DNA of 64,000 nt, taken from Streptomyces sp. TG1A-8. Lineage in GTDB: Bacteria > Actinomycetota > Actinomycetes > Streptomycetales > Streptomycetaceae. Location of the stretch: positions 248,001-312,000 of the forward strand of contig NZ_JASTLB010000001.1 of NCBI RefSeq assembly GCF_030499535.1, in the 5' to 3' direction. Below, one piece after another: positions 1 through 64,000 of the stretch. How positions within the stretch are numbered: the stretch's first letter is position 1; each line of letters begins with the position of its first letter. Both the position numbers and the translations under genes were made by a program. Under the pieces are notes generated by a model. That model did not search any database and was not told where the DNA came from. It worked only from the letters and a program-made list of their open reading frames with translations.

Positions 1-122
1 ATCCATGAATCGAAACGTGACAGGTACGTCTGCTCCGGGCCTGCGTATGTATTCTGACCACTCGACGCGGAACAGAGGCGCCGTCCGACCGAAGAGGCCC
101 GGAAGGAAAAGGAACTTGAAGC

Positions 123-929
123 ATGAGTAATAATTTTCATCCTGTGCACCACAGGGACCGAAGTGTTTCCATAATTGATGCCGACACAGCGGACAGTGAA
201 TCCAGGTTTTTTTCCTCCGTTCCAGGCTACAGCCTGACGGTTGCCGACCGGGACGAAGTGCGCGAAGCTCAGCAGTTGCGTCACGATGTGTTCGCAGCTG
301 AATTCGGCGCCCATATGTCCAGCCTGACCAATGGATTCGACGCCGACGAGTTCGACGAACACGCCGCCCATCTGATCGTGCGCGAGAACAGCAGCCGGAA
401 GATCGTCGGAACGTACCGCATGATGACACCGCGCTGCGCAGCGCTCGTGGGAGAGCGGTTCGGGGACCGGACCTTCGACCTCGGCCCCCTGCGGCCCATC
501 TCCGCCGATCTGGTGGAGACGGGGCGCTCGTGCGTACACCCCGACCACCGGAGCGGCGCGGTCATAAATTTGATCTGGAGTGGTATCGGTCAGTACATGC
601 GCAGGACCGGGTATCGCTGGCTGGGTGGCTGCGCCTGGGTTCATCTACGGGGCGGCGAAAGTGAATCCACTGTCACATGGAAAACGCTGCGCGAGAAGTA
701 CATGGCGCCGCCCGAATTTCGGGTCGCCGCGCATGAGCGCCTCTTGAGTGATGACACTGTCGATGTGGACAGTCTCGCCATTCCACCACTGTTGCGCGGG
801 TATTTGCGGTTGGGTAGTTGGATCTGTGGCGAGCCGGCGTACGATCCGGATGTCAGAGTGGCCTCGTTCTATGTGCTCCTTTCCCTGGATCATATGAACC
901 CGCGCTACCGTCGTCATTTCTTCGAGTGA
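123..929 (+). CDS. GNAT N-acyltransferase (OlsB/hemolysin-like)
   Basis: The 268-residue protein has the acyltransferase pattern of the Acetyltransf_5 group, which includes OlsB-type L-ornithine N-acyltransferases and 'hemolysin-like' proteins. The central part carries a YRMM stretch and the characteristic ETGRSCVHPDHR block at about residues 132-143, followed by a W-rich segment (about 150-165). Members transfer an acyl group from acyl-CoA or acyl-ACP to an amino group, and some make ornithine lipids or acyl-amino-acid signals. The ATG is preceded by an A/G-rich Shine-Dalgarno region (about 101-113). The roughly 50-residue N-terminal extension is not recognised. No partner such as OlsA is adjacent, so the substrate is unknown. 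The family call is firm and the exact reaction is not. Confidence 0.8.
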   Translation: MSNNFHPVHHRDRSVSIIDADTADSESRFFSSVPGYSLTVADRDEVREAQQLRHDVFAAEFGAHMSSLTNGFDADEFDEHAAHLIVRENSSRKIVGTYRMMTPRCAALVGERFGDRTFDLGPLRPISADLVETGRSCVHPDHRSGAVINLIWSGIGQYMRRTGYRWLGGCAWVHLRGGESESTVTWKTLREKYMAPPEFRVAAHERLLSDDTVDVDSLAIPPLLRGYLRLGSWICGEPAYDPDVRVASFYVLLSLDHMNPRYRRHFFE

Positions 930-1066
930 TCTCGAGTCCCTCACCTGGAGGGCAAACCGCTCCGGCCCGGCCCGGCCGGGACAGCGAAACGGTCGAGCCC
1001 GTGCGACGGAGGGGCTCTGGCCACCGGCTACCTGCCGGTGCTCGGCATCGCCGTGCCGCTCAGTAC

Positions 1067-1270
1067 CTAGGTGTATTGCCCTGTGAGGTGGGGGACGCGG
1101 CTGGCGGGTGGTCGGCCTTTCAGTGCGGTGTGTCCGCGGTGGTGAGTGTAGGTGTGCAGCCGGTCGGGGAATGCCGCACGTCGTTCGGCTTCTGAGCGGT
1201 GGGGGCGTGCGTGGGCCCATTCGTGGAGCAGGGTGCGGTTGAAGCGTTCGACCTTACGGACGGGGCCCAC
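1067..1270 (-). pseudogene. IS481-family transposase, C-terminal relic
   Basis: Only the C-terminal end is readable: KVERFNRTLLHEW followed by the typical HHRGHTALKGRPPASRV tail and a stop at 1067. This is the region just after the catalytic core in IS481 transposases. Upstream (1270-1650) I could not follow the DDE core in any frame, so the rest is deleted or badly decayed. Confidence 0.75.
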
Positions 1271-1690
1271 GGATTCGAGGCCGGCTTCGCAGCCATGACC
1301 GCGCCGGTGACACCGGGCGCGCCGGCTCGACGGTGACCCACGCTTTCGGGCTGCTGGTGGTACGTGGCATGCCTCGGGCGGGTCGGTACCCCGCCGCCGC
1401 ACCACTCGGACGACCCCGTGGTCGTCAACGTCGGCAGCAGCACGGACTCCCCCACCCATTCCCGCCCACGGTCCGGGCCGGGCGTAGTCGCGCCGCGGTG
1501 CGCCGCCCGGAGGCGGCACCGACGATGCCGGCCACCCGGTACGTCGGGGCACCGCGGGGCATCGGTGTCCATGCCGCCGGCTCCGGCTGCGGCTGCGGCG
1601 ACCGGCCTGAAGGATCACGACACCCCTCGGACCGCCACCGAGCGCCATGGGGGGCGGCCCGTCAGGTCCCGGGTAGGCCGCGCCGCCCCG

Positions 1691-1999
1691 TCAACCGCTG
1701 TGGCACACCCAGGCGCCGGGATCCTCCTTCACCATGGCGAGCGTGGCCAGCGCGGTCACCTCTATCTCCGCGTACGGCCGGATCGGCAGGCTCTCCAGCG
1801 CCCCCTCCAGGGCGTCCGCGTCCGCGGCCGACCAGATGCCGACATTGGCACGCGTACCGGGCACGCGCCAGATGTGCCGCAGCACCCCCTCCGCGTGCAG
1901 CTCACGGCCCCGGGTCTGTTCCCGCTTGATCAGGTCGGCCCTCTCCTCGGCCGAAAGGTCATAGGCGCGGCGCACATCGATACGTACCAAAAAATCCAT
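1691..1999 (-). CDS. Muconolactone delta-isomerase-like small protein
   Basis: The 102-residue protein starts MDFLVRIDV, has an acidic/arginine-rich helix (about residues 15-35), and ends with a beta-rich half around PYAEIEVTALA. This resembles the muconolactone isomerase/YciI ferredoxin-like fold, where small dimeric proteins isomerise or bind small acids. I chose the ATG at 1999 because GAGGAG lies just upstream; a longer frame extends to 2083 but would run into the divergent gene. It sits back to back with an ArsR-type regulator, a common pairing for a regulator and its target. The aromatic-degradation role is inferred from family only, since no other beta-ketoadipate gene is near. Confidence 0.65.
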   Translation of the reverse strand: MDFLVRIDVRRAYDLSAEERADLIKREQTRGRELHAEGVLRHIWRVPGTRANVGIWSAADADALEGALESLPIRPYAEIEVTALATLAMVKEDPGAWVCHSG

Positions 2000-2036
2000 C
2001 ACGGTCTCCTCGGCTTGCACAATGAACCATACATCG

Positions 2037-2051
2037 ATGTTCGTCAAACAT
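2037..2051. promoter_or_regulatory. Candidate ArsR-type operator
   Basis: The 76-bp divergent intergenic region contains an inverted repeat, ATGTT-N5-AACAT. It lies between the isomerase-like gene and the ArsR-type gene and could be the autoregulatory site. The repeat is seen directly; binding is inferred. Confidence 0.35.
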
Positions 2052-2075
2052 AGATCATGGACGTAGACTCGCCGC

Positions 2076-2408
2076 ATGCCCAAGCACCCCCATCACCCCG
2101 ACGTACGGGACGTCCGGCTCGTCCGGATATTCTCGGCGCTCGGAGATCCCGCCCGCCTGTCGATCATGAAGATCCTGGCGGACCACGGAGAGCATCAGCG
2201 CGGCGATTTCGAGGTGGACGTCACCCCCTCGACCCTGAGTCACCACATGAGGACACTGCGCGAGGCAGGACTGACCCATCACCGGATGGAGGGCACACGC
2301 TGCTTCGTGTCGCTGCGGGAGGACACCCTCCAGCGCTTCCCCGCCGTCCTGAAAAGCGTCCTGCAGGCTGTCACCACCGAAGAGCGGGAGCACGGGAGCG
2401 TCCTCTGA
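2076..2408 (+). CDS. ArsR-family HTH regulator
   Basis: The 110-residue winged-helix protein has an FSALGDPARLSIMKIL helix near residue 20, a recognition helix around TPSTLSHHMRTLREAGL (about 50-66), and a wing HHRMEGTRCFVSL. This is the standard ArsR/SmtB layout. No metal-binding cysteine pair (CxC) is present in the DNA-binding helix, so it probably responds to a small molecule or another cue. It is divergent from the isomerase-like gene and likely represses both. Confidence 0.85.
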   Translation: MPKHPHHPDVRDVRLVRIFSALGDPARLSIMKILADHGEHQRGDFEVDVTPSTLSHHMRTLREAGLTHHRMEGTRCFVSLREDTLQRFPAVLKSVLQAVTTEEREHGSVL

Positions 2409-2634
2409 CGAGGGTGCGGGGAGCCGGCCGTCCTCCGCGGCCTGAGACTGCGGTCGACACCCGGCCCGGGACGTCGATGGCGCCGCGCCTGCCGCCGTGG
2501 CCGGCGCGGCGCCACGGCTGTGCCACCGTGCCGGCCGGGACTGGTGGGCGGACCGACGCGCTGTCCGGCCGCGGCGGGGACACCCCGGGACGTGTCCGCA
2601 CTGGCGCCTCGGCGCCGGGGGCCCTCACCCAAGG
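2409..2634. other. No recognised gene
   Basis: GC-rich stretch between the ArsR-type gene and the ISAzo13 relic. The frames crossing it look like shadow ORFs. Confidence 0.4.
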
Positions 2635-2649
2635 CCTGTAAGTTACAGG
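2635..2649. repeat. Short palindrome at the ISAzo13 relic edge
   Basis: CCTGTAAGTTACAGG is palindromic around its centre and lies 10 bp outside the stop codon of the ISAzo13 transposase relic. It may mark the end of that element or serve as a small terminator. Confidence 0.3.
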
Positions 2650-2658
2650 GCTTGCAGA

Positions 2659-3396
2659 TCAATAACTCGCCGTCTTGATCTCTGGTTTGGGGCTGCCGAG
2701 GTGTGTGGCGAGGTCGGTGAGATCGTCGAGGGTGGCCAATTGCGTCTCGGCGGGTTCGATGGCGTGCCCGATGTCGTGGAGGAGCCGACGGGTTTGGCTG
2801 ATGGCCCGGTTGAGGGTCACGGATGTCACGGTGAAGAGCGGGGCGAGGACGACCTGGGGGAGCTTGAACCGCTGGTAGAGGATGGTGGCCAGGAGTCGGT
2901 CGACGAGGGTGAGGCCGGCGCGTCGACCGGTGTAGAGGCCAGCGGCAGGGGTCTTCCGTCGATCGCCGCCGCGTCGCTGCTGGGGGTCTGCTTCCCGCTG
3001 AGCCGCGCGGGCCGCTGCTAGCTCGGTGACCAGCGAGTCCCACTGCTCGTGCGGGATGCCGGTGAGAGCGGGATGGGTCAGCCAGTCGCGGCCGGGGCCG
3101 CTTCGTTCTGGGGCGGGATCGGAAGGACGCCGTCCCGGCGGTGTTCCTGGGGATGGAGGGTGTAGTTCCAGTCGCCGTGCCAGTCATGGCGGCTCAGCGG
3201 CAGGGCGTTCAGCTGCCCGTCACTGATGCGGACGCCGGTCTCGTAGAGGGCGGTGTCGAGTTCGGCGCGGACTGTCAGCCCCGTGCGGGTGGTGGTCGCT
3301 GCGATGCTGTTCACGATGACTTCATGGCTGGTCAGCGGCCTGCCCCGCCAGTTCATCGTGATGTGGGAGAACAGTCGATGCTCGATTCGGTTCCAC
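2659..3396 (-). pseudogene. ISAzo13-family transposase, 5'-truncated and frameshifted
   Basis: Read on the minus strand, the relic begins at the IS5 junction with NRIEHRLFSHIT, then NWRGRPLTSHEVIVNSIA, then DWHGDWNYTLHP, which is the C-terminal catalytic part of ISAzo13-type transposases. A frameshift near 3060-3100 moves the frame. The extra C-terminal domain typical of actinobacterial copies (THPALTGIPHEQW, then LTLVDRLLATILYQRFKLP) follows and ends at a TGA at 2659. The N-terminal half is absent; the element is cut by the IS5-type insertion at 3397. Confidence 0.75.
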
Positions 3397-3399
3397 TAA

Positions 3400-4250
3400 G
3401 AAGTCGTCTCATTTGGAGTGTTCGGTAGTCTGGCGTCGTGGGGATCGTTGAGCGTCTGGTGCCAGATGGGTTGTGGGAGTTGTTCGAGCGGGTGGTACCG
3501 CCCGCTCCGTCTCGGCCGCAGGGCGGTGGCCGCCGTCGGTACGGAGACCGGGAGGTCCTGGCGGCGATCATCTTCGTGGCCACGTCGGGCTGCACGTGGC
3601 GGCAGTTGCCCCCGTCGTTCGGGCCCTCGGGGCCGACAGCCCACCGGCGGTTCACCGAGTGGACCAAGGCCCGGGTGTGGGCCAAGCTCCACCGTCTGGT
3701 CCTGGACGAACTGGGCAGGCACGGTGATCTGGACTGGAGCCGGTGCGCGATCGACTCGGTGAACATGCGCGCGATGAAAGGGGGGAGCTGACAGGTCCGA
3801 ACCCTGTCGACCGGGGCAAGAAGGGCTCAAAGATCCACTTGATCACCGAGCGGACCGGTCTGCCCCTTTTCCGTCGGCATCTCCGGTGCGAACCTGCACG
3901 ACAGCCAGGCCCTGGAATCCCTCGTCCGCGGCATCCCGCCGATCCGCTCCCGCCGCGGACCTCGCCGACGGCGCCCCGCCAAACTGCACGCGGACAAGGG
4001 GTACGACTACGACCACCTGCGCCGATGGGTACGCAAACGCGGGATCACCCACCGCATCGCGCGCAAGGGCATCGAGTCCTCCAAGCGGCTGGGCCGACAC
4101 CGCTGGACCATCGAACGCACCATGGCCTGGCTCGCCGGCTGCCGCCGACTCCACCGACGCTACGAGCGCAAAGCCGGCCACTTCCTCGCCTTCACCAGCA
4201 TCGCCTGCACCCTCATCTGCTACCGAAAATCCACCAAATGAGACGACCTC
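3400..4250 (+). mobile_element. IS5-type insertion sequence (851 bp)
   Basis: Its ends are imperfect inverted repeats: GAAGTCGTCTCATTTGG on the left, and the complement of GAGGTCGTCTCATTTGG on the right. The trinucleotide TAA flanks it on both sides (3397-3399 and 4251-4253), as expected for target duplication by IS427-group IS5 elements. Related ends recur at the window's right edge (63885). Confidence 0.85.
3438..4241 (+). pseudogene. IS5-type transposase, two-frame with extra frameshift
   Basis: ORF A (3438-3791, 117 aa) carries the N-terminal DUF4096-like part and ends just after the AIDSVNMRAMKGG block in a run of A and G, the usual place for programmed -1 slippage into ORF B. ORF B continues in the -1 frame (DRGKKGSKIHLITERTGLP). 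It is then broken by one extra T near 3868-3871 (CTTTTCC where CTTTCC would keep frame), after which HADKGYDYDHLRRW, then the ERTMAWLAG region, run in the first frame to a TGA at 4239. The slip site looks natural. The second shift probably inactivates the copy unless it is a base-call error. Confidence 0.8.
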
Positions 4251-4253
4251 TAA

Positions 4254-5651
4254 TACTCCAGCAGCGGTTCGTGTCCTGAGCTGGTGGTTGTCGTTGTCCT
4301 GGTATGGAGGGGATGAGTGAAGCCGCTTGCTGGGCCGGCGAGTTGGAGTTGGTGTTCGCTCGGGTGGCGGGCAGGTTCACTCGGGCGGATCTGCGGTGGC
4401 GGATGCGGGACTACGTCCGTGGTCTGCTGGGGCGGGCGACACGCAAGAACGGCTGGCAGCTTGCGGAATGGGCAGGTCACCGCACTCCGGACGGCTTTCA
4501 GCGGCTGCTGAACAGCAGTGTCTGGGACGCGGACGCCCTGCGTGACGACGTCCGTGCCTACGTCGCCGAACGGCTCGGACCGGGCGGTGTGCTGATCATC
4601 GACGACACGGGATTCATCAAGAAGGGCACCACCTCAGCCGGGGTCAGTCGGCAGTACACCGGCACCTCAGGAAAGATCGACAACTGTCAGATCGGCGTGT
4701 TCGCCGCCTACGCCACCAGCTCAGGCCGGGCCTTGGTGGACCGGGAGCTCTACCTGCCCAAAGCCTGGACGTCCGACCGTGACCGCTGCCGGGCGGCCAA
4801 GATCCCCGACGGGCGAGGCTTTGCGACCAAGGGGGAACTGGCCCGGGACATCGTCCGCCGCTGCCTGGCCGCCGGCCTGCCGGCGTCGTGGGTGACCGCG
4901 GATGAGGCCTACGGGCAGGACTGGCACTTCCGCCGCCTGCTCGAGCAGACGGGCGTCGGCTACGTGGTGGCGGTGCCCAAGTCCCAGCAGATCAAGTCCC
5001 TGGCCGGCATCTGGCGCATCGACCATCTCATCGATGAAGCACCCGATGATGCCTGGCAGCGGCTGTCCTGCGGCGATGGGGCGAAGGGCCCGCGGATCTA
5101 CGACTGGGCCGGGGCCAAGTTGCCCGCCAACATCATCTTCGATCCGGATCCGCCGACCCATCACCGGTGGGTGATGGCCCGCCGCAGCCTGTCCGACCCC
5201 GAAGATGTGGCCTACTACCTGGCCTACGCACCCGTGGGTGTCGAGATCGCCGAGCTGGTCCGCATCGCCGGCTCCCGCTGGGCGATCGAGGAGTGCTTCC
5301 AGGCCGCGAAGAACGAGTGCGGCCTGGACGAGTACGAAGTCCGCCGCTATGTCGGCTGGTATCGGCACATCACCCTGGCCATGCTCGCCCACGCCGTCTT
5401 GGCCGCACTCGCAGCACAAGCCCAGGCCGGCGGGGAGGCAAAGGGGGCTGCAGAAACGGATCAGCCACCGTCCCGCTCACCGTGGCAGAGATCCGGCGGC
5501 TCCTGGACACTCTCCTGCCCCACCCACGAGCCGACCGCGATCCCATCACCCACGCACTGAACTGGTCCGCCTGGAGAAGACACCGCCAGGCCATCGCCCG
5601 CCGCTGCCACTACCGAAAACGCACCTCAGGCCACGAACCGCTGCTGGAGTA
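4254..5651 (+). mobile_element. IS701-type insertion sequence (1398 bp)
   Basis: The terminal inverted repeats read TACTCCAGCAGCGGTTCGTG inward from each end. CTAA flanks both sides (4250-4253 and 5652-5655), a 4-bp target duplication of the YTAR kind. It inserted exactly at the right end of the preceding IS5-type element, whose TAA duplication forms part of its target. Confidence 0.85.
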
Positions 5652-5655
5652 CTAA
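4304..5655 (+). pseudogene. IS701-family transposase, frameshifted near C-terminus
   Basis: The DDE transposase has its first catalytic Asp in IIDDTGF, the second in VTADEAYG and the Glu in AIEECFQAAKNE. Reading is intact to about 5430, then the frame changes between 5430 and 5465. The proper tail (LTVAEIRRLLDTLLP, ending GHEPLLEY at 5655) is found one frame over. All catalytic residues precede the shift, so a longer altered tail may still be produced. The stop lies in the right target repeat. Confidence 0.75.
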
Positions 5656-6519
5656 GACCGTGTCCTATGTGGTGATGGCTCGTTGAGCTGCGTATGGGGC
5701 GGGGTACGTGGAGTTGGATTGTTCCGGACGGGCTGTGGGAGATCGCGAGGCCGCTGATCCCGCCGTCAAAGGTGCGGCCGCAGGGTGGCGGGACGCAGGA
5801 CACGCCTGATGAGACGCTGTTTGCCGCGATCATCTATGTGCTGGTCAGCGGCTGCGCCTGGCGGGCACTGCCACCGTGCTTCGGTATATCGAAGTCCACT
5901 GCGCATCGCCGTTTCGTGATCTGGTCGCGCGCCGGTGTGTGGGGCCGGCTCCATGAGGAGATCCTGCGCCGGCTCGACGACACGGACCTCCTCGATCTTT
6001 CCCGTGTCGTCCTCGACTCCGCCCACGTGAGGGCTAAAAAGGGGCGAACACACAGGTCCGAGTCCCGTGGACCGGGGCAAGCCGGGTTCCCAGATGCACA
6101 TCCTGTCGGACGCGAAGGGACTGCCCCTTCTCGTCGGCATCTCCGCGGCCAACGTCCACGACAGCCAGGCCCTGAAGCCCATGGTGCTCGGTCACCTAAC
6201 GAGACACGACCCGCACAACGGCCGGTACTTCAAGCCCCAGCGCCTGCATGCCGACAAGGCATACGACGTCCCTGAGCTGCGGAAATGGGTACGCGGCAAG
6301 CGCATCGGCGTCCGCATCGCCCGCAAGGGCATCGAGTCCAGCGAACGGCTGGGCCGGCGTCGTTGGGTGATCGAACGGACCATGTCCTGGCTGACCGGCT
6401 ACCGTCGGCTCAACTACCGCTACGAACGCAATCCCCGCAACTACCTGGCCTTTCTGGGGCTTGCCGCAGTCCTCTGCTGCTACAAGCGACTCCTCAAGCC
6501 CACCACATAGGACACGGTC
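5656..6519 (+). mobile_element. IS5-type insertion sequence (864 bp)
   Basis: The inverted repeats start GACCGTGTCCTATGTGGTG on the left; their complement is at the right end. The flanking TAA is duplicated (5653-5655 and 6520-6522). The element abuts the IS701-type copy, giving three elements placed end to end. It is a different IS5 subtype from the copy at 3400. Confidence 0.85.
5694..6510 (+). CDS. IS5-type transposase, overlapping frames
   Basis: The first frame (from 5694) encodes the N-terminal domain (LPPCFGISKSTAHRRFVIW) to LDSAHVRAKKG. The second begins near 6031 and continues VDRGKPGSQMHILSDAKGLP to the stop at 6508-6510, including the RLGRRRWVIERTMSWL block with the catalytic Glu. 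The two frames meet at the run AAAAAGGGG (6036-6044). Here the downstream frame is +1 rather than the usual -1, so either an unusual shift is used or one or two bases are missing from the slip site. Confidence 0.7.
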
Positions 6520-6522
6520 TAA

Positions 6523-6722
6523 GAGTCGTCCTTGCGAACCTACGTCCGCAGCGACTTGGCAGTGATGCCGAGGTCCGCGGTCACCGCCGCGCACGTCCAC
6601 TTCCCGGCCACGGCGCGGCAGAGCGCGACCGCGTCCTTCCTGAACTGCTCCGGATACGGAGACGTGCGTCCCGCCTGGACGTCCCTCCATGGGCCATCAG
6701 CATCCATTGTCAGGGTGTCCAC
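6523..6722 (-). pseudogene. IS3-family OrfA relic, cut by IS5
   Basis: Minus-strand start with YPEQFRKDAVALCRAVAG and DLGITAKSLRT, the HTH of IS3-family OrfA. The conserved Trp that follows is a TAG stop (6540-6542), and the rest is lost at the IS5 junction at 6520. Confidence 0.65.
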
Positions 6723-6793
6723 TCCAAAGGATCAGCCTCGTCCGGCAGTTGCCCGCTTAACGACGCCTCAGCGCCGCAGCCGAAACGGCGAGG

Positions 6794-7453
6794 CTAGATC
6801 ACCAGGCCGTGCCGGTAGGCGTAGATGACGGCCTGGACGCGGTCACGCAGGTCGAGCTTGGTGAGGAGGCGGGAGACATAGGTCTTGACGGTCTCATGGC
6901 TGATGACGAGCGCCGCGGCGATCTCGCTGTTGGACAGTCCGTCCGCGATGAGGTGGAGAACCTCCAGTTCGCGGGGTGTCAGCGGGATGTCCCGCGCGCC
7001 GCCCCCGGCGGGCCGGACACGGGCGGCGTAACGGCTCACGAACCGACGCGTCACCTGGAGGTCCAGCAGCGCCGCGCCCGTGGCCACGGTCCGGATTGCG
7101 TGCAGCAGCCGGTCCGGCGGCGCATCCTTGAGCAGGAACCCGCTCGCTCCGGCCCGCAGCGCCTCGTAGAGGTACTCGTCCGCATCGAACGCGGTCACCA
7201 CGAGCACCTTCACGGGGTGCTCGACCCCGGCACCAGCCAGCAGCCGGGTGGCTTCGATGCCGTCGAGGACCGGCATGCGCACGTCCATCACCACCACGTC
7301 CGGGCGCAGTCGGCCGGCCAGCTCCACCGCGGTCCGCCCGTCCCCGCACTCGCCCACCACCGCCAGGTCCGGCTGAGCCTCGATGATGGTCGACAGCCCG
7401 GTGCGGATCAGTACCTGGTCGTCGCAGACCAGGACCCGGACGGACGCGCTCAT
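6794..7453 (-). CDS. NarL/LuxR-family response regulator
   Basis: 219 residues. An N-terminal receiver domain has the acidic pair DD at residues 11-12, the phospho-acceptor Asp57 in VVVMDVRMP, and the Lys in FLLKDAP. The C-terminal LuxR HTH (about 155-219) has the typical TPRELEVLHLIADGLSNSEIA core and ETVKTYVSRLLTKLDLRDR. It would be phosphorylated by the upstream kinase, with which it overlaps by four bases (ATGA). The regulator is intact although its kinase partner is damaged. Confidence 0.92.
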   Translation of the reverse strand: MSASVRVLVCDDQVLIRTGLSTIIEAQPDLAVVGECGDGRTAVELAGRLRPDVVVMDVRMPVLDGIEATRLLAGAGVEHPVKVLVVTAFDADEYLYEALRAGASGFLLKDAPPDRLLHAIRTVATGAALLDLQVTRRFVSRYAARVRPAGGGARDIPLTPRELEVLHLIADGLSNSEIAAALVISHETVKTYVSRLLTKLDLRDRVQAVIYAYRHGLVI

Positions 7454-8331
7454 GCCGGGCTCCCCACGGGTGTCCGCGCCCGGACGAGGAAGCCGGCGCC
7501 CAGCAGGCCGACCCGTTCGCGCAGACCCTCCAGTCCCCTCCTGCCGCCGCCGGGGGAACCGGCCCGCGAACCGGAACCGTCCGTGCCGGCCCCCACCGTG
7601 AGCTCCCCTCCACCATGACGCACCGGGGCCGAGGTCCGGCCGCCGCGGTCATGCTTGAGCGCGTTCATCAGGGCCTCCTGCACGGCCCGGCAGGCCACGG
7701 GGCCGGCGCCGCGCCCTCCTCGGCGAACCTCACCGGCTGCCCGGCCGACCGCGCCTGCCCGACGAGCGTGAGCACCCACCCGAGGGGGGGGCATCCTGTC
7801 CTCGTCGCCGTGGCCGGTGCCATGGCCGGGGGCGAGCAGGCCGAGCAGGTACCGCAGGTCCGTGACGGCTTTCCGGCCGGTACCACTGACGGCGGCCAAG
7901 GCCTGGCCGAGGCGGTCCGGCGAGGCGGTCAGGTACCGGGCCGCCCCTGACTGCACCACCGTCCCCGCCACATGAGGGGTCACCACGTCGTGGAGCTCGC
8001 GGGTGATCCGGACGCGCTTCGGGCAGAACGCACCCTGCCCGCGGATGGTGCCGAACTGCCGCAGAGGGTTCTCAATGGAAAAGGACATGCACAACGCCCG
8101 GTAGGCCGCACCGGACGCTCGGCTCGACTCCCCAGGCGGACTCACTTTGGCCGGGCGGACAGAGGGCGGGCGACTCGATGCCGAGGGCGGCCAGGGCTTT
8201 TTCGGCGGCCTTCGGAACGGCCCCCAACAGTCCGACCACCATGGCGAGAACCATGGCGAAGGACGGGGCACGCCGCAGTAAGGCGGCCCGTCGGCCCGGA
8301 GACCCCCGGCGCGAGGCCCGGTGTCAGACAC
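7450..8331 (-). pseudogene. NarL-type sensor histidine kinase, frameshifted
   Basis: The HisKA_3 dimerisation box is intact around RITRELHDVVTPHVAG, with the phospho-accepting His. A membrane-helix-like N-terminus (MVLAMVVGLLGAVP) is visible but in another frame (8072-8254). The frame is disturbed again at a run of eight G/C (about 7786-7793): the expected segment PPLGWVLTLVGQARSAG lies in a different frame until about 7700, where the reading returns to QEALMNALKH and the ATPase end. There are thus at least three shifts, two roughly compensating. It may be decayed or affected by homopolymer errors. It forms an operon with the response regulator. Confidence 0.7.
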
Positions 8332-8525
8332 GCGGGCTGTGAGCAGCCGGGTGCTTCATGGGTAACTGCATGGTTGTACCTTCCGCGCGCCGCCTCCCCG
8401 TGCCGGGCCGTCGGTGGGCGCACGGCAACGGACATCCGCCACCCGGTCGGGCGGACGCGACAAGTACACTGCTCGTCACGGCCGGTGCCCAGGTAGAACA
8501 GCAGGCACAAGTAGCGCCGACCAAG

Positions 8526-10871
8526 ATGCCCGCACGCATACTGGCAGGGACGCGGACGGTGGACAACTTAGGAGCGCTCGTACGGCGGCTGCGGCACGCC
8601 GCCCAGATGACCATCGAGGAGTTGTCGCACGCTTCCGGGGTGAGCGTGCGAGCGATCGGCAACCTGGAGCGCGGCGGGAGCCTCGGGCCGCAGCGCGCCA
8701 CCGTGACCGCGCTCGCCGAGGCGCTGCGGCTGACCGGCGATCCGCGCGACGAACTGCTGCGGACCGCCCGTGCGGGCCGGCGCCGCAGCCCGGCACCGGC
8801 CCCTGGACTGATGGCGATGCCGCGCGCGGTGCCCGACTTCACCGGCCGCGGTCAGGAAATGAGCCGGCTGACCTCATTGGCGGACGGATCGCCGGACGAG
8901 CCGGCGCCCATCGTCGTGATCTCGGGCCAGCCGGGGGTCGGCAAGACCAGCCTGGCCGTGCACGCCGTCACCGAGCTGTCGGGGCGCTTTCCCGACGGGT
9001 GCTTCTTCGTCGACCTGCGCGGCATGGAGGCACGGCCGCTGGACCCCGGCGTCGTTCTGGAGCGGCTGATCCGCGCCCTGGCACCGGACCACAGCCGGCT
9101 GCCGCTGGATCCGATCGACCGGGCGGCCGTGTACCGGTCCGTGGCGGTCGGGCGCCGGTTCGCCGTGGTGCTGGACAACGCGGCGGACGAGGCCCAGGTA
9201 CGTCCCCTGCTGCCGGCGACCGGCACGATCCTGACAGTGATCACCAGCCGCCGGATGCTCACCGGTCTGGAGGGGGTGGCCCGGCTGACGCTGATGCCCC
9301 TGCCCGTCGCAGAAGCCCGCGGCCTGCTGGAACACTTGATCACCGACCTGCCCTGTACCGACCGCGCCACCGACGCGGTGATCCGGCTGGCGCGCTCCTG
9401 CGGCAACCTCCCCCTGGCCCTGCGGATCGTCGGGAACCGCCTGGCCAGCCGCCCCGACTGGTCACCCGATCGGCTCGCCGCCCGTCTGGAGGACGAGGAA
9501 CGCCGCCTGGACGCGCTGACCGCCGGTGACCTGGAGGTCACCGCGGCCTTCGAACTGTCCTACGGACAATTGTCCGGCGCCGCACAGCAGCTCTTCCGGC
9601 GCCTGTCCCTGATGCCGGGACCGCACAGTGGCCCCGAACTGGCCTCGGTGCTGGGAGGACTGCCGGGCGCCGACACGGAGGACGCCCTGGACGAATTGGT
9701 GGAACTCGGTCTGGTCCAGTCCGGTTTCACCGCGCGCTATCGACTGCACGACCTCATCCGGCTCTTCGCGCGGCGGCGGCTCGAGAAGGAAGAGCCAGAG
9801 GACGAGCGCATCGCCGTAGAGGCACGGGCGGTGGACTGGTTGCTGGACACGGCGATCACCGCCGGCCGCCGGTTCCACCCGGACCACCCCGCCTTCCTCG
9901 AGCACCGGGACGACCGCGTGCGGCTGGACACCCCTGAGGCGGCACAGCACTGGCTGACGACCGAGGCCGACAGCTGGCTCGCAGCGCTGGAACTGGCTGC
10001 CGCCACCGGAAGGCGGCGACGGGTGATCGATGTGGCAGAAGCCATGCACTGGTTCTCCGACCGCTGGATCCACTGGGGCCACTGGCCCCGGGTGTTCGCC
10101 CTGTCCAGCCAGGCTGCCGCCGAACTGGCCGACCACGCCACCACCGCGACGCACCTGAACTACCTCTCCTGGGCACACAACACCTGCCTCGGCGACACCA
10201 CCGGAGCGAGCGACTGCGCCCGTCGGGCCCACGCGGAAGCGGTCGTGGCCGGGGACCTGCGACAGCAGGCGTGGGCCGACTCCTACCTGGCGGTGGCGCT
10301 GCTGAAGGGCGGGGACGCCCAGGGTGCGCTGCCGCTGGCCGCCCGGGCGATGCGGGGGTTTCGCACGGTGAACGACCGCGAAGGCCTGGTGATGCACGCG
10401 CTGTCCACCCTGGGCAGGGCGCTCGAACGCACCGGGAAGCCCCACCAGGCGTTGCGGGCCTACGGGCGCAGGCTGGCACTGGCGGCCGACCCGGCCACCG
10501 CGCCGTCGCCCGTGATCGCCGGAATGACGCGGGTGTCGGCGGCACGCGACATCGGCCTGCTGCACATCACGCAGGGGCGGTGGCGGGAAGCGGTGGAAAC
10601 ACTGGAAGCGGCCGTAGCCTGGGAGCCGGCGTCGAACATCCCGCAATGGCAGGCGCAGATGTACGCCGCGCTCGGCCGGGCACGGCGCGAACTGGGGCAA
10701 AATCGGCGGGGATCGGCCGACGTGGACCGCGCCATCGCGATCTACCGGAGGATCGGTGACGACAGGGCCATGAAGGCTCTCCAACCCCTGCGGGACAGTT
10801 TGGGCCCGCCTCCGAGCTCGCTCGACAGCGGATGCGGGGAATCATGTCCGGAAGTGGCGTCAACTGGGTGA
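8526..10871 (+). CDS. XRE HTH / NB-ARC / TPR transcriptional regulator
   Basis: A large STAND-type regulator. An N-terminal XRE helix-turn-helix (NLGALVRRLRHAAQMTIEEL onward) is followed by an NTPase domain with Walker A GQPGVGKTSLA, Walker B FAVVLDNAADE and an NB-ARC GNLPLAL motif. The C-terminus is TPR-like and helical (QQAWADSYLAVALLKGGDAQ and later repeats). Such proteins act as ATP-driven switches, often controlling secondary metabolism in Streptomyces. The frame is open from 8358; I prefer the ATG at 8526 because the residues before it look non-domain. There is no SARP domain, so it is AfsR-like only in the NB-ARC/TPR part. Targets are unknown. Confidence 0.88.
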   Translation: MPARILAGTRTVDNLGALVRRLRHAAQMTIEELSHASGVSVRAIGNLERGGSLGPQRATVTALAEALRLTGDPRDELLRTARAGRRRSPAPAPGLMAMPRAVPDFTGRGQEMSRLTSLADGSPDEPAPIVVISGQPGVGKTSLAVHAVTELSGRFPDGCFFVDLRGMEARPLDPGVVLERLIRALAPDHSRLPLDPIDRAAVYRSVAVGRRFAVVLDNAADEAQVRPLLPATGTILTVITSRRMLTGLEGVARLTLMPLPVAEARGLLEHLITDLPCTDRATDAVIRLARSCGNLPLALRIVGNRLASRPDWSPDRLAARLEDEERRLDALTAGDLEVTAAFELSYGQLSGAAQQLFRRLSLMPGPHSGPELASVLGGLPGADTEDALDELVELGLVQSGFTARYRLHDLIRLFARRRLEKEEPEDERIAVEARAVDWLLDTAITAGRRFHPDHPAFLEHRDDRVRLDTPEAAQHWLTTEADSWLAALELAAATGRRRRVIDVAEAMHWFSDRWIHWGHWPRVFALSSQAAAELADHATTATHLNYLSWAHNTCLGDTTGASDCARRAHAEAVVAGDLRQQAWADSYLAVALLKGGDAQGALPLAARAMRGFRTVNDREGLVMHALSTLGRALERTGKPHQALRAYGRRLALAADPATAPSPVIAGMTRVSAARDIGLLHITQGRWREAVETLEAAVAWEPASNIPQWQAQMYAALGRARRELGQNRRGSADVDRAIAIYRRIGDDRAMKALQPLRDSLGPPPSSLDSGCGESCPEVASTG

Positions 10872-10995
10872 CGTCGTGTCTGTTTCCGCTGCTCAGAGTA
10901 ACGACGAGGGGTGTTCCGTGCCGGTCGGTGATCAGGTGGTGCTTGCTGCCCGGCCGCGCGCGGTCGCCCGGCGAAGGTCCGGTGTGAGCGCCCTA
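10868..10995 (-). pseudogene. IS5-family transposase fragment
   Basis: Minus strand reads HTGPSPGDRARPGSKHHLI followed by TDRHGTPLVVTLSSGNRHDV, the middle of an IS5-family ORF B. Neither end of the transposase is present. Confidence 0.65.
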
Positions 10996-11540
10996 ATGCG
11001 GCCTGCAGGCGGTTCCAACTCGTTCGTGCAAGGTACTGGAACCGCTCCACGCCGGTGACGGACAATGACCGTGTAGGCCGACTTCTCGTTCGGCTGGGCG
11101 TCTTTGACGTTGTTCGCGCGGGCCCGGGATCGGAGCACGGCTTCGGCACGGCTGGGGGAGAGTACGGCTGCTCCCCCGGCCGCCGCCTGTTGCGTGGCAT
11201 ACGCACCGGGACGCATCGCCCTCGGCGTCGCCTGTATCAGCAGTCTTTGATGGCCAGCCGGACCGGTCTCGCTCATGCCGGCGACAAGCTCCGGCTCAGA
11301 TCCGGGATAGAACATCCCCGGACCTTGTCCAGTGAGCCGAGCCAACAGCACGCGGGCCCGTGTTCCGCACTTCATGGTCAGCCGGGGATTTGCAGCATCT
11401 CTCGCCGGCAGGGGAGGGCGAACGGGGTCCGCAGGGCGGTCCCCAGTGGCCTCGCCGAGTTGCTGGTCGCACGGGAGCCTTGAGAGTCGCCGACCGTGGA
11501 TGTACGGGAAGGCGGCGACGCGTCACCGGCCGGCGTGCCG
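10996..11540. other. No recognised gene
   Basis: Several overlapping frames exist on both strands, but none matches a family I recognise. Lying next to an IS5 fragment, it may be decayed mobile DNA. Confidence 0.35.
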
Positions 11541-12251
11541 TCAGAAGTCGTACGGCTTCTCGGTGCTCCAGTTCAGCACGTCGGCCTCGTTCCAGCTGAA
11601 CTGCGGCTTCTGGCCCTTGTTGACGACGGAGCAGAAGGGGCCGGTGCGACCGTCCGCGCCGCGCAGCGCGATGGCGAGCGACTGCGCCGTGTGGTTGTTC
11701 GAGCCGTAGTCGAAGAGGTTCACCGCGCTGTATGCCTTGCCTCCGGGCTGGAGCGTGATGCGCTTGTCGCCACCCGGGTTGTCCTTCTTCGAGTGCGGCA
11801 ATGCCGTGTTGTCGACGTTCCAGTCGAGCACCACGGCGGGGTAGGAGGTGACCCAGCATGGCTTGGTGCCCTCGTTCACCGCGGTGAGCAGCAGGTGGTC
11901 GCCCTGCTGACCGGCGAACCGGTGCACCGCGGTGACCAGCATCTCGTCTCCGCGGCACGGCTGGGTGCCGGCCGTCGTGCGCTTGCTCACGACCTTCTCC
12001 GTCACGCCCGAGGCGGTCGCCGAGCGCACCCCCACCCTGAGGTGACCAGCGCTGTTGGTCTGCTCCGTGCCGCCCTTGCCGTTCTCGGCAGACGCGGACC
12101 TGCTCTGGGCGGTCACAGCGCTGTAGTCGCCGCCCGCCGCCGTCGAGCCGCCGTTGGCGCCGCCGCAGGCGGTCAGGCCCAGCGCCAGCGCGGCGGTGAC
12201 GGCGGCCAGGGCGGCGGAACGGGCGGTACGGCGGGCACGGTGCGTGGTCAT
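11541..12251 (-). CDS. DUF4232-type secreted lipoprotein
   Basis: 236 residues from the ATG at 12251, which has GGGGAGC upstream. The N-terminus MTTHRARRTARSA is followed by a hydrophobic stretch and a lipobox ending LGLTACGG, so it should be a lipid-anchored exported protein. A Gly/Ser/Ala linker follows, then a beta-rich domain with CRGDEM, NEGTKPCWVTSYP and PFCSVV. These are the paired cysteines and hydrophobic strands of DUF4232 proteins, which are common in actinobacteria and of unknown function. No operon partner is obvious. Confidence 0.8.
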   Translation of the reverse strand: MTTHRARRTARSAALAAVTAALALGLTACGGANGGSTAAGGDYSAVTAQSRSASAENGKGGTEQTNSAGHLRVGVRSATASGVTEKVVSKRTTAGTQPCRGDEMLVTAVHRFAGQQGDHLLLTAVNEGTKPCWVTSYPAVVLDWNVDNTALPHSKKDNPGGDKRITLQPGGKAYSAVNLFDYGSNNHTAQSLAIALRGADGRTGPFCSVVNKGQKPQFSWNEADVLNWSTEKPYDF

Positions 12252-12698
12252 GGTGAAAGCTCCCCTGTGGTCTGCCCGGACGCGGTACCTCCCCTGCTCC
12301 CGCAGGGTGACCGGCCGCATCGGCTGTTTCACTGCACCCCATGAGATGACGTCGGGGCGAACGTCGGTTCACTCGGGTCCGTCCGCATTCGGTAACAAGG
12401 CGACCGGGCGCAGGCACGACGGTGTTCAGGCCGCGTCCGTCGCGGTGCGGCGCCCGTGGCCGCTGCGACCCTGGGCAGGGCCACCAGGCGCTCCCATCCT
12501 GGCCGCAAAACGGTTCGCCGGCGGTCCACCGCGTATGCGACCACCGCCACGCCCAGCCCCGGCAACGCCGGTGCCACCCTGGTCGGCATCGGTGACGTCA
12601 CGCCCAAGCCCGGCCACGAGTGCCGGACCGCTGAGCCACACTTCCCCTTGGAGCGTTCGATCACAGTCCGGGCGCGCGAGCTGTGGGGAGAGCGGCCT
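12252..12698. other. No recognised gene
   Basis: Upstream region of the lipoprotein and spacer to the decayed mosaic. No convincing ORF. Confidence 0.35.
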
Positions 12699-13290
12699 CT
12701 ACAGGTCGAGTTCCAGGTGCTCCACGTCCGTGAACCGCACCTCCTCCGGGCTTCCGGCGCGGCGGCCGCCGTCCTGGAAGCAGACCTCCTTGAGCGCTTC
12801 GGCCGCGATCTCCTGCAGGCGGGCGTCGCTGGCACCCTGCTCCTGGGCCTCGAAGAAGCGGGCGGCGTGGACGGGCGGCAGGACGACGGTCAGGTGCTCG
12901 TCCTGCCCCAGGCCGTGCCGCAGGTGGTGGATGAACACGTCGGTCATACCGAGGCTGAGGAACGTGGTGATCGTCAGCAGCACGGCCAGCGCCCGCAGCA
13001 CCGGCGTGCGCCGCAGGAAAGCGGCACCGGTGCGCAGGTCGTGCGCGCGCGTGGGGCCGCTCGCCGGCCCGCCGTCCGGCGGCCGTTCGGTGGGCCTGAG
13101 CCTGATGGCGGCCAGGCCGAGGAGGGAGGTCCCGAAACTGCCCGCGTTGATCGCCACCGTCGCCGTGGGCCCGAGGGACCCGGAGACCACACCCGCCAGG
13201 GCGGGCCCGGCGATGTACGCGACCGCGTCGGTGGCCTCCAGGCGGCCGTTCGCCGCGGCGATCTGGTCCTTGCCGAGACGGGCAACCCCG
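12699..13290 (-). pseudogene. MFS exporter fragment joined to an unknown tail
   Basis: The minus-strand reading QIAAANGRLEATDAVAYIAG, then ALAGVVSGSLGPTATVAINAG, then FLSLGMTDVFIHHLRHGLGQ is the middle of an EntS-like MFS transporter. It breaks off at about 12893 and continues in frame into a hydrophilic tail of about 65 residues (RFFEAQEQGASDARLQEIAA) that is not MFS-like. Both MFS ends are missing, so this is a deletion-fusion relic. Confidence 0.6.
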
Positions 13291-13700
13291 TGCCCAGTGC
13301 AGCTCCGGCAGGTGGTCGAAGTTCATGCCGTGGACGGAGGCGACCAGCGCCGGGTGGACAGGATCGCCGCCCACGACGAAATCCTCTTCACCTGCTCGCC
13401 CCATTCGGAGGTCTCCTCCGTGAAGCGGCGGCTCTCCTCGCCCCGGGCAGGGCTCGCGCTCGACATGCGCCGCACGGCTTCGTTCTGCTCCATCGTCACA
13501 GCGCGGAGCGGGCGGTCAGGGCGTTCTCCAGCGGCGACCTGGCACCGTCGACGCGTTCCGTCACCCGGATCGCGTGGTCCAGCACGTCGCGTAGCCTGTC
13601 CTGCACATCGTCGCCGGTGCCGAGCCGCGCCGAACAGACCGGGCCAAGTAGGTGGACGAAGCAATACTGGTCGTTTGAGGAGCCTCAAAGCACTGACAGG
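13291..13700 (-). pseudogene. CorA Mg2+/Co2+ transporter, 3' relic
   Basis: Fragments in different frames read RLRDVLDHAIRVTERVDGA, VTMEQNEAVRRMS, SEWGEQVKRISSWAAIL and HGMNFDHLPELHW. These are the late helices and the GMN pore motif of CorA channels in the correct order. The last fragment runs into the MFS piece at about 13290. Several frameshifts and deletions mark it as decayed. Confidence 0.6.
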
Positions 13701-14035
13701 CGATCCCCTCCGCGGACGGCCTCCACGACCAGCGCGAGCACCTCGGCAACCAGTCACACCAGCTCTTCGAGCTGCGTCTTCAAGCTGGCGGAGGCTCACC
13801 GGGTTGCCGCCGACGTGATGTGAGGCATGCGGATGGGGGCGGGCTGAGCGCTGCGGGACAACGGCGCTGGGAAACGGTGCGGATGCAGGCAACTGGGTGG
13901 AACGGCGTGCCGCCCCCGCGGGCGCTGCTGGCCGAACAGGACTCGCCCCGGGGCGGCAACCCAGCTTGCGGGGTGGTTTCATCGCGGTGCGCGCACTTGT
14001 TGACGCTGCCCTCCGGCGATGATTCACTTCGCTTC

Positions 14036-14049
14036 CGAGAGCGCTCTCA
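14036..14049. promoter_or_regulatory. LacI-type palindromic operator
   Basis: CGAGAGCGCTCTCA, centred on a perfect GAGAGCGCTCTC palindrome, lies 54 bp before the secreted beta-helix gene. It resembles CebR and other LacI-family sugar-responsive operators in Streptomyces. Confidence 0.6.
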
Positions 14050-14102
14050 GTCGGTTGAGGACCAGCCGCGATCCCCTTTGCCCACCATGATCAGGGAGAG
14101 CC

Positions 14103-15920
14103 GTGCCCGTGATTCCCACTCGACGTGCCCTGCTCCGCGGAGCGGCGGCCGTTGCCGCCGCGGCGCCGCTGGCCGGCGTCTCCACAGGAACCGCCGCCGC
14201 CGCGTCGCCGCCCGCACCCGCGGAACACCCGGGCCGCCACCGGACGGCGAGCCTGGGGCCGAACGTCCTGCTCTTCAACCCCTCGATGGGCGACGCCGCG
14301 ATCCAGAAGCAGCTGGACGCCGTGTTCGCGGTCCAGGAGTCCAACCAGTTCGGCACCGAGCGGTACGCCCTGGCGTTCGAGCCGGGCACGTACAACGTCG
14401 ACGTCAACGTCGGTTTCTACACGCACGTGCTCGGGCTCGGCGACAGCCCCGGGGACGTCGTGATCAACGGTCACGTCACCGTTGACGCCCAGTGGTTCGA
14501 CGGCAACGGCACGCAAGACTTCTGGCGGTCCGCCGAGAACCTCACTGTCGTACCGCCGGACGGACTGGAGCGCTGGGCCGTCGCCCAGGCCGCGCCGATG
14601 CGCCGCGTGCACGTCAAGGGCAGCATGAACCTGATGCCGAGCCCGCCCGGCAACGGGTGGTCCAGCGGCGGATTCCTGGCCGACAGCGTGGTGGACGGCG
14701 ACATCAACTCGGGTTCGCAGCAACAGTGGCTCTCGCGCAACGACACCATCGGCAGTTGGACCGGCTCCAACTGGAACATGGTCTTCGTCGGTGTCCAGGG
14801 CGCGCCCCCCACGTCCTTCCCGACGCCGCCCTACACCACCGTGGAGCGCACCCCCGTCATACGCGAGAAGCCGTTCCTGACGGTGGACCGCCGCGGCGCG
14901 TACAGCGTCTTCGTACCCGCGCTGCGCCGCAACAGCACCGGCACCTCCTGGGCGAACGGGCGAGCCGCCGGCCGCAGCATCCCGCTGTCGCAGTTCCACG
15001 TCGCGCACCCGGGCGAGTCGGCCGCCAGCATCAACCTGGCACTCGCCCTCGGCAAGCACCTGCTGCTGACCCCGGGCATCTACCCGCTGTCCGCTCCGCT
15101 GCGGGTGTCCCGCCCCGGCACCGTCGTCCTGGGCCTGGGCCTGGCCACTCTTCAGGCGGTCCGCGACAACGCGCTGATCGAGGTCGCCGACGTCGACGAC
15201 GTCTCCCTGGCCGGCGTGATCCTGGAGGCCGCCTCGGCCGACTCCCCCGTCCTGCTGCGCGTCGGTCACGGCCGCAGCCGGCTGAGCCATGCCGCCCGGC
15301 CCACCGCCCTGTTCGACATCTTCCCGCGCATCGGCGGTGCAGTACCCGGCGGCACCCAGGTCAGCATCCAGATCGACAGCAACGACGTGATCGTCGACCA
15401 CGTGTGGGCCTGGCGGGCCGACCACGGCCTGGACGGCACGGTCGGCTGGTCCGTCAACCCGGCCGGCACCGGCTTCCTCGTCAACGGTGACCGGGTCACC
15501 GCGTACGGCCTGTTCGTGGAGCACCACCAGAAGTACGAGGTGCTCTGGAACGGCAACCACGGCCACACGTACTTCTTCCAGAACGAGCATCCCTACGACG
15601 TCCCGACGCAGTCGGCCTGGAGGCACGGCAGCACCAACGGCTACGCCGCCTACAAGGTCGGTGAGCACGTGACCGACCACCACGCATGGGGCCTGGGCAG
15701 CTACTGCTACTTCAACCTCAACGCGGACATCTACACCGACCGCGCCTACGAGGTTCCCGACACCCCCGGCGTCGTCCTCACCTCCCTGATGACGGTCTGC
15801 CTCAACGGCCCGGGCGGAGGCGGCATCCTGCACTGCGTCAACAACACCGGTGACCCCGTCCAGAACGGCTTCGGCGTCTTCAGCATGCAGTCGTACACGC
15901 ACGGCGTCGGCACGCCCTGA
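14103..15920 (+). CDS. Tat-exported parallel beta-helix protein
   Basis: 605 residues. The N-terminus has RRALLRGAAAVAAAAPLAG, a Tat-like twin-arginine signal, followed by an Ala/Pro-rich linker. The rest contains many short Gly/Asn/Val-rich strands (for example LGLGDSPGDVVINGHVTVDA and NSNDVIVDHVWAW-type turns), as in right-handed parallel beta-helices of pectate lyases and exo-beta-glucanases; related actinobacterial proteins are often annotated only as 'adenylyl cyclase' or 'coagulation factor 5/8'. It is probably an extracellular polysaccharide-active enzyme, and the LacI-type operator upstream fits this. Catalytic residues cannot be assigned. Confidence 0.7.
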   Translation: MPVIPTRRALLRGAAAVAAAAPLAGVSTGTAAAASPPAPAEHPGRHRTASLGPNVLLFNPSMGDAAIQKQLDAVFAVQESNQFGTERYALAFEPGTYNVDVNVGFYTHVLGLGDSPGDVVINGHVTVDAQWFDGNGTQDFWRSAENLTVVPPDGLERWAVAQAAPMRRVHVKGSMNLMPSPPGNGWSSGGFLADSVVDGDINSGSQQQWLSRNDTIGSWTGSNWNMVFVGVQGAPPTSFPTPPYTTVERTPVIREKPFLTVDRRGAYSVFVPALRRNSTGTSWANGRAAGRSIPLSQFHVAHPGESAASINLALALGKHLLLTPGIYPLSAPLRVSRPGTVVLGLGLATLQAVRDNALIEVADVDDVSLAGVILEAASADSPVLLRVGHGRSRLSHAARPTALFDIFPRIGGAVPGGTQVSIQIDSNDVIVDHVWAWRADHGLDGTVGWSVNPAGTGFLVNGDRVTAYGLFVEHHQKYEVLWNGNHGHTYFFQNEHPYDVPTQSAWRHGSTNGYAAYKVGEHVTDHHAWGLGSYCYFNLNADIYTDRAYEVPDTPGVVLTSLMTVCLNGPGGGGILHCVNNTGDPVQNGFGVFSMQSYTHGVGTP

Positions 15921-16033
15921 CCGCGCCTCCGCCCCTGAGCGGGCAGCTCCCCTTCCCTGGAGCTGCCCTGCGAAATCGCGCTCCTATCGATCCCAAACGG
16001 TTCGGGTTCCGGGCCGTTGGTGGTGTGTGAGCG

Positions 16034-17075
16034 ATCTGGTGGGGGACGCGCGGCCTCCGTCGCCGCCGGCGCAGGAGGCCCTGCGTGGAACCAGCAGTAC
16101 GTCGTCGAGCCGATCCCGTCTGTCTTGCAGTGACGGGAGACGGCCGTGGAGACGTGGGCCTTGGCGTACGCCGTGACCTTCACGGTGCGCGGCTTGTAGG
16201 GCGAGTCGCCCTTGAAGACGGCGTGGACGGTGGTGTCGCGGACCATGTCGACCACGGCGGAGATGTCGCCGTGGGAGTTGACCGTTCCGGACTCGACGAG
16301 CTTTTGGGGGCGGTCCGAGCCGAACGGGTCGGACCGGATCTCCACCGTGCGGTTGTTGTACGTCGTGCCCAGGTGCGCGGTGAAGCGCACGTCGGCGCCG
16401 TACGCGTACACCTTGCCGTTGTTGTCCAGGTTCAGCGACGGCGTGGCGCGCGAGACCGGGACCTCGTCGTAGGCGCTCGCCGTGGTGTGCTCGGCGTCGC
16501 CCGCGTAGGACACCCGGTAGGTGACGGTGCCGCCGCAGTCCGGGGTGTCGGAGAAGGAGTACGTGCCGTCCGCCTTGACCGCGACCGCGGGCAGCGTCTT
16601 GCCGTCCGGGTGCTCCATGTCGGTGCGAGTGGCCTTCAGCCGGGCCCGGCCGGGAGCTTCACCGTCGCCGTAACCTCGCCGACACCGCCAGCGGCTTGGC
16701 GCGGGTGGCCGTTGACGGCGCGTTCACCGTGATCGTGGACACACTCAGCGCGGGGTCGGTGAGCACCCTGAGCGTGTAACCGCCCGGGGACGACACGAGG
16801 GCGAACAAAGGGGAGGCGTCCGGGGCCCAGGCGACCTGGGATGCGTCGAGCGCGCAGGTGCGGACCGCCTTGCTCTCGCCGGGCCGGTAGACCGACACCC
16901 GGTTCTCCTCGACGGAGCCGACCTGGGCGACCAGGCCGTTCGGCGCGACGTCGGCGCGCTGCCCGAACGGGTAGGAGACGGTTTCGGTGAACGCTCCGTC
17001 GGCGTACGCGTACCGCTTCGTCGCGCCGCCCCGGACCGTTGGGCCACCGGGCAACAGGTCGTCGTTAGTCACGGC
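16034..17075 (-). pseudogene. Ig-like domain repeat protein, broken
   Basis: The upstream half (NDDLLPGGPTVRGG to VLTDPALSVSTITVNAPS) resembles the beta-propeller part of secreted actinobacterial Ig-like repeat proteins. The downstream half (SFSDTPDCGGTVTYRVSYAG, then TPSLNLDNNGKVYAYGADV and VRDTTVHAVFKGDSPY) is the Ig-like part. They are in different frames, with two shifts inside about 45 bp near 16640-16690. No signal peptide remains and the 3' end is cut near 16034. It is a remnant of an exported surface protein. Confidence 0.6.
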
Positions 17076-17288
17076 AAACCCGGTGTCCCACACAGGTCGT
17101 GTCGCCTGACCCTCGCTTTCCCTCTCTGACCCAGCCGTTCCGCTCCTGGCTCCTGCGCGTTGGGGGCGGTGGTTGTACGCCGGCGTCCCGGAGGGCGACA
17201 CCGTGATCGCGGTGCGCGGCCCGCACCGCGGATCCCGCTGTGCGCGAGCGGGCCCGCTCCGGACGGCTCGGCTTCGTCCAGGAGCCGG

Positions 17289-17786
17289 TCAACTGCACGA
17301 TCCATACGGCGCCGTGCGGTCTGCGGCAGCGGGCAATGCCCGGACGACGGCCCCGTCGGTGATCTGCTGGCGGAGGCGTTCGATCTCCGCATGCTAGGCG
17401 GCCAGCCGGGAGATCGCCAGCTGCTTGAAGTCGGTGAGCTCCGCCAGGCTCGCGTCGCGGTCCGTGAGGCGCTTCTTCAGTTCCGCCCGCTCGGTCTTCA
17501 GCCGTTCGATCTGTGCCCCGCGCGGGTCGACGATCTTCCCGGCCTGCTGGAGTTCGCGAACCCGGCGCTCGAACTCTTCGGCCAGGTACTGGTAAGCGCC
17601 GGGTCTGGGGGTGCCGTCGCGGCTCTTCTTTGGGTAGAAGCCAGTACGGGTCACTCCGGCGACCGCAGCGAGGGTCTTGAGATCGGTCTTGCCGCCCGGC
17701 GGCAGGTTCCCGCTCAAGATCCGCTCCATCGCGCCCCGGATCGCGGCCTCGTTACGGGCTTTGTCCTCCTCGGTGAGCCGAGCCAT
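17289..17786 (-). pseudogene. Tn554-like transposition accessory protein, internal TAG
   Basis: Starts MARLTEEDKARNEAAIRGAM (ATG at 17786 with AGAGGA upstream), then VAGVTRTGFYPKKSRDG, then a coiled-coil C-terminus (QIERLKTERAELKKRL). This is the small protein found downstream of paired Tn554-type recombinases in Streptomyces. At 17394-17396 a TAG replaces the expected Gln (the frame would read LAA-Q-HAEIERLRQQI), and the natural C-terminus RALPAAADRTAPYGSCS continues in the same frame to TGA at 17289. The product is thus truncated by one nonsense change. Confidence 0.65.
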
Positions 17787-17796
17787 CACATTCCTC

Positions 17797-18110
17797 TCAC
17801 GCCACCGCAGAAGCGGCATCGATCTCGGCGACCACACGCAGGGCACGGTCGCGTTCAGGCAGGAGCCGTTCCTTCTCGCCCTTGGCCACCCGAGGGCTCT
17901 CGAGGGCTCTCGACGAAGGTGTCGATCACGGTGACCTGGACGAGCCACACGGGCCGGTGACTTTGGTGATGGGTGGCCTGCGGACAACGGGCCGAGTCAC
18001 ACATCCCCACCAGCGGCTGCTTGGCATTCGGGTTGCCCGCGAGCTTGAGGCACAGCGCCTTGGACGGGTCGCGGAACCAGCAGAAGTTCGCCACTTCGAC
18101 GTGCAGCACC
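17797..18110 (-). pseudogene. Tn554-like integrase, C-terminal relic
   Basis: Reads VHVEVANFCWFRD-like (LHVEVANFCWFRDPSKALC), then KQPLVGMCDSARCPQATHH, the cysteine-rich C-terminus of Tn554 TnpB-type tyrosine recombinases. Directly after TVIDTFVESPR the frame is lost because the 10-bp unit CGAGGGCTCT is present twice in tandem (17891-17900 and 17901-17910). Skipping one copy restores VAKGEKERLLPERDRAL to a stop at 17797. The catalytic part upstream of 18110 is deleted. Confidence 0.7.
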
Positions 18111-18132
18111 TTCGACGGGAGGTAGGAGTCAG

Positions 18133-19120
18133 GTGACGTCCCACATCGTCCACACCAACCTGGTCGACGCCGATATCAACTCACTCACCGACAGGGCGGC
18201 GATGGGGCTGCCGGAAGGCTACGTGGAACCGAGAGCGGCACGCCTCGAGCATGCCGCTCAACTGGCGCGCCACCCGGCCGCCCAGCTGGCCGCTGCGGTC
18301 GAGGACGCGTCCACCACTGTCGAACACCACTTGGCGGCGGGCACCGTACTGGCCTTCACCGAACTCCCCCGCGCGCACCCGGCCGCGCCCGTTGTCGCCG
18401 TCGCCGTCGTGGTGGCGGTCGTGGCCGGAGGACTGCTCGCGCTCAGCCAGGGGCGAAGCCGGCCGCTGGTTCCACGCGCCCTGTTGCGCGTGCGAACCCT
18501 TCGAACAGCCGGCCTGGTCGCGGCGTTGTACATGGCGAGCTCCGGGGCCGAGTTCTACCTCGTCACCTTGTACCTCCAGGAGGTACGGGCCTACGGCGCC
18601 CTCGCCGCAGGCACGGCCTTCCTGCCGCTGGCCGGAGCCATCGTCGTGGGAAACACGGCAGCCGGTCGGCTGGCCGGCATCCGGTCACTGCGGTGGCTGT
18701 TGTCCACGGCCTTCCTCACCGGAGCGGCCGGCCTCCTGGTACTCGCCCTGGCCGTCGCCGCCGGGGGCGGATACGCTCCGGCCATCCTGCCAGGACTGCT
18801 GCTCAGCGGCCTCGGACAGGGGACGGCCTTCACCGGCATGTTCATCACGGGCACCCGGGATCTCCCCGAGGAGAGCAACGGAACCGGAAGCGCCCTGGTG
18901 ACGACGGCGCAGTACATCGGCGGCTCCGTCGGCCTGGCACTACTGGTCCTGCTCCACGGAGAGCACCCGGCAGCCCCTGACTTCGTACGAACGTTCTGCG
19001 TCACCGCGGTCATCGCGGCGGCCGGTGCACCGCTGGCGCTTTCCCTCCTCGGCCGCAGTGGGAGCCACCCCGCTGCGGCGTCCTCGCAGGACCAATTCTT
19101 CGAGCAAGGACCGGAGGCCA
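18133..19120 (+). pseudogene. DHA2-like MFS exporter, C-terminal half
   Basis: From about 18380 the frame encodes hydrophobic helices (VVAVAVVVAVVAGG, GAEFYLVTLYLQEVRAYGAL, LSGLGQGTAFTGMFITG, IGGSVGLALLVLL) typical of the second half of 14-TM drug/H+ antiporters. The first half is missing; instead about 50 hydrophilic residues of unknown origin precede it. The frame has no natural stop before the next gene and runs into it out of frame until 19836, so its 3' end is also uncertain. Probably a truncated, fused relic lying directly upstream of the phosphoribosyltransferase-like gene. Confidence 0.5.
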
Positions 19121-19123
19121 TCA

Positions 19124-19930
19124 ATGAATGCCGCCCGATTACTCGGCAGGCCCGGGCTCCTCCCGGAAGTCCGGCACACGGTGGACGAATTCGAGAAGGA
19201 ACACGACACCTACTTCAGCCACTTGATCCATTTCGAACCACAGGTACTGGAGTCGCTGCACTCCCCGGGCCCCGTGCCGCAGAACGTACGCGTCGCGTCC
19301 GCGGCCCATCCCCAAGTGGCCGAGCGGATGGCCACGGTCACCGCAATCGCCAACCTTCCCCAGCAGCAAGACGTCGACCGCGCTCGATACCTGCAGGCTC
19401 TCCTCGACATCTACGGGATGCTGCCCGTTCAGGTCGCATCCAGCGCGTCCGCTCCGGGAACCGCCCTCATCGCCCCGGAACGCGAGGGACGCATCCTGGC
19501 CGAACGGCTCGGGGTCATGCCGCACCACCGGGGCTGGACGCCACAGGCCAAACGCATGCCGTTGGACGGCGGACTGCTCGTCGGCGTGGACGAACGGCTC
19601 CCATCCCGGACCGACCGGCTGGTGATCGTCGACGGTGTCGTGGTCAGCGGGGTCACCCTCATGGCCATGCTGCAGTTGACGGCTCGGCCGGGAGCCTCAG
19701 TGGAGATCTTCACCTGCCACTCCACCGAGCAGGGTGCATTGGCCCTGGCAAGGTACGCCGAGCGGATGGGGGTATCACTGACCCTCCACGTCGGCCATGT
19801 CTCCGGCATCTTGAACAAGAAGTTCTACGCCGTTGAACCCGACTCCCCCCAGAACGTGGTCCTCGGGGATGTCGGAGACACCGTCAGCCCCGTCGCACCC
19901 GCCGTCCCACCGCGGCGGAAACCGGCGTGA
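19124..19930 (+). CDS. Phosphoribosyltransferase-like protein
   Basis: 268 residues. The ATG at 19124 follows CCGGAGG. The central segment RLVIVDGVVVSGVTLMAML (about residues 167-185) matches the PRPP-binding loop of type I phosphoribosyltransferases, hydrophobic strand then acidic residue then Ser/Gly/Thr loop, but the usual second acidic residue is Gly (VDG for VDD/VED). An N-terminal helical half of about 100 residues is not recognised. The gene precedes a nucleobase permease and an HD hydrolase on the same strand, which supports a nucleobase salvage or modified-base role. The altered PRPP loop leaves open whether it is catalytic. Confidence 0.65.
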   Translation: MNAARLLGRPGLLPEVRHTVDEFEKEHDTYFSHLIHFEPQVLESLHSPGPVPQNVRVASAAHPQVAERMATVTAIANLPQQQDVDRARYLQALLDIYGMLPVQVASSASAPGTALIAPEREGRILAERLGVMPHHRGWTPQAKRMPLDGGLLVGVDERLPSRTDRLVIVDGVVVSGVTLMAMLQLTARPGASVEIFTCHSTEQGALALARYAERMGVSLTLHVGHVSGILNKKFYAVEPDSPQNVVLGDVGDTVSPVAPAVPPRRKPA

Positions 19931-19987
19931 GTCCGACCGAAGGCCCGGCGCCCGGGCCAGGACTGCTCCAACGAGAGCCTGCGACCG

Positions 19988-21289
19988 GTGACGGAGCCGT
20001 CGACCGGTACTTCCCCCCTCACCGCGCGGGGATCGACATGGCGCCGCGAGGTCTTCGCCGGGATGTCGACGTTCCTGGCCCTGTCCCACATCGTGGTCGT
20101 CAACCCGGCCGTCCTCAGTCAAGGAGGCTTCCCGCACGGCGCCGCCTCCTTCGCCACGGCAGCGGTCGGCGGCCTCGCCACCATCGCCATGGGCCTGTGG
20201 GCCCGGCTTCCCTTCGCCGTGGCACCGGACATGGAAACGAACGCGATGATCGCCTTCTCTGTGGTCGGCACCCTTGCCTACACCTGGCCTCAGGCGCTGG
20301 GCATGGTGTTCTGGTCCGGCGTCGCCATGCTCGTCGTGTCCCTGCTGCGACTGCGCGAAGCGGTGGTCAACGCCATTCCCGCCGAACTGCGCTCGGCGCT
20401 CGCCGCCGCGGTCGCCGCCTTCATAGGCCTGGTCGGTCTGCGGATGTCCCACCTCGTCATCACCTCCGACAGCCGGCTGTCCGGCTCGGGCGACTGGACA
20501 GCGGCTCCCGCCGTCGCGCTGTACATCGGTCTGGCCGTCGCCCTCGTCCTGGATGCGTCCGGCGCGCGCGCCGCAGCAGTCCTGGGTGCAATCGCCGCCT
20601 CGGCGGTCTACTGCGCCGTCGGAGGAATCAGGGCCACAGCCGCCCACGCCACACTCCACGATGCCGGGGCGGCCCTCTTCCGCTTCGACCTCACCGTCAT
20701 CGCCGATCCCCGTGCGTGGGGCGTGATCCTGGTGCTCTTCGCGCTCGACTTCTTCGGCAGCATCGCCAAAGTGGTGGGCCTTTCGGCGAACACCCCACTG
20801 CATGACCACGAAGGACGGGTGCCCGGCATGCGGCAGGCACTACTGGTCGACGCGGGCGCCACCGTGACCGGATCCGCCGTCGGCTCGTCGAGCTTCGTGG
20901 CATACGTGGAGAGCGCCGTCGGTATCCGCGCCGGCGCCAGAACGGGGATCGCAGCAGTGGTCACCGGACTGCTCCTGTTCTCCCGCCTCTTCCTCAGCCC
21001 GGTCCTGGTCCACGTCCCGGTGGAGGCCACGACAGGCGCCCTCGTCTTCGTGGCGGTCAAAATGCTGACCGTACGCCGCCCGGGGACCACGGGCGCACCG
21101 GCACTGATCCCCACCGCGGCCGCCGTGATCGTGACCGTTGCCACCCTCGCGATAGACCAGGCCATGGCCGCGGCCTTCCTGGTGAGCACGGCCGCCCGCC
21201 TCATCCGGCGACGATGGCCGCATCCCGCGCTCTGGGGGACAACACTGACACTCGTAGCCGGCGTCGTTCTTCAATACCTCAACCGCTGA
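19988..21289 (+). CDS. NCS2-family purine/pyrimidine permease (AzgA-like)
   Basis: 433 residues with about 12 hydrophobic segments. Family features are EVFAGMSTFLALSHIVVVNP at the N-terminus, PFAVAPDMETNAMIAF in the third helix region, and ALDFFGSIAKVVGLS with GSSSFVAYVESAVGIRAGAR later, matching AzgA-type guanine/hypoxanthine/adenine transporters. It should import a nucleobase with protons. The GTG start at 19988 lies 57 bp after the PRT-like gene, so co-transcription with it and the HD gene is likely. Substrate cannot be read from sequence. Confidence 0.85.
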   Translation: MTEPSTGTSPLTARGSTWRREVFAGMSTFLALSHIVVVNPAVLSQGGFPHGAASFATAAVGGLATIAMGLWARLPFAVAPDMETNAMIAFSVVGTLAYTWPQALGMVFWSGVAMLVVSLLRLREAVVNAIPAELRSALAAAVAAFIGLVGLRMSHLVITSDSRLSGSGDWTAAPAVALYIGLAVALVLDASGARAAAVLGAIAASAVYCAVGGIRATAAHATLHDAGAALFRFDLTVIADPRAWGVILVLFALDFFGSIAKVVGLSANTPLHDHEGRVPGMRQALLVDAGATVTGSAVGSSSFVAYVESAVGIRAGARTGIAAVVTGLLLFSRLFLSPVLVHVPVEATTGALVFVAVKMLTVRRPGTTGAPALIPTAAAVIVTVATLAIDQAMAAAFLVSTAARLIRRRWPHPALWGTTLTLVAGVVLQYLNR

Positions 21290-21323
21290 GCGGCGCACTC
21301 ACCACACCATCGAGGAACCTTCC

Positions 21324-21979
21324 GTGCCCGACGACACACCCCCCTTCTCTGCGACTCGGTTCAGCAACCCGAAGGCACCCCCGACAGGCTGCGCCGCCAG
21401 ATCGAGTTCATCATCGAGGTCGACCGCCTCAAGGCCGTCTTCCGGCAGAGCCCCCTGCTGGCAGCGGACCGCAAGGAGAACGACGCCGAGCATTCCTGGC
21501 ACCTGGCGCTGATGACCCTGGTCCTCGCGGAATACGCGGACGAACCCATCGACACGGGCAAGGTGCTCGCCCTGGTCGTCCTGCACGATCTCGTGGAGAT
21601 CTACGCCGGGGACACCTTCCTGTACGACACCGCGGCCTCCGCCGACCAGGAGGAAAGGGAGCAACAAGCCGCGGACAAGCTCTTCGCGCTCCTGCCACCG
21701 GACCAGGGCGATCACTTCCGCTCCCTGTGGGACGAGTTCGAGGCACGCATCACCCCCGAGGCGCGATTCGCCAAGGCCATGGACCGGCTCCAGCCGCTGC
21801 TGCTCAACTACGGCAACCGCGGCGGGACCTGGCGCGCTCCAGGGGTCACGGAGGAAGACGTACTCGTCCGCAAGTCCGTGATCAAGGACGCCTCCGCCGA
21901 CCTCTGGGCATACGCGCAGGAACTGATCCACACCGGAGCCGCCAACGGATGGGTCCCCCGTTCCGGGACCCAGGACTGA
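21324..21979 (+). CDS. HD-domain hydrolase (YfbR/HDDC2-like), possible N-terminal frameshift
   Basis: The core shows the HD metal site: AEHSWHLALM (first His), VVLHDLVEIYAGD (His-Asp pair) and a distal Asp region AKAMDRLQPLL. This is the pattern of 5'-deoxynucleotidase YfbR and HDDC2, which remove phosphate from (deoxy)nucleoside monophosphates. The domain frame is open from about 21383 (DRLRRQIEFIIEVDRL) but has no ATG, GTG or TTG before the HD helices. A GTG at 21324 starts a related N-terminus in another frame, so a one- or two-base shift around the poly-C at 21339-21344 probably separates them. It is the last gene of the permease/PRT set. Confidence 0.7.
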
Positions 21980-22149
21980 CAGTCGACAGAGCACGCGCCG
22001 AGGCACCGCGCCCAGCACGGGCGTGGGGCCGCGCGCTGGCTGGCGTAGCCAGGGTGCCTCCCCACCCTGCCGGTGTCCCGGTCGGCAGGGTGGGGACCCG
22101 GTGCGGGCGGGCGCTGGCCCGCCCACGCTCTCCGGTGACGCCCCGCAGC

Positions 22150-22440
22150 CCCACCGCCGGTGAACTCCCCCTGCTTCGAGCCGTACTCGCCCCTGTTCAC
22201 AGGATTCGGGCCCGTCGAGGACCAGGCGGTGGGGCTTCGCCCACGCCCGGGCCTTCGACCACTCCGTGAACCGCCGGTGGGCGGTGGCACCCGCCGGCCC
22301 GAACGAGGCAGAGGGCGACTGCTGCCACGTGCAGCCCGACGTCGCGACGAACACGATCGCCGCCGGCACCTCCCGATCGCCCTTGCCGAGGCCGGCCTGC
22401 TCGACGGACTGACCGTCACCCCACCGGCAAGTGGCGGACC
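22150..22440 (-). pseudogene. IS5-family transposase fragment
   Basis: Reads GDREVPAAIVFVATSGCTWQ, then TAHRRFTEWSKARAWAKPHR, then in the next frame GPNPVNRGEYGSKQGEF. This is the same subtype as the copy at 3400 and the one at the right edge. It lacks both ends. Confidence 0.7.
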
Positions 22441-22499
22441 GCCTGGGCCGGAAGCATCCGGCAGTCACTGTGGATCCCGACGTCCTCTGCCCCGGTCAT

Positions 22500-22890
22500 G
22501 ATCAGGTTCTGCCCTCTGCCAGCGCGTCCGCAGGAATCGGTCTCCGTCTGCACGTCATCCGGGGACTACGGCGCGGACGCCGCCAACGCCGCTGCCAGGT
22601 TCGCGGTCGCCGCGCCACGCCGTACCGGGGGCCAGAACCAGTACGTCAAGCGGTCCGTGCCCCAGGCATCCGGACAGTCACTTGCCCGGACTCGGGAGTG
22701 GGCGCTGCGTCACCTCGGCGAGGCACTGCCGGTCCGCCGGTTGGCCCAGCACGCGGCCCTGGCAGAACGCACGGAGGTGCTCCACGGGAGGCGCGGGACC
22801 CCGACGGCGCAGATCCGGCTCGGGCTGTTCCGCCGACTGTCGTACTGCAAGCGGCGCCGTCCGGCGCTCCGCGCCCGGCCACCTCACCCC
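22500..22890 (+). pseudogene. GlxA/AraC-family regulator fragment
   Basis: The pieces SASAGIGLRLHVI and, one frame over, DYGADAANAAARFAVAAPRR then TREWALRHLGEALPVRRLAQ match the end of the DJ-1/PfpI-like domain and the first HTH of GlxA-type AraC regulators. The second HTH is absent. At 22860-22920 there is a weak IS3-like GHLTPAGFEQLY segment. Confidence 0.5.
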
Positions 22891-22908
22891 AGCCGGGTTC
22901 GAACAGCT

Positions 22909-23553
22909 TTACGGCGTGCTGGGCGAGTGCGTGAGCTGCAGGCGTGGTGCCGGCGGCAGCGGCGCAGGCGCCCCCGTCCTCGGTGCGGCGCGGAACGCCT
23001 CGATCACGTAGGCGGCGAAGCGGCGGGAGGCCGTGACCCGGGCGGCAGATGGCGCGTCCTGGACGCCCTGGTGGGCCATGAGCACGAGGACGAGGTCGTC
23101 AACGACGAAGGCGGGGCGCAGCAGGCCGATCTCCTGGGCGCGGCGGGCCAGTTCGCCGACCGCGTGCAGGGTCTGCTCCCGGTCGGCGGCGAAGTCCACG
23201 GTCCCGGGGAAGGCCGTCATGAAGGCGTCGGCGAACCCCCGGCTGTGCGCGTGGAGTTCGCAGATCCGCTCGACCAGGCTCCGGAATCCGTGCCACGGGT
23301 CCGAGTCCGCGAGGGCGTCGCGGACGGCGGCGTGGCAGGCGCGCCGCTGCTCGGCGAAGGCTTCCGCGATCAGTGCCTGCTTGGTCGGGAAGTGCCGGTA
23401 CAGCGTGGCGGGGCCGACGCCTGCGTGTCGGGCGACCTCGCGCATGGGCGCACCCAGGCCCTCCTCGCCGAACACCGCGTGGGCGGCGTTCAGGATGCGG
23501 GCCCGGTTGTCGCGGGCGTCGGAGCGCACGGTCCGAGGCAAACGGGTGGTCAT
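22909..23553 (-). CDS. TetR-family regulator
   Basis: 214 residues with an N-terminal HTH (RILNAAHAVFGEEGLGAPMR, then VGPATLYRHFPTKQALIAEA) and a helical ligand-binding domain. The C-terminus is Pro/Ala-rich. It is divergent from the quinone oxidoreductase at 23720, with a perfect inverted repeat between them, so it very likely represses both genes and is released by an electrophile or other small ligand. Confidence 0.9.
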   Translation of the reverse strand: MTTRLPRTVRSDARDNRARILNAAHAVFGEEGLGAPMREVARHAGVGPATLYRHFPTKQALIAEAFAEQRRACHAAVRDALADSDPWHGFRSLVERICELHAHSRGFADAFMTAFPGTVDFAADREQTLHAVGELARRAQEIGLLRPAFVVDDLVLVLMAHQGVQDAPSAARVTASRRFAAYVIEAFRAAPRTGAPAPLPPAPRLQLTHSPSTP

Positions 23554-23571
23554 CGTTTCCCACTTTAGCCA

Positions 23572-23591
23572 AACGGACGGGGACGTCCGTT
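23572..23591. promoter_or_regulatory. TetR operator candidate
   Basis: AACGGAC-GGGGAC-GTCCGTT is an inverted repeat with 7-bp arms, 18 bp upstream of the TetR start and in the divergent promoter region. Seen directly; binding inferred. Confidence 0.65.
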
Positions 23592-23719
23592 ACGGTCCGA
23601 TGGCGGTGCTGCCACCCCGTTCCGGCACTTCGCCGGTGGTGCCCCGGTTGTGGGGGTCGGCTCGACGCCCACGGCCGCAGCAACTGCGATCCGTCCCTCC
23701 ACCGACCCGAGGAGCAGAG

Positions 23720-24682
23720 ATGAAAGCCGTCGTGATCAGGACGTTCGGGGACCCCGATGGCCTGGAGGTCGTCGACGTGCCCGCGCCCGTTCCTGCCCCG
23801 GGGCAGGTGCGGATCGCCACGGAGGCGATCGGGGTGGGCGGCGTGGACGCCGTGATCCGCCGGGGAACGCTTGCCGCCCACGGCTTCCGGAAGGGCCATC
23901 TCCTCGGCAGCGAGGTCGCGGGAAGGGTAACCGCGGTGGGGGAGGGAGTGGACGCCTCGTGGACCGGGCGGCGGGTGTGGGCGTCCACCGGGTTGTCCGG
24001 TGGGTATGCCGAGCAGGCCGTCGCCGCGGTCGAGGACGTCCTTGCGCTGCCGGACGGCCTGACCGGAGCCGACGCGGTGACCCTCGGCGGCTCCGGCGTG
24101 GTCGCCCACTTCGCCCTGGACCGGGCCCGCTTCACGCCCGGTGAGACGGTGCTCGTGCGCGGTGCGGCGGGCGGCATCGGGATCATGACGGTCCAGCTCG
24201 CAGCCGGGGACGGCGCGGGCGCGGTGGCGGTCACCACCTCATCGGCGCGGCGCGGCGCCCGCCTGAGGGACCTGGGCGCAACCCATGTCCTCGACCGCTC
24301 CGGCGGGGGCGGCCCGGACGCACCGGAGGGCTTCGACGTGGTGATCGATGTCGTGGGGGGTCCCCGGCTCCCCTTCTTCCTGGACAGGCTGAACGCCAAC
24401 GGGCGGTTCGTGGCTGTCGGTGTGGTCGGTGGACAGCCGCCGGCGGACTTCGGCATGCGGCTGATGGACGCCTTCCGCAGGTCGCTGTCGTTCGCCACTT
24501 TCAGCTCCGACACCGTGCCCGGCCCCGACCGGCAGACGGTACGGTCCTCCCAGTTCGCCGATGCCGCGCGCGGGGAACTGCGCACGGTCGTACACGAGGT
24601 GCTGCCCCTGGACCAGGCGGTGCGGGCCCACCGGAAGATGGACGCGGGCGAAGTGTTCGGCAGGGTCGTGCTGGTTCCCTGA
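23720..24682 (+). CDS. Zn-independent quinone oxidoreductase (MDR)
   Basis: 320 residues. The ATG at 23720 follows GAGGAG. N-terminal GroES-like fold (MKAVVIRTFGDPDGLEVVDV, then VGGVDAVIRRG) and C-terminal Rossmann domain with the NADPH loop VRGAAGGIGIMTVQLA. No structural-zinc cysteines are present, as in QOR/zeta-crystallin enzymes that reduce quinones or enones with NADPH. It is divergent from the TetR gene. An intact single-gene unit. Confidence 0.9.
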   Translation: MKAVVIRTFGDPDGLEVVDVPAPVPAPGQVRIATEAIGVGGVDAVIRRGTLAAHGFRKGHLLGSEVAGRVTAVGEGVDASWTGRRVWASTGLSGGYAEQAVAAVEDVLALPDGLTGADAVTLGGSGVVAHFALDRARFTPGETVLVRGAAGGIGIMTVQLAAGDGAGAVAVTTSSARRGARLRDLGATHVLDRSGGGGPDAPEGFDVVIDVVGGPRLPFFLDRLNANGRFVAVGVVGGQPPADFGMRLMDAFRRSLSFATFSSDTVPGPDRQTVRSSQFADAARGELRTVVHEVLPLDQAVRAHRKMDAGEVFGRVVLVP

Positions 24683-24714
24683 GCCGGCCGGGGACGGCCT
24701 GCGCGGCCAGCCGG

Positions 24715-24850
24715 TCAGGCAGCGCAGGGCCGGGCTGGCGCGCACCACGGGTTCCGGGCGACCTTCCGCCCCGAACCACGGCCCCGCACCCGCACCACCG
24801 GGAGCTGGCCGACCCTCCCCCACGCCCTGGCACGCGGCGGAGTCACCGGT
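24715..24850 (-). pseudogene. Possible IS630 fragment
   Basis: The segment GQLPVVRVRGRGSGRK resembles the start of the catalytic domain in the IS630 relic at 39.0-40.1 kb (TPVVRVRGRSRRRV). Short and isolated. Confidence 0.35.
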
Positions 24851-24948
24851 TGCCCGGCCTCGTCCCCGAGGACAATCCCGGCCCCGTGCTCCGCCGCGAT
24901 GCTCCTGCCCCTCCCCCGGACCCCGTCCGGGGGTACCCCCACCCACGC

Positions 24949-25380
24949 ATTCTCCCGGAGCCGGACGATCGCCGGATCCTTCCTGTCCCAGGCACCGGCG
25001 AACTCCGTGAACCGCTCCAGTGCGTCTTCTTCGGTCGCCGCGGTGCGGACGGGCTGGAGAAGCTTGGGGATCCTGTCCCACGTCCTGGCGGGCGGCATGA
25101 CGGAAGGAGGTCCGCAGCAGGTGGACCGCGCAGGTCCGGACGACAGTACGGGGCCGGACGGTTCCGACGGCGCCGGGCAGTCCCTCCAGGCCGTCACGGG
25201 CGGGCATGCTGCAGGCCTCGGCCTGAGCCCGGTCCGCCAACTCGTCGATCAGCCGGTCGTCCACGGACTTTGCCGGCGCCGCCTCAGACGGCTCGACGGA
25301 CTCGGCCTCGGTCACGTTCCCGCTGATCATCGATGCGTCCTCCACGATCGGGAGTCGCACCGGCCGTTTCACAGTCCCGC
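24949..25380 (-). pseudogene. IS256-family transposase with internal deletion
   Basis: A start-like end (DDRLIDELADRAQAEACS) joins directly to DGLEGLPGAVGTVRPRTVV and HLLRTSFRHAARQDV, then ATEEDALERFTEFAGAWDRK in the next frame. These are the N-terminus and the region after the second catalytic Asp of IS256 transposases, with the middle missing. Confidence 0.65.
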
Positions 25381-25478
25381 TCGAGTCCGGGGCGGCCGCG
25401 TCACCGGCGCGGCCGCCCCGCCGTATTAAAACCTGTGTGAATCCGCGTCCGGTTCCGGGCGTTGCCTGAAAAATTGTT

Positions 25479-25482
25479 TTAG
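25479..25482. repeat. TTAG at left outer edge of IS701 pair
   Basis: TTAG immediately outside the left IS701-type copy; the same TTAG lies outside the right copy at 52479-52482. It may be the target duplication of a composite transposon. Confidence 0.4.
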
Positions 25483-26896
25483 TACTCCAGCTGTAGATCG
25501 TGATCTTGCTGGTCGGGTCGGGTCCGGGCATGGGTACGGCCACCAGTGATCATCGGTGTGTGAAGACAGGAGAACAGCTGGTGGCCGCGGGCCACAGCAT
25601 AGATCCTGCCCGCTGGCACCTCACGTTCGAGGTCCTGATGGACCGGATCGCCTCCCGGTTCCGGAGAGTCGAACCACGGCGTCATGCCCGGGGGTTCGTG
25701 CTCGGGCTGATGGCCGGGCTCCCGCGGAAGAACTGCTGGACGCTGGCCGAGCACGTCGGCCAGCCGAGCCCGGACCGGCTCCAGCACCTGCTGGCCAGGG
25801 CGAAGTGGGAGGCGGACGCGGTCCGTGACGACCTGCGCGATTTCGTCGTCGGCCACCTCGGCGGCGATGACGTGGTCCTGGTGGTCGACGAGACCGGCGA
25901 CCTGAAGAAGGGCAGCCACACCGTCGGTGTCCAGCGCCAGTACACCGGCACCGCCGGCAGGATCGAAAACGGCCAGGTCGCCGTCTATCTCGCCTACTCC
26001 ACCCCGCACGGCCACGCCGCGGTCGACCGGGAGCTCTACGTTCCCCGTTCCCGGACCGACGACCCGGACCGCTGCCGGGCCGCCGGCATTGCCGAGGACC
26101 ACCGGTTCGCGACCAAGCCGCAGCTCGCCCTGCGAATGATCAACCGGGCCAAGGCGGCCGGAATCAGCCCGGGCTGGGTGACCGCCGACGAGATATACGG
26201 CGGCAACCCCGCACTCCGGCACAGCCTCGAACAATGCGGCCAGGCATACGTTCTCGCCGTCGCCTGTGACCATCAGATCAGCACCCGGGCCGGGAAGATC
26301 CGAGCTGACCGGCTCGCGCAGAAGATCCCGAAGCGGGCCTGGCAGAAGCTGTCGGCCGGAGCCGGCGCCAAGGGCCACCGCCACTACGACTGGGCCCTGG
26401 CCGTGATCGCCGACGACCGGCCCGGCCACCGGCACCTCCTCATCCGGCGCAACCGCCGCACCGGCGAACTCGCCTACTACCGCTGCTACTCGACAGGCAA
26501 GGCCCCCTGTCCACCCTTGTCCGCGTCGCCGGACGCCGCTGGACCATCGAGGAGACGTTCCAGTCCTCCAAGACCCTCGCCGGCCTCGATGAACACCAGG
26601 TCAGACGCTGGACCTCCTGGCACCGCTGGGTCACCCTCGCGATGCTCGCCCACGCCTTCCTCGCCGTCGCCACTGCCGCCGAACCCGCCACCGGCCAGAA
26701 TCCGGACGACCTGATCCCCCTCACCCGCAACGAAATCCAACACCTGTTCACGACCCTGACCGCCAAACCCCACACGGCCGAGCACCGGCTCCGCTGGTCC
26801 CTCTGGCGACGACGCCACCAAGCCACAGCCCGGACCTGCCATTACGAACGGCAGGCCACCCGAGCAACATGAAGATCGAGATCTACGGCTGGAGTA
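25483..26896 (+). mobile_element. IS701-type element, left copy (1414 bp)
   Basis: The inverted repeats start TACTCCAGC[T/C]GTAGATC at each end. It is almost identical to the minus-strand copy at 51064-52478 and inverted relative to it. The left flank is TTAG and the right flank CTAG, so this copy alone shows no matching target duplication. Confidence 0.85.
25500..26872 (+). pseudogene. IS701-family transposase, 1-bp deletion
   Basis: The catalytic Asp residues lie in LVVDETGDLKKG and VTADEIYGGN. The reading frame is lost at about 26503-26507, where a C run has five bases; the right copy has six and reads on through TLVRVAGRRWTIEETFQSSK with the catalytic Glu. The correct C-terminus (LTRNEIQHLFTTLTAKP) is present in the next frame to 26872. 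The copy is therefore defective in cis, but the intact right copy could act on its ends. Confidence 0.85.
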
Positions 26897-27661
26897 CTAG
26901 GACGCTCTCAGACCAACCAGGCAAAACAGGAGATCACCCAGGCCGGCGCCTTCCTCGCCTGGCTCGCCGATCAAGGCCGCACCATCGAACACTGCCAGCA
27001 GGCCGACCTCGACGCTTGGCACACCGAGAAGCTGGCCACCCGGCGCCCGGCCCAGACGTTCCTGCGCTGGTGCATGAAGACCGGCAGGATGCCCCGCCTC
27101 AACCTGCCGTCCCAGGTCATCAACCAGGACCAGACGCCGCTGCACCAGCACCGCCGACTTGCCATTCTCCGACGGATCCTCAGCGACGACTCCCTGCCCC
27201 TGCGGGCCCGGGTCGCCGCTGCGCTCGTTCTCCTCTACGCGCAACCCGTCACCCGCATCGCCCGCCTCACTGTCGATGACGTCATCGACGACGGGGCCAC
27301 CGTCAACGTCCGGCTGGGACACCCGCCGTCCCCGCTTCCGGAGCCCGTCGTTGACCTCGTGCGGGCATACGTCCAGTCCCGCCAGCACCTGCCCTACGCC
27401 AGCAGCAGAAGCTCCCAGTGGCTCTTCCCTGGCCGCCAGCCCGGACAGCCGATGAACCCGGTCAGTCTCCAAGTCCACCTGCGGAAGATCGGCGTCCCGC
27501 CGCAGCGCGGCAGGACCTCCGCGATCCGCCAACTCGTCCTCCAGGTCCCGGCCCCCGTTATCGCGAAGGCACTCGGCTATCACGACAAGACGGCCACCCG
27601 CTTGGTCACCGAGGCCGGCGGCACCTGGAGCCGATACGCCCCCGGCGACCACACACGGTGA
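26897..27661 (+). pseudogene. Site-specific integrase, 5'-truncated by IS701
   Basis: The frame is open from the IS701 junction: GAFLAWLADQGRTIEHCQQA and TRRPAQTFLRWCMKTGRMPR, then VAAALVLLYAQPVTRIARLT (Arg of the recombinase catalytic domain), and the tail VIAKALGYHDKTATRLVTEA then WSRYAPGDH. Related Streptomyces proteins are annotated as site-specific integrases. The N-terminal half has been lost, and there is no start codon until ATG 27074, which would give 195 residues. Confidence 0.6.
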
Positions 27662-27720
27662 TTGACTGGCCGATCAATCACCGCTGCGCGGCCTTGCACG
27701 CTGGGTAAGGCGGTCGATGG

Positions 27721-28677
27721 TCAGGCGACGGCTGGCTGAACCGTCAAGGTTCCTTCGGCGGTGTCGATCGTGGCCTGAGTGCCAAGCGGGATGGTCGGGG
27801 GGTGGAGGCCGTGTCCGGCAGGGAGTCCGCCGAGAACAGGAACACTCAGGCGCGTCAGCCGGTCGCGCAGTACGTCGGCGATGCCCCATCCCCCCAGCGT
27901 TGGATCATCGGCATCCTGGTCGAAGCCGAGGAACTGGCCAAGCGCGACACCGCACAGCCCCTCCAGGGCTCCAGTACGGGTCAGCTGGGTCAGTGCGCGG
28001 TCGACCTCTCCCAGCCCTATGCCTCTCTGGTGTTCGAGAAAGAGGATTGTCCCCCTAAGGCTCGGCAGACCGGCTCCGGCCTCGGTGCGGATCGCGTCAA
28101 GGTTGCCGCCGACCAGGACACCGGTCGCGGTGCCCTCGACGGTGACCGCCGCGCTGGCTTGGCTGGTGTCCCGGTGGAGGATGACAGGGTCGGTGGTCAT
28201 CAGCGCGCGGCGAAGGGCTTCGGCCGACGCCGGCCCGGACCATTCGTCGCTCCAGTTGGCGAAGGGGCCATGCAGCGAGGCCAGACCGCATCGCGCCCAC
28301 AGGGCAAGGTGGAGGTGGGTGATGTCGCTGAAGCCGACCAAGGGTTTCGGGTCGCGCCGCACGGCGTCGATGTCCAGGTCGTCGACGATGCGGTAGGCGC
28401 CTTTGCCGCCCCGGGTGGCAATCACCGCGCGGACTCCCGGGTCACCGAACGCGGAGTTCAGGTCGAAGACGCGATCCTCATCTCGGCCAGCCATATACCC
28501 CCATTGGCCGAAGATGTGCTCGCCCAACTCGACCCGAAGCCCCCATGACGTCAGTAGCTCGATGCCACGGGCGACTCCCTCGCGGCTGGGTGGACTGGCT
28601 GGAGAGACGATCCGCACCCGATCCCCGGGCCGTAACCGCGGCGATTGCACGGTCTGATGACTGTCGCAGTTGTGCAT
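27721..28677 (-). CDS. S66 LD-carboxypeptidase (MccF-like)
   Basis: 318 residues. The Ser-Glu-His triad of peptidase family S66 is visible: Ser117 in LVGFSDIT, Glu215 in ILFLEHQRG and His289 in LPAGHG. The N-terminal nucleophile domain begins RLRPGDRVRIVSPASP. Family members either trim L,D-peptide bonds in recycled peptidoglycan (LdcA) or inactivate microcin C-type peptide-nucleotides and other acyl-sulfamoyl adenylates (MccF, self-immunity). There is no signal peptide, so it acts in the cytoplasm. It stands alone between an integrase relic and an IS fragment, so an immunity role is possible but unsupported by neighbours. Confidence 0.85.
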   Translation of the reverse strand: MHNCDSHQTVQSPRLRPGDRVRIVSPASPPSREGVARGIELLTSWGLRVELGEHIFGQWGYMAGRDEDRVFDLNSAFGDPGVRAVIATRGGKGAYRIVDDLDIDAVRRDPKPLVGFSDITHLHLALWARCGLASLHGPFANWSDEWSGPASAEALRRALMTTDPVILHRDTSQASAAVTVEGTATGVLVGGNLDAIRTEAGAGLPSLRGTILFLEHQRGIGLGEVDRALTQLTRTGALEGLCGVALGQFLGFDQDADDPTLGGWGIADVLRDRLTRLSVPVLGGLPAGHGLHPPTIPLGTQATIDTAEGTLTVQPAVA

Positions 28678-28789
28678 GCCGGGATCTTCCTACACCCGCC
28701 GAGCCGAAGGTGAACCGTCTACAACGATCACTCACCGTCAACGCAGCCAGGCAGCCGTCAGCGAATACGCGACACCTGAACATGCGAGC

Positions 28790-28964
28790 TCACCAGTCCC
28801 GAGGCCGGGGACCGACTGGACACGTCCAGCCCGCACGGGTAGACAAGCACGTAAAGCCTCTGGTGGGTACCGGGTGACCTTGGTCGTGAACCCGTCTACC
28901 AGGGGCTTCACTCGTCTGCCGATCCAACTGAACACCTCACGCCTGAGGTTGGCAAAGGCTCAGT
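28790..28964 (-). repeat. Inverted partial copy of the IS5-like element at 31244
   Basis: On the minus strand this 175-bp segment repeats the first part of the element starting at 31244 (ACTGAGCCTTTGCCAACC... up to the GGACGTGTCCAGTCGGTCC region) with roughly 90% identity by eye. It keeps the terminal sequence but stops before the transposase catalytic region. Confidence 0.75.
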
Positions 28965-29066
28965 GTCGATCAGTTCGTGTCAGGGGTTTCTGTCTGCCGG
29001 CGGCAAACGCGCCGCATGCCCCGGCCGCGCCAGGCTGGGGCATGCGGCTTTCTCCAGGGTCTCCGG

Positions 29067-29450
29067 TCAGCAGGCCGGGACCGAAGACTGGTTGGTCACG
29101 AAGGACGAGTGCACATACGCCCAGACCGGCGCCGATCCGCCGGAGTAGTTCACGTAGGCATAGAACCACCGGTTGCTGGAGTAGTTGCCGGTTGCCCACC
29201 CCGCGTCTTTGTAGCAGGCCACCCACGAAGCCTGCCCGTTCGGGTTCCGCCACCCGTCGGAAGTCACCCAGCCGATGAAGGACCACGACTCGGCATAGGG
29301 CGCGGTGCGAGCCGCGGCCCCGGCTTGGACGGTCATCGTCGGATAGCTGGTCGCGTCCGCCTGCGCGGCCGGCGCAATCGTGAGCATGGCGCCCATCACC
29401 ATGAAGAAGGTCACGACGGATACGCTCACACGCTTCAGCAGTGCTTTCAT
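29067..29450 (-). CDS. Small secreted SH3-like protein
   Basis: 127 residues with a Sec signal peptide: KR near the N-terminus, hydrophobic VSVVTFFMVMGAMLTI, then AQADA as a likely cleavage site. The mature part is aromatic-rich with repeated strands (TMTVQAGAAARTAPYAESW, ASWVACYKDAGWATGNYSSN) and ends in Cys, typical of small SH3b-like or peptidase-inhibitor-like Streptomyces exoproteins. The two cysteines probably pair. Function unknown. It lies just downstream of the EndoU-like gene on the same strand (about 90 bp apart), which may be meaningful. Confidence 0.7.
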   Translation of the reverse strand: MKALLKRVSVSVVTFFMVMGAMLTIAPAAQADATSYPTMTVQAGAAARTAPYAESWSFIGWVTSDGWRNPNGQASWVACYKDAGWATGNYSSNRWFYAYVNYSGGSAPVWAYVHSSFVTNQSSVPAC

Positions 29451-29542
29451 GCCTCACCCTTTCGGTTCGACAGCGGTCCTCACCGCGTTCTGCGGGACAC
29501 CGTAGGGCGGTTGTGGCGTCGTTATGGCGATGGCTTCCCGGA

Positions 29543-30046
29543 TCAGAACGCCAGGGGGTACGCCGAGATGATGCCTTCTCCGTACGGTTCGACGATCACC
29601 CGGACCGCCACCGCGTCGTACTGCCCGTCGACCCGAAAGCGGGCCGGAATGGCCCACTCCACCTCCGGGAGGGTGTGCCAGGGATTGAACAGTGTCCCCC
29701 GCTCGCCGCTGAAGTCGTCATAACCGCGGCTCCATCGGGAAGACGGGTCGGCGGCCACCGTCTGAGCGGCCAGGAAGATCTTTTCGTCGGTCCAGTCCGC
29801 CGGGAAGAGACTCTTCCCGAGCTGGAGGGCTGCGGCTCTGCCGGAATGCAGCTCCGCGATGTGGTCCATGCGGAACGGTGACAGGTAGCTGCCCGCATGT
29901 CGTTGCTCGGCGCTGATGCCGAGTACGGTCTCACCCACCACCGGAACTTCTTCCCACCCGCCGTACTTCCCGGGCAGGGCGCCACGGCCGCTCTCCTCGT
30001 GACCGTAAACGTTCTTGGGGTGATACGGCTCAGGTTCCTTGGTCAA
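29543..30046 (-). CDS. EndoU-like nuclease domain protein
   Basis: About 167 residues if translation starts at TTG 30046, which has AGGAG at good distance; the frame is open to TTG 30079. The C-terminal half (SLFPADWTDEKIFLAAQTVA, a WS.GYDDFSG-like insert, then VRVIVEPYGEGIISAYPLAF) resembles bacterial EndoU RNase toxins, which typically end in an 'xxITAYP' strand. An upstream HAGSYLSPFRMDHIAELHSG could hold catalytic His residues, but the usual second His is not clear. There is no signal peptide or delivery domain. It is divergent from an unknown gene at 30101, which could be an antitoxin or regulator. The family call is tentative. Confidence 0.5.
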   Translation of the reverse strand: MTKEPEPYHPKNVYGHEESGRGALPGKYGGWEEVPVVGETVLGISAEQRHAGSYLSPFRMDHIAELHSGRAAALQLGKSLFPADWTDEKIFLAAQTVAADPSSRWSRGYDDFSGERGTLFNPWHTLPEVEWAIPARFRVDGQYDAVAVRVIVEPYGEGIISAYPLAF

Positions 30047-30100
30047 AGAGTCTCCTGGAAGGCTGCGGTAAGGGCCCAAGCAGGACTATAAATTGCTGGT

Positions 30101-31063
30101 ATGAATGCGGGCCAGGGCGGCGGACACCCGCAGGACCCGGAGTCGTCGCGGGTCGCTGCGGCGGGAAGGTGCCTGCGCGTCCTGCTCACCGAACGTCGTG
30201 AGTACCGGCGCCGCTGGCTCGCCTACACGCGGCGACGGCGGGGGGACGAGGTCAGCTACTCCGGGGTCTCGCAGGTCGTCGCCCTGCATTTGTGGGAGAA
30301 CGGTCTGCGCTCGGACACGGACCGCGAGTTACCGAGGAAGTTACGCGACCGTGTGCGGCAGGCGCTGCGTGGCGAACAACTCACTCACGAGACAATCACC
30401 TGGCTCACCGAGTCGTTCGACTTCTCCCCGGAGGACGTCACAGAGGTCTGGGACGCCTTCTCCGGGCGTAGCGCGGTTGACTTGGGCGGCAACGGCGTCG
30501 CGTTCACCTTACGCGAACAGCCGGTACCCCTCATCCGGCCGCAGCGCCACCGCACGACGGCTCTGTTCACGCGCTACTACGTGGCGGCGGACCGCGCACT
30601 GCGACGCATAGAGACTAGTCACGTCCTGGTCGCTGCGGAAGACGGCTTCGAGGTCTTCGCCTACAGTCCTCGTGACACGGTGATCGGTGTCGCATCGGTC
30701 GTCGGTGGAACCTTCACTGGTTTCTCCCCGAGCAGCCCGGGATACGTCGGGATGGAATTCCAACTGGACCGGCGACTGTCGAAGGGCGAGCACGCGTCAC
30801 TACATTACACAACGCTGCACCGGCTGGCACCCGATCCCTGTGTCCACGTGCGGCGGGCGGCACGGAAACGCATGGAGAACGTAGACATGCGGGTCATCTT
30901 CGACGCGGTGGTGCCCCGAACGGCTTGGTGGTGCGTGTGGGACGACTACAGCGGCACCGAACCGATCCGCAGGATCCGAACCGCCATCTCACCCGCAGGT
31001 GAACTGCACCAGTTCTTCCCGTATCTGGAACAGGCGGTGGTCGGTTTTCAGTGGGAGTGGTAA
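30101..31063 (+). CDS. Uncharacterised protein with N-terminal HTH-like region
   Basis: 320 residues, not recognised. An Arg-rich helical segment (about residues 25-50: CLRVLLTERREYRRRWLAYT) is followed by VSYSGVSQVVALHLWENGLR and TITWLTESFDFSPEDVTEVW, which looks like helix-turn-helix or death-like bundle organisation. The second half is beta-rich (DGFEVFAYSPRDTVIGVASV, GYVGMEFQLDRRLSKGEHAS) and ends with aromatic FQWEW. There is no signal or membrane segment. GC is lower than in neighbours in places. It is divergent from the EndoU-like gene, 54 bp between starts, so the two may be functionally linked. Confidence 0.6.
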   Translation: MNAGQGGGHPQDPESSRVAAAGRCLRVLLTERREYRRRWLAYTRRRRGDEVSYSGVSQVVALHLWENGLRSDTDRELPRKLRDRVRQALRGEQLTHETITWLTESFDFSPEDVTEVWDAFSGRSAVDLGGNGVAFTLREQPVPLIRPQRHRTTALFTRYYVAADRALRRIETSHVLVAAEDGFEVFAYSPRDTVIGVASVVGGTFTGFSPSSPGYVGMEFQLDRRLSKGEHASLHYTTLHRLAPDPCVHVRRAARKRMENVDMRVIFDAVVPRTAWWCVWDDYSGTEPIRRIRTAISPAGELHQFFPYLEQAVVGFQWEW

Positions 31064-31118
31064 CACGGCCAGGACCGGCAAGGTCGTGTTCTTTACCGAA
31101 CGGACTTCTCATCGTTTC

Positions 31119-31243
31119 GGCACTATTGCGTTGACTGATGGGGTGGGATGATCTTCGGATTGGTCATGCTGGAGAGAAGTCGTCCGTGGGGAGCGCGTCG
31201 CCGTCGTACAGAGGGCACCGGCACCCGATCGAGGTCGTCTCCC
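31119..31243 (+). pseudogene. IS6-family left-end fragment
   Basis: Begins with GGCACTATTGCGTTGAC, the typical IS6 end, followed by the promoter region and first codons (GHRHPIEVVSH). It is cut at 31243 by the next IS. Confidence 0.65.
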
Positions 31244-32139
31244 ACTGAGCCTTTGCCAACCTCAGGCGTGAGGTGTCCAGTTGGATCGGCAGATGAGTGA
31301 AGCCCCTGGTAGACGGGTTCACGGCCAAGATCACCCGGTATCCACAGAGGCTTCACGCGCTTGTCCACCCGTGCGGGCTGGACGTGTCCAGTCGGTCCCT
31401 GTCCTTCCTTACCGCTCGCCTGCGAGAACACCGGCGTCGGATCGGAAGTCGCTGGCGCCGGCTCCCCGTCGGCCGGCAGGCCCTGCCGGTGGTGGCGCAT
31501 CTGCGGGACGGGACCGCGTACGCTCAGCTCGCGGCGGGTTTCGGGATCGGGACGAGCACGGTCTACCGCTGCATCAGCGAGGCCGTCGACCTGCCGGCCG
31601 CACTCGCACCGACCCTCGACGAGGCCGTCCGGGCTGCTTCGACGAAGGCGTACGTCCTGCTCGACGGGACGCTTCTGCCGATCGACCGGATCGCCGCCGA
31701 CCGGCGGTCCCACTCCCGAAAGCACGAGAGGCACGGTATGAACGTGCAGGTCATCGCCGATCCCTTCGGCCGGCTGCTGTGGGCTTCACCCGCACTGCCC
31801 GGGGCGGTTCACGATGTTCGCGCGGCCCGTGAACACGGCATCGTCAACGCCCTCGGCCAGGCCCGGGTCCCTTGTCGGGCGGGCAAGGGCTACCAGGGCG
31901 CCCGCGGCACGGTCCGGGTTCCGTTCCGCGGCCGTTGAAAGACGCTCTCCGCAGGTCAGCAGGCCGTGAACCGATCCCAGGCCAAGAGCTGGGCCCTCGT
32001 CGAACAAGCCATGGCCACCCTCGGGAATTGACGGCTCCTCCGCAAACCGAGGTGCTCGACGACCCGCATCACCGCTCTCGTCCAGGCCGTCCTCGTCCTG
32101 CATCAAGCCAGCTCAACCGCAGGATGAAAAAGACTCAGT
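31244..32139 (+). mobile_element. IS5-like (DDE_Tnp_4) element (896 bp)
   Basis: Ends ACTGAGCCTTTGCCAACC and, inverted, ACTGAGTCTTTTTCATCC: imperfect inverted repeats. It has inserted into the IS6 fragment. The first 175 bp occur again inverted at 28790-28964. Confidence 0.7.
31297..32127 (+). pseudogene. IS5-like transposase with two nonsense codons
   Basis: Reads LVHPCGLDVSSRSLSFLTAR, RDGTAYAQLAAGFGIGTSTV (HTH), STKAYVLLDGTLLPIDRIAA (first Asp), and a catalytic core to VPCRAGKGYQGARGTVRVPF. A TGA replaces the expected Trp at 31936-31938, and a second TGA, also in place of a Trp, follows TLGN about 90 bases on. After both, recognisable sequence (TTRITALVQAVLVLH) continues in the same frame. 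Inactive. Confidence 0.75.
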
Positions 32140-32314
32140 GAGCGAGCTGGGAATGTACCGACCCATGACGGCCGCGAGGTCACGAAGTACCACCGCCGTG
32201 TCAGTGGCAAGCTCCGGTCGCAGACCGACGACCGGCACGGACCGCGTACCGCCCCCGTGGTACGCGGCCCTGCGCCCCTCGCCGGTCAGGGCGCGGGAAC
32301 GACGCGCCCTGCGG

Positions 32315-33568
32315 TCAGCGCACCGGCTTCGGACCGGCCGCCTCCGGCAGCAGCCGGGGGTTTGCGTTGTGCACCAGTTCCAAGGCCTGCTGCGGGAACC
32401 ACTTGCCGGCCGCGGGGTCCTGGTAGCCGCGCTCGGGATCGTTCGGACCCGCCGTGCCTCGGGTGCACTGCCCGTCCGACTCACCGGGGATCTTCACCCA
32501 GACCTTGGCGTCGGCCAGCGCATCCCCCGTGTTCAGCGTGGGCCGGGCGCCGGTGCCGCGTCCGGGCGGATTGCACCAGTCCTGCGGGTCGGAGTAGACG
32601 CCGGCTGGCGGGGTCCACGGCCCCTGGCCATTGCGGCTGGTGTCGGTGACGAAGTGCTTCATGGCGGACGGCGCCGCGTGCACGTGCGCGTCCAGCCACG
32701 CCTGGGCGTCGTTCACCGACCACCACTGGTTGGGGCAGTCGGCGGCCGAGCCGCCGTCCGACACATGACTCAGGCAGGACGAGACCAGCTTGCCGTACCA
32801 GGCCAGTTCGCTGTCGGGACGGTAGTTGGACACGTTCAGGAAGAAACCGGTGGCGGTGTCGATGCCGCCGGCGACCAGGCGGGGCACGAGGTCGTTCACG
32901 CTGTGCCAGCCGCTGTGCCCGGCATCCAGGTAGACCTTGGTGCCGGCCAGTGGTTCCAGGGCGTCCACCGCGTAATGGATCTCGGTGTAGCGCTCGGTGG
33001 TCTTGCTGCCCTGCGCATCGTCCTGACCACAGTCTGAAGGCAGCAGCGCGAGCGAGTCCGGCTCCAGGATGACGGAGGCCGGCAGGTGGCCGATGCCCGC
33101 GCGCACGGCGTCGATCCACGCCTCGTACTGCGGGGTGTCGGCGGCCCCGCCGGCCGAGTACTGGGCGCAATCCCGGCCCGGGATGTTGTACAGGGCCAGC
33201 ACCGGGAGCGCGTGGTGGCGGGCCGCCTCCACGACGGTCCTGTGCACGGACACCCGGACCTCGTCGGGTGTGCCGTCGCCGTACCACACGGCCTGCGGGG
33301 TCCGCGTCATCGCGAGCACACCGGCCGCGTCCTTCAGTTGCCTGTGCCGTACCAGGTCCAGGATCTGCTGGTTGGCGTCCGAGTTGGCGGGCGGAGTGTA
33401 CAGCGCGGTGGGCGGCGCGACGTACGCCGACGTGGCGGCCTGCGCAGGGGCGGCGGCGAGTGCACTACCGGCCAGAGCGGCGGCGACCACGGCGACCGTC
33501 AACGGGCGGAGGGCCCTGCTGGTCCTGCTGGGTGTTCCGTTGCTTCCGGCATGGTCGTGTGCGGTCAT
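32315..33568 (-). CDS. GH6 cellulase (endoglucanase/cellobiohydrolase)
   Basis: 417 residues from the ATG at 33568, which has GAGGAGCC upstream; the open frame extends to 33610. A signal peptide (hydrophobic VAVVAAALAGSALAAAPAQA) is followed by a single GH6 domain: AVWYGDGTP, then VILEPDSLALL (catalytic acid Asp), then KVYLDAGHSGWHS, and GPKPV near the end. It hydrolyses beta-1,4-glucan with inversion, outside the cell. There is no carbohydrate-binding module. A perfect CebR-type operator lies 51 bp upstream, so cellobiose should induce it. Confidence 0.92.
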   Translation of the reverse strand: MTAHDHAGSNGTPSRTSRALRPLTVAVVAAALAGSALAAAPAQAATSAYVAPPTALYTPPANSDANQQILDLVRHRQLKDAAGVLAMTRTPQAVWYGDGTPDEVRVSVHRTVVEAARHHALPVLALYNIPGRDCAQYSAGGAADTPQYEAWIDAVRAGIGHLPASVILEPDSLALLPSDCGQDDAQGSKTTERYTEIHYAVDALEPLAGTKVYLDAGHSGWHSVNDLVPRLVAGGIDTATGFFLNVSNYRPDSELAWYGKLVSSCLSHVSDGGSAADCPNQWWSVNDAQAWLDAHVHAAPSAMKHFVTDTSRNGQGPWTPPAGVYSDPQDWCNPPGRGTGARPTLNTGDALADAKVWVKIPGESDGQCTRGTAGPNDPERGYQDPAAGKWFPQQALELVHNANPRLLPEAAGPKPVR

Positions 33569-33618
33569 GCGGACGGCTCCTCGGATACGTGGATGGCAAT
33601 GCTCGCTCACGACAGCCT

Positions 33619-33632
33619 TGGGAGCGCTCCCA
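33619..33632. promoter_or_regulatory. CebR-type operator
   Basis: TGGGAGCGCTCCCA, the 14-bp palindrome bound by the cellulose-utilisation repressor CebR in Streptomyces, sits upstream of the GH6 gene. The exact match makes CebR control very likely. Confidence 0.85.
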
Positions 33633-33684
33633 TGAGTGGCACCAAGGACTTAACCCCCGCACGGGAGCAGCGTCAATCCCCCCG

Positions 33685-33955
33685 TCAGGCTTCAAGAACT
33701 GAAAATTCAGAGGCGTGACGGGAACTCGCGCAGCATCCTCGCGACGAGCTACTCCGCACGGACGGCTTCGCATGCAAGGCCACCCGGACGATGGCCAGTT
33801 GGGCGACCGTGCACCCCTTCGCGTCGGCCACCTGGCGCAGGGTGTCGAGGAGGGCCAGGTTGTGCTCCACGTTCCCGTGCGAGAACCGCGGGTTGGGGCC
33901 GCGGCTGTCGCCGAGGAAGGGGTCGGGCCGGCGGACCAGTGGGGGCTTTCCCTGT
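33685..33955 (-). pseudogene. Aldo/keto reductase C-terminal fragment
   Basis: Reads DPFLGDSRGPNPRFSHGNVE then HNLALLDTLRQVADAKGCTV and AQLAIVRV, the last helices of AKR-superfamily enzymes. The N-terminal barrel with the catalytic Tyr is absent, and the end turns into unrelated residues. Confidence 0.65.
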
Positions 33956-33973
33956 GATTGTGGGTGCCGCCGG

Positions 33974-34860
33974 TCATGCGGTGGTGGCCGGCGTGTTTGA
34001 TACCTGTTTATGCGTGATGGGGTTGATCTGACCGGGACGGGAGTGTTGCCGGCGGGTATTGTGGTGTGTCGCCTGCCGGAAGATCGAGAGGCGGGTCCCG
34101 TGGACTCTGTTCCACTGCTTTCGGCTCTGGGGCGTTTCGCGTTTCATGGTCGTGTTCGGATTCTCCGCGGCAGCGTTGTCCGCGCTCGTGCCCACCGCGT
34201 CGTGCGATCTGCTCAGACCGAGCTTCGAGCAGGCCTGGACGGTCTTTTCGATCCGTGCGGGCCCCGTTGTCGCTGCGGAAGACCGCCCCGCGCAGGCCGT
34301 CCCCGCCGTGGACCGCCGCGGCGGCCCTGAGCGCGTCGGTGACCGGTGAGGTGCGCATGTGGTCGGCGATCGACCAGCCTGCCAGGCGTTTCGAGCGCAG
34401 GTCCACAACCTTGCCGGATAGAGGAATGGGCTGTTCCCGATCGGGAGACAGGTTATGGCACCGACGTATTCGGTGTTCGGTGCCTGGACGGTGAAGTCGC
34501 GCCGCGACAGGTCCGGCACAGGCGTCACCGACGGCTCGGGGGCGGTCGCGCGGATCTTCTTGTGCGGATGCAGTCCGATGATGCGGAACTTGCGCACGAT
34601 GCGCTCGGCACGCTTGTGGTTGACCGGCCTCCCAGCCTCCTTCAGCTCGGCGGTGACACGCGGGACCCCGTAGGTTCCATCCGATTCCTGGTGGATTTCG
34701 GCGATGCGTTCGGTGGGTCCGGCGTCCGCCCTCATCCGGCTGGCCCGCGTTTCCGTGCCGGCCGGCCACTGACAGAAACAGAACGCGAGACCTGAAGCGT
34801 CCGGCACAGCCGCTTGACGCCGAAGGCGTCACGGTGATCTTCGGCGAACTGGAAGCGGCT
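33974..34860 (-). pseudogene. IS3-family OrfB, multiply frameshifted
   Basis: Recognisable blocks in order but in several frames: RFQFAEDHRDAFGVKRLCRT, RIAEIHQESDGTYGVPRVTA, VGAITCLPIGN, VVDLRSKRLAGWSIADHMRT (near the second Asp), SADNAAAENPNTTMKRET. The core positions D, D and E are scattered across frames, so the element is dead. Confidence 0.7.
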
Positions 34861-34862
34861 GC

Positions 34863-35183
34863 TCACCGGCTGGTCCCGGCCGCAAAATACTTTGCGGCCC
34901 CCCGCAGGATCTCCCGGTCGAGCTCGAGTCCCTTCGCCCGCGTCCGCGGCTGCCGGTTCCCCTTCCCCCTCTCCCCCTTCTCCATCGCCGTGGCCTCCAC
35001 GTCCCCGGGTCGGGCGACCTGCTCGGCATCCCGCACCCAAGTGCGGAGCGTCTCATGGGTGACGCCCAGGTCCCTGGCCATTGGCGCATACGTCCCACTC
35101 GGGCTCGAGTAGTACAGCGCGACGGCATCGGCCCGGAACTCAGGCGAGCACTTCGGCGTCCCCAACGGGAACTCCTGTCCCAT
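34863..35183 (-). CDS. IS3-family OrfA
   Basis: 106 residues: YSSPSGTYAPMARDLGVTHE then TLRTWVRDAEQ (HTH) and a Lys/Arg-rich linker, ending DREILRGAAKYFAAGTSR. It seems intact, but its OrfB is broken. It overlaps the usual OrfB start region in the -1 frame. Confidence 0.75.
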   Translation of the reverse strand: MGQEFPLGTPKCSPEFRADAVALYYSSPSGTYAPMARDLGVTHETLRTWVRDAEQVARPGDVEATAMEKGERGKGNRQPRTRAKGLELDREILRGAAKYFAAGTSR

Positions 35184-35324
35184 GGATCTTCACGATCCAA
35201 TGATCAGGATGTCCACGATCAAGGGGGAACGCCCGATCGACCCCACTACAGCCAGCCGGCACGGATTTACAGAACGATGCGTCCAATATTATTCAGTCGT
35301 TCTGGTTTCGGTTGGGAGACGCAC

Positions 35325-35975
35325 ATGAGTGAAGCGGCAACGGTCGACTGCGGGGGCAATGTCGTTCGGCGCGGTCCGGGCAGGCCCCGCAGTGAGGAAC
35401 GGCGTACCGCCATCCTGGAGGCGGCCGGTGACCTCATGATCCAGGGAGGGCTCAAGGCGGCCACGATGGGCGCCATCGCGGAGCGCGCCGGAGTGGGCAA
35501 GGCGACGATCTACAAGTGGTGGCCGTCACGGGGGGCGGTGGCCATGGAGGGGTTCATGCTCCGTGCGGCCGACTCCTGGTCATTGCCGGAAGGCGTGCGC
35601 GCCACAGAGGCGCTGCGCATCCTGGTAGCGGCGGCGGTGCGCCTGTTCACCGGCACCGCTGCCGGACCTCTCATGCGCGCCCTCGTGGCGGACGCGCAGT
35701 CCGACGACGAGCTGGCGCGGGCGGTGCGGGAGCAGTGGCTCGCGCCGCGTCGGGCGGTCGCCGCCGAAATCCTGCGCAGCGGCGTCACGCGCGGCGAGCT
35801 CCGGGCCGATCTGGACGTGGAGACGACGCTGGATCTCGTGTTCGCTCCCGTCTACCACCGGCTGCTCTTCGGCCACGGCGCCCTCGATGAGGCGTTCGCC
35901 GAGCGCACCGTCGCGCACGTCCTCGCCGGGGTCGGGAACGAGGCGGGCGGATCGCAGCCCGAGACCATATACTGA
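35325..35975 (+). CDS. TetR-family regulator
   Basis: 216 residues. The HTH (ILEAAGDLMIQGGLKAATMG, then VGKATIYKWWPSRGAVAMEG) is of the KWW subtype, and a TetR_C-like helical domain follows. The ATG at 35325 lies after GGGAGAC. A 21-bp palindrome overlaps its stop codon and precedes the MDR gene, so it should control the downstream oxidoreductase and possibly itself; an inverted repeat CAGAACGA...TCGTTCTG flanks its own promoter (35270-35304). Confidence 0.9.
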   Translation: MSEAATVDCGGNVVRRGPGRPRSEERRTAILEAAGDLMIQGGLKAATMGAIAERAGVGKATIYKWWPSRGAVAMEGFMLRAADSWSLPEGVRATEALRILVAAAVRLFTGTAAGPLMRALVADAQSDDELARAVREQWLAPRRAVAAEILRSGVTRGELRADLDVETTLDLVFAPVYHRLLFGHGALDEAFAERTVAHVLAGVGNEAGGSQPETIY

Positions 35976-35990
35976 ACTCATCGTTCAGTA
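35970..35990. promoter_or_regulatory. TetR operator candidate
   Basis: TACTGAAC-TCATC-GTTCAGTA, a 21-bp inverted repeat overlapping the TetR stop codon and lying 91 bp before the oxidoreductase start. Confidence 0.65.
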
Positions 35991-36080
35991 ATACTCCAGG
36001 CTCGGGCTGTGCGGCACCGTTCGAGTCCGGACTCACAGGCCGTGCGCGGCCCGCTCGCAACTGCGAAAGAAGCGAATCCG

Positions 36081-37115
36081 GTGACACAGAACATGACCGC
36101 TCACCCCCTCCCGTCGACAACCCGCGCGTGGCAGCTCTCGGCCAGGCCGCATGGTGTGCCGAAGCCGGCCGACTTCACCCTGCGGGACGTCCCTCTGCCC
36201 GGTCTCTCGGCAGGTCAGCTCCTGGTGCGCAACCAGTTTTTGTCGGTGGACCCGTACATGCGCGGCAAGATGGACGCCAACCGTACTGACCAGCCCTATG
36301 CGCTGGGAGAACTTCTCACCGGAGCCGCGGTCGGCGTCGTCGAGGCCTCGCAGTCTCCGGACGTACCCATGGGCTCGCTGGTGCGGCACATGCTGGGATG
36401 GCGTGAGCACGCGGTGGTGCGCGCGTCCGACGTCACCGTGCTGAAAGGGACCGGTATCCCGCTCTCCGCTCACCTCGGAGTGCTCGGCAACGGGGGGCTC
36501 ACCGCCTACGCCGGTCTGTCGCGCATCGCGAACCTGAGGAAGGGTGACGTCGTCTTCGTCTCTGGGGCCGCGGGTGCTGTCGGCAGCCTGGTCGGGCAGA
36601 TGGCCCGCATCATGGGGGCTGCGCGCGTCATAGGGTCGGCCGGAACCGACGACAAGGTCGGACAGCTTCGCGAAGAGTACGGCTTCGACGCCGCCTTCAA
36701 CTACCGTGCTGCCCCGGTTACCCAGCAGTTGCGCGACGCCGCGCCCGAAGGCATCGACGTCTACTTCGACAACGTGGGAGGCGATCACCTCGAAGCGGCC
36801 CTCGACTCACTGAACCACCACGGACGAGCGGTTCTGTGCGGCATGATTTCGCAGTACAACGCCACCCAGCCGATCCCTGGACCGGCCAACATCATGCTCG
36901 CCGTATACAAGAGCCTCCGCCTGGAGGGCATGCAGGTCTCCGAACACACGGATCTGCGGGACGAGTTCGTGGGGCGCGCAGCCGAGTGGCTGCGCGAGGG
37001 TTCCCTGCGCTATCACGAGACCGTGGCCGAGGGCCTGGAGAGCATGGCGAATGCCTTCATCGACATGCTGAACGGTGTCAACTCGGGAAAGACCGTCGTC
37101 GCTCTGGCCGACTGA
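36081..37115 (+). CDS. NADPH-dependent MDR oxidoreductase (PTGR/CurA type)
   Basis: 344 residues from GTG 36081 (ATG 36093 is possible). N-terminal oxidoreductase domain with SVDPYMRGKMD, and NADPH-binding VFVSGAAGAVGSLVGQMARI then RVIGSAGTDDK. GIDVYFDNVGGDHLEAAL and GRAVLCGMISQYN are diagnostic of the leukotriene B4 12-hydroxydehydrogenase/prostaglandin reductase group, which reduce C=C bonds of enones. A pair with the upstream TetR gene. Confidence 0.9.
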   Translation: MTQNMTAHPLPSTTRAWQLSARPHGVPKPADFTLRDVPLPGLSAGQLLVRNQFLSVDPYMRGKMDANRTDQPYALGELLTGAAVGVVEASQSPDVPMGSLVRHMLGWREHAVVRASDVTVLKGTGIPLSAHLGVLGNGGLTAYAGLSRIANLRKGDVVFVSGAAGAVGSLVGQMARIMGAARVIGSAGTDDKVGQLREEYGFDAAFNYRAAPVTQQLRDAAPEGIDVYFDNVGGDHLEAALDSLNHHGRAVLCGMISQYNATQPIPGPANIMLAVYKSLRLEGMQVSEHTDLRDEFVGRAAEWLREGSLRYHETVAEGLESMANAFIDMLNGVNSGKTVVALAD

Positions 37116-37151
37116 CGCCTCGGGCCCCCGTGGGAAAGGCGAGGAGAAGCT

Positions 37152-38068
37152 GTGCATCCACTCGACGACGTCCTCAATCTTCCGCGCACCACCTCCGGCT
37201 CCTGCATCCCACCTCCGGCGACTTCGCTCGGCTCGTCGCCGGAGGTGGCTGGGCGGTGCGTTTCACCCCGTCCCGTGGCACCAAGTTCAACGCGGTGATG
37301 CGGGGTCCGTGCGTGGTGGCCGTGGAGGGCGGCGAGCCGGTCACCGTCCAGGAAGGGAGCTGTTACGTGGTGAGCGGCGCTCGCGGCTGTACGCGCGGCA
37401 GCACTCCTGCCGTTCCTCCCGTCCGCGCGAGGACTGTCACGCTGGGACAGGAGAAGAATGCGCCCTGCTCGGCGGCTCGTTCACGTTCCGTGGACGCTCC
37501 TGCGCCATACTGTTGGAGCATCCGCCGCCGCTGATCCACGTGCCCGTCACTTCCGCCGAGTCGCCCGGCATCCGCCGCGCCCTCACCTGGATCGATCGGG
37601 AATCCTCCGGTGACGGCCTCGGTCATTCCTTGGCCACGGGTCGCCTGGCGCTCGTCATGCTGACGTACGTGCTGCGCCAACGGAGCGGGAGCCAGCGGCT
37701 GGCCGACAGGTCTGTCGCATCCGGTGGTGGCGCCGGTGCTGCGGGCACTGCACACCGACCCGGCGCGCTCCCAGACCTTGAGTGGGATCGCCGAGAGTAT
37801 GGCTGTGTCACGGTCGACCCTTACCGCGCGCTTCAAAGAGGTCGTCGGCACCGACCCATTGGACTACCTCCCCTACTGGCACCTGGAGCACACTTCTTGT
37901 CGACTTCGCGAAGGGAACAAAACTGTTGCGTGCATCGCACGGTCGGCGGGCTACGGGTCCGAGAGTTCGTTCAGTGTCTCGTTCAGGCGCGTGATGGGAA
38001 GCACGCCGGATTCGTTTCGACGGGCGCACGCAGCGATCGCCGATCACACCTTGGAACTGCCCGACTGA
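37152..38068 (+). pseudogene. Cupin-AraC regulator, frameshifted
   Basis: The cupin half appears in one frame (DFARLVAGGGWAVRFTPSRG, then CVVAVEGGEPVTVQEGSCYV), the linker in another (LIHVPVTSAESPGIRRALTW), and the double HTH in a third (ARSQTLSGIAESMAVSRSTL, GYGSESSFSVSFRRVMGSTP). At least two shifts are needed, so it is decayed or badly sequenced. It was once an AraC-type regulator that often controls neighbouring oxidoreductases. Confidence 0.65.
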
Positions 38069-38124
38069 TCGCGGGGCGCGAACCTCACCGCACTGTTGGC
38101 GGTCCACGCGCCGGACGGCGACTG

Positions 38125-38744
38125 CGTGCACGTCTAGGGACTGATCACCTGGGGCGTGAACGTCGACTCCACCGTCTGCCGGGCCCACCAGCACGCCGCC
38201 GGGCGTCGAAAAAGGGGACCTGCAGAAGGAGCCGCCCGGCGGCATCGCCGTCGAGCCGGCCGACCGCGGTCTCGGACGCTCCCGGGGCGGGCTGACCACC
38301 AAGATCCACCTCGCCGGCGAGCAGGGGCAGGAGCCGCTGTCGGCGGTGATCACGGCCGGACAACGCGGGGATTCCCCGCGGTCCGAGCCGGTCCTGGAGG
38401 CAATCCGAGTACCCCGGCTCGGCCTGGGACGGCCGCGCAAGCGCCCGGACCGGGTGCGGACCGACAAGGCGTACGACTCCCGCGAGAACCGCGCCTACCT
38501 GCGCCGACGCGGGATCAAGGCAACGATCCCCGTCCCGGCGGACCGGAGCCGCAACCGCAGGGATCTCGGCTCCCACGGCGGTCGGCCGCCGAAGTTCGAC
38601 AAGACCGACTACCGCGAACGCCACGCGGTCGCATGCGGGATCAATCGCCTCAGGCGCCACCGCACGGTGGCCACCCGCTATGACAAATTGGCCGTCCGCT
38701 ACGAGGCCACCGTGCTGGTCGCGGTCCTGAACGAATGGCTATGA
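38125..38744 (+). pseudogene. IS5-family transposase, 5'-truncated
   Basis: From [17 protein letters not shown] the first frame is lost soon after HAAG. The rest follows in another frame: [60 protein letters not shown]. The same IS type is represented by its 5' half at 50047-50563. Confidence 0.75.
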
Positions 38745-38975
38745 CCAGCAGCGGAATCGTCCTCATCGATCACCTTGTAGCCGGGGACGGAAGGCCAGCG
38801 AGCCGTCAGAACCACCGACTCTTCCTCCGCGAACCAGGAGTGATCGACGCCCCGGCCCCACACCACGTAGTCCCCCTGCTCGGCCAGGAGAACACTGCAC
38901 CCGGGCAGTTCCAACCGGAAACGCCCGCTGGTGAGGACCAGCAGGGCGGTGCGCTCTTCGCCGGTCACTGAGCTT
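38735..38975 (-). pseudogene. Cupin-domain protein, 3' fragment
   Basis: Reads RTALLVLTSGRFRLELPGCS then VLLAEQGDYVVWGRGVDHSW and SVVLTARWPSVPGYKV. This is the end of a small single-domain cupin with its His/Trp pocket. The start is replaced by the IS630 relic. Confidence 0.6.
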
Positions 38976-38984
38976 GAACTCGTG

Positions 38985-40080
38985 ATGCCGTCTTCGGTGA
39001 TCAGGGGTTGGTGGTCAGTCCCGTCTCGGCAAGGCAGCCGTCTGTGGGGGCTGCGGTTGTGGATGTGGCGGAGGCCGCGCCGGGTGCGCTGGACGAGGTG
39101 TTCGGGGGTGCTGAAGGCGACGTGGGAGAGCCAGCCGCGCCGCAGCAGGGACCAGATGCCTTCGACGGGGTTGAGGTCGGGTGCGCAGGGCGGCAGGTAG
39201 GAGATGGTCAGCCAGTTCCGGGCTGCCGCCCATTGCCGCAGTTGGGCGGCTTTGTGGACGTTGAGGTTGTCCCAGACGAGCACGACCGGACCGCCGAGCT
39301 GCTGGTGTGCTGCGGTCCGCAGGTCGCGGTAGCCGCGCCGGGAGAAGCTCCTGCGGCCGTCGCGGCGGCCGTCGTCCCGGCGCGGCCGGTGGATCGGCCT
39401 GGATCAGCTGCCGGGTTCGTAGCAGGTCAGCGCGGCAGTGGACACCCGTCTGCGAGAACGGCCCCGTACCCGCACCACCGGGGTCCGGCCGCGCTGTGAG
39501 CAGGTCTTCGCCTGCGGCGGCGTCATGCAGAACCCGGCTCCGTCCTCGAAGACGGGCCAGGCTCCACGGGCCGCCGCGAGCCTTCCACGCACGGCCACAC
39601 CTCCTTCACCCACCCGGCCACCGCCTCGTCGTCCCGCTCCATGGCGCGGCGGGCCGGGACCTGGCAGGACCAGCCGTTGCGCACCAACAGCTTGCGCACG
39701 CCCTGGATGGTGTAAGCCAGGTGGAAGCGCCGACCGATCACGGTCTTGCCCCGGCCAGGGACCAGCGCTGGTCCTCCCAGCCGTGCGCGGCCGGCCCCTT
39801 GGCCGGCTCCGCCTCCAACTGCGCGAACCGCCTCTCGCTCGGCCTCGGCAACAACGCCGGTCCCCGTGACCGCACAGCACGCGGCCCACCCCCGTCCCAC
39901 GCCCGCCGCCACCGCTGCACCGACCGGACGCTGACGCGCAGGTCCTTGGCGATCACCGAACCCGCCTCGCCCCGGGCGAACCGCTCGGCCACCTGAAGCC
40001 CAACCCCTCGCGGAACCGCTGCCGCTCGGCGGTCAGCCCGCCCCTTGGGGATACCGCATACCCCGGTGATACCGCACGCG
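38985..40080 (-). pseudogene. IS630-family transposase relic
   Basis: In pieces: VIAKDLRVSVRSVQRWRRAW (HTH), TVIGRRFHLAYTIQGVRKLL, TPVVRVRGRSRRRVSTAALT, LVWDNLNVHKAAQLRQW (second Asp) and ISYLPPCAPDLNPVEGIWSL (Glu). Several frames are used, so it is inactive. The end is fused in frame to the cupin fragment. Confidence 0.7.
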
Positions 40081-41210
40081 ACTGCCGCCCGCCAGCCCTT
40101 ACGACGTCACGAGTTCAACCTCAGTAACCTGATCAACCGTCAAGAAGCGGACATCAGCCGATTACGCCGAAACCCTGAGGTCCCGAGACGCAGTCAGATC
40201 AAGAGCCGGTGATGACCCGCGATCTGGGCATGCACTGTTCCGCCACCCCGGGACGTATGGCGCGATTGGTTTTACTGCATCATCTTCAAAATCCGGAAAC
40301 ACCTGATGCAGCCTGTCCATCGCGACCTCCGCCACATGCAGTACCGCAGACACCATGCAGGCGGCTGCTTCACCTTTCCACGGCATGAAATCGACGGTTT
40401 GGCCTGAAAATAAGGAATAAGATATGCGCTGCGTCATCATTGCCGAGATGAATCGGCCGACTGTAGCATGCCCGACTGACGGCATGCTGACAGGTAACTG
40501 ATATAAATCTTCGATTGACTCTGATTACCTATTCGGGCATGCTGTGTTTGATCTGAAAGCCGGAGCCGACTCATCCTTGTTCAAGATCTGGAGTACGGAT
40601 GAACGACAGCCTGCGAGCCGACGGACCAGTTGGCGCCATCCGCCTGTCGGAGCTTCAATGGGAACGCTCGCCGCCGGCCACCTCTGCCCCAGGAACTCTC
40701 CCGCAACTGGATGAATAGCCGAGCGGCCCACTGCCGCCGGATCGTCTTGTTCGGCTTCGCTCCGATTCGCGATCCCGTCGATGTCCTTCCCGGATGAGGC
40801 GAACTGGGCGCCGACGAGCGACCCCAGGAGTTGTGGGACAACCTTTACAGTCTTCGATGGCAGAAGTTTACCAATCGAGTTTTCAGTGCCGTCGGAGGAT
40901 CGTTGCCCCACCACTCCCCCAAACCTCTTGGGCGCTGGGCACAGGCGGCCTTTCGCTAACTTGATCGGCCAGGTCGGAGCCACAGGGCTGGCTCAACGGT
41001 CCAGAGGCTGCACCGCCGCGCTGTCCGTACATTACGGATGCCGGTAAACAGAGTCGGCCCACTGGGGGTGATGTTACAAAAGATGCACGATAAAATTCGG
41101 CACAAATGACTTGATTTCAGGGCGATCGCGATAGCCCGCTAGTGGGAGAACCCTGACGGCGTACGGCTCGGAGCATCAATTATTTCCGTTTCAGAGTCGA
41201 AGGAGCAGGC
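40081..41210. other. 1.1 kb of less GC-rich DNA without a recognised gene
   Basis: GC falls visibly and AT-rich stretches appear (for example 40395-40420 and 41060-41115). Two minus-strand frames, 40162-40485 (107 aa) and 40525-40983 (152 aa), lack family signatures. Codon use and composition differ from neighbours, suggesting foreign DNA or a decayed gene. Confidence 0.4.
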
Positions 41211-42080
41211 GTGAGTGTTGTTCTTATAACAGGCTGCAGCAGTGGCATCGGCCTCGCGACCGCCTTGGCGTTCGCCCGAGGCGGCATGACAACGTATGCC
41301 ACCATGCGGGACCTGTCCAAAGCTGAGAAGCTACAAAATTGTGCCGATGCCGAGGACCTGACGCTCCAGATACTGCCACTCGACGTAACGGACGACGCCT
41401 CGGTGGAGGCGGCGATACGCGTGATCAAAGAGCAGCACGACGGCGTGGACATCTTGGTCAACAACGCGGGGGTAGGATTCAACGGGCCGGTCGAAACCAT
41501 GCCCCTAGAGCGAGCACACGCCGTCTTCGAGACAAATGTGTGGGGACCGATACGGCTCGTCCGGGCGGTGCTGCCGACGATGCGCGAGCGGCGCTCCGGC
41601 GTCATCGTCAATGTCGGTTCGATCGTGGGTCGGATACCCGGCTGGCCGCACAATGGCTTCTACGGCGCCAGCAAGCACGCGCTCTCGATCCTCACCGACG
41701 CTCTGAGTTGGGAGCTGGCTCCCTTCGGGGTACGCATGGTGATCGTGGAACCAGAATTCTACGCCACGGAACTCCTCCATAGTGGTGTGGCCGGCTCCAT
41801 CGTCGACGGGCCCTACCGCGACGACCAGAGATGGGCCGCTGATTATGCGCTGCGCGCTTGCGAACAGGCGGGGGGTGATCCGGCGGATGTAGCGGAGGCC
41901 ATCGTGGCGGCCGCGCTCGCCCCTGACTCACCCGTGCACGTCCCCATCGGGCCCGGCGGCCCGTCACTCGCCAAAAGCGCGACTGCGGTCAGCAGTTTCG
42001 AGGACTGGGTAAAAATCGTGACACAGATCATGGAATCCCTCGCGGGCCCCCGGCCGAATGGCTCCGTCGCCCGTTCCTGA
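41211..42080 (+). CDS. Short-chain dehydrogenase/reductase
   Basis: 289 residues. GTG start after GGAG. Classical SDR: VLITGCSSGIGLATA (cofactor Gly motif), VDILVNNAGVGF, catalytic Ser in VNVGSIVGRI, and YGASKHALS with Tyr and Lys. After the cofactor loop there is a basic TMRDLSK pattern, consistent with NADP(H). The C-terminal extension (DPADVAEAIVAAALAPDSPV) fits oxidoreductases acting on hydrophobic substrates. It is a single gene whose transcript probably ends at the strong hairpin at 42293. Confidence 0.9.
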   Translation: MSVVLITGCSSGIGLATALAFARGGMTTYATMRDLSKAEKLQNCADAEDLTLQILPLDVTDDASVEAAIRVIKEQHDGVDILVNNAGVGFNGPVETMPLERAHAVFETNVWGPIRLVRAVLPTMRERRSGVIVNVGSIVGRIPGWPHNGFYGASKHALSILTDALSWELAPFGVRMVIVEPEFYATELLHSGVAGSIVDGPYRDDQRWAADYALRACEQAGGDPADVAEAIVAAALAPDSPVHVPIGPGGPSLAKSATAVSSFEDWVKIVTQIMESLAGPRPNGSVARS

Positions 42081-42292
42081 AATACCCCGCGGTCCACGGT
42101 TCCTCCGACCGCAGGCCGATCAAGCCTTGGCTCCTTCGCCTGGCAGAGCGCCGCGTTCCGCGTCCAGACCGCCGCCGGCGCACACCCCGCCCACGGGGAG
42201 ACGCACCCGCAAGCGGCGGAAGTGGTGTGCTGCCCGACGAGCGGTGTACGCCTCCGCTTCCCGTCCCCGACAGGCCCGGCGGCGCGATGGAA

Positions 42293-42352
42293 AACCAGGG
42301 GCGTCCTCATCCGGGCACGGTGTTCCGTGCCCGGATGAGGACGCCCCTGGTT
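42293..42352. terminator. Perfect 28-bp hairpin, bidirectional terminator
   Basis: Two 28-nt arms (42293-42320 and 42325-42352) are exact complements around a TGTT loop, starting AACCAGGGGCGTCC on the left. It lies between the convergent SDR and MFS genes, with A-rich and T-ending sides, as for an intrinsic terminator serving both. Confidence 0.8.
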
Positions 42353-42395
42353 GAGGTCAGGACCGGATGGTTCAGCAGCCGGATGCCGGGCCGGT

Positions 42396-43735
42396 TCAGG
42401 ATGCGGCGTGTGTGGTCCGTCGCGCCGGCCAGGCGAGCAGGGTGGTGGTCAGGGCGCCGACCGCGAGTGCCGAGCCGGTGATCAGGACGGGTGCCGGGTC
42501 CCAGAGTTTGCCCAGGACCTGGACGAGTGGGGGAAGGCGAATCCGATGTAGGTGAGGCTGTAGAACGCGGCGATGACCGTGGAGATGGTCTGGGGGCCGG
42601 CGAGGGACTCGGCGAGTTGCAGGCCGCTCACCAGCAGGATGCCGTAGGCGGCGCCCAGGACGACGGCGGTGGCCAGCAGTAGGAGCAGTGAGCCGGTGGT
42701 GACGGTGAGTGCCGCGGCGAGCAGTCCGGCGGTCACGGATGCCATGCCGGTGCGAAACGGTGCCGCCGGGGAGCGCCGGGCCAGCCGCCGGGCGAAGGGC
42801 TGCACGGCGATGCCGCTGCCGAGGGTGACGGCGGCGACCACACCGCCGCCGACGGCCGCGTAGCCGCCTAGGGGCACCAGGACGGGAAGCGCGGCGAGGG
42901 AGACGGTCGCGGCCCCGAAGACCCACGGCGCGGTGGGCAGGACCGCGGTCACGAACAGGCGGCTGGTCAGCACGCTCATCGCTCCCGCACCACGCCGCAG
43001 CCCGTCATCGGCCCCGGCACCGGCCGCGGGTCCGGCGGCGGGTCCGGCGGCGGGCGGAGCCGACTCCGAGGCGCGCCACACCACCGGCAGCGTCAGCGCC
43101 ACCAGGGCGATGTGCACCAGGTAGGCCGTGGTCTGCGGAGAGGGCAGCCACTGCACGACGACCCCGGACAGCAACGGCCCCACGGCGAACCCGGCGGTCA
43201 GTGCGACGGCCGACCGCCGCGCCCCCGCCCCGGACCCGGTGCGGGCGGGCTTCCCGGTGTCGGACAGCTCCTTGATCCACGCCGTTCCCGGCCCGAACGC
43301 GGAACCGGCGCTGACCCCGACCAGGATCCGCCCGGCCAGGATCGTCCCGAAGGCTTCGCCGGAGAAGAGGATCACCGCGGAGCCGAGCGCGGACAACAGC
43401 AGGGCGGCCAGCAGAACGCGCCGCCAGCCCAGCCGATCGGAGACCTTCGCCATCACCAGCAGCGCCGGGATGAGCCCCACCGCATAGGGCCCGAACAGAG
43501 CGTTCACCTGGAAACCGCTCAGACTGCCCCGGTAGACCTGAAGGACCGAGGCGAACATGTTCGCCCCCATCCCCCCGTGAACACAGCCGCCGCAGGCCGC
43601 ACCCACGCCATCCGCGAAACCACAGGCGACGTCTCCGCCGCGCCTTCCGCAGGGCCCGATGAACCGGGACCGGGACGTTCCACGCCTCGGTGCCGCACAC
43701 CGTCGCTGTCGTGGCTCAGCGGAGGAAGAGTGACA
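42396..43735 (-). CDS. MFS exporter, two homopolymer frameshifts
   Basis: The main part (42482-43560) encodes about ten helices of a 12-TM MFS: FQVNALFGPYAVGLIPALLV, motif A-like KVSDRLGWRRVLLAALLL, GSAFGPGTAWIKEL, SLTYIGFAFP. The N-terminus (MAWVRPAAAVFTGGWG) is in another frame, separated at the G/C runs at about 43566-43575. The C-terminus (VQVLGKLWDPAPVLITGSAL...) is separated near the G run at about 42530. If those are base errors, the gene is intact. An orphan TetR-type operator lies upstream. Confidence 0.65.
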
Positions 43736-43795
43736 TGCCGACGCGGCGGGACTGTGATCTCTGAAGTACCCATGACCACGACGCTAGAGTACAAG

Positions 43796-43810
43796 TAGAC
43801 CAGTCGTCTA
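43796..43810. promoter_or_regulatory. Orphan TetR-type operator
   Basis: TAGAC-CAGTC-GTCTA inverted repeat upstream of the MFS gene. No TetR gene is adjacent, so its regulator is either elsewhere or lost. Confidence 0.45.
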
Positions 43811-43953
43811 GATAGCTGCACGAATCGGTTGCCCGTCCCGGCCTCCGCCTACGAGGCGTTCCTGGTGACGCTCGCCGCCGGCCGCCCGCGGACCGGGCCG
43901 AGCACGCACGGCAGGGCGGGGAACGACACCCGTGGCCGTCCCCCGCCCTTTGC

Positions 43954-44856
43954 TCAACCCCTGCCGACCAAGGTCAGCACGTCCCCCGCGTAGTCGAGGG
44001 ATTGCCCCGGTGTCTCTGCGACGTAGAGCGAGTCGACCAGGAAGTGGTCGATGCCGGTCCGTTCGTGCACGTTCCTGATCACGTCGGCGACGGCCGAAGC
44101 CGGGGTACCGGCGTCGGCGTTGACCCGCAGCACGGTGTCGATCGCCGACGGATCACGACCGGTCTCGATGGCCAGACGGTCGATCAGCTTACGCTGGGCG
44201 ATCAGCCCGTCGATGTCCACGTAGCTCGGCACCACGCACAGCGGCAGCCAGCCGTCCGCCCGCTGCGCCACCCTCCGCAGAGCGCGCTCCGACAACGCAC
44301 CGAGGTAGACCGGGGGCCTGGGGTGGCACTGCGGCTTCAGGGGGGCGTGATGCAGCGGCACGGTGATGTGCGTGCCGGTGTACTGGGCAGGGTCGGAGGT
44401 CCAGATGATCTCCAGGGCATCGAGGAGTTCCTCCATTCGGGCTCCGCGCCGGTGGAAGTCGAGGCCGGCCGCCTCGTACTCCTCCGGGGACCAGCCGATC
44501 CCGAACCCGGGCAGCAGGCGCCTCCCGCTGATCAGATCGACGGTCGTCAGCGCCCGGGCCAGCTGCACCGGCGGGTACAGCGGAGCCAGCAGCACATGGG
44601 TCCCCAGTTCCACGCGCTCGGTGACGGCCGCCACGGCGCCCAGCAGGACCAACGGGTCGGCCGCCGCGTTGAGTTCGGGCGGGATGGTCGTGCCCCGACC
44701 ACCGTAGCCGACCTTGGGATGGACCGCCGCCAGGTAGCGGTCGCTGACCCACAGACTCGCCGCGCCGAACCTTTCCGCCTCCCGGGCGAAGTCGGCGATC
44801 TGCGAGATCTGGAACGCCTGCTTGTGGAACTGCGGAAGGGCGAAGCCTGTTTTCAT
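43954..44856 (-). CDS. F420-dependent LLM-class oxidoreductase
   Basis: 300 residues from ATG 44856 (an alternative ATG is at 44874). Luciferase-like TIM-barrel protein: MKTGFALPQFHKQAFQISQI, then FGAASLWVSDRYLA, LLGAVAAVTERVELGTHVLL, LLPGFGIGWSPEEYEAAGLD and VYLGALSERALRRVAQRADG. This group (TIGR03619-like) uses reduced F420 rather than FMN. Substrate unknown. It shares the minus strand with the MFS gene about 220 bp downstream. Confidence 0.88.
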   Translation of the reverse strand: MKTGFALPQFHKQAFQISQIADFAREAERFGAASLWVSDRYLAAVHPKVGYGGRGTTIPPELNAAADPLVLLGAVAAVTERVELGTHVLLAPLYPPVQLARALTTVDLISGRRLLPGFGIGWSPEEYEAAGLDFHRRGARMEELLDALEIIWTSDPAQYTGTHITVPLHHAPLKPQCHPRPPVYLGALSERALRRVAQRADGWLPLCVVPSYVDIDGLIAQRKLIDRLAIETGRDPSAIDTVLRVNADAGTPASAVADVIRNVHERTGIDHFLVDSLYVAETPGQSLDYAGDVLTLVGRG

Positions 44857-45010
44857 GGTCGCTGTCCTGCTCATGTGATCGAGGGGGGAAGAAGGAGCCA
44901 CCGGCACGAGGCCCTTGCCGTGCCGCTTGAAGGAGGCTCGGCACCAGTCAGCCTGCGACGTAGGGCGGTTCTCCGGTACGGCACGCCGGCGCACCGGTAC
45001 CCACCCGCCG

Positions 45011-45274
45011 TCAGCCGCGCAGGATACGCCCTTTGCTGTCGGCACGGTCGTCGCCGGTGAGGAAGAGGATGCCATCGATCAGCGCCCAGATCCCGAGGCC
45101 GCCGAAGGTGAGCAACCGGGCGATGCCGGTACCGACGGAGCCTGCGTACAACCGGCCGGCACCAAGACCTCCCACAAGGATCCGAAGGATCCCCGCGACG
45201 ACCTTCGACTTCTCGGAGTAGGGCCGGCCAAGGGGGTCGACTCCATACGGAGTCTGGGTGGGGTAGGTGGTCAC
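45011..45274 (-). CDS. TM2-domain membrane protein
   Basis: 87 residues from GTG 45274 (upstream GGAAAGG). After a Tyr/Pro-rich start, a short loop precedes the two-helix TM2 unit: KSKVVAGILRILVGGLGAGR and FGGLGIWALIDGILFLTGDD. Small integral membrane protein of unknown role. Confidence 0.85.
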   Translation of the reverse strand: MTTYPTQTPYGVDPLGRPYSEKSKVVAGILRILVGGLGAGRLYAGSVGTGIARLLTFGGLGIWALIDGILFLTGDDRADSKGRILRG

Positions 45275-45569
45275 GCAACTGCCTTTCCTGTCACGACCGA
45301 CGGCATGTCGGGCGACACCTCCCACGGGATCATGTCGTCCAAGCACCACGACGTGGTGGGGTGGACAACGATTCACCCGGCCTTCGCGGATGAGGGGCGG
45401 CGCCGGCCTCGCCCTCGGCTCCGAGTCCTGGGTGAACCACCGGCGCGGCGGAGCCGTAGTCGTTGACCGGTGAGACAGGTCGGGCCCTGCGAGAAGCCAC
45501 GGACGAGGCATATCACCGAACATCCGCGGGAAAGGACCGCAAAAACTGCGCGAATTCGAAGGCCCCCCC
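45275..45569. other. Spacer, no recognised gene
   Basis: Divergent promoter region between the TM2 gene and the acidic ORF at 45570. No clear family. Confidence 0.4.
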
Positions 45570-45932
45570 ATGACACCCGCATACGAAGAAAACAGTACGT
45601 CCGCCTGCCAGATTCAGCGGCTCCGTGACGTCAGCGATCCGACGGATCAGCTCCTCGCCCAACTGGAGGGGCTGGAACGGCAGATGCCGCTCTCGGCCCA
45701 ACTCGTACGCGCCAAGTGGGGCCTTGAGAGTCTGCCCGATGATCTCGATGCCTACGTCGACCGTCTTGAGGAGGTGGCGGCGGAGTCCGTGTTCTTGCGG
45801 GCCGAGGACATTGTTCCGGACGTGGATCTGGTCCAGCTCACTCGGGACCTGCTCGACTTCGCCGACTGGCTCGACGAAGTCGAGGAGATCGTCGCCGCGA
45901 CCCACACCTCCCGCCCTTGGCCCACCCTCTGA
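45570..45932 (+). CDS. Uncharacterised acidic protein
   Basis: 120 residues, strongly acidic and predicted helical (DLDAYVDRLEEVAAESVFLR, VQLTRDLLDFADWLDEVEEI). No signal peptide or domain recognised. The frame is well separated from neighbours and codon use looks normal, so it is probably real. Confidence 0.6.
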   Translation: MTPAYEENSTSACQIQRLRDVSDPTDQLLAQLEGLERQMPLSAQLVRAKWGLESLPDDLDAYVDRLEEVAAESVFLRAEDIVPDVDLVQLTRDLLDFADWLDEVEEIVAATHTSRPWPTL

Positions 45933-46035
45933 AGCCACGGCGCGCTCCTTCGGAACGCCGGTACCGGCAGAGGGCGCCGGCCGGCTCGGAACCGCATGGT
46001 CCGCCCTCAGGCCGCGTCCTGCTGCCCCTCCGGCC

Positions 46036-46225
46036 TCATACCGACTGGGGCTGGTGGCCTTCGAGCAGTTTGGCGAGCAGACGGTGCAAGTCCCTCCGTT
46101 CCCCGGCGTCGAGGCCGGCGAGAAGGGCGTCCTGCACGGCGTCGGTGTGCCGTTGCAGTTCTTCGAGGTAGGCACCGCCCGCGGGGGTGAGACTGACCAC
46201 CTCAACACCGCGGCGATCTGCGCGA
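46036..46225 (-). pseudogene. MarR-family C-terminal fragment
   Basis: Reads DRRGVEVVSLTPAGGAYLEE then LQRHTDAVQDALLAGLDAGE and RRDLHRLLAKLLEG, the wing and dimerisation helices of MarR regulators. The DNA-binding half is missing where the IS110 relic begins. Confidence 0.65.
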
Positions 46226-46369
46226 GTCTCTACTGGATCACCCAGATCTCCGCCCTGGCCTATCCCGGCTCCGCCGCCGTCGATCCACCCGGCACCGCCA
46301 CGTTCCCCCAGGGCAAGTTCGCATTCCCGGCCCTGGCACTCGTCGGACTCGGCTACCTCATGGAACGCG

Positions 46370-47130
46370 CCCGCACCACCAGCGGCCGGCCCGACCGCAG
46401 GACCCGAAGGGACAACGGCAAGTCCGACCCCGTTGACGCCTATGCCGCAGCACCGGCCGTGCTCTCGGGCCGCGCCCAGGGAATACCGACGTCCCGCAAC
46501 GGCATCGCTGGAGCCATCCGCGCCCTGCGGGCGGCGCGCAACTCGGCCGATCAAGGCCCGCACCCTGATCCTCACCGCCCCTGCCGAAGTACGCGAGCAG
46601 TTCCGGGGATTGCCCACGGTGGAGCCGATCGACCACCTGGACCGCTCCCGCCCTGCCGGCGATCCGGCGGACCCCGCCTGCGCCGTCAGAACAGCTCTGC
46701 GGCGTCTCGCCCGCCGTTGTCGGGCACTCAGCCAGGAGATCGCCGACCCGGACGCTGAGCTGAAGCCCCTGGTGACGAGGACCGCACCGCAGCTGCCTGC
46801 CCTACCAGGCGTCGGTCCCGAGACCGCCGGACAGCTTCTGATCACCGCCGACGACAACCCCGAGCGGCTGAGGTCCGAGGCGTCCCCCGCGCACCTGTGT
46901 GCGGCCGCACCCATCCCAGCGTCCTCCGGCCGCACGAACCGGCACCGCCTCAACCGCGGAGGTGACCGCCAGGCGAACCGGGCTCTGCACACGATCGTCA
47001 CCGTTCGCATGCGGCACGATCGCCGGACGCAGGAGTACGTTGCCCGCCGCGCCGCCCAAGGCATGACGGAGAAGGACATCATCCACTGTCCGGAACGCTT
47101 CGCTGCCCGGGAGGTCCACAAACACCCGCC
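46370..47130 (+). pseudogene. IS110-family transposase, truncated and frameshifted
   Basis: Starts at RPDRRTRRDNGKSDPVDAYA (DEDD domain), shifts frame near 46550, then LPTVEPIDHLDRSRPAGDPA and LPALPGVGPETAGQLLITAD, AAPIPASSGRTNRHRLNRGG and NRALHTIVTVRMRHD (Transposase_20). The first catalytic part is absent. Confidence 0.75.
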
Positions 47131-47164
47131 GTGTCCGCACATCACGCCTCAACAGCTTCAACCG

Positions 47165-47290
47165 ACCCTTGACGAACCTGCAGGAGCTTCCAAGCAGCTG
47201 CTGGAGTCCGCCCTGGAGAGCGAGATCACCGACCACCTCGGCTACGAGAAGCACGACGCGGCGGGCCGGGACAGCGGCAAGGCACTTCCC
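47165..47290 (+). pseudogene. IS256-family N-terminal fragment
   Basis: KQLLESALESEITDHLGYEK followed by HDAAGRDSG is the start of IS256-type transposases. It runs in frame out of the IS110 relic and is cut after about 40 residues. Confidence 0.6.
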
Positions 47291-47690
47291 CAACGAGGCC
47301 GTCCCCAAGTGCGTCCACATGGCGCTGATGAGCCTGGACCCGGTGGAGGAAGGCCCGCAAGCGGTGGACCATGCGCTGGAAGGCACCCTTGAACGCCTTC
47401 CAGATCGCCTTCGAGGGCCGCCCCACCCCGAGCAACAACTGATCACCCAACAACCAGGATCAGCCGTTGGATCGACACAGCCGGTGCAGGAGCTCCCTCT
47501 CGGGACTGGGCCAGCAACCAACGCTCTCGAGCGGCGACGCTCTCCGCCGAGCGCATGGAACAGCTCTCCGTCGTCGGCATGCGGTGGGCGTAGGTAGTCG
47601 GGGTGCCCTGTCCTGCGCCGGATGGGCAACCGTTCGCGAACGGCAGGAGTCTAGCGGGCGGGAACTGTTCCCTCGGAGACACCGTCCGTG
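47291..47690. other. Decayed DNA, no recognised gene
   Basis: On the minus strand, frames read RLCRSNG and WLLGDQLLLGVGRPSKAIWK, which look like remains of one coding sequence split over frames, but I do not recognise it. Confidence 0.35.
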
Positions 47691-47731
47691 ACACCGTCCG
47701 TTCACTCGCGCCCCAGCAAAGGATTCCTTCC

Positions 47732-48994
47732 GTGCAGGCACCCTCACCAGCCCGTCGCGCTTTCTGGTCCTCTGTCGCCGCCCTCGGCGCAGCAGGTCTT
47801 ATTGCACTGGCCACCGCACCTGCGGCCCACGGCGAAGAGAACTTCCCCGACCTGGTCGTCGGGGGCATCGCGCCGGTCAGCGGGCTGAGGCCGGGAGAGA
47901 GCATCGACGTTCCGGCCACCGTGGCGAACAAGGGCACGGTGACGGCCGGGAAGGTGTGGGTCGCCTACTCCGTCAGCCGAGGGCTCGACTTCGCCCAGGT
48001 GCCCTCCAACTGCCAGGTGCAGCACGTGCGGCCCTACGACGAGATGCCCGAGCGGTGGACTGCGGTGTGCGCGTTCGACCAGGCGGTGGAACCCGGCGCC
48101 GTCTACACGACCGACAGGCCCCTGCGCGTCACGGCTCTGGACCGCGCGCTCAACGACGAACTGCGCCTGCGTGTCGAGAGTACTGATCCGGGGGCTGATG
48201 AGAACGGCAGTGACCCGGTGGCGGGAACCGCGTCGCCCGTGAAGCTCGTTGCGGCGGAGGGCGGGGAGGTGGGGTCGGCGCGCATCGTCGACGTGCCCGT
48301 CACCACCGTGAACACGGCCGACTACCAGGTGACGGGTGCCACACTCAGGGGGAGCGTCGGGGACACGGTCACGATGAAGGTGAAGTTCACCAACGCCGGA
48401 CCCGCCTGGGTGTGGCCCAGGGAAGGAGACAAGGCCGTCCACGTGGTGATCACTCCTCCCACCGGAACGTCGGTCGTCAAGCGCGGCACCTTCTGCCGGG
48501 CCGAGGATGGAACGTACGTCTGCGGCATGCGGTCGCTCTACGAGGGCAGCGGGGAGACCTACACCTTCGACTTGCGCATCGACAAGCGGGAGCCCGGCGC
48601 CAAGGGGTCCATAGCCCTGAGCACCGAAGCCCGGCCGTTCGATCCCTACAAGGCCAACGACCATGCCGACATCACCCTGGACGTCGCGGGCGGTGGTTCC
48701 TCCGGCTCGGCAGGCGGCTCGGACGGGTCAGGTGGCTCCGACGGATCGGTGGGCGGCTCGACCAGCGGCACGGGCGGACCGGTGGGCGGCTCGAACGGCT
48801 CGACAAGCGGCTCGACCAGCGGCATGGACGGCGGATCGTCCTCCACGGTCACCGGCGGGACGGCGAGCGGCGGCAACCTCGCGGACACCGGCTCCTCGGC
48901 GCTGCCGGCCGTCGGCGTGGCTGCTGCGGCGGTAGCGATGGGAGCCGGCGTGCTGCTCGTCCAGCGCCGCCGCCGCGCCCAGCGGCCCGACTGA
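47732..48994 (+). CDS. LAxTG cell-wall-anchored surface protein
   Basis: 420 residues from GTG 47732 after AAAGGA. A Sec signal peptide (RRAFWSSVAALGAAGLIALA...AHGEE) is followed by two CARDB/DUF11-like beta-sandwich regions (GIAPVSGLRPGESIDVPATV; VGDTVTMKVKFTNAG), a Gly/Ser-rich stalk of about 70 residues, then LADTG, a hydrophobic helix and RRRRAQRPD. This is an LPxTG-type sorting signal of the LAxTG class handled by class E sortases. It should be covalently fixed to peptidoglycan. Ligand unknown. Confidence 0.88.
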   Translation: MQAPSPARRAFWSSVAALGAAGLIALATAPAAHGEENFPDLVVGGIAPVSGLRPGESIDVPATVANKGTVTAGKVWVAYSVSRGLDFAQVPSNCQVQHVRPYDEMPERWTAVCAFDQAVEPGAVYTTDRPLRVTALDRALNDELRLRVESTDPGADENGSDPVAGTASPVKLVAAEGGEVGSARIVDVPVTTVNTADYQVTGATLRGSVGDTVTMKVKFTNAGPAWVWPREGDKAVHVVITPPTGTSVVKRGTFCRAEDGTYVCGMRSLYEGSGETYTFDLRIDKREPGAKGSIALSTEARPFDPYKANDHADITLDVAGGGSSGSAGGSDGSGGSDGSVGGSTSGTGGPVGGSNGSTSGSTSGMDGGSSSTVTGGTASGGNLADTGSSALPAVGVAAAAVAMGAGVLLVQRRRRAQRPD

Positions 48995-49289
48995 CCTCTT
49001 GCCGATGTGTCCGTGGGCACCTGGCCCGGTCCGGGGGCGGTAAGCCGGTGCGGTGCCCACGTCCAGGCATCGACCGTCTGTCGCGGGACATCGTCACGAC
49101 GCGGGGATGGAGTGCAGGTGCTCAACCTGTGGTGCAGCGGCGAAGTGCGGTCCAGCCAGTGTGCGCCATAGGGCGTAGCCCTCTGAGGCACGGAAGGCGA
49201 CGATGTGGTGCTCGACCGCCGCCCATCGGACCAGGAGCCCGGTAGCGCGAGGGGTGTGTGCGACGACGTCGCCGGCGCCGGACCGGGGG

Positions 49290-49650
49290 ACGACGCTGCC
49301 GGGGGCGCAGGGTGGGCTCGTACAGGGCCTGCCTGGCGCATCCGAACAGCGCCGAGCGGACCGCCCATCTGGCCACGCTGACCCCCGGCCCCGGCCATCG
49401 GGGCACACACTTCAACCAGAGCCTGCTCGACGAACTCCTCGCACCGCTCAGGGATCCGGGGAGCGGGCGGGCGCGGGTGGAGGAGGCGTCGTTGGACGAG
49501 GTGCGGTTCACCGGGGACGCGGAGTTCGCGGCGATCGACTTTGGCGGCTTCCGCTCCTTGGCGTCGGCCGTGTTCGGCGGAGGAGTGTACGTCCGTGACG
49601 GGGGCGATCTCCGCCTCGGAGCGGCGCAGGTCGCGGAAGACGTGTGGCTC
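49290..49650 (+). pseudogene. Pentapeptide-repeat protein fragment
   Basis: Reads YRACLAHPNSAERTAHLATL, QSLLDELLAPLRDPGSGRAR and FTGDAEFAAIDFGGFRSLAS, the zinc-ribbon-like start and first pentapeptide coils of a Streptomyces family. It loses frame at about 49650 where an IS21 relic starts. Confidence 0.55.
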
Positions 49651-49654
49651 GACG

Positions 49655-50035
49655 TTCGGTCAGGCTGGACAGCTGCAGATCGGGCAGTGCGACCGGCTCG
49701 GGCAGCGGTGCGGTGATGGTCGGCGAGCAGCCCTCGGACTCGGCGGCCTTGCGGGCTTCCAACGCGACCATGTCCGCGGTGCGGACATGGATCACGGGGG
49801 CGGCTCGTATCCCGGCGACCACGTCACGGTGCTGCAGGTGCCGGTGCAACAGCAGGATGTGGACCAGGACCTCGGTCCCTTCGATCTCGCCCAGGCCCTG
49901 CTTGGCCGCGGACCAGAACGCCTCGTGGACCGAGGCGAAGGGGCCCTCGCGGCGGGCCTGATCCAAGGCTTCGGAGTCGGCCAGCGCGCCCGGCTTGGCT
50001 AGGGTCTGTTGCGAAAGTGGATCTTGTTCGTCGAT
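49655..50035 (-). pseudogene. IS21 IstA C-terminal fragment
   Basis: The reading SEALDQARREGPFASVHEAF then VLVHILLLHRHLQHRDVVAG and DMVALEARKAAESEG, ending in LSSLTERR, matches the end of IstA transposases. No catalytic domain and no IstB. Confidence 0.65.
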
Positions 50036-50046
50036 GATCACCTCCT

Positions 50047-50563
50047 GTGGGACGTGGGGATCCGGCGAACGGCCAGTGGGCCCGGCTGGAGCCGTTACTG
50101 CCGCGGGGCATCAGGCCGGGCCGGCCGCAGGTGTGGACGCGGCGGCAGTTGATGGACGGCATACGGTGGCGGGCCCGGACCGGCGGCCCGTGGCGTGACG
50201 TGCCCGAACGCTATGGCCCGCGGGACCGGGTCCATGACCTGTTCCGGCGCTGGCAGCGGGACGGAGCCTGGGCCGGGATCCTCACTCAGCTCCAGGCCGG
50301 AGCCGATGCGCAGGGCCTGATCACCTGGGACGTGAACGTCGACTCCACCGTCTGCCGGGCCCACCGGCACGCCGCCGGGACGGCGAAAAAAAGGGGATCT
50401 CCACAAGGAGCCGCCCGGCGGGATCTTCGTCGAGCCGGCCGACCACGGCCTCGGACGCTCCCGGGGCGGTCTGAGCAGCAAAATCCACCTCGCGGTCGGG
50501 CAGGGGCAAAAGCCCCTGTCCGTCGTGGTCACGGCTGGGCAGCGGGGCGACTCGCCGCAGGGG
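50047..50563 (+). pseudogene. IS5-family transposase, 3'-truncated
   Basis: N-terminal part intact: [56 protein letters not shown] (first Asp). The next frame carries [20 protein letters not shown] after the poly-A/G tract at about 50386-50397. It ends abruptly at 50563. Same IS type as 38125-38744. Confidence 0.7.
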
Positions 50564-50632
50564 CCTTGACCCCTGATCTTGGACACACGAGACACTGGAT
50601 CCTGAGGATCTGAGAACGGACATCTCCTGGTC

Positions 50633-50932
50633 ATGAAGCACTGTCCGCCGCAGTTCAAGGCGGGCGCGGTCGCGCTGTACCAGTCGCGACCGGAGGCGAC
50701 GATCCGGCAGGTCGCTGCCGATCTGGGTATCAACCCGGAAACCCTGCGGAACTGGGTTCGGGCGGCCGGTGCGAGCCGGCCGCGGGGGCGCCGGGCGGAG
50801 ACACCCGCCGAGCCGCCCACGCCGCTGGAAGCGGAGAACACCGCGCTGCGCCAGAAGGTCCGCGACCTGGAGGAAGAACGCGAGATCCTGCGCAAGGCCG
50901 CGAAGTATTTCGCCGGCCAGACGCGCTGGTGA
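50633..50932 (+). CDS. IS3-family OrfA
   Basis: 99 residues: PEATIRQVAADLGINPETLR then NWVRAAGA and a leucine-zipper-like end KVRDLEEEREILRKAAKYFA. OrfB starts just after (NRFQFVADHQRRHGVKRLCT) and is cut by about 51000, so the IS is incomplete (about 50565-51003). Confidence 0.75.
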   Translation: MKHCPPQFKAGAVALYQSRPEATIRQVAADLGINPETLRNWVRAAGASRPRGRRAETPAEPPTPLEAENTALRQKVRDLEEEREILRKAAKYFAGQTRW

Positions 50933-51063
50933 ACCGCTTCCAGTTCGTCGCCGACCACCAGCGCCGCCACGGCGTGAAGCGGCTGTGCACCATCCGGGGC
51001 ATTGTCGGGTCCCAGCTGATGTCTGACGGTTTGGTCCCAGGTGATGCTTGACGGTGGGCCTAG

Positions 51064-52478
51064 TACTCCAGCCGTAGATCTCGATCTTCATGTCGCTCGG
51101 GTGGCCTGCCGTTCGTAATGGCAGGTCCGGGCTGTGGCTTGGTGGCGTCGTCGCCAGAGGGACCAGCGGAGCCGGTGCTCGGCCGTGTGGGGTTTGGCGG
51201 TCAGGGTCGTGAACAGGTGTTGGATTTCGTTGCGGGTGAGGGGGATCAGGTCGTCCGGATTCTGGCCGGTGGCGGGTTCGGCGGCAGTGGCGACGGTGAG
51301 GAAGGCGTGGGCGAGCATCGCGAGGGTGACCCAGCGGTGCCAGGAGGTCCAGCGTCTGACCTGGTGTTCATCGAGGCCGGCGAGGGTCTTGGAGGACTGG
51401 AACGTCTCCTCGATGGTCCAGCGGCGTCCGGCGACGCGGACAAGGGTGGACAGGGGGGCCTTGCCTGTCGAGTAGCAGCGGTAGTAGGCGAGTTCGCCGG
51501 TGCGGCGGTTGCGCCGGATGAGGAGGTGCCGGTGGCCGGGCCGGTCGTCGGCGATCACGGCCAGGGCCCAGTCGTAGTGGCGGTGGCCCTTGGCGCCGGC
51601 TCCGGCCGACAGCTTCTGCCAGGCCCGCTTCGGGATCTTCTGTGCGAGCCGGTCAGCTCGGATCTTCCCGGCCCGGGTGCTGATCTGATGGTCACAGGCG
51701 ACGGCGAGAACGTATGCCTGGCCGCATTGTTCGAGGCTGTGCCGGAGTGCGGGGTTGCCGCCGTATATCTCGTCGGCGGTCACCCAGCCCGGGCTGATTC
51801 CGGCCGCCTTGGCCCGGTTGATCATTCGCAGGGCGAGCTGCGGCTTGGCCGCGAACCGGTGGTCCTCGGCAATGCCGGCGGCCCGGCAGCGGTCCGGGTC
51901 GTCGGTCCAGGAACGGGGAACGCAGAGCTCCCGGTCGACCGCGGCGTGGCCGTGCGGGGTGGAGTAGGCGAGATAGACGGCGACCTGGCCGTTTTCGATC
52001 CTGCCGGCGGTGCCGGTGTACTGGCGCTGGACACCGACGGTGTGGCTGCCCTTCTTCAGGTCGCCGGTCTCGTCGACCACCAGGACCACGTCATCGCCGC
52101 CGAGGTGGCCGACGACGAAATCGCGCAGGTCGTCACGGACCGCGTCCGCCTCCCACTTCGCCCTGGCCAGCAGGTGCTGGAGCCGGTCCGGGCTCGGCTG
52201 GCCGACGTGCTCGGCCAGCGTCCAGCAGTTCTTCCGCGGGAGCCCGGCCATCAGCCCGAGCACGAACCCCCGGGCATGACGCCGTGGTTCGACTCTCCGG
52301 AACCGGGAGGCGATCCGGTCCATCAGGACCTCGAACGTGAGGTGCCAGCGGGCAGGATCTATGCTGTGGCCCGCGGCCACCAGCTGTTCTTCTGTCTTCA
52401 CACACCGATGATCACTGGTGGCCGTACCCATGCCCGGACCCGGCCCGACCAGCAAGATCACGATCTACAGCTGGAGTA
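51064..52478 (-). mobile_element. IS701-type element, right copy (1415 bp)
   Basis: Inverted relative to the copy at 25483 and nearly identical. Inner flank CTAG (51060-51063), outer flank TTAG (52479-52482). Ends TACTCCAGC[T/C]GTAGATC. Confidence 0.88.
51088..52461 (-). CDS. IS701-family transposase, intact
   Basis: 457 residues in the longest frame; the true start is probably further in (for example the Met of MGTATSDHRC or later). The DDE triad is complete: LVVDETGDLKKG, VTADEIYGGN and TIEETFQSSKTLAG. It could mobilise itself and the defective left copy, and with them the 27 kb between. Confidence 0.88.
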   Translation of the reverse strand: MILLVGPGPGMGTATSDHRCVKTEEQLVAAGHSIDPARWHLTFEVLMDRIASRFRRVEPRRHARGFVLGLMAGLPRKNCWTLAEHVGQPSPDRLQHLLARAKWEADAVRDDLRDFVVGHLGGDDVVLVVDETGDLKKGSHTVGVQRQYTGTAGRIENGQVAVYLAYSTPHGHAAVDRELCVPRSWTDDPDRCRAAGIAEDHRFAAKPQLALRMINRAKAAGISPGWVTADEIYGGNPALRHSLEQCGQAYVLAVACDHQISTRAGKIRADRLAQKIPKRAWQKLSAGAGAKGHRHYDWALAVIADDRPGHRHLLIRRNRRTGELAYYRCYSTGKAPLSTLVRVAGRRWTIEETFQSSKTLAGLDEHQVRRWTSWHRWVTLAMLAHAFLTVATAAEPATGQNPDDLIPLTRNEIQHLFTTLTAKPHTAEHRLRWSLWRRRHQATARTCHYERQATRAT

Positions 52479-52646
52479 TTAGACGCGATTCATCGAGGCC
52501 TCAGCAAAACCGGCTTTTTCCGGCTCCGGTGTCCCGTAGTGTTTTCCATACCGAAAGCGAACGACGCGAAAGCGAAGAGCGCGAACGGGAAGCGGATCGC
52601 TGTCATCGACGGATCGCTGACGGATCACCGACAGAAGGAGACAGGC

Positions 52647-52751
52647 ATGAGCTTCCACAAGGTCGCCCTGGCCGAGAAGGCCTGCAAGCCCGCCGCAGCG
52701 GTCGCCAGGAAGGCCGCCCCGAAGCGCCGCCCGGTCATCCACAAGGGCTGA
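52647..52751 (+). CDS. Small basic protein MSFH-1
   Basis: 34 residues starting MSFHKVALAEKACKP and ending RRPVIHKG, rich in Lys and Ala. A strong AGAAGGAGAC ribosome site precedes the ATG. Its N-terminus matches the next ORF. Unknown function; a secreted leader is not apparent. Confidence 0.5.
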   Translation: MSFHKVALAEKACKPAAAVARKAAPKRRPVIHKG

Positions 52752-52806
52752 CAAAGAATACGCCCAAGCAAATCAAAGCAATTACTTATTCAGAGAGGGA
52801 ACCGTC

Positions 52807-52890
52807 ATGAGCTTCCACAGGATCACCCCCGTCAAGAAGACCCGCAAGCCCGCCCCGGCGCCGAAGAAGAAGGCCCCCGCGAAGGGGGCT
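52807..52890 (+). CDS. Small basic protein MSFH-2, 3' end replaced
   Basis: Starts MSFHRITPVKKTRKPAPAPK with GAGAGGGA upstream, a paralogue of the preceding ORF. After about 27 residues it runs into an IS6 fragment, so the natural end is lost; the frame stays open to 53082. Confidence 0.5.
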
Positions 52891-53075
52891 TCCGCCCGGT
52901 GGGTGGGACGCAGCGGTTCCTGTCCGCGCCCAGCGGCGTCTCACCCCGCATCCGCCCCGGCGCCGCCTGATGACCACACCCCATCACCGAGCCGGGACGA
53001 CTGTTCGCTTTGCCAGCTGGGACCGGACCACCCGCGCCGCCAACCAGCCCACCGTGAACGGCCCCGTCCCACCGG
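52886..53075 (+). pseudogene. IS6 3' fragment
   Basis: GGFRPVGGTQRFLSAPSGVS followed by IRPGAA and a region parallel to 62985-63170. C-terminal end of an IS6 transposase. Confidence 0.65.
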
Positions 53076-53248
53076 CGGGTGAGCAGTTCACCCATCCGGG
53101 TCGGGCTCTCCCGTCGGAGCACGGCCGCACGGCCGGCTCCGCTCCCGAATGCCCGTCCATGTCCATGTGCCCGGCCCTCAGGGGAAGCGCACGAGGACGG
53201 GCCCCGCCGGTCGGGGACCGCCGGGGCCCGCTGCCCAAGGAGGTGTGA

Positions 53249-55456
<2,208 letters not shown>

Positions 55457-55544
55457 TCACCCGGGACGACCAGGCGCACGCCCAATGCCCGGGAGACCGT
55501 CCGAACCCTCAATGATCCAGACACCGCTCACCGGTGGGATGGTC

Positions 55545-56090
55545 CTCGGGGTGACCAGGCCGGGAGGGAGCGTCCGTGGGGAGCGCGTCGCCGTCGCGCA
55601 GGGGGCACCGGTGCCCGGCCGGGGTGGCCCCGCAGCGCGTGCGGCTGTGCCTGCGGTTCCCGCTCGGCCCCCGCGAGGCGGAGGAGCCGATGCTCCGGCG
55701 CGGTGCGACCCCCTCGTAGGGGACGGGTACGGCGGCGGTGTCAGAAGTCGCGCGGGCCTGTGCCGGCGGACTGTGCCGCCACCGTCTCCCCGCCGGGGAC
55801 GAACGGCACCTGAACAGGGTCTTCCGCAAAGCCGGCGAAGAGCCGGGACGTCCGTGGCGGGCCGTCGGCCAGGCCGGGACGGCGACGTGCTCGACATCCT
55901 GGCGCGGAGCCGCCGGGACCAGGCCGTGGCCGGACGTTTCCTGCGCGGACCGGTGAAGAGGACGCCCCCGGTGCCCCGATTCGTCGTCACGGACAAGCTC
56001 CGTTCCCGCGGCACCGCCCAGCGTCGGGTCGTGCCCTGCGCCGAGCACCGCTCCGTCAAGGGCCTGGAACAACCGGGCCGGGGACGGCCG
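55545..56090 (+). pseudogene. IS6-family transposase relic
   Basis: Begins with the IS6 leader (CGTCCGTGGGGAGCGCGTCG), then RDGDVLDILARSRRDQAVAG and VPRFVVTDKLRSRG (catalytic Asp kept). It ends at HRSVKGLEQPGR, before the catalytic Glu. Confidence 0.7.
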
Positions 56091-56094
56091 TCGG

Positions 56095-56298
56095 CCGGCA
56101 AGGCGGCGGGAACGCGCCCGCTTCCACCGCACCCTGCTCGACGAAGGGGCCTACCTCCGGCCCTACACCGGCAACGACGAACGACCCGCAGCCCTGGCGG
56201 ACTTCCTGCACCACTACAACCGCCACCGCTGCCACACCGCACTCGGCGGCCACCCACCGATCAGCCGTGTGAACAACCCCGCGGGTCGATACAGCTAG
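56095..56298 (+). pseudogene. IS481 C-terminal fragment
   Basis: Reads ARFHRTLLDEGAYLRPYTGN, then FLHHYNRHRCHTALGGHPPI and SRVNNPAGRYS with a TAG stop. Joined directly to the IS6 relic. Confidence 0.7.
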
Positions 56299-56508
56299 AC
56301 ACCGGAGCCGGACCACGGGTTTTCCTCCCGGCGTGGTCCCCGCCGCATACGGGAAACCCCGTGGGTCCCACCACCGGGGAGAAGTGTGCGGGGGCGCCGG
56401 CGGAGCGGGACGGGACCAGGCCGCGCGGGCCCCGGCTTGCGTCACGGCTTGCCCGCCCCGCGCGGACCGTCACCCGTAACGGCCGGGGTGCCTGCCAGGA
56501 TCGGTACC

Positions 56509-56970
56509 ATGGAAATGCACATCGCACCGGCCGGCGTGGCCGACTTCCACCAGGTCCTGGCCGATCACCCCCGTTACTGGGGCGAACGGGACCTTCGGCC
56601 GCTGCACCTTCTGGCACTGGTACAGGAGTTCGCTTCCACCTGCCTGGTCGCCCGAGCCGAGGACGGGATCCGTGGGTACGTCTTCGGGTTCGTCACCCCG
56701 GACGGCACCGGGTACGCGCATCTGGTCGCCACCCGGGAGGACGCCCGTGGCACCGGTCTCGGGCGCCGTCTGTACACGGCGTTCGCCGAAGCAGCGGAAC
56801 GTCACGGTGCACGGCGGTTGAAGGCGATCACGTCGATCGGGAACACCGGCTCGATCGCCTTCCACCGCAGCCTCGGCTTCGACACGGAGGTCGTCGACGA
56901 CTACAACGGGCCGGGCCGGGGCATGGCCGTCTTCCACCGGGATCTGCCGCTCGACGCCCCGCGGCCCTGA
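56509..56970 (+). CDS. GNAT acetyltransferase
   Basis: 153 residues. The CoA-binding pattern is ATREDARGTGLGRRLYTAFA, with a following NTGSIAFHRSLGFD, typical of RimI-like GNATs. Upstream AGGA. Single gene; substrate unknown. Confidence 0.85.
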   Translation: MEMHIAPAGVADFHQVLADHPRYWGERDLRPLHLLALVQEFASTCLVARAEDGIRGYVFGFVTPDGTGYAHLVATREDARGTGLGRRLYTAFAEAAERHGARRLKAITSIGNTGSIAFHRSLGFDTEVVDDYNGPGRGMAVFHRDLPLDAPRP

Positions 56971-57085
56971 CCGACGCCACGGGCATCACCCGGGCCAGCG
57001 CGTACGCGGCCTTCGGCAACAAGGAGGACCCGTTCCGCAAGGCCCTGGAGCGCTACGCCGAAGGCCCCGACGCCGCTCGGGGCGG
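56955..57085 (+). pseudogene. TetR N-terminal fragment
   Basis: DATGITRASAYAAFGNKEDP then FRKALERYAEGP, the end of a TetR HTH. The remainder is absent. Confidence 0.55.
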
Positions 57086-57146
57086 TGACCGGCTTCGGTG
57101 TCGACACCGTTCCACAGATCTCGGCCGGTGTGCATCCGGCCTTCCG

Positions 57147-57524
57147 TCACTGCGTGGCCGGCTGGGGCGGGAAGGCGTGGTCGGCGTTCTCCTCGACCCA
57201 TGAGCGCAGCGCGTTGAGCGGGACCGCGGCGCTCTGGCCGAGGGGGGTGAGGGAGTACTCGACGTGCAGCGGGACGGCGGGGTAGACCGTGCGGTCGAGG
57301 ATGCCGAAGTTCTCCAGGCGGCGCAGGGTCTGGGTGAGCACCTTGGGGCTGACGCCCTGGAGCCTGCGCTGGAGCGCTCCGAACCGCTGGGGTCCGTCCT
57401 CCAGGGCGCCGATGGCGAGGGCGGACCACTTGTTGGTGAGCAGGTCGAGCAGGGCGCGGCAGGGGCACTGGGCGGCGTAGACGTCGTGGTGCGAGTGCTG
57501 GCCGCTGGGGCAGGTGGCCGTCAT
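57147..57524 (-). CDS. HxlR-family regulator
   Basis: 125 residues from ATG 57524 (AGGAGAG upstream). Winged helix with CPCRALLDLLTNKWSALAIG, a conserved Cys near the N-terminus, and RRLQGVSPKVLTQTLRRLEN. HxlR proteins of this type often sense electrophiles or oxidants through that Cys. It is divergent from the MDR gene it probably controls. Confidence 0.9.
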   Translation of the reverse strand: MTATCPSGQHSHHDVYAAQCPCRALLDLLTNKWSALAIGALEDGPQRFGALQRRLQGVSPKVLTQTLRRLENFGILDRTVYPAVPLHVEYSLTPLGQSAAVPLNALRSWVEENADHAFPPQPATQ

Positions 57525-57545
57525 GGTCACTCTCCTGACCTTGAT

Positions 57546-57578
57546 GCTTCCCGATGGGAAGCAGGAAACCTTGAAGGT
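57546..57578. promoter_or_regulatory. HxlR operator candidates
   Basis: Two inverted repeats in the divergent region: GCTTCCC-GAT-GGGAAGC (57546-57562) and ACCTT-G-AAGGT (57568-57578). Likely HxlR sites. Confidence 0.55.
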
Positions 57579-57662
57579 AACCATATGCCTGCGAATAGCG
57601 TCGCCGAGGTCAAGGGAGGACCCCAAGGGCCTTCCGCAAGGCGCTGTTTCAGGAGATGACGT

Positions 57663-58631
57663 ATGTCCGCAGACACGATGCGTGCGGTGGTGCAGGACGG
57701 TTTCGGCGGTCCGGAGGTGCTGCGGGTCCGGCAGGTGCCGCGACCGGCGCCGCTGCCCACCGAGGTGTTGGTCCGGGTGCACGCCGCCGGCATCAACCCG
57801 GTCGACTGGAAGACCCGTGGCGGCACCGGTATGGCCGGCGTGCTCGGCGAGCCGCCGTTCACCCTCGGCTGGGACGTGTCCGGTGTGGTGGAGGAGACCG
57901 GCTTCGGCGTGACCACGCTGAAGGTCGGTGACGAGGTCTTCGGAATGCCGTGGTTCCCGCGCGCCGCGAACGCCTACTCCGAGTACGTGACCGCACCGGC
58001 CCGGCAGTTCGCCCGCAAGCCGGCCACCGTCGACCACGCGCACGCCGCCGCCGTGCCACTGGCGGCGCTGACCGCCTGGCAGGCCCTGACCGACACCGCC
58101 CACGTGCAGGTCGGCCAGCGTGTCCTGGTCACCGCCGCCGCCGGCGGAGTGGGCCACTTCGCCGTCCAGTTCGCCCGGCACCTGGGCGCCCACGTGATCG
58201 CCACCGCCAGTGCCGCCCGCCACCCCTGGCTCAAAGAGCTCGGCGCGGACGAAACCGTCGACTACACCACCACCCGCTTCGAGGATGCCACCGCCGACGT
58301 CGACGTCGTCATCGACCTGGTGGGCGATGCCCATGACCTGACGAGCACCCGCTCACTGAAGGTGCTGCGTCCCGGCGGACTGCTGGTCGCCGTCCCGGCC
58401 GGGGTTTCCCCGGAGCTGGCGCGGGCCGCCGAGGCGGCCGGGGCGCGGGTCACCCCGTTCCTGGTCGAGCCGGACGGTGCGGCGCTGACGGCGATCGCCG
58501 GACTGATCGACGCCGGCGAGGTCGTGGTGGAGGTGGAGGAGATCTTTCCGTTGGAGCAGGCCGGCACGGCCCACGCCCGCGGCGAGGCCGGCCGTACCCG
58601 CGGCAAGCTCGTCCTGACCGTCACCGACTGA
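57663..58631 (+). CDS. NADP-dependent MDR oxidoreductase
   Basis: 322 residues. MRAVVQDGFGGPEVLRVRQV and HAAGINPVDWKTRGG are in the GroES domain, with a VLVTAAAGGVGHFAVQFARH cofactor loop. Zinc ligands absent. Reductase for quinones/enones, expected to be regulated by the divergent HxlR protein and co-transcribed with the NIPSNAP-like gene 30 bp downstream. Confidence 0.9.
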   Translation: MSADTMRAVVQDGFGGPEVLRVRQVPRPAPLPTEVLVRVHAAGINPVDWKTRGGTGMAGVLGEPPFTLGWDVSGVVEETGFGVTTLKVGDEVFGMPWFPRAANAYSEYVTAPARQFARKPATVDHAHAAAVPLAALTAWQALTDTAHVQVGQRVLVTAAAGGVGHFAVQFARHLGAHVIATASAARHPWLKELGADETVDYTTTRFEDATADVDVVIDLVGDAHDLTSTRSLKVLRPGGLLVAVPAGVSPELARAAEAAGARVTPFLVEPDGAALTAIAGLIDAGEVVVEVEEIFPLEQAGTAHARGEAGRTRGKLVLTVTD

Positions 58632-58661
58632 CCGCCCGGGCAACCCCCTCGGAGTGACGTC

Positions 58662-58982
58662 GTGCTCCACGAGATCCGTCGCCACCAGGTCCGGCCCGGA
58701 CGCCGTGCGGAGTGGGTCCGCTCCCTGCAGGAGGTGGTCATGCCGTTCCAGGCCTCGCTGGGCATGGACGTGACCGCATCCCTCGTCCTCGTCGAGGAGG
58801 AGGACGACTACGTGTGGATCCGCCGGTTCGAGGACGAGGCCCGAAGCGAGTCCCTGCACGCGGCGGTCCGCGACCACGGCCGCTGGAGGAACGGGACCGG
58901 TCCGGCGGTCCATGACCTGCTGGTCCCCGAGGAGTCCGTCATCACCCGCGTGGTTCCCACCCCCGCCCCGCCACTGCGGTGA
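58662..58982 (+). CDS. NIPSNAP-like small protein
   Basis: 106 residues from GTG 58662. Ferredoxin-like alpha-beta dimer pattern with HEIRRHQVRPGRRAEWVRSL and DDYVWIRRFEDEA, like NIPSNAP/antibiotic monooxygenase folds. Likely in the MDR operon. Confidence 0.7.
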   Translation: MLHEIRRHQVRPGRRAEWVRSLQEVVMPFQASLGMDVTASLVLVEEEDDYVWIRRFEDEARSESLHAAVRDHGRWRNGTGPAVHDLLVPEESVITRVVPTPAPPLR

Positions 58983-59306
58983 GGCGGCTCCCACTCACCG
59001 CGAACACCACGAACCGCCCGTGCCGACGACGCGCCCTTCCTCACCACCGAGGTCGCTCTCGACAAGGCGTGGACCGCGGCTGCCTTCCACATCCCAACCC
59101 ACGCGTGGAACGACTACCTCGCCAACCCGCGCGTGGCGCCACTGGCCGGTCACCCGCGTATGACGGCGGTCGGCGGCGGCTACCCGATCATCGAGGACGG
59201 CCGGTGCGTCGGTGGTCTCGGGATTTCCGGCGGCAGCTCCGGGCAGGACCAGCAGGCCGTCGAGGAGGCTCTGACCGCCCTCGGGTTCGGGCTGCCCGTT
59301 CACTGA
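58983..59306 (+). pseudogene. GlcG/HbpS-like heme-binding protein, 5'-truncated
   Basis: In the same frame directly after the NIPSNAP-like stop: LTTEVALDKAWTAAAFHIPT, then MTAVGGGYPIIEDGRCVGGL and GISGGSSGQDQQAVEEALTA, the GlcG fold. No start codon precedes it in frame and the first strands are missing. It may have been a separate gene whose start was deleted. Confidence 0.6.
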
Positions 59307-59439
59307 CCGTCCATCGGCCAACGCCGCCGGGCTGTCCGTCCCAGCCCACGGCGTTGCCGATGGCAACAGGGGTGGTCGGCCCCGACGGCGAGAGGGCTCC
59401 CGTCGCGGGCCTCGCGTGAGCGAGGCCTCACTGATGAAC

Positions 59440-59545
59440 GGGTCGAGGTCGACGGCCCACCACCGGTTTGTGATCCGGTCCCGGGCCGCGTCCGGGGCCG
59501 CCTGCATGAGGCGGTCCCGCACCAGCCCGACGACGCGAACCTCCC
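59440..59545 (+). pseudogene. IS5-family fragment
   Basis: Short segment STAHHRFVIRSRAASG, then (next frame) GRLHEAVPHQPDDANLPG; IS5 ORF A. Confidence 0.5.
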
Positions 59546-59560
59546 CGGTCTGCCCGTGGA

Positions 59561-59941
59561 TCAGGGGGCAGGGCGAGCGCTCCACGCGTTCCGGAGAGCC
59601 GGCTGCACGTCTTCCCCGAGAACGAGATGCGTCGTCCTGCCCGGCAGGGTGGGCGGCTCAGCCCAGTGAGTCACGGTGTCGTCGCCGGCGGGACCGTAGG
59701 GCAAGCGGACGAACCCGTCGGAGTCGGCGAAGCAGTCCCTGTGTTCCGTCCCGTCCTCACTGAAGTGCAGAAATGGTGAAGTACATCGGCTCACCAGCCA
59801 GAATGCCTCCCCCAACGCTGTGCCGCACCCAGCACTGCCGACTGGATACCGGCCCGTGATCGCCGCCGCCACCGGTACACCGCTCCGCGGCAGATCCCGA
59901 CGTACGTCAACCCAGGTCACCTTGGTCCTCAGATCCGTCAT
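59561..59941 (-). CDS. DUF551-like protein
   Basis: 126 residues from ATG 59941 with GAGG upstream. The start KVTWVDVRRDLPRSGVPVAA and end DTVTHWAEPPTLPG match the DUF551 pattern, where a short N-terminal 'W-x-V-x-x-x-LP' and a closing 'VTHW..LP.PP' bracket the domain; such proteins are mostly phage or plasmid-borne. The middle has a Cys-containing DCFADSDGF. Unknown function. Confidence 0.55.
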   Translation of the reverse strand: MTDLRTKVTWVDVRRDLPRSGVPVAAAITGRYPVGSAGCGTALGEAFWLVSRCTSPFLHFSEDGTEHRDCFADSDGFVRLPYGPAGDDTVTHWAEPPTLPGRTTHLVLGEDVQPALRNAWSARPAP

Positions 59942-59999
59942 TCCCGTCCTCATCCGAGCGCTCGGACAACCGTTCTCCGCCCATGCGCCGGCACGTCGG

Positions 60000-60430
60000 C
60001 AAGAACGCCGTCCCGACCTCGGCATCCGGTAGGACTGCTCGGCGCTCGCGGAGGTTGCTCGAGCCGGAACGAACACGGCACCGGGCCGACCGAGGCGTCG
60101 ACCGGAGTCCGTGTTCCTGCGCGGGATGCGGGGCGTGATGCCACGGCCGCGGAGCCATCGCCGCAGGTGGTCGTCTTCGCGGCCTTCGCCGCCGTGGAGC
60201 TTTCCGGCCGACGCCTGCGTCGGCCCCGCCGGAAGCCGACCGACGGCATGTCCTCCGCCAGTGGGACCAGCGCCCGGCTGGCGTGCACGTTCCCACCGGA
60301 GGTGCCGACGGACGGGGACGACCGGTCCGCTCGGTGATCAAGTGGGTCTTCGAGCCGTCCTTGCTCCGGTCCACAGGACCCGGGCCCGTCAGGTCCCCCT
60401 TTTCCGGGACTCGCATGTTCACGGGGGCGA
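60000..60430 (-). pseudogene. IS5-family ORF B relic
   Basis: From VNMRVPEKGDLTGPGPVDRS then DGSKTHLITERTGRP, followed by decayed pieces in other frames to about 60000. Confidence 0.6.
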
Positions 60431-60460
60431 CGGCACCTGCTGTCCGGCGGCGGTTCGTCG

Positions 60461-61006
60461 TCACAGTCCCTGCGCGTCGGCCATCGAGGCGGCCTCGCCC
60501 AGCATCCGTACCGGGGTGTGGCCGCTGCCGAAGCTGTCGTTGAACGCGGGTACGGAGTCGATGTGGGTGCCGAAGCGGCGCCGGATCGCGTTCAGGACGG
60601 TGCGCGCGGCGTCGGCTTCCAGTGCGCGGTTGCCGCCGGCCTCCGCGCGGATGGCTCCGATGAGGCAGACCGCGCCGTTCTCGTCGGCCGCGACGCCCGC
60701 GCACCATCCGCCGGTTTCCATCCGGTGCCGGGCGCGCTCAAGGAGCGCGGCGACCGGAGTGGCGTAGGTCCGGGGTGCTGCCTGCGGGGCCGCGGTGAGG
60801 GGGACGGTGATGACGTCGGCCAGGTCGACCGGGGCGGTGTCGATGTGCGCGGTGCGCACTTCGTGGGCAACGGCGGCTTCGTCCAGCCGGACGGTCATGG
60901 CCGCCTCCACCGCGGCCAGCCGGGCCTCCAGGCTCAGCACCGCGCCGTCGGCCCCGGGCGCTGCGGAGGCCGGCGGGGCGGGGGCGGGGTGCGGTGCGGC
61001 GGCCAT
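60461..61006 (-). CDS. DUF6197-like protein
   Basis: 181 residues from ATG 61006. An Ala/Pro-rich start and a helical segment precede the domain (ALLERARHRMETGGWCAGVA, then GAVCLIGAIRAEAGG) and a final VPAFNDSFGSGHTPVRMLGE. The DUF6197 family is mostly phage or actinobacterial, of unknown role. It follows a small membrane ORF by 10 bp. Confidence 0.65.
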   Translation of the reverse strand: MAAAPHPAPAPPASAAPGADGAVLSLEARLAAVEAAMTVRLDEAAVAHEVRTAHIDTAPVDLADVITVPLTAAPQAAPRTYATPVAALLERARHRMETGGWCAGVAADENGAVCLIGAIRAEAGGNRALEADAARTVLNAIRRRFGTHIDSVPAFNDSFGSGHTPVRMLGEAASMADAQGL

Positions 61007-61016
61007 GGAGTTCCCG

Positions 61017-61205
61017 TCAGTGCACGGAAGCGGGGCCGACAGCGGCGGCCGGGACGCGCGCGACGGCGGGGGCCGGGCCGGTGGGGGCGAGGCAGGACCC
61101 GAACGCAGCGCGGACGGGGGCAGGAACGGCACCCACGGTGCGCCGGCGCAGCAGAACGGCCACGACGACGATCGGGAGCAGCGCGGCGGAGACGGGGACG
61201 ACCAC
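61017..61205 (-). CDS. Possible small membrane protein
   Basis: 62 residues from GTG 61205 with GGAAGGGA upstream: VVVPVSAALLPIVVVAVLLR then RR and an Ala/Pro-rich tail. Likely translated with the DUF6197-like gene. Confidence 0.4.
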   Translation of the reverse strand: MVVPVSAALLPIVVVAVLLRRRTVGAVPAPVRAAFGSCLAPTGPAPAVARVPAAAVGPASVH

Positions 61206-61500
61206 GGGAGGATCCCTTCCCCGAGGCCGGGCGGAGTGGTGTCGGCCGTGCGGGTACGGTTGCGGCCCCGGCGGGTGCCGGGGCCGCAGCGGAGGGGTGC
61301 GGCCAGTCGTCCGGGAGCCGGCGCCGACGGAGGCCGGGACGAGCGCGTGGACGCCGGGACCGACCTGGTGCAGGCGGCGTTCGGCGGCTTCGGCCGACCC
61401 GTTCCGTGAGCGCGGTTGCGGCCCGCAGGGCGCGCCGGCCCTCACGGTCCTGCGCCGGCGAGCGCGCCGGCCCCTCCGATCACCAGCCCTCCGGTCGATG

Positions 61501-62133
61501 TCACGCGCGCGCTCCCCCGAAGGCAGCCGTGATCTCGTCGGTGGTGGTGATGGCGTGGGCGTAGGTGGGACCGTTCAGTTCGTGCGCGGCGTGCATCATC
61601 TCGGGGAGGAACGCCGCGGTGGCGTCACGCACCAGCGTCACGTGGTAGCCGAGTTCCATGGCGAAACGTCCGGTGGACTCGATGCAGGTGTTCGCCAGCA
61701 GGCCTGCGACGACGACGTGGCTGATGCCGTGCTGCTTGAGCCGGAGGTCGAGGTCGGTGTTGGCGAACCCGCTCTGCCCCCAATGCTCCTGCGCTACGAC
61801 GTCGCCGGGCCGGGGCCGGAAGTCGGCGTGGAACTCCCCGCCCCAGGTGCCTCGGGCGAAGCTGTGCCGTTCCATGACGGCGCGCTGGGTGGGGTTGGGG
61901 TGATCCCACGTCTCGTAGTCGCCCGGCTCCCAGCGGCGGTGCGGAACGAACACCACGCGCACACCGGCCCCGCGGGCGGCGGCGACCACGCAGCGCAGGT
62001 GGTGCAGCAGACCCACCTCCTTCGCCACGGACTCCAGGCGCGGCCAGATGCTGCCCCCTTCGGACAGGAAGTCGTTGTAGGGGTCGACCAGTAACACGGC
62101 CGTCTCCTCGGTCAGGTCGCCGTGATCGCGCAC
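61501..62133 (-). CDS. Isochorismatase-family cysteine hydrolase
   Basis: 210 residues from GTG 62133 (GGAG just upstream). Catalytic Asp in VLLVDPYNDF and Cys in GLLANTCIESTGR with the cis-peptide-like pattern before it; RRWEPGDYETWDHPNPTQ supplies a His/Trp-rich pocket. Members hydrolyse vinyl ethers or amides (isochorismatase, nicotinamidase, biuret hydrolase). The exact substrate cannot be told. Confidence 0.85.
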   Translation of the reverse strand: MRDHGDLTEETAVLLVDPYNDFLSEGGSIWPRLESVAKEVGLLHHLRCVVAAARGAGVRVVFVPHRRWEPGDYETWDHPNPTQRAVMERHSFARGTWGGEFHADFRPRPGDVVAQEHWGQSGFANTDLDLRLKQHGISHVVVAGLLANTCIESTGRFAMELGYHVTLVRDATAAFLPEMMHAAHELNGPTYAHAITTTDEITAAFGGARA

Positions 62134-62376
62134 ACTCCACTGCGACTCGAACTCGAAGCCGGCACGGCGCTGGACCGCAACGCGGTGCACGGCATCGTCC
62201 TCGTGCTCCTCGCCGTCGGCGGCGCGGCGCCGGACGCCCTCGCCACGGGCGACCCGGGTTCCGGCGTCGGACGCCTCGCGCTCCCATCTGCCGTCGGGGT
62301 CGCTGAGGCCGGCGGGGGCCGCCCGCGCGCGCAGGCTGATCAAAGTTGCTGTAGTTGTTGCATAAATGTCCTGAAC
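62134..62376. other. No recognised gene
   Basis: Upstream region of the hydrolase, ending at the IS6 left end. A weak plus-strand frame from 62122 has no family signature. Confidence 0.4.
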
Positions 62377-63239
62377 GGCGCTGTCACGTTGGCTGACCGG
62401 GTGGGATGATTTTCTGGTTGGTCGTGCTGGGAGGGGTCGTCCGTGGACAGCGCACCGCCGTCGCACCAGGGGCACCGGTACCCGGTCGGGATCGTCTCCC
62501 GCTGCGTGTGGCGGTACTTCCGCTTCCCGCTCGGCTTCCGCGAGGTCGAGGGGCTGATGCCCGAACGCGGCGTGGTCGTGTCCCACGAGACGGTCCGCCG
62601 CTGGTGCGCGAAGTTCGGGCAGTCCTGCGCCGACGGCCTGTGTCAAAGGCGGCCCCGGTCCGGGGACACCTGGCACCTGGACGAGGTCTTCACCAGGGTC
62701 AACGGCGAGCGGAAGTATCTGTGGCGGGCCCTCGACGCCGGCGGCAGCGTGCTCGACATCCCGGTCCAGAGCCGGCGGGACACCGCTGCGGCCAGGCGCT
62801 TGTTCCGCAAACCGCTCAAGAAGACCTGCCCGGTGCCGCAGGTGGTGGTCACCGGCAAGCTCCGTTCCCACGGCGCGGCCCACCACGAGGTCACGTCCTG
62901 CGTCGAGCACCGCCCGCACAAGGGCCTGAACAACCGGGCCGCGAACAGCCACCAGCCCACCCGGCAGCGCGAACGCGCGATGAAAGGTTTCCGCAGTACC
63001 GGCGGGACCCAGCGATTCCCGTCCGCGTTCAGCGGCATCCCACCCCACTTCCGACCCCACCGCCACCTGATGACCGCCGCCCACCACCGCGCCGAAACGA
63101 CCCCCCGCTTCACGATCCGGGATCAGACCACCGGCGCCACCGGCCAACCCGCCGAAGCCTGAACACGGAACCGGAACCCTGCCCCACCACACCCCGACAC
63201 GCCGCCAGGCACTCACACACCCACCAACGTGACAGCGCC
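62377..63239 (+). mobile_element. IS6-family element (863 bp)
   Basis: Perfect inverted repeats GGCGCTGTCACGTTGG at both ends; the match extends outward (AAC/GTT). No 8-bp target duplication is seen. Confidence 0.8.
62443..63162 (+). CDS. IS6 transposase lacking two catalytic residues
   Basis: 239 residues, full length for the family: FRFPLGFREVEGLMPERGVV (HTH), first Asp in WHLDEVFTRVNGER. But the second position reads VVVTGKLRSHG (Gly, normally Asp in TDKL), and the third NNRAANSHQPTR (Ala, normally Glu in RAENSHQ). The reading frame is otherwise intact. It should bind DNA but not cut it. Confidence 0.85.
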   Translation: MDSAPPSHQGHRYPVGIVSRCVWRYFRFPLGFREVEGLMPERGVVVSHETVRRWCAKFGQSCADGLCQRRPRSGDTWHLDEVFTRVNGERKYLWRALDAGGSVLDIPVQSRRDTAAARRLFRKPLKKTCPVPQVVVTGKLRSHGAAHHEVTSCVEHRPHKGLNNRAANSHQPTRQRERAMKGFRSTGGTQRFPSAFSGIPPHFRPHRHLMTAAHHRAETTPRFTIRDQTTGATGQPAEA

Positions 63240-63417
63240 GTTGGGCGGCGGTGCGGCTGCCAGCCGTTGCCGAGTTCGACTGCAAGTGCGAAATTCCCCA
63301 CGGATTCGGTGGGCCCTGGACGGGCGCCGCCTCAGCAGCGCCCGTGGGGCCGTGTGAATGAAGTCTTCGAATGTTTTTTCCCATGCTTTTTGAGAAAAGC
63401 AAGGAGGAGGTCAAGAC

Positions 63418-63885
63418 GTGGAAGAACCGGCAGCAAAACTCACCTGTCGGGAGTTAGAAGTACTCCGCCTGCTGGCCCAGGGGTTAAGCAACCGGCTCAT
63501 CGCCCGAAAACTCGACATATCCGAGAAGACCGTGAAGAACCATCTCAGCAACATATACTGCAAGATCGGGGCCACCCACCGCACCCAGGCCGCCCTCTAC
63601 GCCCAGTACGCCGGCCTGACCGACCCCGGGGAAGCGGCTCCGCCCGCTTCGGCACCTGCTCCCCTCCCCGAGAAGGACGCGCCCCCCGCTGGCCCCTGCC
63701 TCACCGCACGCGAGCGGGGCGTGCTCTGCCTGCTGGCCTGGGGATTAAGTAACCGGCTCATCGCTCAAAGACTCGACATATCCGAGAAGACCGTGAAGAA
63801 CCATCTCAGCAACATATACTGCAAAATCGGGGCCACTCACCGCACCCAGGCCGCCCTCTACGCCCAGTACGCCGACCTCGCTTAG
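63418..63885 (+). CDS. Tandem double LuxR-HTH protein
   Basis: 155 residues made only of two GerE/LuxR helix-turn-helix domains. Domain 1 (about 6-65) has LTCRELEVLRLLAQGLSNRL, and domain 2 (about 95-153) LTARERGVLCLLAWGLSNRL; both then share SEKTVKNHLSNIYCKIGATH in full. A Pro/Ala-rich linker joins them. The DNA repeats are nearly identical, so the duplication is recent. GTG start with an excellent AAGGAGGAGG. No receiver, sensor or ATPase. The last G of the TAG stop is the first base of the IS5 at 63885, so the original protein may have been longer. Confidence 0.88.
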   Translation: MEEPAAKLTCRELEVLRLLAQGLSNRLIARKLDISEKTVKNHLSNIYCKIGATHRTQAALYAQYAGLTDPGEAAPPASAPAPLPEKDAPPAGPCLTARERGVLCLLAWGLSNRLIAQRLDISEKTVKNHLSNIYCKIGATHRTQAALYAQYADLA

Positions 63886-64000
63886 AGGTCATCTCATTTG
63901 GAGCCAGCAGTAACCTGGAGGGGCGCCGATGGTTGGGCGTCTGGTCCCGGACGGGTTGTGGGAACTGTTCCAGCGGGCGGTGCCGGAGGCGCCGTCACGC
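63885..64000 (+). mobile_element. IS5-type element, left end (runs off window)
   Basis: Begins GAGGTCATCTCATTTGG, matching the ends of the element at 3400. ORF A starts at ATG 63929 (VGRLVPDGLWELFQRAVPEA) and continues beyond the window. Target base pattern TTA on the left. Confidence 0.8.

Follow-up and report, generated by a model that had tools for sequence, protein, structure and literature searches.

Twin GerE heads on one chain: concerted evolution in a rare Streptomyces protein family and its candidate link to an EPSP-synthase/ATP-grasp gene set

Near the end of the window, as we call the whole stretch of 64,000 nucleotides that was analysed, lies a gene for a protein made of two GerE (LuxR/NarL-type) helix-turn-helix (HTH) domains, their ends and a linker, with no other domain. 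This twin protein belongs to a two-head family that is rare but old, and within its genes the cores of both heads are homogenised even at synonymous sites, which is concerted evolution. Architecture, family and homogenisation are firm. The bond between the twin gene, an adjacent biosynthetic gene set and a candidate DNA site appears good but correlative, and we consider it on balance probable that the protein is a sensorless single-chain 'dimer' regulating this cluster. The features are the following:

62377..63239, plus strand: IS6-family element directly upstream, with its transposase at 62443-63162
63400..63410, plus strand: probable ribosome-binding site, purine-rich, before the start
63418..63885, plus strand: twin-HTH protein, 155 aa, GTG start (open reading frame, Pfam and AlphaFold2)
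63439..63609, plus strand: N-terminal GerE head, residues 8-64 (Pfam, model and structure match)
63454..63456, plus strand: TTA codon, Leu13
63475..63600, plus strand: N-head core, homogenised; codons 12-54 within the domain boundaries used (synonymous comparison and tree)
63484..63486, plus strand: TTA codon, Leu23, in the N-head core
63610..63699, plus strand: Pro/Ala-rich linker of low model confidence (sequence and model)
63700..63870, plus strand: C-terminal GerE head, residues 95-151; its best solved match is the DosR DNA-binding domain
63736..63861, plus strand: homogenised core of the C head (synonymous comparison and tree)
63745..63747, plus strand: TTA codon, Leu110, at the C-head position matching Leu23
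63930..64000, plus strand: start of IS5-family sequence, which extends beyond the window as far as the cluster
G000:C1:314797-325000, outside the window: conserved gene set (HisC-like, EPSP-synthase-like, two ATP-grasps, DUF1611, haem-oxygenase-like, PhyH)

The original prediction described a protein of only two near-identical LuxR HTH domains, lacking a receiver or ligand domain, and our analysis bears out both statements. Pfam places two stretches of GerE (PF00196) on the protein, with an E-value of 5.7e-45 for the whole and a score of 151.2 bits against a curated cut-off of 23.5. The Pfam matches listed, 25 of 55 families, are of HTH type except for one unrelated match below its cut-off, LIF_OSM. 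Neither a receiver (PF00072) nor an autoinducer-binding or other ligand domain was found among these or among the precomputed domains of P0001. At the DNA level, positions 63439-63617 and 63700-63878 form a direct repeat of 179 nt with 88% identity. The AlphaFold2 model (mean pLDDT 81.9, pTM 0.72) contains helices in residues 10-64 and 97-151 and has low confidence in 70-91. The four-helix GerE fold is predicted for the heads, which match those of LiaR, NarL, DosR and GerE with a TM-score to the target of 0.79-0.94 in single-head rows. Taken singly, each head is an ordinary GerE head. The gene is single-copy in its own genome (next match at 6.4e-15), and a GAGGAG-like stretch ahead of the start is kept in most relatives.

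A search for further proteins with two GerE domains only, suggested earlier as a check, scored 7998 candidates, 7873 of them at E <= 0.001, of which the best 120 were listed. By a motif rule, two complete domains are present in 80 of the best 90 matches (P0001-P0090). The ten dropped comprise six sequences cut at an end and four with one motif match, three of which (P0005, P0008 and P0017) have a D/E variant. Among the matches listed, the organisms named are Streptomyces and relatives, and the sources label family members in general terms ('response regulator transcription factor', for instance). With the window's genome counted, the twin was detected at E <= 1e-30 in four genomes out of 392 drawn from the genus and seven out of 297 drawn from the family; at 1e-25 it occurred in one of 61 relatives, namely its own genome, and, for two further genera, in two of 35 and two of 70 genomes. 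The 11 loci read are those from the genome draws plus L011 from a contig scan; a frequent word shared by single-GerE proteins dominated that scan, and of its 80 loci L011 alone was used. Three Streptomyces loci with 45-47% identity (L015, L082 and L089) may be distant twins; for the distant twins P0069-P0090, surroundings were read for G476 only. Carriage by known plasmids or phages was considered and rejected: known plasmids gave no twin match at E 1e-15, and phages gave one unannotated record, whose match covered one domain or 35% of the query.

This distribution changes how the internal repeat is to be read. It had been attributed to a recent internal duplication, with an assembly artefact as a concern, and both ideas are rejected. 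Since the same layout recurs in many independent genomes, an artefact is very unlikely; and with 80 of the best 90 matches two-domain and N- and C-specific domain starts at 11 loci, the near-identity is maintained and not recent. The impression that no family with this layout had been described was sustained, in that the open-access papers searched gave neither a tandem or two-GerE regulator family nor a sensorless twin layout, concerted evolution of such heads or a bond to this gene set.

How the near-identity is maintained becomes visible when the two domains are compared in blocks of nine residues across 79 proteins. Over the first nine domain residues, identity between proteins is 0.77 for N with N and 0.80 for C with C, and 0.68 for N with C inside one protein. 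Residues 9-27 and 36-54 show their highest identity inside one protein (0.83, 0.87, 0.94 and 0.89 per block, against 0.69-0.85 in the other comparisons), and block 27-36 is nearly invariant in all comparisons. The own C domain lies above the mean of the others in 78 of the 79 proteins, but it surpasses every other C domain in only 22. The variable residue of IYxK is the same in N and C for 60 of 80 proteins, where 13.9 are expected.

Similar behaviour is found at the DNA level in 11 genes. Inside one gene the two cores have a synonymous difference (pS) of 0.03-0.32, on average 0.14; between genes the averages are 0.41 (N-N) and 0.43 (C-C). An exception is the closely related pair G258 and G614, whose genes differ from each other by 0.06 and 0.12, less than the cores inside a gene do. 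When the 22 cores are placed on a tree, eight of 11 genes have their own N and C cores as sisters, five of them with starred support; G577 is unresolved, G258 and G614 form one group, and the AU test rejects a topology that unites all N cores (p 7.8e-52). The 30-nt domain heads reverse the order seen in the cores, with 0.72 for N-N, 0.79 for C-C and 0.62 within a gene. Domain starts are orthologous between species and cores are homogenised gene by gene, which implies an old duplication followed by copying between the cores. This copying is best explained by intragenic gene conversion. Among the papers listed from the open-access literature we found nothing on concerted evolution of such heads.

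Past the window end, beyond the IS5-family sequence, follow genes for a HisC-like aminotransferase, an EPSP-synthase-like (aroA-like) protein and an ATP-grasp protein, and the set further holds DUF1611, a second ATP-grasp, a haem-oxygenase-like protein and PhyH; relatives add MFS, alpha/beta hydrolase, luciferase-like and malic-enzyme-like genes (gene calls follow a simple GC3 rule, and some starts are wrong). The EPSP-synthase-like gene is linked to the twin gene in all 11 loci. By tblastn it lies within 7 kb in ten of them, and in S. fuscichromogenes the two genes share a contig at a distance of about 25 kb. The first ATP-grasp gene (ATP-grasp1) is near the twin gene in ten of 11 loci (absent in G476) and the HisC-like gene in nine (absent in G559 and G476); the G102 stretch ends inside ATP-grasp1, and the set was read there to that point. 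In the window's own genome the sole other EPSP-synthase-type match is 29% identical. ATP-grasp1 is detected at 1e-60 in 27 of the 392 genus genomes, five of them with more than 80% identity, and the twin gene occurs in four of these five and in none of the 387 others. The fifth genome, G247, holds the set in a different order with an aroA-like gene of 72% identity, and its whole genome yields no twin gene, the best match (5.9e-16) being of the single-domain type. In G476, where a condensation-domain (NRPS-type) gene is nearby, the aroA-like gene is the only shared part. There, at locus L109 (G476:C1:188000-205500), the distant twin gene stands 58 bp from the EPSP-synthase-like gene, with an upstream site and beside NRPS-type genes; the regulator, this gene and the site may travel together from cluster to cluster. 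In the open-access papers searched we found nothing on the gene set; its identification as a stravidin/amiclenomycin cluster was a guess and was dropped.

Insertion elements surround the gene in the window's genome. A second IS6-family copy at G000:C1:327455-328318, in opposite orientation and 99.4% identical over 864 nt to 62377-63239, forms with the first an inverted pair flanking the twin gene and cluster, about 18 kb. Inspection by eye found no matching target duplications at the flanks of both copies, and we do not claim a composite transposon. Between twin gene and cluster, from window 63930-64000 to about G000:C1:314000, lies a mosaic of IS5-family pieces, with related pieces at window 3396-4065 (79%) and 5652-6525 (99%). 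A diverged IS6-family remnant at window 55526-56117 is 70% identical to the 62377-63239 copy.

The twin genes are also rich in TTA codons. Streptomyces genes with TTA codons depend on the bldA tRNA. The codon occurs in eight of 11 twin genes (not in G559, G476 and S. fuscichromogenes), with three in the window's gene, compared with 14 of 207 neighbouring called genes; the Fisher p of 4e-7 is nominal, as loci are related, genes orthologous, stretches slightly overlapping and gene calls rough. In G000 and G449 a TTA stands at the matching position of both cores. TTA codons and a place beside a biosynthetic gene set are shared with bldA-dependent cluster-situated regulators, of which the types SARP, LAL, PAS-LuxR and StrR have architectures other than twin-HTH.

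A candidate DNA site accompanies the gene set. The motif was derived from the divergent aroA/ATP-grasp promoter of eight loci, where two conserved blocks align by eye without gaps as TGGG[CAGAT or ACCTA]GG[A/T]CCTATT, with a few sites varying at the ends. The consensus of this candidate inverted site is TGGGN5GGWCCTATT, with two halves. GGWCCTATT occurs 26 times in the scanned stretches where a first-order model expects 0.55, a count that is not independent as the motif came from eight of the same loci; in the window it occurs 0 times. Each of the independent loci (G559, G476, G247 and S. fuscichromogenes) has at least one site. The ATP-grasp-side site lies upstream of ATP-grasp1 in all ten twin loci having that gene, and in G559 it precedes the twin match by about 500 nt; the aroA-side site is found in nine of 11 twin loci, the distant G476 included, its exact form being absent in G559 and S. 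fuscichromogenes. G577, G449 and S. fuscichromogenes have additional copies ahead of a luciferase-like gene. In G000 the two sites occupy G000:C1:317646-317658 and 317936-317952, and the twin gene's own upstream stretch contains no exact site. The ATP-grasp site pattern GGGACNTWGGTCCTATT is present once each in five of the 392 genus genomes, which are precisely the cluster-bearing ones, and its reversed-pattern control in none of the 392. The pattern GATGGACCTATTG is found once in the window's own genome, upstream of the aroA-like gene.

Comparison with known regulators helps to interpret this site. DosR/DevR of M. tuberculosis and OsdR of S. coelicolor share the common GerE head, yet each of their chains combines a receiver domain with a single head, where the twin protein has two heads and no receiver. 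The DosR residues 179, 182 and 183, named as core DNA-binding residues in an excerpt of PMC5999986, align with K124, K127 and N128 of the C head; their N-head counterparts are K37, K40 and N41, so that the K-x-x-K-N contact residues are present in both twin heads. In an excerpt of PMC5069765 the OsdR consensus AGGGCCGATCGGCCCT has a GGG-N8-CC layout, and the candidate sites share this spacing and the inverted arrangement of DosR/OsdR sites. Similarly, the DNA-binding domains of LiaR/VraR and NarL resemble each twin head in fold and sequence, whereas the full-length proteins combine a receiver with one head per chain. GerE of Bacillus (solved chain 1fse matched) is a sensorless HTH like the twin protein, but with one 74-residue head per chain instead of two fused heads. 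It had been proposed that the fused heads bind tandem sites as a pseudo-dimer. The pseudo-dimer is plausible; the direct repeats gave way to candidate sites that are inverted and two-half, as would be expected of like heads with DosR-type residues and an inverted site with OsdR spacing.

Two alternative histories of the gene can be weighed against its sequence. It might be a decaying or artefactual gene without function, caught between insertion elements, for which the IS6- and IS5-family sequences on both sides in the window's genome could speak. The layout is identical at the other loci read, however, and core pN (about 0.02-0.17) is well below pS (0.06-0.81) in nearly every gene pair, which makes this explanation highly improbable. 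The likeness of the cores might also come from repeated fresh duplication or slippage in each lineage without gene conversion, and core DNA that is more alike inside genes than between them would fit. Yet N- and C-specific starts persist across species in the 30-nt heads, and the domain-to-domain distance is 77-93 codons in all 11 genes; whole-domain re-duplication would erase this pattern, and we regard such a history as improbable.

A more serious alternative concerns the reader of the sites, which could be a conventional NarL-type response regulator from another locus, such as an OsdR-like one, with the twin protein being a competitor or modulator at these sites or regulating something else. 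G247 keeps the ATP-grasp site without a twin gene, the spacing equals that of the OsdR consensus in the excerpted source, and GerE proteins are numerous in each genome, with 35 matches in the window's own. Against this, the long site pattern occurs nowhere outside the cluster among 392 genomes, unlike the OsdR regulon, predicted at 27 transcription units in the excerpt of PMC5069765, and the twin occurs in four of five cluster genomes and nowhere among the other 387. We judge this alternative unlikely, if less so than the two before.

Regulation of the adjacent cluster by the twin protein itself is on balance probable, with function the weakest part of the case. Against it count G247, which has cluster and ATP-grasp site but no twin gene, the lack of an exact aroA-side site in G559 and S. 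fuscichromogenes, and the lack of an exact site ahead of the twin gene in G000. We infer that two sensorless NarL/DosR-type heads on one chain would form a covalent, always-on equivalent of an HTH dimer, with both heads on one site. The protein would most likely bind TGGG-N5-GG(A/T)CCTATT in the promoters of the adjacent gene set and switch it, probably as an activator, at a level that may be limited by translation of the TTA codons by bldA tRNA. Intragenic gene conversion under selection would keep both reading cores alike within a protein while they drift together between species, because both operator halves need the same reader. That the twin protein is, in full, a single-chain pseudo-dimer matched by gene conversion and the dedicated switch of an undescribed EPSP-synthase/ATP-grasp cluster, movable with gene and site, we put forward tentatively, as a possibility with some doubt attached.

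If true, the family would provide a natural single-chain NarL/DosR dimer free of signal input, and the regulator with its putative operator would give a handle on a conserved gene set on which the open-access papers searched gave nothing. Copying within the gene would maintain a symmetry that is usually gained by dimerising, and heads matched by conversion would let reader and two-fold operator stay paired while specificity shifts in one step.
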